Shown in pieces: positions 1-44,397 of a stretch of 44,397 bases of DNA. The DNA is taken from positions 1-44,397 of the forward strand of contig JAPLPD010000167.1 of assembly GCA_026400395.1 (NCBI GenBank), in the 5' to 3' direction. The translations under genes were made by a program, and so were the position numbers. Position 1 is the stretch's first letter. The number at the start of each line of letters is the position of its first letter. This stretch comes from Alphaproteobacteria bacterium (lineage in GTDB: Bacteria; Pseudomonadota; Alphaproteobacteria; Rhizobiales; Xanthobacteraceae). The notes beneath the pieces are model-generated. The model was not told the origin of the DNA and did not search any database. It saw only the letters and a program-made list of their open reading frames with translations.

Positions 1-139
1 AACGCACGACGCCCGCCCGTTCGCGCTCCGACGCGCTCATCGTCAGTAATCCCCTGTCCATCAATGCCCCGTCGAATCAAACTCGAAAAGGGGACATTCT
101 CACTTTGCACAAAGGGGACATTCTCATTGTGCGCTAACA
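1..139 (-). mobile_element. IS end (probable ISNCY-like), left copy, 5' part only
   Basis: These 139 bases are the exact reverse complement of 44259-44397. Read on the minus strand, they start with the IS tip, then two direct copies of GAGAATGTCCCCTTT (111-125 and 87-101), then a start codon opening a protein that begins MSASERERAGVVR and runs off the window. An N-terminus of this kind and repeated GAATGTCCCC motifs near the tip resemble ISNCY-like elements with an rve-type transposase. The family call is from memory of such elements, not from a search. Only the first 13 residues of the transposase are visible, so completeness cannot be judged. Confidence 0.75.
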
Positions 140-911
140 GAAGCTCGGCTCGCATATCCCGACCATCGAGATTCTGTTCTTCCGCTCGTTCGTCGGACTG
201 TTCTTCGTGATGCCGATGTTCATGCGCAACCCGATGGAGCCGCTGCGCACCAAGCGGCTGCTCGGCCACTTCACGCGCGGCGTTGTCGGCACGCTCGGAA
301 ACATCTGCTTCTTCTGGACGCTGACGCACATGCTGCTGGCCGACGCAATGGCCCTGCAATTTTCGCGCCCGCTTTTCATGATTCCACCGGCGCTTTTGTT
401 TCTCGGCGAAGTGGCGGGGTTTCGGCGCACCGCGATCACGCTCGCCGGATTCGCCGGCATCGCGCTTTACGCCAAGCCATTCACGGCGGGATTCGATCCG
501 GGGGCCTTCGTTGGCGCGGCGGGGGCTCTGTTCGGAGCGCTGGTGATCATCTGCATCAAACAGCTTTCGACGACTGAGCCGACACGCACCATCATGTTCT
601 ACTACGCGCTGAGCAACGCGCTGTACTCGTTCATTCCGACCATATGGCTGTGGGTGACCCCGGATTGGTTCGAACTGATGCTGCTGGTGATGGTCGGATT
701 TCTTGGCATCTCCGGCCAGGGGCTGATCACCCACGGCTTTACGCTGGGCGACGTCACGGCGCTGATCCCGCTCGACTACTCGCGCATCGTTTATTCGGCC
801 GTGCTCGGTTTTCTGCTGTTCGGAGAGCTGCCGGGGCTGTGGAGCGTCGCCGGCATGTCGATCATCGTTGTGAGTTTGCTTTATCTCGTGCTCACCGAAC
901 GAAAGCGCTGA
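139..911 (+). pseudogene. EamA/DMT-family permease, 5' end removed by the IS
   Basis: The frame runs without a stop from the IS junction (in-frame TAA at 135-137, inside the IS) to TGA at 909-911. It reads KLGSHIPTIEILFFRSFVGL before the first possible internal start, a GTG at 207. This is the usual interior of the first EamA repeat, so the first 25-30 residues, including most of the first membrane helix, are missing. The rest is a string of hydrophobic helices with the family's two-repeat layout, ending in a short basic tail (LTERKR). DMT/EamA proteins are ten-helix inner-membrane exporters of metabolites; the substrate cannot be told. Translation from GTG 207 would lack helix 1 and is unlikely to be functional, although the remaining codons are undamaged. 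Confidence 0.85.
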
Positions 912-912
912 C

Positions 913-1131
913 CTACTGGGGCTTCGGCGCAGCCTTCGGCTTGCCGCGCGTCGCGTCGGCGCTGGACATGCATTTCGACATGAATGCCTTGCGCTTGGCG
1001 CCCGTGAGCTTCTGATCGTCAGCGCCGAAGGTGCAGGTTTCCATCTTCTGCTGTGACGTCGCGGCGAAAGCCGGCGCACCGAGTGCGAAGGATGCGGCCA
1101 GTCCGGCCGCAGCGATGAGTTTCAGCATCAT
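913..1131 (-). CDS. PsiF-repeat small exported protein
   Basis: This is a protein of about 72 residues. An AAGGGGG ribosome binding site lies just upstream of two adjacent ATGs (1131 and 1128), so the start is one of these and not the upstream ATG at 1170. Residues 1-22 form a Sec signal peptide ending in APAFA. The mature part is a single PsiF repeat (KMETCTFGADDQKLTG...KRKAFMSKCMS) with two cysteines about 24 residues apart, which could form a disulfide in the periplasm. PsiF-type proteins are named after a phosphate-starvation-inducible gene of E. coli but have no known biochemical role. The gene lies 8 bp downstream of the hypothetical gene 1139-1645 and may be the last member of the Rieske oxygenase transcript. 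It ends 1 bp from the convergent EamA remnant. Confidence 0.85.
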   Translation of the reverse strand: MMLKLIAAAGLAASFALGAPAFAATSQQKMETCTFGADDQKLTGAKRKAFMSKCMSSADATRGKPKAAPKPQ

Positions 1132-1138
1132 GACCCCC

Positions 1139-1645
1139 TTACGCGCGCAGCGCCGTGAGCATGTCGGCAATGTAGTCCTCGGCAGTGGCGATCACCAGCA
1201 TCAGCGCCCACGGCCGCAGATGCGACAGCGTCTTCGACAGCGCCTCGTCGGAAATCGAAGGTCCGCCGAGAACCAGTGCGGTGGTCGTCACGCGCTTCAA
1301 GCTGCACGCCTCGCCGATGATCGAGGCGGCCTGTGCGTTTTCGCCGGCGGCCGCCACCATCACCACGAGGTCGGCGCTGTTGACCTCCTCGATCAGGTTC
1401 TTGGTGCGGCCGGCCAGATCGCTGAGCCAGCCGGAGAAGCTCTCACCTTGCTTGGGCGTGCCGCCGAACGACGACGCGGTGAAGAACGCCGCCCGGTTCC
1501 AGGTGCGTTGCGACAGCTCTTTGACGATGCGCTCGCTCGGCTCGTCAAGCGCGATCACCTTCACCGAACGCGGCTTGGAATTGGGCGCGTCGATGCGGAA
1601 CCGCGCCTCGGCGGCGCTCGACATGCGAGCTGATTCGGATTGCAT
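1139..1645 (-). CDS. Hypothetical protein in the Rieske oxygenase operon
   Basis: This 168-residue protein is not one I can place in a named family. It is mixed alpha/beta and has no signal peptide or clear membrane helix. Two strand-like segments, LVVMVAAAGENAQAASIIGEAC (about 92-113) and TALVLGG (about 121-127), with conserved-looking glycines suggest a Rossmann or flavodoxin-like fold. GAGAGG precedes the ATG at a normal distance. The gene starts 16 bp after the stop of the Rieske oxygenase gene on the same strand, so the two are very likely co-transcribed. A role beside the oxygenase, such as cofactor handling, is inference only. Confidence 0.75.
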   Translation of the reverse strand: MQSESARMSSAAEARFRIDAPNSKPRSVKVIALDEPSERIVKELSQRTWNRAAFFTASSFGGTPKQGESFSGWLSDLAGRTKNLIEEVNSADLVVMVAAAGENAQAASIIGEACSLKRVTTTALVLGGPSISDEALSKTLSHLRPWALMLVIATAEDYIADMLTALRA

Positions 1646-1661
1646 TCGAAGACCTCTCGAA

Positions 1662-2945
1662 TCACACCGTCACGTGTTCCTTGCCGGTCTGCACCACCAG
1701 CGCCTCTTTCGCCGCGTCCTTGAAATGCTTGTCCGGCGGAAGCACCACCGCGGCGGAACGCACATGCTGATGCGCGGCGACGATGCCGGGCGGCATGTCG
1801 CCGTTCTCCATCGTCTTCAGCGCGCGCAGCAGGCGATGCCGGGCCATGATGATGCCGTTGTCGGTCGAGACCAGGTTCTCCTTGGTGCGGTCGACGATCG
1901 GACCCATGCTCTCCTGCAGCGAGGCGTCCTGCATGGCGATGCCGAACACGCCGCTGAAGGTGCGGCCCTCCTTCTGCGCCTTGCGGTCGACCAGATAGTC
2001 GTTGGTCTTGTTGGCGGTGGGAATGTAGGTCCCCGGCACGTAGGCGACGTGGATGCCCTGGCCGGCTTCCATTGCCTTGCGCTCCTTGTCGGAGAGCGGG
2101 CGGGTGACCTTGTAGTCGAAGCTCCAGGCCCAGCAGTTTTCGTCGTCGATCGGCACCCAGAAGTGGCCGTGCACCGGATGGTCGGCGCGGGGCGGGATCA
2201 TGGTGAAGGCCGGCATCACATATTGTGTGACGCGCCAGTAGTAGTTGCCGTTCTCGGCGTTCCGCCGGGCGCCGATGTAGAGCCCGCCGGGGCTCTCGAC
2301 CACCTCGAAAACCGGCTTCATGTCGTTCATGTTGTACTGGTTGCCCTTGGAGCCCTTGAACAGTGGATCGCTGTTCAACTCCCCGGAATGCAGGAACGAG
2401 ACGTGGCTGGAATCGATGCCGCCCTCCATCGCCTGCAGCCAGTTGGATTCCTGCAGCCGCTTCGACATGAAGCTGTGGCTCGCCGGCACCATGGCGAATT
2501 CCCACTCCGGCAGCGGGGGCTGTTGCTCGGGCGGGCCCATGTAGGTCCACAGCACGCCGCCGCGCTCGACCAGCGGATAGGACTTCAGCTTGATCTTCTG
2601 ACAGTAGCCGCTCTCGCTCGGCTCGGACGGCACTTCGGTGCACTGGCCGGTGTGGTCGTATTTCCAGCCGTGATAGGGGCAGCGCAGGCCGCCGTGCTCG
2701 TTGCGGCCGAACCACAGCGACACGCCGCGGTGGGCGCAGAACTCGTCGGTCAGCGCGTAGTTGCCGTCGGTGTCGCGCCAGGCGAGCAGCCGTTCGCCCA
2801 GAAGCTTGACCCGCACCGGCGGGCATTCGTTCTCGGGGAGCTCCTCGGCCAGCAGGGCCGGTTGCCAGCTGGCCCGGAACATCCGGCCCATCGGGGTGCC
2901 GGGGCCGGTCTGGCAAAGGAGATCGTTCTGTTCTTTTCTGAGCAT
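1662..2945 (-). CDS. Rieske non-heme iron oxygenase, alpha subunit (phthalate dioxygenase-like)
   Basis: This 427-residue protein is the terminal oxygenase of a multicomponent ring-hydroxylating or O-demethylating system. The N-terminal Rieske domain has C70-x-H72 and C89-x2-H92, which bind a [2Fe-2S] cluster. The catalytic domain carries the mononuclear iron motif with D178, H181 and H186 in GGIDSSHVSFLH. This GGIDSSH form and the length match the phthalate 4,5-dioxygenase/carbazole-type group that works without a beta subunit. Such enzymes take electrons from a reductase and sometimes a separate ferredoxin; a Rieske ferredoxin is encoded divergently at 3123-3434, but no reductase is seen in the window. 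GGGAG lies upstream of the ATG. The true substrate is unknown; an aromatic carboxylate is a reasonable guess from the family. Confidence 0.92.
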   Translation of the reverse strand: MLRKEQNDLLCQTGPGTPMGRMFRASWQPALLAEELPENECPPVRVKLLGERLLAWRDTDGNYALTDEFCAHRGVSLWFGRNEHGGLRCPYHGWKYDHTGQCTEVPSEPSESGYCQKIKLKSYPLVERGGVLWTYMGPPEQQPPLPEWEFAMVPASHSFMSKRLQESNWLQAMEGGIDSSHVSFLHSGELNSDPLFKGSKGNQYNMNDMKPVFEVVESPGGLYIGARRNAENGNYYWRVTQYVMPAFTMIPPRADHPVHGHFWVPIDDENCWAWSFDYKVTRPLSDKERKAMEAGQGIHVAYVPGTYIPTANKTNDYLVDRKAQKEGRTFSGVFGIAMQDASLQESMGPIVDRTKENLVSTDNGIIMARHRLLRALKTMENGDMPPGIVAAHQHVRSAAVVLPPDKHFKDAAKEALVVQTGKEHVTV

Positions 2946-3104
2946 GCGGGGCTCCCAGGTCGTGTGGTTGTGTTGTAGCGCCGGAGGCCGAAATTACTCA
3001 AGCGTTATCAGGTGGCTAGCGTTGATCCCGGTCCATGACCCAAGCGTTGACCTAAGACCGGGAGCCATGATTTATGTCGGCACGATCCTACTCCCAATCG
3101 CGTC
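2946..3104. promoter_or_regulatory. Divergent promoter region with AGCGTT repeats and an inverted repeat
   Basis: This interval separates the divergent oxygenase and ferredoxin genes. It contains three similar octamers in direct orientation: CAAGCGTT (2999-3006), CTAGCGTT (3016-3023) and CAAGCGTT (3041-3048). It also holds a perfect 8 bp inverted repeat, TCCCGGTC (3026-3033) and GACCGGGA (3056-3063), with a 22 bp spacer. Such repeats in a divergent catabolic promoter suggest a shared regulator, but no regulator gene is next to it, so the assignment is inference. Confidence 0.5.
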
Positions 3105-3122
3105 GTGAGAGAACCCGCCGCC

Positions 3123-3434
3123 GTGTCCACCAGAGTTGAACTTTGCAAGGCCGATGACATTGCCGAAGGAACCGCGATTCGCGTCGAGACGGCGGGTTTG
3201 ATTCTCGCGGTCTTTCATATCGAAGGCGCGTTCTACGTTACCGACGACACCTGCACGCACGGCCCGGGCTCGCTGTCGGAGGGCTTCATCGACGGCGACG
3301 TGGTCGAGTGCAACTTCCACAACGGCCAGTTCGACATCAAGACCGGCGAGATCGTTTCGCCGCCCTGCATGATCCCGGTGAAAATCTACCCCACCACGGT
3401 CGATGGCGGGGCGGTATTCATCGAAGTCGACTGA
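3123..3434 (+). CDS. Rieske [2Fe-2S] ferredoxin
   Basis: This is a protein of about 103 residues starting at GTG 3123; the in-frame GTG at 3105 would add six residues and is equally possible. It is a stand-alone Rieske domain with CTH (C-x-H) followed 17 residues later by CNFH (C-x2-H), the ligands of a Rieske [2Fe-2S] centre. Length and motif spacing match the ferredoxin components of non-heme iron oxygenase systems (NirD/BphF-like). It most likely passes electrons to the divergently encoded oxygenase at 1662-2945. It is soluble and cytoplasmic, with no signal peptide. No ferredoxin reductase gene is adjacent, so the electron input must come from elsewhere in the genome. Confidence 0.92.
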   Translation: MSTRVELCKADDIAEGTAIRVETAGLILAVFHIEGAFYVTDDTCTHGPGSLSEGFIDGDVVECNFHNGQFDIKTGEIVSPPCMIPVKIYPTTVDGGAVFIEVD

Positions 3435-3459
3435 AGACTTGGATTGATGCTTTTCCGCT

Positions 3460-3487
3460 GTAAGCAAAACGGTCTAGACTTGCTTAC
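3460..3487. promoter_or_regulatory. Inverted repeat GTAAGCAA-N12-TTGCTTAC upstream of the HupE-like gene
   Basis: Perfect 8 bp arms lie at 3460-3467 and 3480-3487. The palindrome GTCTAGAC (3472-3479) lies inside the spacer. The element ends 30 bp before the HupE-like start codon and begins 26 bp after the ferredoxin stop. There is no T-run, so an operator is more likely than an intrinsic terminator, but neither is proven. Confidence 0.5.
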
Positions 3488-3517
3488 CGGATTCCACGTT
3501 CTTCCATAGGGAACACC

Positions 3518-4120
3518 ATGCACTCATTCGCCCGTCCCGCTTCGTTCGCCGCTCTGGTCGCCGCTGCGACTGTGGGCCTTACTTCCGCAGCGCTCGCGCA
3601 TGTGGGCGATCACTCGCACATGAGTTTCGCCGAAGGCTTGGCGCATCCGTTTACTGGCCTCGACCACATGCTGGCGATGGTGGCGGTCGGTCTCTGGGCC
3701 TCGCAACTCGGCGGCCGGGCGCTGTGGCTGTTGCCGCTGACATTCCCGGCGATCATGACGCTGGGCGCGGTGCTGGGCTTCGGCGGCGTGGCGTTGCCGT
3801 GGGTCGAGATCGGCATTACCGCTTCCGTGCTGGTGCTCGGCGCGGCGGTGGCGCTGACCTTGCGGCCGTCGCTTCTGGTCAGCCTGCCGCTGATCGCGCT
3901 GTTCGCGGCGCTGCACGGCTACAGCCACGGCGTCGAACTGCCGGCGAATGCATCCGCGCTGACCTATGCCGGCGGCTTCATTGTGGCGACCCTGGCGCTC
4001 CACCTGATCGGCATTGCTATCGGCTTCGCGGCCACCCGTATGCCGGTGCGGTTCGCCGCGCGTACGGCGGGCGGCGCGATTGCCGTGCTGGGTCTCGTCC
4101 TGCTGGTGACGCCGCACTAA
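3518..4120 (+). CDS. HupE/UreJ-family membrane protein
   Basis: This 200-residue protein has a signal peptide (residues 1-27, ending SAALA) followed by a histidine-rich segment (HVGDHSH) and about six membrane helices. The family signature HPFTGLDHMLAM lies at 43-54, and a second histidine motif, ALHGYSHG, lies near 130. HupE/UreJ proteins are proposed inner-membrane nickel or cobalt permeases, usually near hydrogenase or urease genes; none is present here. AGGGAA precedes the ATG by five bases. A metal-uptake role in this context is inference. One speculative reading is cobalt supply, since EutA and BluB nearby both relate to cobamides. The stop codon overlaps the end of the convergent eutA gene. 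Confidence 0.9.
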   Translation: MHSFARPASFAALVAAATVGLTSAALAHVGDHSHMSFAEGLAHPFTGLDHMLAMVAVGLWASQLGGRALWLLPLTFPAIMTLGAVLGFGGVALPWVEIGITASVLVLGAAVALTLRPSLLVSLPLIALFAALHGYSHGVELPANASALTYAGGFIVATLALHLIGIAIGFAATRMPVRFAARTAGGAIAVLGLVLLVTPH

Positions 4121-5613
4121 GGCTGCGTCGCGCTGCCCGGAAAAATCAGCGACTTGATCACCACCGGCACCGCGCCGGAGGCTTCCAGTATCGCGCCGAT
4201 GTCGATGTAGTCGAATTCCTTCAGCTCGAGGCCGTCGATCGACACCACCGCGTTGGTGAGCTTCATTTCCTCGTGCAGATGAATGCCGAGCAGACCGCCG
4301 ACGTCGCCGTCGCCGGCAAGCACCAGCGGATGTCCATTCGCCAGCACGGTGGCGAGTCCTTCGACCACGCCGTGGCAGAACGCATCGAGCCGCTGGAACG
4401 TCGCCGAGCCCTGCCACGGCACAAACAGGGCGACGGGCTGTTCGCCGCCATTGAGATCGAGCCGCTTGAGCATCGCCAGGGTGGCGCGCGCGACGGCGGC
4501 CGGATCGATAACCTCTCCATCGAGCGGCAGCGGCGGCGCGATCACCGGCACGTTGCGCAGCGGCACCGCGTCGAGCGGCGCGACGTAGATCGTGCTGCCG
4601 CTGAGCTGGATGGTGTATTGCGACGCACCGACCACGGTGGCGCGGATGCCTTCGAGCGATGGCTCCATCCGCGGGCAGAACGCATCGACGCGGGCGCGAA
4701 TTTCCGCCGCCAGCAGCGGGCCGAGATCGCCGAATTTCTTCGATTCATTGTCGTTAATGAACTCCGACACGCCGCCGGAAAACTGGATCTGCGCGATCGG
4801 GCGGCTTTGGGCGAGCGGGTCGGTGCGCAACAGGCTCACGCCCTGCGCCGTGGGCGTGCCGCCGCGCATGGTTTCGAACAGCTTGTCGGCCATCAGCCCC
4901 GCCAGCGCGCGGCCCTGGTCGAGCGTGAGCATTCCGCCCGGCCGCAGATCGAGGCCCAGTTCCAATCCGTAGCGCCGGCCGGCATCCTCGACGCGGGTGA
5001 TCTTGCCGTCCGGCTCGAGACAGATGAGCCGCGCGCCAACATCAACCGCGGCAATGTCGGTCACCTTGCCGTGGGCGCAGACCGCGATTTTCGACGTGCC
5101 GCCGCCAACATCGACGTTCATCACCACGCACTCGTCGCGGATCGAGCGCGCCGCCGCGCCTGAGCCGTAAGCCGCCATGACGGTCTCCAGGCTGTCTCCG
5201 GCGCTGACCGCGACGAGCTTACCCGCCTGCTTGGCAAACAACTCGCCGATGGCGCGGGCGTTCTTGCGCTGCACCGCCACGCCGGTGAGGATCAGCGCGC
5301 CGGTGTCGATCTCGTCGGGATCGACCTTGGCGTCGGAATATTCCTTGGCGATGAAGGCGCCAAGTGCTTCGGCGTCGATGGTGTTTTCGGCGGAATAGGG
5401 CGTCAGCAGGATGTCGGAGGCGTAGAAGGTCTCGCGCTGGGTGACGACGTACCGGCTGTCGAGCCGCTCCAGCACGATGCGCGAGAACACCAAATGCGAT
5501 GTCGACGAGCCGATATCGACGCCGACGCTGAGGACGACGATCTCATCTTCGCCCTCCAGCGAACGGCCGGCCGAGGAAAAGAAAACGCGGCCGCCTTGTT
5601 CGTCTTCGGTCAT
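4117..5613 (-). CDS. eutA: EutA-like reactivating factor (ethanolamine ammonia-lyase reactivase family)
   Basis: This 498-residue protein belongs to the ASKHA ATPase fold. The phosphate-1 motif VGVDIGSSTSH (30-40) and phosphate-2 motif NVDVGGGTSK (about 165-174) are both intact. EutA proteins exchange damaged adenosylcobalamin out of ethanolamine ammonia-lyase using ATP. Length and overall pattern fit the full family. It is an orphan here: no eutB, eutC or other eut gene is nearby. It may reactivate a lyase encoded elsewhere, or it may serve another B12-dependent enzyme. It is transcribed away from the binding-protein gene at 5696, with an 82 bp divergent gap, and overlaps the end of the HupE-like gene by 4 bp. 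Confidence 0.88.
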   Translation of the reverse strand: MTEDEQGGRVFFSSAGRSLEGEDEIVVLSVGVDIGSSTSHLVFSRIVLERLDSRYVVTQRETFYASDILLTPYSAENTIDAEALGAFIAKEYSDAKVDPDEIDTGALILTGVAVQRKNARAIGELFAKQAGKLVAVSAGDSLETVMAAYGSGAAARSIRDECVVMNVDVGGGTSKIAVCAHGKVTDIAAVDVGARLICLEPDGKITRVEDAGRRYGLELGLDLRPGGMLTLDQGRALAGLMADKLFETMRGGTPTAQGVSLLRTDPLAQSRPIAQIQFSGGVSEFINDNESKKFGDLGPLLAAEIRARVDAFCPRMEPSLEGIRATVVGASQYTIQLSGSTIYVAPLDAVPLRNVPVIAPPLPLDGEVIDPAAVARATLAMLKRLDLNGGEQPVALFVPWQGSATFQRLDAFCHGVVEGLATVLANGHPLVLAGDGDVGGLLGIHLHEEMKLTNAVVSIDGLELKEFDYIDIGAILEASGAVPVVIKSLIFPGSATQP

Positions 5614-5695
5614 GCCTCGCGGCTCATTGACAAGCTCATGGAAATGCGGCGCTCATAACCCATTAGGGAGCGACCAAGGTCAAGGCTGAAATTCG

Positions 5696-6709
5696 ATGCG
5701 GTGGCTTGCGATCCTGTTGCCGGCGGTCGTTGCGGCGTGGCCTTCGGCGGCCATGAGTCAGCAATCGGTCGAAGAGTTCTATCGCGGTAAGAAGCTCGAC
5801 ATGATCATCGGCTATTCGCCGGGCGGCAGCTACGATCTCTACGCCCGGCTCGTGGCGCGCTATATCGGCAACTACATCCCTGGCAAACCGATCATCGTGC
5901 CGCGCAACATGCCGGGCGCAGGCTCCCGCGCCGCCGCCAACTGGGTCTACAACATCGCGCCGAAGGACGGCACGGTGCTGGCGACCGCCGATCAGTCGCT
6001 GTCCCTGCAGCAGGCGGCGGGCGACAAGCGCATCAATTTCGATACCACGAAGTTCCTCTACATCGGCAATCCGAACGTTGAGAACAACATCACCGCCGCC
6101 TGGCATACGTCGGGCATCAAGACCATCGATGACGCCAAGCAGCGGGAGGTGACGGTCGGCGCGACCGGAGGCTCGACGTCTTCGCAATATCCCAAGGCGA
6201 TGAACGCGCTGATCGGAACCAAATTCAAGATCGTGCTCGGCTATCCCGGCGGAAACGACGTGAACCTGGCGATGGAGCGCGGTGAGGTCGACGTTCGCGG
6301 ATCGAACAGCTGGACGTCGTTGAAGGCGACGCGGCCGGATTGGATTGTGGAGAAGAAGGTCAACATTCTGGTCCAGATCGGGCTCGCCAAGGCCCCCGAC
6401 CTGCCGGATGTGCCACTGCTCATGGATCTTGGCGCGAACGACGAAGACCGTCAGCTTCTGCGGGTTCTGTCGTCGTCCACGCACATCGGCCGGCCTATTT
6501 TTACCACGCCCAACGCGCCGGCCGATCGCGTCGCGGCGCTGCGAAAGGCGTTCGATGCGATGGTCCGCGATCCGGTGTTCATCGAGCAGGCGAAACGGGA
6601 AAAGTTCGATATCGAGCCGACCACAGGCGACGCGATGCAGCAGATCGTCACCGATATGATGGCGATTCCGAAAGGCCAGAGCGAACGGATGCGGCAGATC
6701 ATTGAATAG
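5696..6709 (+). CDS. Bug/TctC-family periplasmic solute-binding protein (1 of 5)
   Basis: This 337-residue exported protein has a signal peptide at about 1-21 (AAMSQ). The Bug-family N-terminal lobe motif appears in a divergent form, DMIIGYSPGGSYDLYAR, followed by the usual PGAGSRAAANWVY segment. These proteins bind organic acids or related small molecules for tripartite tricarboxylate transporters. It is more divergent than the four tandem copies at 10055-14100. It lies 18 bp before the class II aldolase gene, so the two are likely one transcript, which links the unknown ligand to the aldolase substrate. The ribosome binding site is weak. Confidence 0.9.
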   Translation: MRWLAILLPAVVAAWPSAAMSQQSVEEFYRGKKLDMIIGYSPGGSYDLYARLVARYIGNYIPGKPIIVPRNMPGAGSRAAANWVYNIAPKDGTVLATADQSLSLQQAAGDKRINFDTTKFLYIGNPNVENNITAAWHTSGIKTIDDAKQREVTVGATGGSTSSQYPKAMNALIGTKFKIVLGYPGGNDVNLAMERGEVDVRGSNSWTSLKATRPDWIVEKKVNILVQIGLAKAPDLPDVPLLMDLGANDEDRQLLRVLSSSTHIGRPIFTTPNAPADRVAALRKAFDAMVRDPVFIEQAKREKFDIEPTTGDAMQQIVTDMMAIPKGQSERMRQIIE

Positions 6710-6727
6710 CAACAAGCAGGACACGCG

Positions 6728-7495
6728 ATGATGGCTCAGACTCAAAGCCGGGCAGCGAAAAGCAGCGCGGCAAAAGCATTGGAAAAGAATCTGCGCGAAC
6801 AGGTCGCCGCCTGCACGCTGTTGCTCAACGACCTTGGCCTGCTTGGCTACAGCGGCCACGTCAGCGCCCGGTTGCCGGGACGCGATGCATTCCTGATCCA
6901 GGCGTTCGACCAGAGCCGCGCGAGCCTCAAGCCAGACGATCTGTTGATTTGCGATTTCGATGGCCGGATGCTGGCGGGTCCAAAGGGAGTGCGGCCGCCG
7001 TCCGAGGTCTTCTTGCATTGCGAGATTCTGCGTGCGCGGCCGGACGTGAATTCGATCGCGCATTTCCATCACGAGCTGACGACGGTGTTCACGCTGATCG
7101 AAGGATTGGAGCTGAAGATCATCAAGAACCACGCGGTGCGCTGGACCAGCGGTATCCCTGTCCACGACGATCCCAGTCACGTCAGCGATCCGATGCTCGG
7201 CCGCGCGCTGGCCGAAACGCTCGGCCCGCACCATGCGCTGCTGATCCGCGCGCACGGACAGGTGATCACGGCGGAAAACGTGCCAGCCGCGCTGATCGAC
7301 AGCGTGCATTTCGTCGAGAACGCGGAGGTGATGTATCAGGCCGCGGCGCTCGGCAAGGTGATCCCGCTGAGCGGCCGGGAAATCCAGGGCTTCTTGCACG
7401 ACTTCGATCGCGACCGGCACATCGCGAAGCTGTGGAAATATTACGCCGGGATCGGCCGCGACAAAGGGCTGCTGCCGAAAACCTGGAAACTCTGA
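6728..7495 (+). CDS. Class II aldolase/adducin family protein
   Basis: This 255-residue protein has the fold of fuculose-phosphate aldolases and related decarboxylases. Probable zinc ligands are H112 and H114 in AHFHHE and H176 in IRAHGQV; the likely catalytic acid is E93 in PSEVFLH. The family cleaves carbon-carbon bonds in hydroxy-acyl or sugar-phosphate substrates or decarboxylates them. Lacking sugar-phosphate context, this copy probably acts on a product of the oxidative pathway around it; that is inference. Two adjacent ATGs (6728, 6731) are possible starts, with AGCAGGA upstream. The gene ends 3 bp before the end of the convergent bicupin gene. Confidence 0.9.
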   Translation: MMAQTQSRAAKSSAAKALEKNLREQVAACTLLLNDLGLLGYSGHVSARLPGRDAFLIQAFDQSRASLKPDDLLICDFDGRMLAGPKGVRPPSEVFLHCEILRARPDVNSIAHFHHELTTVFTLIEGLELKIIKNHAVRWTSGIPVHDDPSHVSDPMLGRALAETLGPHHALLIRAHGQVITAENVPAALIDSVHFVENAEVMYQAAALGKVIPLSGREIQGFLHDFDRDRHIAKLWKYYAGIGRDKGLLPKTWKL

Positions 7496-7498
7496 GAG

Positions 7499-8716
7499 CT
7501 ATTCCTTCGGGAGTTCGCCCTTGTAGTCGCGGTCGTAATATTCCGGCTTCATCCGATTCTGTGCGCCGTTTTGCGAGAGCATCCCGAGATACTCTTCCTT
7601 CAAATAGGGATCCTCCATCCAATACGGGATCGAACTGCCGCCCTCGTTGATGTCCATGCCGGTGTAGTCGATGTGCTTCTCGCCGGGCGGACCGGGTTCG
7701 CGCCCCGGATTGTGCGGGCCGAACCAGGCGGTGAGCCGCAACGGATCTTTCGACACGCCAAAGTGCTGGTGAAACCAGCGCGCCCCGCCGGGCGCGGCCG
7801 ACACCAGGCCGACGGGTTCGTAATCGACGCGCTTGACGAGATCGGCCTTGCCGTCCTTCCACGGATTTACGCCGGCGTGCTCAGGCCATGTGTACGTGTA
7901 ACCCTTGCCGCGCAGGCAAATCAGTACCGCCGCGGAGGTGTGCGCGTGCGCCTTGGAGTAGCGGCCGTTCTCATGCTGCGCTATCCAGAGATAGAAGGTG
8001 TTGCCGGTCATAAATGGTTCGATGCGGCGATAGCCAGGGGAGCGGCGGTTGTCGAGCGGCAGATCGCAGTTGACGATGTCCGGCACGAAGTTGGTGCGGC
8101 GCATGGCGAGGCCGCGCACCGGATCGGGCTCGATGTCATCCTTGTACTTGTAGAAATCGTCGGCGCCGGAAAACCGGTCGCGGAACTGGTACGGATTGTC
8201 GAAGATCGCGCCGACATTGTTGATAAGGTTCATCAGGTTTGGCGCGGTGGTGCCGGCGAGCAGCAACGCCGGCGCGGATGATGCGTTGACGATGCGATGC
8301 CAGGCGTTGACCGGGATCGAGAACAGCGAGCCCTTCTGCCATTCGAAGACGTGGCGCTTGGAATCGTTGTCGAGCCAGACCTCGGTGGTGCCGCGTCCTT
8401 CGACAACGAAATAGATCTCCTCGTAGATGTGCTTCTCGGGGTTCAGCGCGCCTGCGCCCGGCACCTCGATGACGTAGTTGCCCCATTTTCCTTCGGTGCC
8501 GTGCAGCTGGATGTAGCTGCCGCGGCCGCCGGTGCGCTTCCAGGGCGCCAGCGGCAGGTTCTGCACCTTGCTGATGCCGATGTCGCGGAACACCGGGATG
8601 CCTTCCGACTCCATGAAGTTGTCGTAGGGCGTCTTCGGCCGGCCGAACTTGCCGAACCCGGCCCGCTTGCCGCCGGTCGGCTCGTGCCAGTGCGTCGCGC
8701 CTGGGACGTCATGCAT
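7499..8716 (-). CDS. Bicupin protein A (gentisate dioxygenase-like fold)
   Basis: This is a 405-residue protein if started at ATG 8716. That start overlaps the stop of the upstream bicupin gene by 8 bp and gives the N-terminus MHDVPGATHWHEP, so translational coupling is likely. It has two cupin barrels. The first is around EKHIYEEIYFVVEGRG (94-109). The second has AHAH, with H257 and H259, and WFHQHF, with H316 and H318. The usual glutamate ligand of the first cupin motif is not seen in the second barrel, which leaves a possible three-histidine iron site. That arrangement is known in gentisate and salicylate dioxygenases. The reaction is unassigned; ring cleavage is a reasonable hypothesis given the Rieske and aldolase genes nearby. 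Confidence 0.85.
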   Translation of the reverse strand: MHDVPGATHWHEPTGGKRAGFGKFGRPKTPYDNFMESEGIPVFRDIGISKVQNLPLAPWKRTGGRGSYIQLHGTEGKWGNYVIEVPGAGALNPEKHIYEEIYFVVEGRGTTEVWLDNDSKRHVFEWQKGSLFSIPVNAWHRIVNASSAPALLLAGTTAPNLMNLINNVGAIFDNPYQFRDRFSGADDFYKYKDDIEPDPVRGLAMRRTNFVPDIVNCDLPLDNRRSPGYRRIEPFMTGNTFYLWIAQHENGRYSKAHAHTSAAVLICLRGKGYTYTWPEHAGVNPWKDGKADLVKRVDYEPVGLVSAAPGGARWFHQHFGVSKDPLRLTAWFGPHNPGREPGPPGEKHIDYTGMDINEGGSSIPYWMEDPYLKEEYLGMLSQNGAQNRMKPEYYDRDYKGELPKE

Positions 8717-9848
8717 GAGCCTTCTCCTCTTCCTCGACCTTAACCGGCTGATCGACCCTCTCGGCGGCATAAGCCTTGTCCATCGCCGACTTCAGGCCGT
8801 GCTTGGCGAGCTCCTGCTCGAAGTCCTTGCGGGTCTCCGGATTCTCGTCGGAGTAGTCGATCTGGTCGCCGCCGAGCCGCTTGCTGATCCAGGCCTTCGG
8901 CACGCCCTGGGCGTTGCGGATGGCGACGCCCTCGTGCTTGAAGGCGAGATAGCGCGCCGGCGTGGTGCCGGTGTTGAAATGCTGATGTAGCCACATGTTC
9001 GGCGGCACGATCATGGTGCCGACCTCCCACTTGTAATAGCGCGGCTTGTCGCCCTCCGGCCACATCAGCGAATAGCCTTCGCCGGACAGGATGATGACGT
9101 GGGCGCCTGGTCCGTGGGCGTGCGCCTTCTTGTAGGTGCCGATCGGGAATTGCGAGATGTGGCTGTTCAGCGACGACTTTGCGAAGTTGAAGCGGATGTG
9201 GCCGCCGCCGGCGCCGCGCTCCTTCGCCGTGATCAGCGGCAGGTTGACCGCGTCCGGCACGAAGTTGGTCGCCAGCATGAAGCCCTTGGTCTCGTCCTTG
9301 GCGGAGAAGTAGTCCGGTTCGCCGTTGAATCGGCCCTTGAAGTCGTACTTGGTGCCGAAGATGAAATCCAAGTCCTCGTAGAGGTTGATCACGATCGGCG
9401 CGTTGGTGACCGAAACAAAACGCGCGGGCTCGCGGCCCGAGCCATTAAAGTGCTGGTGCAGGCAGTTGAGCGGAATCGCAAACAGCGCGCCGGCCTTCCA
9501 TTCGAAGGTGATGCGCTGGCCGGCGTCGTTCCACACGGTGGTGGAGCCGCGCCCGCTCAGGATCATGATGGTTTCTTCGAACAACTGCCGTTGCGGGCTG
9601 AGTGTCTTGCCCGGCGGGATCTCGCAGACGTAGCAATCGTTCGAGGTGCGTGATGCCTCATGGTTCATGAAAACGCCGCGTCCGCCGCGCCGCGCCCAGG
9701 GCTTCAACTCGACGGTGTTCAGATTCTGCACATAAGTCGAGCTGATGAGGTCGAGCCCCTCGCTCTTCACCCAGCGGGTGTAGGGCGTCTCTTTTTCCGA
9801 GGCGAATTTCTTGGCGAACTCGTCCGAAACGATGGCGTCCTTGGCCAT
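8709..9848 (-). CDS. Bicupin protein B (gentisate dioxygenase-like fold)
   Basis: This 379-residue protein is related to bicupin A and lies directly upstream in the same operon. Barrel 1 covers about residues 75-150, with QLFEETIMILSGRG and CLHQHF (H131, H133). Barrel 2 covers about 230-305, with KAHAHGPGAH (H243, H245, H250) and WLHQHF (H288, H290). The first barrel lacks the HxH pair, so metal binding is expected mainly in the second. The C-terminal tail is charged (EEEEKAHA). Two unequal paralogues in one coupled unit suggest a heteromeric enzyme or two successive steps. GGAG precedes the ATG. The promoter would lie in 9849-10054, shared with the binding-protein operon. Confidence 0.85.
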   Translation of the reverse strand: MAKDAIVSDEFAKKFASEKETPYTRWVKSEGLDLISSTYVQNLNTVELKPWARRGGRGVFMNHEASRTSNDCYVCEIPPGKTLSPQRQLFEETIMILSGRGSTTVWNDAGQRITFEWKAGALFAIPLNCLHQHFNGSGREPARFVSVTNAPIVINLYEDLDFIFGTKYDFKGRFNGEPDYFSAKDETKGFMLATNFVPDAVNLPLITAKERGAGGGHIRFNFAKSSLNSHISQFPIGTYKKAHAHGPGAHVIILSGEGYSLMWPEGDKPRYYKWEVGTMIVPPNMWLHQHFNTGTTPARYLAFKHEGVAIRNAQGVPKAWISKRLGGDQIDYSDENPETRKDFEQELAKHGLKSAMDKAYAAERVDQPVKVEEEEKAHA

Positions 9849-9881
9849 GCAGCTGCTCCGATTGTTACCGTTCTTCTATGC

Positions 9882-9894
9882 GGAACGATGTTCC
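9882..9894. promoter_or_regulatory. Inverted repeat GGAAC-GAT-GTTCC in the divergent promoter
   Basis: Perfect 5 bp arms with a 3 bp centre lie 34 bp upstream of the bicupin B start codon, in the 206 bp gap between bicupin and binding-protein operons. A further half-site, CGGAACGGTACC, follows (9904-9915), and GGTACC recurs at 9986-9991. The shape fits a dimeric repressor or activator site such as those of IclR or GntR-type regulators. No regulator gene is adjacent. Confidence 0.45.
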
Positions 9895-10054
9895 AGGATT
9901 CGCCGGAACGGTACCATCCGTCTTCCAGCCCGCGCAAACGGCCGAAGGGTTCCGGGCCGGTGCGCGTGATGCCGCAGAACCGGCTGGTACCAATTCCCCG
10001 CTCGCCATGCCAAAATCCCTTGAGACAACCAAAAAATGCAATCGAGGAAACGTA

Positions 10055-11038
10055 ATGATGAGGGATACCGCCAATAAGCTCGCCGCGATTCTGTTTGGCG
10101 TGCTGGCCATGGGCTTGCCGGCGTCGTTGGCGTCCGCCCAGAATTACCCGTCCCGCAACATCACGGCGATCATTCCGTTCGCGGCGGGCAATGCCAACGA
10201 CATCACCTCCCGTATCGTGCTCGAGCAGGTCGGCCGGCAGATGGGCCAGGCGGTCATCATCGACAATCGCGGCGGCGCGGGCGGCACCATCGGCGTCGGC
10301 CAGGCGGCGCGAGCGGCGCCGGATGGTTACACGATCCTGTTCCATTCGGCATCGTTCAGCTCCGCCTATGTGACGCACAAGGCGCTGCCCTACGACACCT
10401 TCAAGGATTTTATCGCGGTGGCGCCGGCCGGCATTTCGCCGAGCGTGCTCGTTGTCTCGCCGTTGAAGGGCTACAAGAACGCCGGCGAGCTGATCGCGGC
10501 GGCCAAGGCAAAACCCGGCGAGATGAATTTCGCCTCCGCCGGCATCGGCGCGGCCTCGCATCTGGCGGCGGAAAAATTCAATGTCGCCGCCGGCATCAAG
10601 TCGCAGCATGTGCCGTTCAAGGGCCCGGTCGAAGCCTTGACCGAGGTGATGACCGGCCGCATCGATTACTACTTCCTGCCGATCGCGCCGGCGCTGGCGC
10701 TGATCAAGGACGGCAAGGTCACGGCGCTGGCGGTGAGTTCGAGCACGCGCGCGGCCTCGCTGCCGGACGTGCCGACGGTCGCGGAGATCGGCTTGCCCAA
10801 GGCGGCCTATGCTTTCTGGAACGGCGTTTTCGTTCCGGCCAAGACCCCATTGGATATCGTCACCAGGCTGCACGACGAGACCCAGAAGGCCGTCGCCGAC
10901 GCGAGCGTGAAGGAGCGGTTTGCCAAGCTCGGCATCGTTCCGATGACGATGACGCAACCGGAGTTCCAGAAATACTTCGAAGACGACGTCAAGGACACCG
11001 ACGCGCTCGCCAAGGCGGCAGGTATCGAGAGGCAGTAG
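10055..11038 (+). CDS. Bug/TctC-family solute-binding protein (2 of 5)
   Basis: This 327-residue protein starts at ATG 10055, set by GAGGAA six bases upstream. An open frame extends further upstream but has no signal peptide. Residues 1-28 are a signal peptide (SLASAQ). The mature N-terminus YPSRNITAIIPFAAGNAND matches the Bug ligand-binding loop, followed by IDNRGGAGGTIGVGQ. It is the first of four tandem binding-protein genes with short gaps, likely a single operon with the hydrolase and TctAB. The periplasmic receptor would deliver a carboxylated or aromatic ligand to TctAB. Confidence 0.92.
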   Translation: MMRDTANKLAAILFGVLAMGLPASLASAQNYPSRNITAIIPFAAGNANDITSRIVLEQVGRQMGQAVIIDNRGGAGGTIGVGQAARAAPDGYTILFHSASFSSAYVTHKALPYDTFKDFIAVAPAGISPSVLVVSPLKGYKNAGELIAAAKAKPGEMNFASAGIGAASHLAAEKFNVAAGIKSQHVPFKGPVEALTEVMTGRIDYYFLPIAPALALIKDGKVTALAVSSSTRAASLPDVPTVAEIGLPKAAYAFWNGVFVPAKTPLDIVTRLHDETQKAVADASVKERFAKLGIVPMTMTQPEFQKYFEDDVKDTDALAKAAGIERQ

Positions 11039-11088
11039 CGCGACTGCTGGACAAAAGTCTGCACGGCATCAAGGCGGCGTAGAACGAC

Positions 11089-12072
11089 ATGATGCGATTG
11101 ATCGCAGCGTTGCTGTCGGCGGGTGGCCTCCTGGCCGCCGCGTGCGGCGGCGCGGCGGCCCAACAGGATGCGGCGAAAAACTGGCCGTCGAAGCCGATCC
11201 ACGCCGTGGTGCCGCTCGCGCCCGGCACCGGCGGCGACGTTATGGCGCGGCTGATGCTCAATCAGCTCGCGCTGCAACTCGGCCAGTCGATCGTGATCGA
11301 GAACAAGGGCGGCGCTGGCGGTACACTCGGCGTCGCGCAGGTGGCGAAGTCCGATCCGGACGGCTACACGCTGCTGGCGCATTCATCGACGCACGTTATT
11401 TCGCCAGCCATGTATACCAGCCTGCCGTATGACACCGCCGGTGACTTCGCCGGCGTGATGCCGATCGGTAGCGTGCCAAGTGCGCTGGTGGCGGCGCCGT
11501 CGAAGGGCATCAGAAATCTCAAGGACTTCGTTGAAAAGGCCAAGGCCACGCCTGGCGGCTTTACCTATGCGTCGGCCGGCGTAGGATCGACCACCCACCT
11601 CACTGCGGAACGGTTTCGCCTGAGCGCCGGTTTCCCCGCGATTCATGTGCCGTTTCGCGGCGGCGGCTTCCAGCCCGAAATCATCGCCGGCCGTGTCGAC
11701 TTCGCCTATTCGCCGATCGCGACCTCGCTGCCGAACATCAAGGACGGACGCCTCCAGGCGGTCGCGGTGTCGAGCCCGCAGCGCGCGGCGGCGTTGCCGG
11801 ATGTGCCGACCACATTGGAGGCTGGCTATGCGGACTCCGATTACGTGATCTGGGTCGGGCTGTTTTTTCCGGCGAAGACGCCGCGGGCGATCGTCGACAG
11901 GCTGAACCTCGAAATGAAGAAAGCGTGGGAGAATCCAGCCCTGCGTGAAAGGTTTGCCGGACTCGATGTCACCCCGATGCCGATGACGGCGGCCGAGTTC
12001 GACGTTCTGATCAAAAAGGAAATTGCCGCCAACGCCGTGCTGGCCAAGGCGGCCGGGCTGCAACCGAATTGA
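11089..12072 (+). CDS. Bug/TctC-family solute-binding protein (3 of 5)
   Basis: This 327-residue protein has an N-terminal signal peptide (about 1-25, ending GGAAAQ). WPSKPIHAVVPLAPGTGGD and ENKGGAGGTLGVAQ mark the Bug family. It is closest in appearance to copy 2 (PGTGGD/PGNAND loops, FPAKTP near the C-terminal lobe). It lies 50 bp after the previous gene and 28 bp before the next. The different loop residues at the binding cleft compared with its neighbours suggest a different ligand preference, which is inference from the alignment of motifs by eye. Confidence 0.92.
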   Translation: MMRLIAALLSAGGLLAAACGGAAAQQDAAKNWPSKPIHAVVPLAPGTGGDVMARLMLNQLALQLGQSIVIENKGGAGGTLGVAQVAKSDPDGYTLLAHSSTHVISPAMYTSLPYDTAGDFAGVMPIGSVPSALVAAPSKGIRNLKDFVEKAKATPGGFTYASAGVGSTTHLTAERFRLSAGFPAIHVPFRGGGFQPEIIAGRVDFAYSPIATSLPNIKDGRLQAVAVSSPQRAAALPDVPTTLEAGYADSDYVIWVGLFFPAKTPRAIVDRLNLEMKKAWENPALRERFAGLDVTPMPMTAAEFDVLIKKEIAANAVLAKAAGLQPN

Positions 12073-12100
12073 AGTCTGCATGAACGCACGGAGAAACCAG

Positions 12101-13087
12101 ATGACGCGAATGACATGGCTGTTGCTGTCCGCGCTCGCGCTGACCGCCGCGGGTCCCGCGGTGGCGCAGGACAAGTATCCGTCGAAGCCTGTGAAGATTC
12201 TGGTGCCCTACGCGCCGGGCGGCGGCACCGACATCACCGCGCGTCTGTTCGGCGATCAACTCAAGAACAGCCTCGGCCAGCAGTTTGTGATCGAAAACAA
12301 ACCGGGCGCCTTCGGCATCCTCGCCATCGAAGAAATGGCGCGCGCCAAGCCGGATGGCTACACGCTGATGATCGGCAACGTCTCGACCAATGCTATCACG
12401 CCGGTGCTGTTCAAGAACAAGTTCAAGATCGACTTCGAGAAAGAAGTGCAGTCGGTCGCCCGCTTCAACATCTATCCGTCGTTTCTGATTGCCACGACGA
12501 CCAACTTCGACGTGAAAGACGTGAACGATCTGGTCGCTCAGGCGAAGAAGAGTCCGGGCAAGGTCCGCTATACCAGCGCCGGCGTGGGCTCCTTTCCGCA
12601 TTTCGACATGGAGATTTTCGCCCGGCGGGCCGGGGTCGAGATGAATCACATTCCGAACAAGGCCGGCGCCGCCGGCATGCTCAACGATCTGGTGGTCGGC
12701 GATGCCCAGGTGGCGATCATCAATTCGGCGTCCTCGGCGGCGATGATCAAGGCCGGCAAGCTGAAGCCGCTCGCGGTGGTCGCGGAGCAGCGGGTGGCGG
12801 GCTACCCCGACGTGCCGACGATGACAGAGGCGGGCTTCAAGAGCGTTGGCACGCTGCACTGGCAGAGCATGCTGGCGCCGGCGGCGACGCCGAAGCCGGT
12901 GATCGACACACTGTTCAAGGCAATCGTCGAGGCGTCGAAGCAGCCCGCGCTCAAGGAGGCGTTCGACAAGCAGCTCGTCAGCCTCAAGGTCAGCGAATCG
13001 CCGGATGAGGCGAAAACCTGGCTCGCGGGCGAACTCGATTCGTGGCGCAAGATCACGTCCGAGGTGAAGATCGATCTGGCTGAGTAG
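12101..13087 (+). CDS. Bug/TctC-family solute-binding protein (4 of 5)
   Basis: This 328-residue protein starts at ATG 12101, with GGAGAA at a normal distance; upstream in-frame ATGs at 12023 and 12080 would spoil the signal peptide (TAAGPAVAQ). The mature start DKYPSKPVKILVPYAPGGG is a standard Bug N-terminus. It shares KPGAFGILAIEEM with copy 5 and is clearly its nearest paralogue. That pair probably arose by a tandem duplication separate from copies 2 and 3. Confidence 0.92.
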   Translation: MTRMTWLLLSALALTAAGPAVAQDKYPSKPVKILVPYAPGGGTDITARLFGDQLKNSLGQQFVIENKPGAFGILAIEEMARAKPDGYTLMIGNVSTNAITPVLFKNKFKIDFEKEVQSVARFNIYPSFLIATTTNFDVKDVNDLVAQAKKSPGKVRYTSAGVGSFPHFDMEIFARRAGVEMNHIPNKAGAAGMLNDLVVGDAQVAIINSASSAAMIKAGKLKPLAVVAEQRVAGYPDVPTMTEAGFKSVGTLHWQSMLAPAATPKPVIDTLFKAIVEASKQPALKEAFDKQLVSLKVSESPDEAKTWLAGELDSWRKITSEVKIDLAE

Positions 13088-13116
13088 GTTGCCACGCGGA
13101 CAGGGAGCAGACACAC

Positions 13117-14100
13117 ATGAAACGCATCAGCTTGGCTTTGTTGTCCATGGTTGCGGCGGGTTTTGCCTCGTCCGCATACGCGCAGGACAAGTATCCTTCG
13201 AAGCCGATCAAGGTCGAGGTGCCGTTCGGCGCCGGCAGTGCGACCGATATCGTCATCCGCATCGTTGGCGATCAGATGCGCCACGAACTCGGCCAGCAGA
13301 TCGTGGTGGAGAACAAGCCGGGCGCGTTCGGCATTCTTGCCATCGAGGAAATGGTGAAGGCGCGTGCCGACGGCTACACGCTGATGGTCGGCAATCCCGG
13401 CACAAACGTGCTGACGCCGATTATCTACAAGGACAAGTTCAAGATCGATTACGACAAAGAGGTCGTGATGGTGTCGCGGCTCGGCGAGGTGCCGCTGATC
13501 CTTTGCGCCACCACCAAGGACTTCGCGCCCAGGACCTATGCCGAGTTCATAGCGTTGGCCAAAACCAATCCCGGCAAGGTGCGTTATGCCAGCGTCGGCG
13601 TCGGTAGCAACAACCACTACGACACTGAAGCGTTTGCGCAATGGGCGGGTCTCGAACTCGTTCACATTCCCAACAAGGGCGGCGGCGCGGCGATCACCAA
13701 TGACCTGGTGTCGGGCGATGCACAGGTGGCCCTGGTCAACGCGGCAAGCTCGGCCGGCGTGATCAAGGGCGGACTGCTCAAGGTGCTCGCGGTCATGGCC
13801 GACGAGCGGATGGCGGAATATCCGGACGCGCCGACGCTGAAGGAATTGGGCTACGCCAATGGTAAGGGCCTGTGGTCCGCGCTCTACGCGCCGGCTAAGA
13901 CAGCTCCGGACGTGCTCGACACCATCCACAAGGGAACGGTGGCGGCGTTGAAGTCCGCCCCGGTGCAGGATGCGTTCAAGAAGCAGATGATCAAGGCGGT
14001 GCCGAACGCCTCGATTGCCGATGCTGCCAAATGGAATGCGGCCGAGACGGCGTACTGGAAGAAGCTCACAGAACAGGTGAAGGTCGAACGGCCGGAGTGA
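13117..14100 (+). CDS. Bug/TctC-family solute-binding protein (5 of 5)
   Basis: This 327-residue protein has a signal peptide (about 1-22, SSAYAQ) and mature start DKYPSKPIKVEVPFGAG. It shares long stretches with copy 4, for example KPGAFGILAIEEM and the SSA..IK segment, so the two are a recent duplication by appearance. A start codon preceded by AGGGAGCAG gives a good ribosome binding site. It lies 16 bp before the CocE-type hydrolase gene, tying the ligand to an ester or amide that the hydrolase would cleave. That functional link is inference. Confidence 0.92.
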   Translation: MKRISLALLSMVAAGFASSAYAQDKYPSKPIKVEVPFGAGSATDIVIRIVGDQMRHELGQQIVVENKPGAFGILAIEEMVKARADGYTLMVGNPGTNVLTPIIYKDKFKIDYDKEVVMVSRLGEVPLILCATTKDFAPRTYAEFIALAKTNPGKVRYASVGVGSNNHYDTEAFAQWAGLELVHIPNKGGGAAITNDLVSGDAQVALVNAASSAGVIKGGLLKVLAVMADERMAEYPDAPTLKELGYANGKGLWSALYAPAKTAPDVLDTIHKGTVAALKSAPVQDAFKKQMIKAVPNASIADAAKWNAAETAYWKKLTEQVKVERPE

Positions 14101-14116
14101 TTTGGAAGATCCAACG

Positions 14117-15805
14117 ATGAACATCGAAGTGAAGCCGTCCGACACCGCCCACAAGCTCAAGATCGAGCGAGACGTCGATGTGCCGATGCGTGACGGCGCC
14201 CGGCTGAAGGCCGATGTGTTCCGCCCCGACGACGGCGGGAAATTCCCGGCGCTGCTCAATCTCGGGCCGTACCAGAAGGACAAGCTCTGGGTGCCGCCGG
14301 CGCAGCTTGCAGAAAAAGCCACGCCCAACATGAATTGGGAAACCGTCACTCCGGAATGGTGGGTGCCGCGGGGTTACGCCGCGGTTCGCGTCGACGGCCG
14401 TGGCAGCGGCAAGTCTCCTGGCCAATGTGAGCCGTGGTCGCTGGCCGAGGCGATCGACTTCTACGACGCCATCGAATGGGCCGCGGCGCAGCCCTGGTGC
14501 AACGGCAAGGTCGGGCTGTCGGGCATTTCCTACTTCGCCATCAACCAGTGGTTTGTCGCCAACCTGCAGCCGCCGTCGCTGAAGGCGATCATCCCGTGGG
14601 AAGGATTCGCCGACATCTACCGTGACGCGCTGTTCCACGGCGGCATCCTGAGCGTGTTCATGACCAACTGGATCACCGCGCACACCATGCATCACGTCAT
14701 GGGCCGGGCGGCGCAGCTCAATCCGGATGGCTGGCAGGTCAATACGATGTGGCACTGGATGCATCACAACCTGGACAGTGGCGTGTTGCGCGGTTCGCAG
14801 GCGCAGTGGGATCGGATCACCGTGCCGATGCTCTCGGTCGGCAACTGGACCGGCTTCGCTCTGCATCTGCGCGGCAATACTGAGGCGTATATGCGCGCTG
14901 CCTCGAAGCATAAGAAGCTCCGCATCCACAACGGCTCGCATGTGCATCCGTTCTACACAGACGAGGGCAAGCGCGATCAGCTTCGCTTCTTCGATCACTG
15001 GCTCAAGGGCATCGACAACGGTGTGATGGACGAACCGCCGGTGAAGCTCGCGATTCGCAAGGGTAGGGACGAGATCGAGTGGCGCGACGAGCACGAATGG
15101 CCGCTCGCGCGCACGCAATGGACCAAGTTCTACTTCGACATTTCGGCGGCGGCTTCCGGCAAGGAACCGCGCGTGGGCGGTCTGGCGAAGGAGAAGCCGG
15201 CGAAGGCGAGTGCCTGCACCTATCCGGCGTTCAATCTCGGCACCATGGGCTCGACCTCGGCGGCGTCGTCGCAGGTGATGGGCGGCGGCATAAAGCCGGG
15301 CATGGGTATCGCACTTTCCACGCCGCCGCTCGCCGACGATGTCGAGGTCACCGGCCCGCTCGCCGCGACGTTTTATGTGTCGAGCGACAGCGAGGATATG
15401 GACCTGTTCCTGACGCTCCGGAATTTCGACGCGGAGGGGAACGAAATCCTGGAAACCGGCCAGCAGGGCTCCCCCGTTCCGGTAGCGAAGGGTTGGCTGC
15501 GCGCGTCGCATCGCGAACTCGACGAACAACTGTCGCTGCCGTACCGGCCCTATCACAAGCACACGCGGCGGCTGTTCCTGAAGCCCGGCGAGATCGTCAA
15601 AGTCGATGTGGAGATATGGCCGACGTCGATGACGTTTCGGAAGGGCCATCGCATCCAGCTCGATGTGCAGCCCCGTGACGGTGTCGGCAGCCAGTCGTAC
15701 CTGCACTATCATGCCGACTACAACACCGGCTCGAACACCATCTACGCGGGCGGCGAATACGAGTCGTATCTGCTTCTGCCGGTGATTCCGAAAACGGGTG
15801 GATGA
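14117..15805 (+). CDS. CocE/NonD-family hydrolase (X-Pro dipeptidyl-peptidase S15 type)
   Basis: This 562-residue alpha/beta hydrolase starts at ATG 14117, with GGAAG eight bases upstream. Domain order follows cocaine esterase: N-terminal catalytic domain with VRVDGRGSGKS (91-100) and nucleophile S138 in LSGISYF, a cap with the DALFHGG segment, a catalytic His region at NGSHVHPF, and a C-terminal jelly-roll domain. There is no signal peptide, so it acts in the cytoplasm. The family hydrolyses acyl esters or peptides. Placed between binding-protein and tctB genes, it probably processes the imported compound; the substrate is unknown. Confidence 0.9.
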   Translation: MNIEVKPSDTAHKLKIERDVDVPMRDGARLKADVFRPDDGGKFPALLNLGPYQKDKLWVPPAQLAEKATPNMNWETVTPEWWVPRGYAAVRVDGRGSGKSPGQCEPWSLAEAIDFYDAIEWAAAQPWCNGKVGLSGISYFAINQWFVANLQPPSLKAIIPWEGFADIYRDALFHGGILSVFMTNWITAHTMHHVMGRAAQLNPDGWQVNTMWHWMHHNLDSGVLRGSQAQWDRITVPMLSVGNWTGFALHLRGNTEAYMRAASKHKKLRIHNGSHVHPFYTDEGKRDQLRFFDHWLKGIDNGVMDEPPVKLAIRKGRDEIEWRDEHEWPLARTQWTKFYFDISAAASGKEPRVGGLAKEKPAKASACTYPAFNLGTMGSTSAASSQVMGGGIKPGMGIALSTPPLADDVEVTGPLAATFYVSSDSEDMDLFLTLRNFDAEGNEILETGQQGSPVPVAKGWLRASHRELDEQLSLPYRPYHKHTRRLFLKPGEIVKVDVEIWPTSMTFRKGHRIQLDVQPRDGVGSQSYLHYHADYNTGSNTIYAGGEYESYLLLPVIPKTGG

Positions 15806-15874
15806 TATGCGGATACCAGTGTTCGGCATCGCCGGAGCCACAGTCCGTTGCGTGGCAGCTTGCAGACAACTTTC

Positions 15875-16363
15875 ATGAGCAATACGCAGCCCCCAGCCAA
15901 ACAGCCGGCGTGGGACATTCTGGCCCGCGCCGACGTGCTGTCGGGGCTGCTGTTTGTCGCCATCGCCGCCTTCGGGCTGTGGGCGTCGCGGAACTATCCG
16001 GTCGGCACGGCGCTGCGCATGGGCACCGGCTACATGCCGCGGCTGCTGTGCTAGCTGCTACTCGGCCTGGGCGTTATCGTCCTGGCGCAGGGTTTACGGC
16101 AGCCGTCGGCACCGCTGCGCACATCGACGCAGGGGTGGCGCGCGATGCTGTCGGTGACCGTGGGCCTCATCGCGTTTGCCTTGAGCATCGAGCGGCTGGG
16201 CCTCGTCCTCGCCATCGCGCTGCTCACCGGCATCGGTGCGCTGGCGACGCGGGCGCTGCGGCCCCTGGAGACCGCGATTGCCGGGCTTGTTCTGATCGCG
16301 ATGTCATGGAGCATCTTCATCGTCGGGCTGGGGCTCACCATCCCGATCTGGCCCGAGTGGTAG
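15875..16363 (+). pseudogene. tctB: TctB small membrane subunit with an in-frame TAG
   Basis: The reading frame encodes a TctB-like protein of about 161 residues with four membrane helices, but codon 60 is TAG (16052-16054) in RLLC-stop-LLLGLGV. The frame is open and well conserved on both sides, ending at TAG 16361-16363, 3 bp before tctA. A single TGG to TAG change would explain it, since tryptophan fits the helix here. TctB is needed with TctA for transport, so the break would disable the system unless the stop is suppressed or is a sequence error. The ribosome binding site is weak; the start at 15875 is chosen because the TctB helix 1 follows at the normal distance. Confidence 0.85.
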
Positions 16364-16366
16364 GGC

Positions 16367-17863
16367 ATGGAGTTCTTTGACAACCTCGCCGTGGGATTTG
16401 GCGTTGCCCTGACGCCTGCCAACCTCGGCTTCGCATTTGTCGGCGCCATGGTCGGCACGCTGATCGGTGTGCTGCCCGGCATCGGACCGATTGCGACCAT
16501 CGCCATGCTGCTGCCGCTGACCTTCCACTTGGAGCCGGTGTCGGGCCTGATCATGCTGGCTGGCATCTTCTACGGCGCGCAGTACGGCGGCTCGACCACC
16601 GCGATCCTGGTCAACCTGCCGGGCGAAACGTCGTCGGTGGTGACCTGCATCGACGGCCACCAAATGGCGCGTCAGGGCCGCGCCGGCGCGGCGCTGGCGG
16701 TGGCGGCGATCGCTTCATTTTTCGCCGGCAGCATTTCGACCGCGCTGCTTGCCGGCTTTGCGCCGCCGCTCGCCAAGATCGGCCAGTCGTTCGGCGCACC
16801 CGAGTATTTTTCGCTAATGCTGCTTGGGTTGATCGCCGCGGTGGTGCTGGCGCACGGCTCGGTGGTGAAGGCGGTGGCGATGATCGTGCTGGGGCTGCTG
16901 GTCGGGCTGGTCGGCTCTGACGGCAACACCGGCGGCACCCGCTTCACCTTCGACATTCGCGAACTGACCGACGGCATCGACGTTGCCACGCTGGCGATCG
17001 GACTGTTCGGCGTTGGCGAAATCATCGCGAATCTGGCGCGGCCCGCCGAGGAGCGCTCGCTGGTGGCGCAGAAAATCACCCGGCTGTGGCCGACCGGCGA
17101 TGACTTCCGCCGCTGCTGGCCGGCGGTGCTGCGCGGCACGGCGCTCGGATCGATCCTCGGCGTCTTGCCGGGCGGTGGCGCGACGCTGAGTTCGTTCGCG
17201 GCCTATGCGCTCGAAAAGAAGGTTTCCACCGAGCCGTCCCGCTTCGGGCGCGGCGCGGTCGAGGGCGTGGCCGCGCCGGAATCTGCCAACAACGCGGGCG
17301 CGCAAACCTCGTTCATTCCAATGCTCACGCTCGGCATTCCCGGCAACGCGGTGATGGCGCTGATGATCGGCGCGCTGACCATCCACGGCATCCAGCCCGG
17401 CCCACAGATCATGTCGGAACGCCCGCAGTTGTTCTGGGGCATGGTCGCCTCCATGTGGATCGGCAACCTGATGCTGGTGATCATCAACCTGCCGCTGATC
17501 GGCATCTGGGTTCAGCTGCTGAAGGTGCCGTACCGCTTCCTTTATCTGGCGATCTTGTTGTTCTGCGGCATCGGCGTCTACACCGTGGGCAACAGCGCGG
17601 CGGCGGTTCTGCTGGCAGCCTTCTTCGGCGTGGTGGGCTTTATCCTCATGAAGCTCGACTGCGAGCCGGCGCCGATGATACTGGGATTCGTGCTGGGACC
17701 GCTAATGGAAGAGAACCTGCGCCGCGCCATGAAAATCGCGAGCGGGGACCCGATGATCTTTGTGCAGCGGCCAATCAGCCTGGGACTTTTGATAGCAGCG
17801 GCGCTATTGCTCCTGATCGTTGCGCTGCCGGCCATCCGCGGCAAGCGCGAGGAAGTCTTCTAG
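16367..17863 (+). CDS. tctA: TctA-family large membrane subunit of a tripartite tricarboxylate transporter
   Basis: This 498-residue, very hydrophobic protein has about 11-12 helices. The family motifs GVLPGIGPIATIAML (about 37-51) and YGGSTTAILVNLPGE (about 65-79), and a second related copy, GVLPGGGAT, in the C-terminal half, reflect the internal duplication of TctA. TctA moves the substrate delivered by a Bug/TctC protein across the inner membrane using the ion gradient. It follows tctB by 3 bp in one operon with at least four binding-protein genes. The gene itself looks intact, although tctB is broken. Confidence 0.93.
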   Translation: MEFFDNLAVGFGVALTPANLGFAFVGAMVGTLIGVLPGIGPIATIAMLLPLTFHLEPVSGLIMLAGIFYGAQYGGSTTAILVNLPGETSSVVTCIDGHQMARQGRAGAALAVAAIASFFAGSISTALLAGFAPPLAKIGQSFGAPEYFSLMLLGLIAAVVLAHGSVVKAVAMIVLGLLVGLVGSDGNTGGTRFTFDIRELTDGIDVATLAIGLFGVGEIIANLARPAEERSLVAQKITRLWPTGDDFRRCWPAVLRGTALGSILGVLPGGGATLSSFAAYALEKKVSTEPSRFGRGAVEGVAAPESANNAGAQTSFIPMLTLGIPGNAVMALMIGALTIHGIQPGPQIMSERPQLFWGMVASMWIGNLMLVIINLPLIGIWVQLLKVPYRFLYLAILLFCGIGVYTVGNSAAAVLLAAFFGVVGFILMKLDCEPAPMILGFVLGPLMEENLRRAMKIASGDPMIFVQRPISLGLLIAAALLLLIVALPAIRGKREEVF

Positions 17864-17874
17864 GAAGGGTGAGC

Positions 17875-18481
17875 ATGGTGTTCGACGACGCCTTTCGCGC
17901 AAAGCTCCGCGAGCTTTTCGTCTGGCGCCGCGACGTCCGGCGCTTTCGTGCCGACCCCTTGCCGGCGGGCACGCTGGAGCGGCTGATCGAACTCGCTTGC
18001 CTCGCCCCGTCCGTGGGACTCAGCCAGCCCTGGCGCTTCGTGATCGTCGAGGACGCTGTCCGCCGCCGGGCCGTGCTGGAGAATTTCCAGGCGGCCAACG
18101 CGGAGGCGCTGAATTCCTATGCGGGGGATCTGGCCGCGCGCTATGCCGAGTTGAAACTCGCGGGTCTGCGGGAGGCGCCGTGCCAGCTCGCGATCTTCGC
18201 CGACCCGGCCACCGACACCGGGCATGGCCTTGGCCGGCGGACCATGCCGGAGATGGCGGAATACTCGGTGGTCGCCGCGATCGGCACCCTGTGGCTGGCA
18301 GCGCGAGCCGAAGGCATCGGCCTGGGCTGGGTTTCCATTTTGACCCCAGCCGATATCAATACGCTGCTCGACGTTCCCGCGACGTGGCGCTTGATCGGAG
18401 TCCGATGAGATCAGCCCCGAGCTGGAACGCGCCGGATGGGAGCATCGCCAGGCCGCGGGCGCGTTCGTCCTTCGCCGCTGA
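17875..18481 (+). pseudogene. bluB: BluB (5,6-dimethylbenzimidazole synthase) with a C-terminal deletion and frameshift
   Basis: The frame from ATG 17875 (AGGAAGGGTGAG upstream) encodes 177 residues of a BluB-type nitroreductase: VWRRDVRRF near the start, APSVGLSQPWRF for flavin contact, and GLGWVSI. It then ends early at TGA 18406-18408 after WRLIGVR. The expected C-terminus, ESDEISPELERAGWEHRQ, continues in another frame up to TGA 18479-18481. The YLC-GYP block normally between the two parts is missing, so about 30 bases with length not divisible by three were lost near 18397. BluB makes the lower ligand of cobalamin from reduced flavin. The lost part usually helps complete the fold, so this copy is probably inactive. 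It follows tctA by 11 bp. Confidence 0.85.
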
Positions 18482-19849
18482 TCAGGGCGATACCTCTTCG
18501 AGAACCCGCCCCTTCGTTTCGATTGCGAATGCGCCGGTGGTAATGGCGGCGAACGCGGCGGCTGCGGCAAACATCCAGAACACCGATTGCAGGCCACCCG
18601 CGATCATGTAGCCCACCGCCGTCGGCCCGATCATCGATGCAAAGCGGAGCCATGCCGTCGCGGTGCCGACGCCGAGCGCGCGCGTCCGCGTCGGATAAAG
18701 CTCCGGCGTGTAGAGATAGACGCCGATGTTGATCGTGCTGATGAAGAAATACGCGGCGGTAACGTGAAGGAGAATCTGATCCGCGGTCGGACTGGGGCTC
18801 ATTGCCAACACGCCGAGGCTCAGCGCGGCGGCCGCGAAGGAGACCGCGAAATATGGCCGCCGCCCAATGTGGGCGATGGTCAGCGCGCAGATCAACGTGC
18901 CGATCAGTCCGGCCGCCTGTGTGATCATGCCGTAGCGCAACGAGACGTCGAGCGGCAGCTTGAACACCGTGCGGAAAATGGTCGGCAGCCAGATCACCAG
19001 CCCGTAGTTGATGAAATACGCCGCGAACCAGATCACCCAGACCACCAGGGTACGGCGCAGATAGGTCGGCCCGAACAGGTCGGCGAAGGAAGCGCGCTGG
19101 TCGCGCGTCGAAACCACCGGTTGCACCGGCGGCAGCGGCTTCCCAGTGGCCTTCTCGGTTTCCCGCTCGATCATTGAAAGGGCGGCGTCGGCCTCGGCCG
19201 GCCGATCGTGTACGGCGAGCCAGCGCGGCGATTCCGGCAGCACCGCGCGCAGGAACAGCGCCAGCACCGCGGGCAAGGCCCCGATCCAGAACATGGCCTG
19301 CCAGCCAAGGTTCGGCACCACCCAGACGGCGACCGTGCTCGCCGCCACCAGACCGATCGGGAATACGAGTTCGTAGAGCAGCACGAAGCGGCCGCGGTTG
19401 GCGGCACGCGTCAGCTCGCTGATGTACACGGCGGCGATCGGCACCTCGCCGCCGAGGCCAATGCCCTGCAGGGTGCGGAGCACCAGCAGGGAGTTGTAGT
19501 CCCAGGCGAAGGCGCAGGCGATGCTGAGCAGCGCGAAGGTGGCGATTGAGCCGATCATCGCCGGCATGCGGCCGAAACGCTCACCGATCCAGCCGAACAG
19601 CAGCGCGCCGATCAGTTGGCCGAGGAAACCGGCGGAAATCATCACCCCGATTTCCGGCCCGGTGAGCTTCCACATCGGCACCAGCACCGGCAGCACGGTG
19701 GCGATCGCCAGTGCGTCGAAGGCATCGAAGAATGTGGCGACGCCGACGATGACCCGCGTCTTGACGTGCCACCATGAGGTCGGCAGCCGTTCGATCCGCG
19801 CGACGATGTTATCGACGGCGCCCGACGGCGCCGCGGAACCCATGCTCAT
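18482..19849 (-). CDS. MFS transporter (sugar porter / aromatic acid symporter type)
   Basis: This 455-residue permease has 12 helices. The helix 2-3 loop motif GWIGERFGRMP (about 86-96), the VLRTLQGIGLGGE segment of helix 4, the PESPRWL motif after helix 6 and the YTPELYPTRTRALG motif after helix 10 are typical of the sugar-porter and aromatic acid:proton symporter groups. Proteins of this kind import organic acids, aromatic acids or sugars. GGGGGGAA lies just upstream of the ATG. It is convergent with, and directly abuts, the bluB remnant. Neighbouring catabolic genes favour an organic-acid substrate, but that is inference. Confidence 0.9.
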   Translation of the reverse strand: MSMGSAAPSGAVDNIVARIERLPTSWWHVKTRVIVGVATFFDAFDALAIATVLPVLVPMWKLTGPEIGVMISAGFLGQLIGALLFGWIGERFGRMPAMIGSIATFALLSIACAFAWDYNSLLVLRTLQGIGLGGEVPIAAVYISELTRAANRGRFVLLYELVFPIGLVAASTVAVWVVPNLGWQAMFWIGALPAVLALFLRAVLPESPRWLAVHDRPAEADAALSMIERETEKATGKPLPPVQPVVSTRDQRASFADLFGPTYLRRTLVVWVIWFAAYFINYGLVIWLPTIFRTVFKLPLDVSLRYGMITQAAGLIGTLICALTIAHIGRRPYFAVSFAAAALSLGVLAMSPSPTADQILLHVTAAYFFISTINIGVYLYTPELYPTRTRALGVGTATAWLRFASMIGPTAVGYMIAGGLQSVFWMFAAAAAFAAITTGAFAIETKGRVLEEVSP

Positions 19850-19952
19850 GACGTTCCCCCCGATTGATTTTTGGCAATTTTCTCAATGTTATACCGAACC
19901 AGGACAAGACACGAGACTGGTAACAGCCCTGCGTGCTGATAGGCTTCCCTCC

Positions 19953-22900
19953 ATGACAGATTTATCTTCGGCGCAATCCAAGTCTCTCCTGTTGTCCCGC
20001 CGTTTCGCACCTTTGTTCTGGTGCCAGTTCTTCTCGGCGTTCAGCGACAATTTCCTGAAAAACGCCTTGGTTTTTCTGATCCTGTTCAAGATCGGCGGGT
20101 CGGCGGCCGACTCCCTGATCACGCTGGCGGCGGCGGTGTTCATCGCGCCTTATTTCTTCCTGTCGGCGCTCGGCGGTGAAATCGCCGATCGTTACAACAA
20201 GGCTGTCGTGGCGCAGCGGCTGAAGCTTTGCGAAATCGGCGTCGCGGTCGTAGCGATCGCCGGCTTTGTCATGCACTCGGTGCCGCTTCTGTTCGTGGCG
20301 CTGTTTGCTTTCGGCGTGATCGGATCGCAGTTCGGCCCGATCAAATACGGCATCCTGCCTGACCTGCTCGACAAGTCGGAGTTGCCCTCCGCCAACGCGC
20401 TGGTCGAGGGCGCCACCTTCATGGCGATCCTGCTGGGCACCATCGTCGGCGGCATGGCGGCAAAGGGTGGCGGCGATCCCGCATCGTTCGCCGGGTTGAT
20501 GCTGGTGTTTGCGCTGCTGTGCTGGGGTTCGAGTCTGCTGATTCCCAAAGTCGGGTCTGGCGCTCCCGACCTGAAGGTGTCGCTGAACATCGCCTCTTCG
20601 ACCACGAGCCTGCTCCGGCATTTGCGTGACGATTCGCGGATATGGTGGGGCGGCCTGGTGACGAGCTGGTTCTGGCTGGTGGGCGCGGTGGTGCTGTCGC
20701 TGCTGCCGCCGCTGGTGAAGAGCGTGCTGGGCGGCACCGAGGAGGTCGTTACCGTGTTCCTCGCGGTGTTTTCGGTCGCGGTGGCGATCGGCTCCGGATT
20801 GGCGGCGTGGCTATCGGCCGGGCGTATCGTCATTCTGCCGACGCTGGTGGGCGCGATCGGGCTCGGCGTGTTCGCGATCGATCTCGGCTGGGCCACCTTG
20901 CACACGCCGCTGGCGGCGGTTCCCGCCGGCGTTGGCGAGGTGTTTGGATCAAGCCGCGGGCTTCGCGTCGCAATCGATCTGGCCGGCCTCGCCATTTCAG
21001 GCGGCCTCTACATCGTGCCGACCTTCGCCGCGGTGCAGGCCTGGGCCGGCGCCGACCGCCGCGCCCGCGTAATCGCCGGCGTCAACGTGCTCAACGCCGC
21101 CTTCATGGTGGGCGGCACCGTAGTGGTCGCGGTGTTGCAGGCGCTTCATGTCTCGACGCCGATGCTGTTCATCATCATCGGCCTCGCCACATTCGGCGTC
21201 GCTTTTCTGATCAGCCGCACCATGCCGTCCAGCGCGATCAAGGATTTCCTCTCGATCCTGTTCCGGGCGTTCTATCGGGTCGAGGTAAGGGGAGTGGAAA
21301 ATCTCGAGAACGCCGGCGTCAATCCGATCATCGCGCTCAACCACACAAGCTTCCTCGACGCCGCGTTGGCGCTGTCCATGCTGCCGAAGGAGCCGGTGTT
21401 CGCGATCGACAGCGCGATGGCGCAACACTGGTGGGTGAAGCCGTTTCTGCGCATCACCCGTGCCATGCCGCTCGATCCGACCAAGCCGATGGGGACGCGC
21501 ACTTTGATCAATGCGGTCAAAGCCGGCGATCCGCTGATTATTTTCCCGGAAGGCCGCATCACCGTCACCGGCAGCCTGATGAAAATCTACGACGGCGCTG
21601 GGCTGATCGCGGAGAAGACCGGCGCGATGGTGGTACCGGTGCGGCTTGAGGGCCTCGATGCCACAGCGTTTACGCGGCTGCACCGCACTCAGATTCGGCG
21701 GCGCTTCTTCCCCAAGGTTACCGTGACGGTGCTTGAGCCGGTGAAGCTGACCGTCGATCCGGCGCTCAAGGGCAAGCACCGCCGGCAGGCGGCGGGCGCC
21801 GCGCTCTACGAGATCATGTCGAATCTCGTATATCGCACCACGTCGATCGAACGGACGGTGACCGACGCGATAATCGAGGCGGCCAAACTGCACGGCATGG
21901 GCCGCGTCGCGGTCGAAGACCCGCTGGCGGGCACGCTTTCCTATCGCAAATTGCTGCTGAGCGCGCGCGTTCTTGGCGAGAAGCTGATGCCGCTCGCGCC
22001 TGAGGGTAAGGCCATCGGCGTGATGCTGCCGAACGCCAACGGGGCGGCGGTCACTGTCGTTGCGCTGATGTCGGCGGGCCGGGTGCCGGCGATGATCAAC
22101 TTTACCGCCGGCGTCGCCAATGTGCTGGCCGCCTGCCGCGCGGCAAAGGTCAACACCATCCTCACCTCGCGCGCTTTCATCGAGAAGGCACGCCTCGACG
22201 CGCTGATCGCGGGGCTGCAGCAGGACGTGAAGTTCGTCTATCTCGACGACATCCGCGCGACCGTGACCACCATGGACAAGCTGCGCGGTGTCTGGAACCT
22301 GCGTAAGCCGCTGGCGCGGCGCAAGCCGGACGACTGGGCTGCGATCCTGTTCACTTCGGGCTCCGAGGGTACGCCGAAAGGCGTTGTGCTGAGCCACCGG
22401 AATCTCCTGGCGAATGCTGCCCAGGCTCAGGCGCGAATCGACTTCGGACGCACCGACAAGGTGTTCAACGTGCTGCCGGTGTTTCACTCGTTCGGGCTGT
22501 CGGTCGGTCTTGTGCTGCCGCTGGTGTCGGGCGTGCGCATCTATCTCTATCCGTCCCCGCTGCACTACCGGATCGTGCCGGAGCTGATCTACGGCGTGAA
22601 CGCCACCATCTTGTTCTGCACCGACACATTCCTCAACGGCTACGCCCGCTCGGCGCACGCCTACGATTTCCGTTCGCTGCGCTACATCCTTGCCGGTGCC
22701 GAGCCGGTGAAAGATTCGACGCGGCGCATCTACATGGAGAAATTCGGCCTGCGGATCCTCGAAGGCTATGGCGTCACCGAGACTTCGCCGGCTCTGGCGC
22801 TGAACACGCCGATGTTCAACAAATTCGGCACCGTCGGCCGGCTGCTGCCCGGCATGGAAGCGCGGCTGGAAAAGGTCGAGGGCGTGGACGAAGGCGGCCG

Positions 22901-23387
22901 ACTCTATGTGAGGGGCCCCAACGTGATGGCGGGCTACGTCCGCGTCGAGAATCCCGGTGTGCTGGAGCCGCCGCCCGACGGCTGGCACGACACCGGCGAC
23001 ATCGTCACCATCGATAAGGAAGGCTTCATCTCGATCAAGGGCCGCGCCAAGCGGTTTGCCAAAATCGCCGGAGAGATGATCTCGTTCGCGGCGATCGAGG
23101 CGCTGGCCGGCGATCTGTGGCCGGGGCTGCTTTCGGCGGTGGCATCGGTGCCGGACCCGCGCAAGGGCGAGCGCCTGATTCTGGTGACGCAGAAGAAAGA
23201 TCCGACACGCAGCGAATTCCAGGCATTCGCCAAGTCGCGCGGCGCCACCGAGCTGATGGTGCCGGCCGAAATCTTGTATATGGAAAAGGTGCCGGTGCTT
23301 GGCACCGGTAAGATCGACAACGTCGCAGTGACCAAGCTCATCAAGGAGCGGTTCGCCGTTGCGCCCCCCACCGCGGTTGTGGCCTAG
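19953..23387 (+). CDS. Acyl-[ACP]-phospholipid O-acyltransferase, LplT-PlsC-Aas fusion
   Basis: This is a 1144-residue protein from ATG 19953, whose N-terminus MTDLSSAQSKSL leads straight into helix 1 of the MFS domain. Residues about 15-420 form an LplT-like lysophospholipid flippase. About 440-640 is a PlsC acyltransferase with the NHTSFLD box (H-x4-D) and the FPEGRIT motif. About 680-1140 is an AMP-binding acyl-ACP synthetase with TSGSEGTPKGV and the ITGMEAR/GWHDTGD-type late motifs. The protein would carry lysophosphatidylethanolamine across the membrane and re-acylate it at position 2. In E. coli these functions are on two proteins; the full fusion is common in alphaproteobacteria. It is not obviously linked to its neighbours. 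Confidence 0.92.
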   Translation: MTDLSSAQSKSLLLSRRFAPLFWCQFFSAFSDNFLKNALVFLILFKIGGSAADSLITLAAAVFIAPYFFLSALGGEIADRYNKAVVAQRLKLCEIGVAVVAIAGFVMHSVPLLFVALFAFGVIGSQFGPIKYGILPDLLDKSELPSANALVEGATFMAILLGTIVGGMAAKGGGDPASFAGLMLVFALLCWGSSLLIPKVGSGAPDLKVSLNIASSTTSLLRHLRDDSRIWWGGLVTSWFWLVGAVVLSLLPPLVKSVLGGTEEVVTVFLAVFSVAVAIGSGLAAWLSAGRIVILPTLVGAIGLGVFAIDLGWATLHTPLAAVPAGVGEVFGSSRGLRVAIDLAGLAISGGLYIVPTFAAVQAWAGADRRARVIAGVNVLNAAFMVGGTVVVAVLQALHVSTPMLFIIIGLATFGVAFLISRTMPSSAIKDFLSILFRAFYRVEVRGVENLENAGVNPIIALNHTSFLDAALALSMLPKEPVFAIDSAMAQHWWVKPFLRITRAMPLDPTKPMGTRTLINAVKAGDPLIIFPEGRITVTGSLMKIYDGAGLIAEKTGAMVVPVRLEGLDATAFTRLHRTQIRRRFFPKVTVTVLEPVKLTVDPALKGKHRRQAAGAALYEIMSNLVYRTTSIERTVTDAIIEAAKLHGMGRVAVEDPLAGTLSYRKLLLSARVLGEKLMPLAPEGKAIGVMLPNANGAAVTVVALMSAGRVPAMINFTAGVANVLAACRAAKVNTILTSRAFIEKARLDALIAGLQQDVKFVYLDDIRATVTTMDKLRGVWNLRKPLARRKPDDWAAILFTSGSEGTPKGVVLSHRNLLANAAQAQARIDFGRTDKVFNVLPVFHSFGLSVGLVLPLVSGVRIYLYPSPLHYRIVPELIYGVNATILFCTDTFLNGYARSAHAYDFRSLRYILAGAEPVKDSTRRIYMEKFGLRILEGYGVTETSPALALNTPMFNKFGTVGRLLPGMEARLEKVEGVDEGGRLYVRGPNVMAGYVRVENPGVLEPPPDGWHDTGDIVTIDKEGFISIKGRAKRFAKIAGEMISFAAIEALAGDLWPGLLSAVASVPDPRKGERLILVTQKKDPTRSEFQAFAKSRGATELMVPAEILYMEKVPVLGTGKIDNVAVTKLIKERFAVAPPTAVVA

Positions 23388-23402
23388 CTCACGGAGGCAA
23401 TC

Positions 23403-23864
23403 ATGAACGTCAACGCCAAGCCGTCATCGGACTTCAAGCTCGAAGCGGTGCATCCCGATCCCTCCCAGGCGCACAAGATGCCGTATGCGCCCGCGATCAA
23501 GATCGTCGGCGCCTGCGATCTGATGTTCTTGTCGGGAGCGACCGCGTCGCCGCTCTATCACAACCACCCGCATCAGGATCACGAACACGTCCATCCTCAC
23601 TCGATCGAGCAGCAGACCAAGAACGCGATGGACGCCATCAAGTCGATCCTCGACAGCCAGGGCGCGACCTGGCGCGACGTCATCAAGGTGACGAAATACC
23701 TGACCGATTTCCGCGAGGCCGACGTCATGCACAAGACCATGGCGGCGTATTTCGGCGACTGGCTGCCGGCCAGCACAACGGTTTGCATCAATCAGCTCAG
23801 CTCGCCGGGCGCGCGGATCGAGCTCGACATGATCGTGGCGTTGCCGAAGCCGGCGGCGAAGTAG
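23403..23864 (+). CDS. RidA-family protein (YjgF/YER057c/UK114)
   Basis: This 153-residue protein has the RidA core: a KNAMDAIKSILDSQGATWRDVIK helix-turn segment followed by KYLTDF and the C-terminal INQLSSPGARIELDMIVALP. The usual substrate-binding arginine is represented by R in the GARIELD segment. RidA enzymes deaminate reactive enamine/imine intermediates, and many paralogues act as catabolic helpers on other substrates. An insertion rich in histidines (HNHPHQDHEHVHPH, about 57-70) is unusual for the family and could bind metal. CACGGAGGCA gives a good ribosome binding site 15 bp after the acyltransferase stop, so it may be co-transcribed. It converges with the CxxC protein gene. Confidence 0.9.
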   Translation: MNVNAKPSSDFKLEAVHPDPSQAHKMPYAPAIKIVGACDLMFLSGATASPLYHNHPHQDHEHVHPHSIEQQTKNAMDAIKSILDSQGATWRDVIKVTKYLTDFREADVMHKTMAAYFGDWLPASTTVCINQLSSPGARIELDMIVALPKPAAK

Positions 23865-23883
23865 CCTCCGCTACTCCGCCGCC
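23852..23883. terminator. Bidirectional hairpin between two convergent genes
   Basis: GGCGGCGAAGTAG (23852-23864) pairs with CTACTCCGCCGCC (23871-23883), a 13 bp stem with one A-C mismatch and a CCTCCG loop. It contains the stop codons of both the RidA gene and the convergent CxxC protein gene. There is no T-run on either side, so it would act as a weak or Rho-aided terminator, or protect 3' ends. Confidence 0.55.
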
Positions 23884-24527
23884 TGGACCTGCGGCTTGGT
23901 CTTCGCCCAATAGTCGGCTTGCGCCTTGGAGCGCCGCAGCGCCTCCTCGGTCTCGAAGCCCGGCGCCATAGAGCCATCCTCGCCCGCCAGAATCTGGTGG
24001 TGCTCGATGTTCAGCGTGCGCAGCCAGCGCTGCTGTCCCATGGTCAGCGCGATGAAGTAGCCGATCTCCACCAATTCGGGCTCGTTGAAATGGCTGTGCA
24101 GACGCGCCCAGAACCTGGCATCGACCGGCAGGTCCCAGGTGATGGCCTCGGCGTAGGACAGCGCCGCCTTCTGCCGGTCGTTGTAGCGGCTTGAGGCCTC
24201 GAAATTGATCAGGTCCTTGACCTGATCCTCGATCACCTCGCCGGCCTTTTGCGCCTTGATAGAGCGCTGGTTGCCGCAGAATTCACAGAGAACGGAGCGC
24301 GACACATACAGCCGGCACAGCTCCTTGATGGCGTGGTCGGCGATGCCGGTGTGGAAGACGTCGCGCCAGGAGTTGGCGAACGACCAGAACACGGCGGGCA
24401 CATGCGCGCGGATCGCCTGGCTTTCCGGCCGCGGCGTGCCGTAGGTTTTGCAGCGCTCCAGCTCCGCCAGCATGGCGGCATCCTTCATCGTCTTGGGGTC
24501 GATGTAGCTGATGTACGGCTTGCTCAT
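23871..24527 (-). CDS. Carboxymuconolactone decarboxylase / AhpD-like protein
   Basis: This 218-residue all-alpha protein has the AhpD-type C81-x2-C84 pair in VLCEFCGNQRS, followed by the family's helical core (ALSYAEAITWD, and the GYFIALTMGQQRWL segment). AhpD-like members use the two cysteines in peroxide reduction or as a thiol redox relay; others decarboxylate ring-cleavage products. The intact CxxC favours the redox type. The N-terminus and C-terminus are longer than in minimal family members. A GGACGGAAGAAAG ribosome binding site precedes the ATG. The gene has its own promoter in 24528-24916. Confidence 0.85.
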   Translation of the reverse strand: MSKPYISYIDPKTMKDAAMLAELERCKTYGTPRPESQAIRAHVPAVFWSFANSWRDVFHTGIADHAIKELCRLYVSRSVLCEFCGNQRSIKAQKAGEVIEDQVKDLINFEASSRYNDRQKAALSYAEAITWDLPVDARFWARLHSHFNEPELVEIGYFIALTMGQQRWLRTLNIEHHQILAGEDGSMAPGFETEEALRRSKAQADYWAKTKPQVQAAE

Positions 24528-24916
24528 CTTTCTTCCGTCCTTTTGCTGATACCCGGCGAGGCATGCTTAATCGATGTTAGCCATTGTGTAGCAACCACGC
24601 GGCCCTATCAACGCCAGTGCGTTTTCGCAGCTGACAAGCCACGCCAGCGCCGCCGAAAGGTTGCGGTAACCCTGAAACGCCGGCCGGCGCAGCGCTTGCA
24701 ACAGCGCAAAAATGATTAAGGTTTATCGATCCTTCGAAGCGCGGCCATTCGATTGAAAAGCGAATTTCATCCGACACGTTTCATAAAGAATACCGCTTCA
24801 ACCAATCTTCAGCATGCTCCGGTTTGACGGAACCATTTCACCAATCGGATACCAGCGTGCCTCGATAGTGGCCCCGACAACAACGCAGCAATGCGAACGT
24901 CAATCGAGGTAGCCGC
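24528..24916. other. 389 bp gap upstream of the Tad locus
   Basis: I see no gene, tRNA or clear sRNA here. The region is richer in A/T than its surroundings and must hold divergent promoters for the CxxC protein gene and cpaB. A 12 bp perfect palindrome, CGCCGGCCGGCG, lies at 24678-24689, followed at once by a small stem GCGCT/AGCGC. A flp pilin or cpaA peptidase gene, which often sits here in Tad loci, is absent. Confidence 0.5.
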
Positions 24917-25780
24917 GTGCGTACAAGCACCATCGTCATGATCGCGTTCGCCGTTGTGTTCGGCCTGCTGGCGGTTTTCGTATCGCAGTCGTGGCTTAAC
25001 AGCGCCGCCGAGCAGCGCATGCGTAGCCTCGAAGCCAATAAGAAGCCGGTCAACACCAGCACCATCGTCGTCGCGTCGAAGCCGCTGCGTTTCGGCAATG
25101 AACTTTCATCCGCCCAACTCGCCGAAGTCGAATGGCCGGGTAAATCGCTACCGGCCGGCGCCTTCGCCAAGGTCGCGGACGTTATCGGCGGCGGAAAGCG
25201 CGTCGCGCTGACCGCAATCGAACCGAACGAGCCGGTGCTGAGCAGCAAGATCACCGGACCGGGCCAACGCGCCACGCTGTCCGCCATGCTGCGCGGTGGA
25301 CTGAAGGCCGCGACGGTGCGCGTCAACGACATCGACGGCGTCGGCGGCTTCGTGCTGCCGGGCGATCATGTCGATGTGGCGCTGACTCGTCAGGTCGATA
25401 AGACCAACGCCTCGACCGAGGTCATTCTGCAGAATGTCCGCGTCTTGGCGATCGATCAGGTAGCGGACGAACGGCTCGACAAGCCGGCCGTGGTCAAGGC
25501 CGTGACGGTTGAGGTCGATGGGGTTGGGGCACAGAAGCTCTCGCTCGCCGCCTCGATCGGCAGCATCACGCTGATGCTTCGCAAGGCGGGAGAGGCCAAC
25601 AACCAATACACGCGCAAGATCACCCTGAGCGATCTTGGCGCGCCTTCCACGCCAACGGCGGCGCCGACCGGTCCGGTCGGCGTGACCACCGTGGCCGTTC
25701 GGCGGGCATCGACACGCGAGGAATACAGCGTGCCGATCGAAGGAACCAATCTACGTGTGGCCCGCGACGGGGATCGTTAG
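24917..25780 (+). CDS. cpaB: CpaB/RcpC, Tad pilus assembly protein
   Basis: This 287-residue protein starts at GTG 24917, with CGAGG seven bases upstream. One N-terminal membrane helix (about 5-25) anchors it, and the rest is periplasmic. The SAF domain begins at about residue 47 (TSTIVVASKPLRFGNELS) and is followed by the RcpC domain with VNDIDGVGGFVLPGDHVDV. CpaB is thought to sit between the inner membrane and the CpaC secretin. It is the first gene of the Tad operon here and appears intact. Confidence 0.92.
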   Translation: MRTSTIVMIAFAVVFGLLAVFVSQSWLNSAAEQRMRSLEANKKPVNTSTIVVASKPLRFGNELSSAQLAEVEWPGKSLPAGAFAKVADVIGGGKRVALTAIEPNEPVLSSKITGPGQRATLSAMLRGGLKAATVRVNDIDGVGGFVLPGDHVDVALTRQVDKTNASTEVILQNVRVLAIDQVADERLDKPAVVKAVTVEVDGVGAQKLSLAASIGSITLMLRKAGEANNQYTRKITLSDLGAPSTPTAAPTGPVGVTTVAVRRASTREEYSVPIEGTNLRVARDGDR

Positions 25781-25834
25781 CTGCGCGGCGGCAAGAATAC
25801 GGGGAAGGCAAGACAAATGGGCGGGGAGAACAAG

Positions 25835-27366
25835 ATGAGCAAGTGGAGAGGGTTGTGTTTCGCCGCGGTCCTGGTCGCCGGTAGCGGCCTCGGCGCGGGT
25901 GAGGCGCAGGCGCAGCGGACGATCCAGATCGGCCAGGCCAAGCGCACCGCGACGGTGAACGTCTACATTGGCAAGTCGGAAGATGTCCGCACCGATGCGA
26001 GCTTCGTCGAGCTCACGGTCGGCGATCCGGACGTCGCTGATGTCAATCCGCTGACCGACCGCTCGCTGTCGATCCTGGGCAAGAAGAACGGCACCACGCG
26101 GGTGTCGGCCTACGCCGAGGGCAAGAAGCTGATTGGCGTGTTTGATGTCGAAGTGGTCTACGACACCTCGCTGCTGCAGACCGAAATCCGCCGCCGCTTC
26201 CCGCATGCGTCGCTTCGCGTCTCGGCGGTCAACGGCCGGATCATGCTGTCCGGCAACGCGCCGGACGGTCCGACCGTCGACAAGGCGGTGCAGATCGCCA
26301 AGCAGTTCGGTCCGGATGTCATCAACATGGTCAACGTGTCGTCGCCGCAGCAGGTCATGCTCGAGGTTCGCTTCGTCGAAGCCACCCGGCAGGCTGGCCG
26401 TGACCTCGGTGTGCAGTGGAACGTGTTCGGCCAGAAGAACCTCGCCAACATCGGCAACCGCACCCCGAGCGATCAGCTTCCGATCACCAACCGTAATCCA
26501 GGCGGGGACAGCAGCTTCTCGCAGCCAGGCGCCATGGCGGGCGGCAAGAATGTCGGTCAATCCGCGCGGGCATCTCGCCGGTGGTGGTGGCCGGCGTGCT
26601 CTCGGGCACCGCGCCGTTCGGCGTGATCGTCAGCAAGATGCTGGCGGCCGGCGTCGAGACTGACGTGATCATCAATGCGCTCGAGCAGAAGGGCGTCGCA
26701 CGCTCGCTGGCCGAGCCGAACCTGGTTGCGCTGTCGGGCGACACGGCGAGCTTCCTTGCCGGCGGTGAATATCCGAACCCGGTGCCCGGCGCACTCGGCA
26801 CCGTTACGATCGATTACAAGCGCTTCGGCGTCGGACTTGCTTTCACTCCGACGGTGCTCAGCGGCGGCTTGATCAACATGAAGATCGAACCGGAGGTGAG
26901 CCAGCTCGATTTCAGCCACACCGTCACCATCGCCGGCCTTGCGGTTCCGCCGCTGATCGTGCGCCGCGCCTCGACCACGGTTGAACTGCGCGACGGGCAG
27001 AGCTTCGTGATCGGCGGCCTGTTGCAGAGCGTCGGTCAGAATGCGGTCTCGCAGCTGCCGTGGCTCGGCGACATTCCCGTACTTGGCTCGTTGTTTCGCA
27101 GCGCCTCGTACCAGAAGAACGAGACCGATCTTGCCATTATCGTCACGCCGCGTCTCGTGCGTCCGGCGCGACCCGGCGACGTCATCAAGACGCCGCTCGA
27201 TTCGTCGGCGCCGGTCAACGATGTCGATCTGTTTCTGATGGGCAAGACCGAACTGCCGCCGGCCAAGGCGCGCCTCGTGAACGGCGTGCTGCCGCGTGAC
27301 TTCACCGGCCATATGCTCGATCTGCCGAAACATGGAGGCGAAGATGTGCTCTCGGTTCGCAACTAA
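25835..27366 (+). pseudogene. cpaC: CpaC secretin (Tad pilus outer-membrane channel), one-base frameshift
   Basis: ATG 25835 has GGGGAG upstream; ATG 25817 is an alternative start. The first part has a signal peptide (about 1-28), the pilus-formation N-terminal domain (YIGKSEDVRTDASF...) and a BON-like domain. The first frame ends out of register at TGA 26624-26626. From near 26555 the secretin domain continues in the other frame, from SIRAGISPVVVAGVLSG through GEYPNPVPGALGTVTIDY and the WLGDIPVLGSLFRS signature to the TAA at 27364-27366. Adding one G to the GG at 26555-26556 restores a single reading frame. Without the C-terminal secretin domain no channel forms, so this copy is broken unless the sequence is wrong. 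Confidence 0.88.
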
Positions 27367-27721
27367 GACACTTGCCTCGATGGTTCTTGCCGCGATGCTC
27401 GGCGGCTGCTCGGAATACTACTTCGACCGACGAGACACGGTTTCGCTGCACTCCGGCGAGGCGATGGCTGCCAATCGGGTGACCCAGATGGTCGATCCCT
27501 GGCCGGCTGCCAGCGGCAACCGCAACATCGCCTACAACGGCGAGAAGGCGGCGACCGCGTCCGAGCGTTACCGTGCTGGCCGGACAATTCCGCCGGTCAA
27601 TGCCACCACCAGCTCCGCCGCCTACGCGGCGGCGCAGCAGCAAGCGCAATCGACGGCCAACAATCAGGCGTCGTCGGCGCCCAACAACAGCAACAACAAC
27701 AGCAGCAGTCCGACCAGGTAG
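27344..27721 (+). CDS. Tad locus lipoprotein (CpaD-position)
   Basis: This is a 125-residue protein whose ATG (27344) is set by GGAGG and lies inside the end of cpaC. A short signal peptide ends in the lipobox MLGGC, so it is an outer-membrane or periplasmic lipoprotein. The segment DRRDTVSLHSGEAMAANRVTQMVDPWP resembles the start of CpaD proteins, but the chain is much shorter and ends in a Q/N/S-rich low-complexity tail. CpaD helps the secretin assemble. I call it a CpaD-position lipoprotein and do not assert true orthology. Confidence 0.75.
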   Translation: MCSRFATKTLASMVLAAMLGGCSEYYFDRRDTVSLHSGEAMAANRVTQMVDPWPAASGNRNIAYNGEKAATASERYRAGRTIPPVNATTSSAAYAAAQQQAQSTANNQASSAPNNSNNNSSSPTR

Positions 27722-27745
27722 CGGCACGGACCAAAGCGAGCACTC

Positions 27746-28963
27746 ATGCGGATGGCGAAGACTTCGAGTACAGCGGGCAAGACGGTTGTGGCGGTCGTCA
27801 CCGCCGATCCGGTGTTCGAGCAGTCGGTGCGCGCGACCTTCGGCGTCAGCGGGGCGATCGAACTGCGCGTCGTCGAAGGCGATATTGGCAGCGTCGGTCA
27901 GCTCAACACCGAAGACGTTACTGTCGTGATAGTCGATCTCGATGCCAGCCGCAGCGAGGAGATGACGGCGCTGGAGCGGATGATGCTACGGAGCGGCGCC
28001 GTGCCGCCGGTGGTGGTGGTCACGCAGAGCTTCGATGTCGAGGTTGCGCGAAGCCTGCTGCAGATGCGGGTGGCCGATTTTCTGGTCAAGCCGGTGCCGC
28101 CGGTGGAACTCGTCCGCACCTGCGCCCGCGCGGCGCGCGCCTCCGGCACCGAAGCCACCGAAGCGCAGATCTACACGTTCTTCCCCGCGGTCGGCGGCGC
28201 CGGCGTCACCACCCTGGCGATCCAGACCGCGCTGCTGCTGCTGAACAACGGCCAGCGCGTCCGGCCGACCGTCTGTCTGGTCGATCTGGATTTCCAACAC
28301 GGCGCCTGCGCCGACTATCTCGATCTCGAACCGCGCCTGGACCTGAAGGAAATCGAGCCGCGCCCGGAGCGCCTCGACCGTCAGCTTCTCGAGATCATGC
28401 TGTCGCACCACGCCTCGGGGCTTGAGGTGATCGCCGCGCCGAACCGCCCCGCCGAGATGCGCACGTTCGATCCGGACATGGTGACCCGCCTGCTCGATCT
28501 GGTGTCGTCGAACTTCGATTACGTTGTCATCGATATGCCGCGCACCTGGTTCTCCTGGACCGACAATGTGCTGCTCGGCAGCAACCGGCCGTTCATCGTC
28601 AGCGAAATGACGGTGCCGAGCATCCGCCAGGCCAAGGCGCTGGTCGCGGCGATCCGCGAGCGGCTGGGCGACGGACCGAAGCCCCAGGTCATCGTCAATC
28701 GCTTCGAGCAGCGGATGTTCGATTCCGGACTGAAGAAATCCGACATCGAGCAGGCGCTTGGCGGCGACTTCGCCGGCACCATTCCGAACAATTACCAGCT
28801 GGTTCGCGAAGCGATCGACCGCGGCGTGCCGCTCGACGAGGTGAAGTCGGGCAACAACATCACCGCGCAACTGCGGAAGCTGATGCTGCCGCAAAGCGCC
28901 AAGCCGGCTGCCACCGCGGGGATCATCAGCAAGCTCGGCTTCTCTTTGGCGAAAAGCGCATGA
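27746..28963 (+). CDS. cpaE: CpaE/TadZ, Tad pilus localisation ATPase-like protein
   Basis: This 405-residue protein has a receiver-like N-terminal domain (about 13-130; VVIVDLDAS, and K115 in FLVKPVPP) joined to a MinD/ParA-like domain. The Walker A position reads AVGGAGVTT (148-156) and lacks the signature lysines of KGGxGKT, which is a known trait of the TadZ group. The later switch motif VCLVDLDFQHG and VIDMPRT remain. TadZ proteins direct the pilus machine to a cell pole. The end overlaps the start of cpaF by 4 bp (ATGA), so the two are translationally coupled. Confidence 0.92.
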   Translation: MRMAKTSSTAGKTVVAVVTADPVFEQSVRATFGVSGAIELRVVEGDIGSVGQLNTEDVTVVIVDLDASRSEEMTALERMMLRSGAVPPVVVVTQSFDVEVARSLLQMRVADFLVKPVPPVELVRTCARAARASGTEATEAQIYTFFPAVGGAGVTTLAIQTALLLLNNGQRVRPTVCLVDLDFQHGACADYLDLEPRLDLKEIEPRPERLDRQLLEIMLSHHASGLEVIAAPNRPAEMRTFDPDMVTRLLDLVSSNFDYVVIDMPRTWFSWTDNVLLGSNRPFIVSEMTVPSIRQAKALVAAIRERLGDGPKPQVIVNRFEQRMFDSGLKKSDIEQALGGDFAGTIPNNYQLVREAIDRGVPLDEVKSGNNITAQLRKLMLPQSAKPAATAGIISKLGFSLAKSA

Positions 28964-30381
28964 GCGGCCGCTTCACCGCGCGACGAAATGTGGCCGCCGA
29001 GGCGGTGGCCGAAATGCCTGCGCCATCGCTTGCGCCGGCGCCGATGTCGTGGATGGCGACCGAGCCGCAGACGAAGGACAAGCCGGCGGAGCCGACCAAC
29101 CCGCTACACACCGACAAGCTGCTCGACGCCAAGGTGCGGCTGCACCGCCGGCTGATTGAGGAAGTCAATCTGTCGGCGCTGGAAAAGCTGCCCGAAGACG
29201 AGATGCGGGCGCACATCCAGCAGCTCGTCACGCAGTACATCGTGGTCGAGCGATTGGCGCTCAACACCCAGGAGCTCAACGAATTCGTCGCTGAAATCCT
29301 CGACGAGATGACGGGCCTGGGGCCGCTTGAGCCATTGCTCAAGGACCCGAGCATCAACGACATCCTGATCAACGGCCACGAATGCACATTCGTGGAGCGC
29401 CACGGCCTGCTTGAACCGGTGGTCTGCCGCCTCAAGGACGAGGCGCATCTTCTTCGCATCATCAACAAGATCGTCTCGGCGGTCGGCCGGCGCGTCGATG
29501 AATCACATCCATTGTGCGATGCGCGCCTGCTCGATGGCTCGCGCGTCAACGTCGCCGTGCGGCCGATCGGCGTCGACGGTCCGCTGGTGTCGATTCGAAA
29601 ATTCTCCAAGAAGCTATTCAACCTGAACAAGCTGGTCGACATCGGCGCGATCACGCCGCAGATGGCTGAATTGCGTGCGGCCGCGGTGAAATGCCGGATC
29701 ACCACGATCATCTCGGGCGGCACTGGCTCCGGAAAGACGACGATGCTCAATGCATTGTCTGCTTTTATCTCGGAGAAGGAGCGCCTCATCACCATCGAGG
29801 ACGCGGCCGAATTGCAGCTTCAGCAGCCGCATGTCGCGCGGATGGAAACGCGGCCGCCGAACATCGAGGGCAAGGGCGAAATCCGCCAGCGCGAGCTGGT
29901 CAAGAACGCGCTGCGTATGCGCCCGGAGCGCATCATCCTCGGCGAGTGCCGCGGCGAAGAAGCCTTCGACATGCTCCAGGCGATGAACACCGGCCACGAG
30001 GGCTCGATGGCGACCATCCACGCCAACAACCCGCGCGAGGCGATCTCGCGCCTTGAACAACTTGTGGGCATGGCCGGTCTACCGATGACGATTCCCTCGA
30101 TCCGTGGCCAGATCGCCGCCGCGGTCCGCATGATCGTCCAACTCCAGCGCATGTCCGACGGCAAGCGCCGCGTCACCTCCGTCGCGGAGATCACCGGCAT
30201 GGAGGGCGACATCGTGCAGATGCAGGAGATCTTCAAGTATGTGCGCACCGGCACCGCCGATGACGGCACGGTCGAGGGTCACTTCGCCGCGACTGGCGTG
30301 CGGCCGCGCTTCCTCACCGAGTTGACCGCGCGCGGCATCAAGATCGCCGGCAGCACCTTCGATCCCAGTAAGCCTCTCTAG
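28960..30381 (+). CDS. cpaF: CpaF/TadA, secretion ATPase of the Tad pilus
   Basis: This 473-residue hexameric GSPII/VirB11-family ATPase powers pilin assembly at the inner membrane. Walker A is GGTGSGKT at 253-260. The Asp box (TIEDAAELQ), the Walker B region with [20 protein letters not shown], and the His box ([10 protein letters not shown]) follow in the correct order. An N-terminal extension of about 90 residues before the NTP-binding core is proline-rich at its start, as is usual. The gene looks fully intact, in contrast to cpaC and tadC. Confidence 0.95.
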
Positions 30382-30387
30382 GCGGCC

Positions 30388-31356
30388 ATGCCGTTCGAGC
30401 TCGACATCATCTACGTGATCTACTTGTTCGTGGCGCTTGCCGCGGGCCTGTTCGTTGAAGGCATCTATCTGCTGTTCTTCAACACGCGGTCGTATCGAAA
30501 GAACATCAACCGCCGTTTGAAGCTTCTCGACAACGAGCCCGACCGCGAGGGCGTGCTGGTTCAGTTGCGGCGCGAGCGCGGCCTGAGCACGACGGGCGAA
30601 TATAGGCTGCCGCTGGTGGCGCTCAACCGGCTGATCCTGCAATCGGGTCTCAAGCTCGGCATCGGCAAGTTCGCGATCTATCTGGTCGTGCTGGCACTGT
30701 TTGCGTTCGGCTTGGTGATGACGACGCGCGGCGAACTGCTCGAAGCATTTGGAGCGGCGCTGTTCTGTTGCACGCTGCTGCCGCTGCTGGTGCTCAAGAT
30801 CAAGCGCGGCCGGCGGCAGAAGCAATTCGGCGCGCAGTTCCCCGATGCGCTGGATATCATCGTGCGCAGCCTTCGCGCTGGTCATCCGGTGCCGGTCGCC
30901 ATCGGCATGGTGGCGCGCGAAATGGCCGATCCGATCGGCAGTGAGTTCGGCATCGTCGCCGACGAGATCACCTACGGCGCCGACCTCGAGACCGGCATGC
31001 GCAACCTGTATTGCCGGATCGGCCAGGACGATCTGCCGCTGTTTGTGACGGCGGTGGCGATCCAGACCTCGACCGGCGGCAATCTCGGTGAAATCCTGGA
31101 AAACCTGTCCGCAGTGATCCGTCAGCGGTTCAAGATGCGCCGCAAGATCAGAGCGCTCGCCTCCGAAGGCCGGGCCTCGGCGATGATCCTGTCGTCGCTG
31201 CCGATCATCATGTTCATCGTGATCCAGATCATCACGCCGGACTTCTACGCCAGCGTCTGGAGCGAGAGTCTGACCAAGCTTTGCCTCGCCGGAGCTTGCG
31301 GCTGGATGCTGATCGGCAATTTCATCATGTTCCGCATGGTCAATTTCAGGATCTAG
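30388..31356 (+). CDS. tadB: TadB, type II secretion F-domain inner-membrane protein
   Basis: This 322-residue protein has two N-terminal helices, a cytoplasmic T2SSF domain (SLRAGHPVPVAIGMVAREM, then TSTGGNLGEILENLS) and two C-terminal helices. It partners with TadC to form the membrane platform on which CpaF acts. It starts 6 bp after cpaF, so the genes are in one operon. No damage is visible. Confidence 0.93.
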   Translation: MPFELDIIYVIYLFVALAAGLFVEGIYLLFFNTRSYRKNINRRLKLLDNEPDREGVLVQLRRERGLSTTGEYRLPLVALNRLILQSGLKLGIGKFAIYLVVLALFAFGLVMTTRGELLEAFGAALFCCTLLPLLVLKIKRGRRQKQFGAQFPDALDIIVRSLRAGHPVPVAIGMVAREMADPIGSEFGIVADEITYGADLETGMRNLYCRIGQDDLPLFVTAVAIQTSTGGNLGEILENLSAVIRQRFKMRRKIRALASEGRASAMILSSLPIIMFIVIQIITPDFYASVWSESLTKLCLAGACGWMLIGNFIMFRMVNFRI

Positions 31357-31358
31357 AT

Positions 31359-32308
31359 ATGCTGGACCTGCTGCTGAATGACGGCAACACGACCATGGTG
31401 GGGGTATTGGTGTTTCTCGCCAACGCCACGCTGACGTTCAGTGTAAGGCCGTGGTGCGCGTGCAGGGTTCGGTGAAGCGCCGCGCGGCCAACATCGGCCT
31501 GATCGGCGAAATCGATGGCGGTCCGGGCGGCAGCCGTTCGCTGCGGCATTCCAGCCTGCAGGCTGCGCAGCGCGTCATCGAATACACCAGCAAGCACTAT
31601 GCGGTGGGCAACACCGAAGAGAGCAAGGTGCTGCGGCACCGGTTGATCCAGGCCGGCATCTACGATCCACGCGCCATCGCGTTCTTTTTCCTTGGCCGGA
31701 CGGCGTGCGCGGTCGGACTTGCCGTGCTGGCGTTCCTGCTGCTGCCGATGGAGCAAGGCACGCCGCACCACTGGCTGTTCTCCGGCCTCGGCGGGATCAT
31801 CGGCTATCTGGCGCCGAGCCTCTACGTCGACAACCGCATCAAGACGCGCAAGGCCGAGCACCTGGCGGGCTTTCCGGATTTCATGGATCTGCTGGTGGTG
31901 TGCGCCGACGCGGGCCTCAGCATGGAAGCGTCGCTCGACCGGGTGGGCCGCGAACTCAGCGATTCCTATCCGTCGCTGACGGCCAATCTGCACATGACCA
32001 ATCTGGAAATCCGCGCTGGCCGCACCATGAGCGAGGCGCTGGAGCATCTCGGCAACCGGCTCGGCATCGAGGAGGCGCGGTCTTTCGCGACGTTGATCCA
32101 GCAGTCGGCGGAGCTGGGCTCCAGCATCACCGAAGCGCTGCGGGTCTATTCCGACGACATGCGCCACAAGCGGTTGTCGCGCGCCGAGGAGAAAGCCTAC
32201 AGCCTGCCGGCCAAGCTGTCGGTGCCGATGATGCTGTGCATCTTCCCGGTGTTGTTCGTGGTGATTTTGCTGCCGGTGTTTGTCCGGCTGTATCTCGGGA
32301 ATTATTGA
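31359..32308 (+). pseudogene. tadC: TadC, type II secretion F-domain protein, one-base frameshift
   Basis: ATG 31359 opens MLDLLLNDGNTTMVGVLVFLANATLTFSV and then runs out of frame to a stop at 31473-31475. From about 31445 the rest of TadC reads in the other frame: KAVVRVQGSVKRRAANIGL, then the T2SSF domain with DLLVVCADAGLSMEASLDRVG and the C-terminal helices, to TGA 32306-32308. One base is missing near 31443-31445. The separated part could start at GTG 31451 or 31454 but would lack the first membrane helix. TadC is essential for Tad pili, so the machine would not work. Confidence 0.87.
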
Positions 32309-32331
32309 GCGCGCGCCGCATCGGCGCGCGC
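32309..32331. terminator. GC-rich hairpin after tadC
   Basis: GCGCGCGCCG (32309-32318), loop CAT, CGGCGCGCGC (32322-32331) make a perfect 10 bp stem directly after the tadC stop. It faces the convergent gene 32411-32824 and precedes that gene's probable original stop at 32334-32336. No T-run follows, so termination would depend on stem strength or Rho. Confidence 0.6.
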
Positions 32332-32410
32332 GATCACATCGATGCCTGGAAGTTCTGCGCCGGGATCGGCGCCGGCGGCCGGGGCGGGGTCGCCGAGGCG
32401 AACCAGCCTG

Positions 32411-32824
32411 TCACCGAGCGGGCCGCCTGCTGCAGCTGTCGCGCGCCGGCGTTTGCAGTTGCGCCGGAATCTGCACGGTCGGGAGCGGAAGCGGCGCGCT
32501 GGCGACCTGGCGAGGCGCGGGCTCTTCGATGGGCTTGCGCGGTGGGGTGGGGACATTCGCGGTGAGCGTCTTCGGCTTGGCAGCGGCGCGGGCCGCGGCC
32601 TTGCCGGGCTGCTCGTCGGCTTCAGCCGGTGCGCGCGGCGTCATCGTGAACACAGCCTCGGTGCTGATGGCGGTCTGGACCGGAGCCGCGGCAGGCGTGG
32701 TGGTCGATGTTTTGGTGAGGTTGCTCAGCAGCAGCACGCCGACGACGGTGACGATGGCGGCCGGCACGAACTGGGTGATCAGCCGCGGCATCAGCGGGGC
32801 CACAAATGGATGTTTGTGAAGCAC
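32411..32824 (-). CDS. Proline/alanine-rich single-helix membrane protein, C-terminus probably frameshifted
   Basis: This is a 137-residue protein from GTG 32824, with TTGGGGGAA upstream. One membrane helix (FVPAAIVTVVGVLLLSNL, about 23-40) follows a short cytoplasmic N-terminus, and the remainder is rich in P, A and T and likely disordered in the periplasm. The reading frame ends in PARDSCSRRPAR, but adding one base near 32430 gives LQQAARSVTGWFASA and a stop at 32334-32336, next to the hairpin. The aromatic-containing alternative end looks more protein-like, so a one-base loss is likely. I do not recognise the family. Its position between the Tad genes suggests a link, which is inference. 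Confidence 0.6.
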   Translation of the reverse strand: MLHKHPFVAPLMPRLITQFVPAAIVTVVGVLLLSNLTKTSTTTPAAAPVQTAISTEAVFTMTPRAPAEADEQPGKAAARAAAKPKTLTANVPTPPRKPIEEPAPRQVASAPLPLPTVQIPAQLQTPARDSCSRRPAR

Positions 32825-33062
32825 GTGCGTTCCCCCAAGAACAGGCAGCGACGAGCTATGACACCAAGGCTTCGAGGCCGAAGCAGGGCACAATGTGGGA
32901 GTTTTGCTGGCGGGCGGCAGTTCTTTTGAACGCTGTTCGTTAACACCTGCGGCATTGGCCGGGCCGATTATCCAATTGTATTTCAGAGGGTTGCAGCCGA
33001 CCTCGCACACCAGCGAAATCTTAACCACCCCGCCGTAGCCTGGGATGTCTCGGGGTGTTGTG

Positions 33063-33644
33063 ATGCGTACGAGCTTGGGTCGCGCGGCATGGGCCGCCGC
33101 TTGCCTGATTTGGCTGGCGGGATGCGAGACCACGTCCGTCAATCCGTTTGTGAAGGCCGGCGATTCACTCGCGCGGTCGGACCTGGCTGATCCCGGCAGC
33201 ACTGGCTCGATCCTGGAGCCCGGCACAACGCCCGACACGCCGCCGCTCAAGCCGGAGCTTCTGGGCTCCGATCCGAACGACGATCTCAGCATCGCCAAGA
33301 AATACTTCCGCCAGGGTAGCTATGGTCTCGCCGAGCGGCATTTCCGCAAGGCCGCCGAGATGCATCCCCGCGACGCCGAAACCTGGGTGGGGCTCGCGGC
33401 TTCCTAAGACCGGCTCAAGCGCTTCGATCTTGCCGACCGCGCCTACGATCAGGCGATCAAGATCGTCGGATCGACTCCCGAAGTGATGAACAATCGTGGA
33501 TTTTCCTATATCCTTCGCGGCGATTACCGCCGCGCACGCGAGACGCTGGTGGCCGCCCGGTCCAAAGACCCGAACAGCGCCTACATCGCCAACAATCTGC
33601 GGCTATTGGACGAGAGCGAGCGCAAGGCCAAAGCGGTCAACTAG
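33063..33644 (+). pseudogene. tadD: TadD-like TPR lipoprotein with an in-frame TAA
   Basis: ATG 33063 begins a lipoprotein signal peptide with lipobox WLAGC; an in-frame ATG at 33045 is less likely. After a proline-rich linker come TPR-like repeats (YFRQGSYGLAERHFRKAAEMHPRDAE, about 80-105). The frame is broken by TAA at 33405-33407, in GLAAS-stop-DRLKRFD, and then continues without further damage through VMNNRGFSYILRGDYRRAR to TAG 33642-33644. Tyrosine or a similar residue is usual at that point of a TPR, so a single TAC or TAT to TAA change explains it. TadD proteins help the secretin and pilus assemble. Confidence 0.83.
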
Positions 33645-33833
33645 ACGCCGTGCCCGATCGCGGTTGCGTCATTTGCCCTCCCGCATAAGTATGTCCGGGG
33701 CGAAGCGCCGCCGCCTTTCGGAGATATCAGTGCTCAATGCCAGCAGGAATTTCGTTGCCGATCGCGCCAGCGGTGAGAAGCAGGCCCACGATGGCGAAAT
33801 ATCCGATGCGGCATTGCGAATTGGCGAAGACGC

Positions 33834-34613
33834 ATGACGCCGGTTGCCATCATCACCGGCGCGTCGGCCGGCATCGGCGCCGAACTGGCGCGCGTCTTTG
33901 CCAGCCGCGGGCATGCCCTGGTGCTGGTGGCGCGGCGCGAAGCGCGGCTGAATGAACTGGCCGGCGAGATCGCCAAGGCCGGCCATCCGAAGCCATTGGT
34001 GCTGGCGCTCGACTTGGCGGCGCCCGGCGCCGCCGCGCGGATCGGCGAGGCTCTCGCGGCGAATGGGCTGGAGCCTCAGTTTATCGTCAACAACGCCGGC
34101 TTCGGGCTGATCGGCCGCGCCGCCGGTCTCGACCGCGACGAGCAGCTCAGCATGATCGACCTGAATGTGCGCACGCTCACCGATCTTTCGCTGTCGTTTA
34201 TCGACAGCCTGGCCCGGAATCGCGGCGGCATTCTCAACGTGGCGTCGGTTGCGGGTTTCATGCCGGGGCCGGGTTCGGCGGTGTACTACGCCGGCAAAGC
34301 GTTCGTGCTTTCGCTGACCGAGGCCCTGCACGAGGAACTGGCGCCGCGTGGCGTCCGGGTCACCTGCCTGTGCCCGGGGCCGGTGGCGAGCGAGTTTCAG
34401 GCACGCGCCGGCATCATCGAAAAAACGCCGCCCTGGCCGATCGGGATTTCGGCCACGCATGTGGCCGAGGCCGGTTATCGCGGTCTGATGCGGGGGCAGC
34501 GGGTGGTGGTGCCCGGCCTCGCTATGAGGCTGCTGGCCATGCTGGCACCGCGATTCGTGCCGCGCGGGTTTCTGCTGGCGCGGCTGGAGGCGCGGCAGCT
34601 CAGGCAACGTTGA
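33834..34613 (+). CDS. Short-chain dehydrogenase/reductase
   Basis: This 259-residue classical SDR has the nucleotide-binding motif TGASAGIG at 8-15, NNAG at 86-89 and the catalytic S138 with Y151-x3-K155. RREARL after the second strand suggests preference for NADP(H). The long C-terminal part (LAMRLLAMLAPRFVPRGFLL) is hydrophobic, as in SDRs that act on lipids or attach to membranes. The substrate is unknown. The ribosome binding site is weak. It follows the TadD remnant but is probably a separate transcript. Confidence 0.9.
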   Translation: MTPVAIITGASAGIGAELARVFASRGHALVLVARREARLNELAGEIAKAGHPKPLVLALDLAAPGAAARIGEALAANGLEPQFIVNNAGFGLIGRAAGLDRDEQLSMIDLNVRTLTDLSLSFIDSLARNRGGILNVASVAGFMPGPGSAVYYAGKAFVLSLTEALHEELAPRGVRVTCLCPGPVASEFQARAGIIEKTPPWPIGISATHVAEAGYRGLMRGQRVVVPGLAMRLLAMLAPRFVPRGFLLARLEARQLRQR

Positions 34614-34679
34614 TGATGGAGGAGATGGGTGCCGTGGCAGGATGGTCTTGCAATCGTGCATCAACGGTTTAGGAGTGGA

Positions 34680-34696
34680 TTGGCACGCCGCTTGCT
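34680..34696 (+). promoter_or_regulatory. Sigma-54 (RpoN) promoter
   Basis: TTGGCACGCCGCTTGCT matches the RpoN consensus YTGGCACG-N4-TTGCW at every defined position. GG is at 34682-34683 and GC at 34694-34695, which gives the required ten-base spacing. The transcript should start near 34707, about 45 bp before the ATG at 34751. Enhancer sites further upstream were not identified. Confidence 0.8.
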
Positions 34697-34750
34697 TCGG
34701 TTGGTGAAAAGAAATTCCGGAATTCGCCGTCCCATGAGATTGATTGCCCG

Positions 34751-35569
34751 ATGCGCCCTCCGATCCTGATCGTTCTGCACGGAGAGCTTTCCACCCCCGG
34801 CCGGGTTGCGGTCCAGCTTCGCAACCGCGACATCCCTCTGGATGTACGGCGCCCCCGGTTCGGCGACCACCTGCCCAAGACGCTGGACGAACACAGCGGC
34901 GCGGTGATTTTCGGCGGGCCGCAGAGCGCCAACGACGACGACGAGATCGTCAAGCGGGAGATCGAGTGGATCGGCGTCGCGCTGAAGGAGCGCAAGCCGT
35001 ACCTCGGCATCTGCCTCGGCGCGCAGATGCTGGCGAAGCATCTCGGCGCGCGGGTCTACAAGCATCCGGACGGTCATGCCGAGGTCGGCTATTACCCGGT
35101 CCGTCCGACCGCCGCAGGCCGTGCCGTCTGCAAGGACTGGCCGGACCACGTCTATCAATGGCACCGCGAGGGTTTCGACCTGCCGCATCAGGCGACCATG
35201 CTGGCCGAGGGCGATTCGTTTCCGGTGCAGGCGTTCAGCTATGGCGGAACGGCCTACGCTCTGCAGTTCCACATGGACGTTACCCACGCCACCATGTGCC
35301 GTTGGACCACGCGCGGCCACGAGCGCATGACGCTGCCCAACGCCAAGCCGCGCGAAATGCATTTCGAAGGCCGGTTGATGCACGATCCAGCCTGCCGGGC
35401 CTGGCTCTCGGAGTTCCTCGACCACTGGCTCAAGACGCCGGAGCCGGTCAAACCGGCGAAGGGCAAGACGGCAAAACTTGCCAAGCCGATGATCGCCGCA
35501 CCCAAGCCCGCGCGCGCCAATGGCGGCGGCGGTCAGCGCCGGGCGATATCGAGCGTTTCGACCCGATAG
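34751..35569 (+). CDS. Class I glutamine amidotransferase domain protein
   Basis: This 272-residue protein has the class I GATase fold: oxyanion segment FGGPQSA (54-60), nucleophile C88 in GICLGAQ and catalytic H174. The usual FHPE triad segment reads FHMD here, with aspartate in place of glutamate. Single-domain proteins of this kind release ammonia from glutamine or hydrolyse gamma-glutamyl bonds. Its predicted sigma-54 promoter would put it under nitrogen control, which fits such chemistry. The last 40 residues are lysine, alanine and proline-rich and overlap the convergent MFS gene by 37 bp, so this tail may be a late extension. Confidence 0.87.
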   Translation: MRPPILIVLHGELSTPGRVAVQLRNRDIPLDVRRPRFGDHLPKTLDEHSGAVIFGGPQSANDDDEIVKREIEWIGVALKERKPYLGICLGAQMLAKHLGARVYKHPDGHAEVGYYPVRPTAAGRAVCKDWPDHVYQWHREGFDLPHQATMLAEGDSFPVQAFSYGGTAYALQFHMDVTHATMCRWTTRGHERMTLPNAKPREMHFEGRLMHDPACRAWLSEFLDHWLKTPEPVKPAKGKTAKLAKPMIAAPKPARANGGGGQRRAISSVSTR

Positions 35570-36765
35570 AGCGACGCAAAAGCTTTTCGCCCGACCGCCA
35601 CCACCAGCAGTGCGCCGACGCCGCCCACCATCACCGCCGGAATGGTGCCGAGCCACGACGCCATCAGTCCGGCGCGGAAATCGCCGAGCTGGTTAGACGC
35701 GATCACGAACAGAGAATTGACCGCACTCACCCGCCCCCGCATGTCGTCGGTGGTCTCGAGCTGCATCATGGTCATGCGGATGACCACGCTGATCATGTCG
35801 GCCGCGCCGAGGACAGCCAGCAGCGCCATCGACAGCAGGAAGGACTCCGACAGCGCGAAGATGACGATGGCGGTCCCATAGATGCCGACCGCGCTGAAGA
35901 TGATCTTGCCGACGCGCCGGCGCGGCGGGTGGTGGGCCAGGATCAAGGCCGCGATCAGCGCGCCGATGCCGGGCGCGGCGCGCAAAAGTCCGAGCCCTCC
36001 GGCGCCGACGTGGAACACGTCGCGGGCGAACACCGGCAGCAGCGCATAAGTGCCGCCGAGAATGACGGCAAACAGATCGAGCGAGATCACCCCGAGAATG
36101 ATCGGGCTGTGGCGGATGTAGCGGAACCCGGCAAACAGCACCGCCAGACTGAGCGGCTCGCGCGACGGTGGGTTGCGCACGACCTTCACCATTCCGATCA
36201 GAATACTGGATGTGAAATAGAGGGTGCAGCATAGGGCGTAGACCGCGACGGGGCTGACCGCATAGAGCAGCCCGCCTATGGCGGGCCCGCCGATCACCGC
36301 GATCTGCGTCGCCGAGGCCCCGGCCGCGGTGGCGCGCGACAGCAGCGACAGCGGCACGATGCCGGGCAGCAGCGTCGTCATGGTCGTCTGCTCGAACGCA
36401 CGAGCCGAGCCGGTCACGAATACGATGGCCAGCAACGATTCGCGGGTCATCCAGCCGCCGGCGGCGCCGATGGCCAGCACGGCTGTGGCTGCGCCGGAGG
36501 TCATCTGGCAGATGCGGACGATCGTGCGCCTGTCGTAGCGGTCGGCGACATGGCCGGCCACCAGGACGAACAGCGCTGCCGGAATGAACTGGGTCAGACC
36601 GACCAATCCGAGATCGAGCGGATTGTGCGTGATGTCGTACATCTGCCAGCCGACCGCCACCGCCTGCATCTGCAGGGCGACGGTGCTGGAGATTCGCGAC
36701 ACCCAGTACAACGCGAACGGGCGATGGTCACGGAGGGACGTCAGTTGAACGCCGGTGTCGCTCAT
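35533..36765 (-). CDS. MFS transporter (EntS/MFS_3 type)
   Basis: This 410-residue permease has 12 helices. The helix 2-3 motif reads GHVADRYDRRTIV (about 71-83), and an internal repeat sits near RHSPIILGVISLDLFAVI. The form matches the EntS-like group that exports siderophores or drugs. No siderophore genes are nearby, so the substrate is unknown. The upstream interval 36766-37043 (278 bp) holds its promoter and that of the histidine kinase; nothing else was recognised in it. Confidence 0.88.
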   Translation of the reverse strand: MSDTGVQLTSLRDHRPFALYWVSRISSTVALQMQAVAVGWQMYDITHNPLDLGLVGLTQFIPAALFVLVAGHVADRYDRRTIVRICQMTSGAATAVLAIGAAGGWMTRESLLAIVFVTGSARAFEQTTMTTLLPGIVPLSLLSRATAAGASATQIAVIGGPAIGGLLYAVSPVAVYALCCTLYFTSSILIGMVKVVRNPPSREPLSLAVLFAGFRYIRHSPIILGVISLDLFAVILGGTYALLPVFARDVFHVGAGGLGLLRAAPGIGALIAALILAHHPPRRRVGKIIFSAVGIYGTAIVIFALSESFLLSMALLAVLGAADMISVVIRMTMMQLETTDDMRGRVSAVNSLFVIASNQLGDFRAGLMASWLGTIPAVMVGGVGALLVVAVGRKAFASLYRVETLDIARR

Positions 36766-37043
36766 CGAATGGGCGCGGCCTTATTCAGCAGGCGCCGCGG
36801 GGCAATCGGATCAAAAGGGCGGAACATTTATTGCAAACTCGACTTGAAAACCGATGGAACCACGATTGTACGCCAATGTGGGTGAGGCGAAGGGTCGAAC
36901 ATGCTATCTTTCACCAGCGATTCAATCCGCGATCCCGCCGCGTCTGTCCACCCAGGCTGCCGTATGGACGGGCCTCCATGGATGGGTAACTGCCAGCTTC
37001 GAGTGGGCCGGCCGGGCGCGGGCACAACGGTCGAGAACAATTG

Positions 37044-38534
37044 ATGCAGGATGCGCAAGGCGACGCTCGGGTCGGACAGCACCGCAGGTCGATATTTTCG
37101 GCGTCGTTGGAACAGACGCTGCGCGCCTCCGACGAGATTCTCGAACTGCTCCCGATCGCCACCTGCGTGTGCGATTCGGGAGGCTCTATCGTGCAATACA
37201 ATCAGCGCGCCGTGGAGTTGTGGGGCCGCGCGCCCGATCCGGGTCAGACCCACGACCAGTTCACCGCACAGTGCAAATTCATCAGCGGTGAAGGCGAGGA
37301 ACTGCCGCGCTCCAAGCTCGCGGAGGTGTTGCAGACCGGCCGTTCCATCCGAAACGAGGAGGTGACGGTCCGGCGCATCGACGGAAGCGAGATCGTCGTG
37401 CTGCTCAACATTGATCCGTTGATCGACGGCCAGGGCAGGATGGTGGGTGCGATCAACTGCTTCCAGGATGTCACCGAGCGCCGGCGCATGATGGATGCGC
37501 TCGACCGTAACCAGCACGAACTGCGCGAGCAGGAAGAGCGCTGGTCTGCCACCTACGAACATGCGGCGATCGGCATTGTCGAGCTGGACGCCGAAGGGCG
37601 TTTCATCCGCGTCAACGAGGCGATCTGCTCGATTGTCGGCGGCACTCGCGAAGAACTGCTGAACTGGCGGCTGCAAGGCCGGACGCATCCCGACGACCGC
37701 GACGTGGACGAAGATCTGTATCGCCGGCAGGTGGCCGGCGACATCGGCTTCTATTCGATCGAGAAGCGGTTTATCCGCCGGGACGGCCGCGTCATCTGGA
37801 TGGGTATACGCTCATCGACCGTGCGCGACGCGACCGGTCATTTTCTTCACGGCGTTCGGGTGGTGCAAGACATCACCGAGCGCAAGGAGGCCGAGGACCG
37901 CCAGAAGCTCCTGATCGACGAGCTCAATCACCGCGTCAAGAACACGCTGGCGACGGTGCAATCGCTGGCGACGCAGACGGCGCGCTGCAGCAGTTCGCCG
38001 GAGCAATTCTGCAATGCATTCGAGGGCCGGCTGATCGCGCTCAGCCAGGCGCATGACCAGCTCACACGCCGGCACTGGAAAAGCGCCGATCTGCGCGACA
38101 TCGTTGAGGGAGCCACCTCGCCGCACATCGCCCGTTCGCCGGAATCCCAGGACCGCATCGTCATCGACGGCGAACCGATCACGGTGACGCCGCGTGTCGC
38201 GCTGACACTGGCGCTCGGGCTGCACGAACTTACCACCAATGCGGCGAAGTATGGGGCGCTGTCGGAGGCGGCGGGCCGGATCGAGGTCAACTGGCGGATC
38301 GTGGATCAGCTGCCGGCGGCTCCCATCCTGCGGATCGAATGGCGCGAGCGCGGCGGTCCGCAAGTGGCGGTGCCGGCGCGGCAGGGCTTCGGCACGCGGT
38401 TCATCGAAGGCAGCGTGGCGAGCGAATTGCGGGGCAAGGCCCGGTTGGATTATGCCGCGGACGGTCTGATGTGCACGATGGACATCCCGCTCGATTCGGT
38501 CATGCCCGACGCGGACGGGTCACTGGCGCTCTGA
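37044..38534 (+). CDS. PAS-PAS-HWE sensor histidine kinase
   Basis: This is a 496-residue soluble kinase starting at ATG 37044; a TTG just before it is possible but less likely. PAS domain 1 covers about 28-150 and PAS domain 2 about 165-285, each ending in VTER or ITERKEAE. The phospho-acceptor is H296 in ELNHRVKNTL. The N box is HELTTNAAKYGALS, and the family's W-x-E motif appears in IEWRERGG. There is no membrane helix, so it senses a cytoplasmic signal. HWE kinases often feed the general stress response or blue-light signalling, but the NCR motif with a conserved cysteine for flavin (LOV) is absent. No response regulator gene is adjacent. Confidence 0.92.
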   Translation: MQDAQGDARVGQHRRSIFSASLEQTLRASDEILELLPIATCVCDSGGSIVQYNQRAVELWGRAPDPGQTHDQFTAQCKFISGEGEELPRSKLAEVLQTGRSIRNEEVTVRRIDGSEIVVLLNIDPLIDGQGRMVGAINCFQDVTERRRMMDALDRNQHELREQEERWSATYEHAAIGIVELDAEGRFIRVNEAICSIVGGTREELLNWRLQGRTHPDDRDVDEDLYRRQVAGDIGFYSIEKRFIRRDGRVIWMGIRSSTVRDATGHFLHGVRVVQDITERKEAEDRQKLLIDELNHRVKNTLATVQSLATQTARCSSSPEQFCNAFEGRLIALSQAHDQLTRRHWKSADLRDIVEGATSPHIARSPESQDRIVIDGEPITVTPRVALTLALGLHELTTNAAKYGALSEAAGRIEVNWRIVDQLPAAPILRIEWRERGGPQVAVPARQGFGTRFIEGSVASELRGKARLDYAADGLMCTMDIPLDSVMPDADGSLAL

Positions 38535-38552
38535 GGCCCGGCGCGTGCGCGC

Positions 38553-39503
38553 TCAGGCGCTGCCGCCGCGATAGTAAACCACGACGACGTGCTCGGCTTC
38601 GGCGAAGAACAGCCAGCGTTCCATCAGCACACCGGCGATCATGCTGGCTGTGGCCAGCGCCGCGATGATGAGCTGCAGCGCATGCGGCGGGTTGATCAGC
38701 AGCAGCAGCGCCGCGGCAAGCGGCAGCAGAAACAGCAGCATCGCTGCCGTGCTGCGCAGCTTCTCCGCGTGCCGACGCGCCACCTGGTAGCCGATCTCGC
38801 GCATCACGAAGTTCGGCTGGGTGTGCGGCGGATCGAGCGGCCGTACCGTGCCGAGATGGCCGAGCCCGGTGGCGGCCTCGGCGGTGTAGGTCTTCTTCGC
38901 CGTATCGATGGCGGTCCAATAAAGGCGCTTGAGGATCGCGCCGAGCAGCATGGCGGCCCCGCCGCCCGCGGCGATCCAGTGCGCGTCATGTCCGAAGCTC
39001 AGCAGCAGGCCGGTCATCAGCACCCCGCCGGTCGCCAGTCCAAGCACCACGTAAAGCGGCGCGACCAGCGGCTGGTGCCAGGCTCGGATCGTCGGCAATG
39101 AGGCATAGATCATGCCGGTGCACCAGAGCGTGATCAGGGCGCATGGCGCCGACAGCGCCGCGCCGAGGACGATCTGTCCCGGAGCAAACTCGCCGAACAC
39201 GAGGCCGAGCCCGAGCAGCCCCGCCGGAATGTAGGTGACGACCGCGGCCACGCCCTCGCGGGAGAGCCACGACGTCCGCCATTGCGAGAATGCGCGCCAG
39301 GCGCGCTCCGGCCGGCCGAGATGCAGGGTCGAGGTGAGCAGCCCGGTGGTGATCATCGCCAGCGCCACGCCCATGCCGACAAAGCCGAACGCGGCGTCGC
39401 GCGGCGCGAAACCAAACGCCACGCCGGCGGCAATCCAGACAAGCAGTCCGTAGCCTGCGCCGGACGCCGTGGTGAAGACGATGACTGAATAGGCGGGATG
39501 CAT
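38553..39503 (-). CDS. soeC: Membrane anchor subunit of a molybdoenzyme (SoeC/DmsC-like)
   Basis: This 316-residue protein has about eight helices and the DmsC-type start SVIVFTTASGAGYGLLVW. It lacks heme ligands in the usual DmsC way and would reduce or oxidise the quinone pool. It is the last gene of an operon 3 bp after the iron-sulfur subunit. Function is inferred from the catalytic subunit's resemblance to SoeA; on its own it could serve any enzyme of this class. Confidence 0.85.
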   Translation of the reverse strand: MHPAYSVIVFTTASGAGYGLLVWIAAGVAFGFAPRDAAFGFVGMGVALAMITTGLLTSTLHLGRPERAWRAFSQWRTSWLSREGVAAVVTYIPAGLLGLGLVFGEFAPGQIVLGAALSAPCALITLWCTGMIYASLPTIRAWHQPLVAPLYVVLGLATGGVLMTGLLLSFGHDAHWIAAGGGAAMLLGAILKRLYWTAIDTAKKTYTAEAATGLGHLGTVRPLDPPHTQPNFVMREIGYQVARRHAEKLRSTAAMLLFLLPLAAALLLLINPPHALQLIIAALATASMIAGVLMERWLFFAEAEHVVVVYYRGGSA

Positions 39504-39506
39504 CCG

Positions 39507-40256
39507 TCAGCGCGCCAGAGTATTGTCGGCCCAGACGAAGAAGCGATCGGCAAGGGAGCCTGAGTTGACGGTGGGTTGCTCGGCGGCGTGCGCGGGGGCT
39601 TCGCTGGTCTGGTCGCGCCGCGGCCGGGGCGGCAGATACTTGTTCACGGGCTTGTATCCCATCTCGGGCAGCAGGTCGAAACCTTCGCGCTCCTGCACGA
39701 GCTGCGATACCGCGCTCGACGGATCGCCGAGATCGCCGAAGTGCCGCGCGCCGGTCGGGCAGGCGCGCACGCAAGCGGGCACGCGATCCTCTAGCGCGAA
39801 GCTCTCGTTGTAGATGCGGTCGACACACAGCGTGCATTTCTTCATCACGCCATCTGCGTAGTCGTACTCCCGCGCGCCGTAGGGGCAGGCCCACGAGCAG
39901 AGTTTGCAGCCGATGCAGGTGTCCGGATTGACCAGCACGATGCCGTCGGATGCCCGCTTGTAGGACGCGCCGGTCGGGCAGACGGTGACGCAGGCCGGGG
40001 TCTCGCAATGCAGGCACGATCGCGGGAAATGCACGGTGCGGCTTTTCGGTCCGTCGCCCACGTCGTAGGAGTGCACGCGGTTGAGCCATGCGCCATGCGG
40101 ATCGCCGCCGTGCGCGTCCTGGTCGGTCAGCGGCGCCGAATAGCCGCCGGCATTCCATTCCTTGCAACTCGTCGCGCACGCCTGACAGCCGACGCAGGTG
40201 TCGAGGTCGATCACCAGCCCGAGCTTCTTGCCGGTGGTTTCGGGCAGCGAAGTCAT
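39507..40256 (-). CDS. soeB: [4Fe-4S] electron-transfer subunit of a molybdoenzyme (SoeB/DmsB-like)
   Basis: This 249-residue protein has four cysteine groups for four [4Fe-4S] clusters: CVGCQACATSC, CLHCETPACVTVCP, CIGCKLCSWACP and the CTLC...CVRACP set. The fourth cysteine of each group is donated across clusters, as in DmsB/NrfC proteins. It has no signal peptide, consistent with a cytoplasmic location. The ATG overlaps the stop of the catalytic-subunit gene by 4 bp. Confidence 0.9.
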   Translation of the reverse strand: MTSLPETTGKKLGLVIDLDTCVGCQACATSCKEWNAGGYSAPLTDQDAHGGDPHGAWLNRVHSYDVGDGPKSRTVHFPRSCLHCETPACVTVCPTGASYKRASDGIVLVNPDTCIGCKLCSWACPYGAREYDYADGVMKKCTLCVDRIYNESFALEDRVPACVRACPTGARHFGDLGDPSSAVSQLVQEREGFDLLPEMGYKPVNKYLPPRPRRDQTSEAPAHAAEQPTVNSGSLADRFFVWADNTLAR

Positions 40257-43075
40257 GGAACGGCCTCGGATTTTATTTCGGCGAGTGGCGGCGCATGCAG
40301 CGGTACAAACTGCGGAAAACTTTCATTCGCCTCGTCCGGCTTGGCCTTCTCGATACTGACCCGCAGGTCGTACCACGCCGCCTGCCCGGTGATCGGATCG
40401 CTGTTGGAGAAGCGATAGCCGCCTTCGCGCTCGGGCAACAGTTCCGTGATCAGATGATTCAGCAGAAAGCCGCGCGTCGACTCCGGCGCGTCGTTGGCGA
40501 GCGCCGCCGCGCCGGTGCGCCGCCCGATGGCGTTCCATGTCCACACCGTGTCCGGATTGACGCCCTCCATCAACCGGGCGCGGCCTTTCACCCGGCCGAT
40601 GGCGCTCTTGATCCACACCCAGTCGTCGTCGGCGATACCGAGAGTCTTCGCGCGCGCGCGGTTGATGTAGAGCCGGTTCTCCGCGGTGATCTGGCGCAGC
40701 CAGCCGTTGTGCGTGCCCCACGAGTGGTACATGTGCATCGGGCGCTGCGTGATCGCCGAAAATCGATGTTCGTCGGCGCCGCCATCGAACGGCGGATACC
40801 AGAACGGAATCGGATCGAAATATTTCTCGATGCGCGGGCGATGACTCGCCGGCGGCTGGATCGCGCCGTGGCCGCGGGCCGACAGGCGAAACTTCTGCAG
40901 CGGTTCGAGATAGAGCTGGAACGTCACCGGCGTGGCGGCGCCGATGAAGCCCACGTCCTTGGACCATTCCAGATAGGATTTGTTGGCGTGCTTGTAGTAG
41001 CGCTGGTCCGGCGCGAGCCGGTGCTCGTGAAAACAGCCTCCGGCGATGTACGCCTCGAGTTGCTTGGCGTTCGGCGCGCCGCGGCCGTAGCTCGCGCCGT
41101 CGGCACCGCGAAAGCCGGCGAGCGAGCCGATGCCGGGACTGCGCTCGTGGTTGACGATGTAATCGGCGTAACCGCCGGGGTAGCGCGGCGCGCCGGTGTC
41201 GGTGACGAAACCGGGCAGGCCCAGCCGTGCGCCGAGATCGATCAGCACGCTCTGGAACGGACGTACGTCGCGATCCGGCGTTACCACAGGCTGGCGGATC
41301 GCGTCGGCCGGGCCGTCGGCGCCGGAGATCGGCCGGTCGAGGAATGAGATGCAGTCCCAGCGTTCGAGATAGGTGGTGTCCGGCAGAATAAGGTCGGCGT
41401 AGGCGATCATCTCCGATGAATAGGCATCCGAATAGATGATCTTCGGGATCACATATTCGCCGGTGGTCTCGTCCTTCGCGGTCAGGTGCTTCAGCACCGC
41501 CGGAATGTTCATGGACGAATTCCAGCTCATGTTGGCCATGTACATGAACAGCACGTCGACCGGATAAGGATCGGCGGTCGCGGCGTTGGTGATGACCATG
41601 TGCATCAGGCCGTGCGCGGCAATCGGCGCATCCCACGAATAGGCTTTGTCGATGCGCTGCGCGGCGCCGTCCGGTTCGACCAGCAGATCCTCCGGCACCT
41701 GCGGGAAGCCGAGCGGCGCGCCCTTCAGCGGCTGGCAGGGCCCGGTCGCGCGGGCCGGCCGGTTCGGCGGCGGCGTCGGCCTGGGAAACGGCGCCTTGTA
41801 GCGAAAGCCGCCGGGGCAATCGATCGAGCCGAGCACGATTTGCAGCAGATGCAGCATGCGGCAGGTCTGGAAGCCGTTGGCGTGGGCCGAGATGCCGCGC
41901 ATGGCGTGCATCGAAACCGGACGTCCGACGGTTTTCTCGTGGCGGCGTCCGGCGGTGTCGGTCCAGGGAATGTCGAGCGTGATCGTCTGCTCGAACGCGG
42001 CGTGTGCCAGTTCGCGGGCGATGCGCCGGATTGTCTCGGCGGGAATGGCTGTGGTCACTGCCACGGTTTCGGGATCGTATTGATCGGACAGGAACCGCTC
42101 GGCGATCGCCACGAAGCCCGGCTTGGCATTGCGTCCATCGGATAACTGGAATGAGCCGGTCAGCGCCGGCGCGATGTCGATGCGCGACGCGTCGGCGGGC
42201 GTGCCGGTGTTCTTGTCGAATGCGAGCGGCTTGCCGGCCTCGTCACGCGCGAACAGGCCGTCGTCCGCCGCGCCGGGCGCGTCGATCACCAGCCAATGGG
42301 CGTTGGTGAAGCGCACCAGATATTCGAGATCGATCTTCTGGGTGCGCATCAGTTCGTGGATCAGCGCGCCGACGAACAAACCATCGGTGCCGGGCCGGAT
42401 GCCGATCCATTCGTCCGCGATGGCGCCGTAGCCGGTGCGGATCGGGTTGACCGCGACGACCTTGACGCCCTTCGCCTTCAGCTTGCCCAACTCGATCTTG
42501 AGCGGGTTGGAGGCGTGGTCCTCGGCGACGCCGAACAGCATGAAGTATTTGGTGTGCTCCCAGTCCGGCTCGCCGAACTCCCAGAACGAGCCGCCGAACG
42601 TGTAGAGCCCCGCCGCCGCCATGTTGACCGAGCAGAAGCCGCCATGAGCGGCAAAGTTGGGCGTGCCGTACTGTTGGGCGAACCAGCCGGTGAGCGCCTG
42701 ACTTTGATCGCGGCCGGTGAAAAACGCGAGTTTGGTGGGGTCGCGCTCGCGGACGCCTTTGAGCCACCCGGTCGCCGTCTCCAGCGCCTCGTCCCAGGAG
42801 ATTTCCGCATACTCGCCGCTGCCGCGTGGGCCGATCCGCTTCAGCGGCGCGCGCAGCCGCGATGGCGACATGTGCGTCATGATGCCGGCAGCGCCCTTGC
42901 CGCAGATGACGCCGCGATTGACCGGATGGTCGCGGTTGCCGTCGATGTAGCGAACGCTGCCGTCCTTCAGATGCACCCGGATGCCGCAACGGCAGGCGCA
43001 CATGTAGCAGGTGGTGGTCTTGATCTCGTCAGCGGAGGGTTCGGACAGCGCGATGTCCGGCTCTTGATTCAACAT
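40253..43075 (-). CDS. soeA: Molybdopterin oxidoreductase catalytic subunit, probably SoeA (sulfite dehydrogenase)
   Basis: This 940-residue enzyme of the DMSO reductase superfamily has an N-terminal [4Fe-4S] motif C23-x2-C26-x3-C30-x27-C58. C148 in GGFCSVNMAAAG is the candidate molybdenum ligand. Segments such as GRDQSQALTGWFAQQYGTPN and SFWEFGEPDWE match my memory of SoeA proteins. There is no twin-arginine signal, so the active site faces the cytoplasm, as in SoeABC, which oxidises sulfite to sulfate and passes electrons to quinone. Alternative family members such as polysulfide or thiosulfate reductases normally have a twin-arginine signal. GGAGAA precedes the ATG. The operon order catalytic-FeS-membrane matches soeABC. 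Confidence 0.8.
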   Translation of the reverse strand: MLNQEPDIALSEPSADEIKTTTCYMCACRCGIRVHLKDGSVRYIDGNRDHPVNRGVICGKGAAGIMTHMSPSRLRAPLKRIGPRGSGEYAEISWDEALETATGWLKGVRERDPTKLAFFTGRDQSQALTGWFAQQYGTPNFAAHGGFCSVNMAAAGLYTFGGSFWEFGEPDWEHTKYFMLFGVAEDHASNPLKIELGKLKAKGVKVVAVNPIRTGYGAIADEWIGIRPGTDGLFVGALIHELMRTQKIDLEYLVRFTNAHWLVIDAPGAADDGLFARDEAGKPLAFDKNTGTPADASRIDIAPALTGSFQLSDGRNAKPGFVAIAERFLSDQYDPETVAVTTAIPAETIRRIARELAHAAFEQTITLDIPWTDTAGRRHEKTVGRPVSMHAMRGISAHANGFQTCRMLHLLQIVLGSIDCPGGFRYKAPFPRPTPPPNRPARATGPCQPLKGAPLGFPQVPEDLLVEPDGAAQRIDKAYSWDAPIAAHGLMHMVITNAATADPYPVDVLFMYMANMSWNSSMNIPAVLKHLTAKDETTGEYVIPKIIYSDAYSSEMIAYADLILPDTTYLERWDCISFLDRPISGADGPADAIRQPVVTPDRDVRPFQSVLIDLGARLGLPGFVTDTGAPRYPGGYADYIVNHERSPGIGSLAGFRGADGASYGRGAPNAKQLEAYIAGGCFHEHRLAPDQRYYKHANKSYLEWSKDVGFIGAATPVTFQLYLEPLQKFRLSARGHGAIQPPASHRPRIEKYFDPIPFWYPPFDGGADEHRFSAITQRPMHMYHSWGTHNGWLRQITAENRLYINRARAKTLGIADDDWVWIKSAIGRVKGRARLMEGVNPDTVWTWNAIGRRTGAAALANDAPESTRGFLLNHLITELLPEREGGYRFSNSDPITGQAAWYDLRVSIEKAKPDEANESFPQFVPLHAPPLAEIKSEAVP

Positions 43076-43294
43076 TGCGCTGTTCTCCGCGCCCAGGAGG
43101 GTTCTGCCTTAGCGGCAGGGCCGCCGTGGAATGTTTTTCTCCGATTCACAGTGCCACTGGGATTTGCTTCACACAACGGCCTCGGGCTGAGCGGCGGGAA
43201 CACCGCAAGAATTAACTGATTAACCCGCAAATCCACACACCGGCCCCGGTCCGGGGTATCGATGAGCCTTGGGAGCCCGATTGCAGGAAGCGTT
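43076..43294. promoter_or_regulatory. Divergent promoter region between the soeA-like gene and an exported protein gene
   Basis: The 219 bp gap must carry promoters for both directions. It contains a compact palindrome, CCCCGG-T-CCGGGG (43244-43256), and a direct repeat of ATTAAC near 43211-43223. AGGAAG at the right end is the ribosome binding site of the exported protein. Confidence 0.4.
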
Positions 43295-44080
43295 ATGCCG
43301 AAATCCATCGTATTGAGCGCCGCTTTGCTCTTGAGCCTTGGAGTGGCCGCCGCGCAGGCGCAGACCCAAGGGCAGTCTCAAGGACAGTATCAGGCGCAAT
43401 CGCAGCCGCAGTACAATGGCATCGAACCTGCCGCGAAGCTTTCGCGCTACAGCGACCAGCGGCGCCCGGTCAATGCCGAGCAACTCCCGGTCAATATCGA
43501 CAAGGTGCCTCCGCCGGTTGGCAACCCGCCATACCGCGCGCCGGTCAGCGATGCCCCTTACCGCAGCGCGGATGCCCCGGGTGACTGCGCGAACTGCCCG
43601 CCACCGCGTCAGTACGACAGCACCGAAGTGGTCAAGAATTCCCGCGATGTCGACAATTCGCGCGTCATCAACACCCAGTCCGAGGTCATCGTTCCCCCGA
43701 AAGTCCGGGAGATCAACAAGCTCGTTATCCAGGAAAACGAGACCCGAAACATAGGCACGATCGAACACAACCACCAGATCATCGAAAAAGAGATCCGCTA
43801 CGTCAGGCGTGCGCCGGTCCGTCATGCGCCCGCCCATCGCCCGGCGAAGCGCGTCGAGATGGTGCTGGTCGCGGTGCCCCAGCGCGGATGCGGCTGCGGT
43901 GGCCAGAGCTACACCTACACCTATGTGCCGGCCCAGCAGCCGGTCTACGCGCCGGTCCAGCAGTACGCCGTGGTGCCGCAACAGTACGCGGTTCATCAGC
44001 AGTACGCCGTGGTGCCGGTCGCTCAGCCCCGCGCCTACGGCTACCAGCCGGCGCAGAGCGCCTATTACGCCTATCGCTAA
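43295..44080 (+). CDS. Q/Y-rich exported hypothetical protein
   Basis: This 261-residue protein starts at ATG 43295 (AGGAAG five bases upstream); the in-frame ATG at 43262 would spoil the signal peptide. Residues 1-22 form a Sec signal ending AAAQAQ. The mature part has a Q-rich start, a central VVKNSRDVDNSRVINTQSEVI region of beta-prone character, then QRGCGCGGQ and a tail repeating QYAVVP-type units (QQYAVVPQQYAVHQQYAVVP). No known enzyme motif is visible. Low-complexity Q/Y/P tails are typical of surface or extracellular matrix proteins, but the function is unknown. Confidence 0.8.
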   Translation: MPKSIVLSAALLLSLGVAAAQAQTQGQSQGQYQAQSQPQYNGIEPAAKLSRYSDQRRPVNAEQLPVNIDKVPPPVGNPPYRAPVSDAPYRSADAPGDCANCPPPRQYDSTEVVKNSRDVDNSRVINTQSEVIVPPKVREINKLVIQENETRNIGTIEHNHQIIEKEIRYVRRAPVRHAPAHRPAKRVEMVLVAVPQRGCGCGGQSYTYTYVPAQQPVYAPVQQYAVVPQQYAVHQQYAVVPVAQPRAYGYQPAQSAYYAYR

Positions 44081-44095
44081 TCGGCTTGGTTTGGT

Positions 44096-44171
44096 TGGTG
44101 GAGCCAGGCGGGATCGAACCGCCGACCTCCTCATTGCGAACGAGGCGCTCTCCCAGCTGAGCTATGGCCCC
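44096..44171 (-). tRNA. tRNA-Ala (anticodon CGC)
   Basis: A 76-base cloverleaf includes an encoded CCA. Acceptor GGGGCCA pairs with TGGCTCC, giving the G3:U70 pair that marks tRNA-Ala. The D stem is GCTC/GAGC and the anticodon stem CCTCG/TGAGG. The loop TTCGCAA puts CGC at positions 34-36, reading GCG codons. The T arm contains GGTTCGATCC. It lies 87 bp from the right IS end. Confidence 0.97.
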
Positions 44172-44258
44172 AACCTCGGGCGCTCGGTCGAATTCGCGCA
44201 CCCGGAATGGGCGCCATTTACGGCTCAGGGTTGGGAGAGTCAAGAATAGGCCAGTGCA

Positions 44259-44397
44259 TGTTAGCGCACAATGAGAATGTCCCCTTTGTGCAAAGTGAGA
44301 ATGTCCCCTTTTCGAGTTTGATTCGACGGGGCATTGATGGACAGGGGATTACTGACGATGAGCGCGTCGGAGCGCGAACGGGCGGGCGTCGTGCGTT
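44259..44397 (+). mobile_element. IS end (probable ISNCY-like), right copy, 5' part only
   Basis: This is the inverted match of bases 1-139. The tip TGTTAGCGCACAATG is followed by GAGAATGTCCCCTTT twice (44273-44287 and 44297-44311, 24 bases apart). The transposase starts at ATG 44358, or at the in-frame ATG 44337 (MDRGLLTMSASERE), and continues beyond the window. The repeated motifs are likely transposase binding sites, as in related elements; that is inference. Confidence 0.75.

Follow-up and report, generated by a model that had tools for sequence, protein, structure and literature searches.

A bicupin pair with an invariant three-histidine site co-occurs with EutA-like ATPases in a probable aromatic-acid catabolic island of Xanthobacteraceae

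What do two adjacent, unequal cupin genes in an alphaproteobacterial genome encode, and do their products belong to one enzyme? The window, that is, the whole stretch of DNA that we analyzed, is a contig of 44,397 nucleotides (JAPLPD010000167.1, assembly GCA_026400395.1) from a member of the Xanthobacteraceae. Among named assemblies, those nearest to this genome carry the labels Rhodoplanes piscinae and Xanthobacteraceae. On the minus strand, the gene for bicupin A (positions 8709 to 9848; 379 amino acids) is followed by that for bicupin B (7499 to 8716; 405 amino acids). The end of A and the start of B share an 8-bp stop/start overlap, ATGCATGA (8709 to 8716, minus strand), with a GAGGAG run upstream. 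An alternative B frame extending to 8770 would encode 423 amino acids; both gene calling and N-terminal conservation favor the start at 8716. The two proteins are 34% identical over nearly their full length (E = 1.6 × 10−49), which is far above chance level, and single-barrel profile comparison identifies them as collinear paralogues. These coordinates and this identity confirm what a sequence-only reading had claimed, namely two unequal bicupin paralogues with overlapping genes. The overlap is conserved in 5 of 10 junctions read from near relatives, the other five having a spacer, and A and B are non-adjacent in most other genera.

Both proteins match Pfam Cupin_2, and their AlphaFold2 models (pLDDT of 87.7 for A and 82.6 for B) both show two barrels. 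The second barrel carries an HAH motif (residues 243/245 of A and 257/259 of B) and an HQHF motif (288 to 291 and 316 to 319, respectively). The predicted site therein consists of His243, His245, and His288, together with His290, in A, and of His257, His259, and His316, together with His318, in B. We compared 128 distinct relatives (90 A, 14 close A paralogues, 22 B, and 2 of a third bicupin type, M, that is ~40% identical to A). All four histidines are invariant (128 of 128), and the position of the canonical cupin Glu is occupied by Ala in A, B, and 126 relatives and by Phe in the two M proteins. The retention of HxH and HQHF without the canonical Glu, first noted for A and B, thus extends to the whole set of relatives. 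Because the histidines are invariant and the Glu is replaced across relatives, the predicted three-His site is genuine as a sequence feature and is one of the best conserved in the family. Each bicupin very probably binds one catalytic metal via three His residues of its C-terminal barrel. The first barrel is degenerate, with mostly Gln-x-Gln in A and Glu-x-His in B; among relatives, its Glu is conserved and its motif-2 His mostly so.

Structure comparison places both models closest to aromatic-acid dioxygenases. Foldseek ranked oxalate decarboxylase and MncA first and also favored seed globulins, with TM scores below 0.55. After re-alignment with VIA-align, the top match for both models was salicylate 1,2-dioxygenase (2phd; Z = 20.8, rmsd 3.5, 256 aligned residues for A; Z = 20.6, rmsd 5.2, 271 aligned residues for B). 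The gentisate 1,2-dioxygenase GDOsp (3bu7) scored 20.5 and 19.9 for the two models, and oxalate decarboxylase scored 19.2 to 19.4, ~1.2 to 1.4 units below the top. Our fold call is based on VIA Z scores and site residues rather than on Foldseek order. Note that the margin over oxalate decarboxylase is small, and the site residues therefore weigh more.

Those residues agree well with the three-His iron dioxygenases. Salicylate and gentisate dioxygenases hold their metal on three His, and in the former the substrate carboxylate is bound by His162, the second His of motif 2 (PMC10306065). With these enzymes (2phd and 3bu7), A and B have in common the bicupin fold, HxH, Ala in place of Glu, the motif-2 HxH, and an aromatic-acid setting. 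However, they are only 11 to 15% identical to them in the structure alignments, and the equivalent of Arg127 of salicylate dioxygenase is absent, being Val or Leu in A and B. GDOsp, from Silicibacter (Ruegeria) pomeroyi, has ferrous sites in both barrels (PMC10306065), whereas A and B have lost HxH from the first. Its C-terminal barrel (KAHRHT...WHEHCNT) resembles KAHAH...HQHFNT of A and B and aligns by sequence to the A profile (whole-sequence E = 3 × 10−5). Canonical gentisate dioxygenases of related genomes have the same layout as A and B (HxH and HDH, with Ala at the Glu position), but in the opposite barrel: their HxH lies at about residues 111 to 127, in the N-terminal barrel, compared with 243 and 257 in the C-terminal barrel of A and B. 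Furthermore, a whole-genome scan with TIGR02272 (gentisate 1,2-dioxygenase) matched neither A nor B at E ≤ 0.001. The failed family model and the opposite location of the site together rule out membership of the gentisate dioxygenases. The proposed three-His dioxygenase therefore stands in part: residue conservation, structure match, and aromatic neighborhood support it well, but the gentisate dioxygenase identity does not hold. Phosphoglucose isomerase and auxin-binding protein were also rejected as identities, their sequence matches being weak and confined to a single barrel, with the motif Glu absent. The same genome has an unusually large set of nine TIGR02272 matches (e.g., on contigs C93, C32, and C368), two of which are above the cut-off.

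The genes around the pair support a role in aromatic-acid catabolism. A Rieske oxygenase with a LigXa-like C-terminal domain lies at 1662 to 2945 (minus strand; Pfam Rieske, and LigXa_C at 1e-36) and a Rieske-type ferredoxin at 3105 to 3434 (plus strand; Pfam Rieske, 1e-17). At 1139 to 1624 is a protein of ~165 amino acids with no Pfam match; at least 14 related loci likewise have it after their Rieske oxygenase. Next to B, on the plus strand, are a TctC (Bug)-type solute-binding protein (5696 to 6709), assigned by similarity to neighboring TctC genes and conserved beside the module, and a class II aldolase/decarboxylase family protein (6728 to 7495; Pfam Aldolase_II, 1.3e-30). Beyond A, a tripartite tricarboxylate transport block (10055 to 17863, plus strand), comprising four solute-binding proteins, a CocE-type hydrolase, and TctA, is a probable substrate uptake system. 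Across 79 related loci, the bicupins' neighbors are EutA-like proteins (50 loci), ABC transport (40), monocupins (35), Rieske oxygenases (24), and IclR regulators (21). Ferredoxin reductase, UbiD, CobW, and a 328–amino acid protein also occur; we read the last, which matched no family model, as similar to 4,5-dihydroxyphthalate decarboxylase. In three near relatives, B is followed on its own strand by a gene for an Amidohydro_2 protein. LigXa-type Rieske oxygenase, ferredoxin, decarboxylase-like genes, and IclR thus make up a setting indicative of aromatic-acid breakdown, and no complete pathway for a ring-fission product was recognized.

The monocupins of the wider islands are often adjacent pairs. 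In single-barrel profile comparisons, the first barrel of A is nearest, after B, to one of these monocupins; its second barrel is similar to both, slightly more so to the partner monocupin than to the first one. Another contig of the window's own genome (C292, 4408 to 5585) has such a pair, one member with three His and the other with HRH and Glu; genes for a PdxA-family dehydrogenase, a TPP enzyme, TctC, and an IclR regulator lie nearby. It is possibly a split version of the bicupin. A family of ~135 amino acids that starts MCGE(L/I) and has no Pfam match lies beside monocupins in eight related loci (e.g., L060, 9830 to 10237; L051, 10639 to 11046).

More surprising than the pair itself is an ATPase partner that the sequence-only reading had missed. 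An EutA-like ATPase of the class that partners B, EutA1, is encoded at 4117 to 5613, on the same minus strand as A and B. We surveyed 198 genomes of the same family, defining EutA-like proteins by Pfam PF06277 (E ≤ 1e-50). Orthologues of A are present in 30 genomes (in one as fragments), and B is present in the same 30. EutA-like proteins occur in 33: all 30 bicupin A/B genomes and three others, of which one has only an M-type bicupin, one belongs to the same genus and is incomplete, and one has a true EutA beside EutB. The association between bicupins and EutA-like proteins (Fisher's exact test, P = 3 × 10−34) is between related genomes of one family, and the P value overstates the independent evidence because they share ancestry. 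EutB does not track these proteins: 98 of the 198 genomes encode it, but among the 33 genomes with EutA-like proteins, only 8 do. In a phylum-wide sample of 398 genomes, B was found only in the window's own genome, and thus the bicupin family is patchily distributed.

The EutA-like proteins also pair with particular bicupins. Grouped by same-strand partner, EutA1 accompanies B (27 cases), EutA2 accompanies A (53), and EutA3 accompanies M (11), with one exception. A maximum-likelihood tree separates EutA1, EutA2, and EutA3 with starred support, and the branch leading to Escherichia coli EutA is very long. The cultured Phyllobacterium zundukense shows the same pairs, M with an EutA and, near a Rieske oxygenase, a ferredoxin, and IclR, B with an EutA. 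EutA1 of the window passes the Pfam EutA model (369 bits; cut-off, 27) and scores 310 bits against the NCBIfam EutA equivalog (cut-off, 598), likewise falling below the other models. None of the three EutA-like proteins tested comes near the NCBIfam EutA equivalog cut-offs. EutA-like proteins share with EutA, the reactivase of ethanolamine ammonia-lyase, the Pfam family and the actin-type ATPase fold family; unlike true EutA, they track bicupins rather than EutB, and the partner of A has a His/Asp-rich tail. We rejected EutA1 as the reactivase of the genome's own EutB, because the EutB gene lies on a different contig and because, across genomes, EutB does not go together with EutA-like proteins. 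On its contig (C246, 6652 to 8836), EutB is succeeded by a gene whose position suggests EutC; the stretch read contains no EutA-like gene. A second EutA-like protein of the same genome (C132, 8381 to 10072) has a His/Asp-rich N-terminus and no adjacent bicupin; its relatives adjoin A. We found no published link between EutA and bicupins in the literature on EutA, cupins, Rieske oxygenases, and dihydroxyphthalate decarboxylase. Since the ATPase is present wherever the bicupins occur, we suggest that it loads or repairs them, although EutA-like proteins could instead serve another target in the island.

Which metal would be handled is a separate matter. The sequence-only reading had named iron; the three-His site fits, but iron itself was an assumption, and the neighborhood points to nickel or cobalt as serious alternatives. 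A HupE/UreJ-type nickel/cobalt permease (3518 to 4120, plus strand; Pfam HupE_UreJ, 6.9e-57) overlaps the EutA1 gene by 4 bp. In eight genomes of four genera, no more than 300 bp separate HupE from an EutA-like gene (no more than 2 kb in 10 genomes), and HupE/UreJ proteins occur near monocupins in Betaproteobacteria. NikR and a NixA/HoxN nickel transporter directly adjoin B-EutA in Phyllobacterium. CobW-type GTPases are found in six loci, and the one that was fully read contains runs such as HHHHHDHDH (L055, 12226 to 13284, between an IclR regulator and a ferredoxin gene). The EutA2 N-terminus, ~61 residues averaging 6.9 His and 15.7 Asp plus Glu (e.g., DHDHDHDDF), is a further candidate metal-binding feature; EutA1 has no such tail. 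NicO transporters are uninformative as a marker, because 183 of the 198 genomes have one.

These observations allow several readings of the locus to be weighed. The bicupins could be nickel or cobalt enzymes served by EutA-like metallochaperones rather than by iron reactivases. The transporters, NikR, the GTPases, and the acidic His-rich tail all argue for this, and nickel cupins are known (PMC4416304). However, these transporters are absent from most loci over the stretch read, HupE and NicO proteins are widespread in the family, the HupE gene of the window is convergent with EutA1 and so not co-transcribed with it, and cobalt might equally supply cobalamin synthesis. We therefore hold this reading only tentatively. 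A single heteromeric dioxygenase requiring both chains, which the pairing had suggested, is likewise possible but doubtful. Co-occurrence of A and B is perfect, and half of the close junctions overlap; hydroquinone 1,2-dioxygenase (HqdAB, PnpCD type) is similarly built of two different cupin chains from neighboring genes. That enzyme, however, has its functional metal site, a 2-His-1-Glu site, in only one subunit (PMC10306065), whereas A and B are full bicupins with a complete three-His site in each chain. They also lie apart in most other genera, each beside its own EutA-like gene, which makes the case for a heteromer weaker than proposed.

Two further readings change the chemistry or the role of the ATPase. 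Rather than oxygenases, the bicupins may be metal-dependent decarboxylases, lyases, or isomerases acting on an acidic intermediate, consistent with the structural proximity of oxalate decarboxylase and the weak sequence matches to cupin phosphoglucose isomerase. Both of these enzymes use the motif Glu, as a ligand in the retained site, but here that position is Ala or Phe in all 128 relatives, and the neighboring genes encode oxygenases; we consider such an activity unlikely. More improbable still, in our view, is that the EutA-like proteins continue to serve cobalamin enzymes and are linked to the bicupins only through co-inheritance of one mobile catabolic island. Every EutA-like protein passes the Pfam EutA model, and BluB, the 5,6-dimethylbenzimidazole synthase of cobalamin synthesis, is encoded directly after TctA (17875 to 18408). 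The distribution of EutB and the low equivalog scores argue against this reading, as do the distinct EutA clades beside distinct bicupin types on different contigs.

In the reading that we favor, and to which we give about an even chance of being correct, the two bicupins are metal-dependent enzymes encoded in an island for aromatic-acid catabolism, and dedicated EutA-like ATPases maintain their metal. Gene layout, site residues, fold match, co-occurrence, and the pairing of subtypes are observations, whereas catalysis, the metal, the substrate, and the role of the ATPase are inferred. The Rieske oxygenase would hydroxylate or demethylate a carboxylated aromatic compound, the product of which A and B may bind via its hydroxyl and carboxylate groups. 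With the metal of their C-terminal barrels, they would most likely use O2 to open or oxygenate the carboxylated, hydroxylated ring. EutA1 for B, and EutA2 for A, would probably load, remove, or renew the metal after oxidative damage. There is precedent for such damage, as hydroquinone dioxygenase, of the cupin class, loses activity in air and regains it with fresh Fe(II) and ascorbate (PMC3222310). EutA removes damaged cobalamin from ethanolamine ammonia-lyase (PMC5821096), and by analogy, the EutA-like proteins probably have a comparable role. A bolder version is that an EutA-descended ATPase with a metal-binding tail delivers or renews nickel or cobalt in a ring-opening three-His bicupin; we regard this as rather unlikely. 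If true, it would represent a cupin-oxygenase maturation system unlike any that we found described, and many genes labelled as ethanolamine ammonia-lyase reactivase would need reassignment.

To our knowledge, cupin dioxygenases are generally assumed to need no help in acquiring their metal. If each bicupin class does have an ATPase of its own, that would reveal a maintenance system for these enzymes and correct a common EutA annotation. The island itself is a probable, so far unassigned, route of aromatic-acid catabolism in soil and freshwater Alpha- and Betaproteobacteria.
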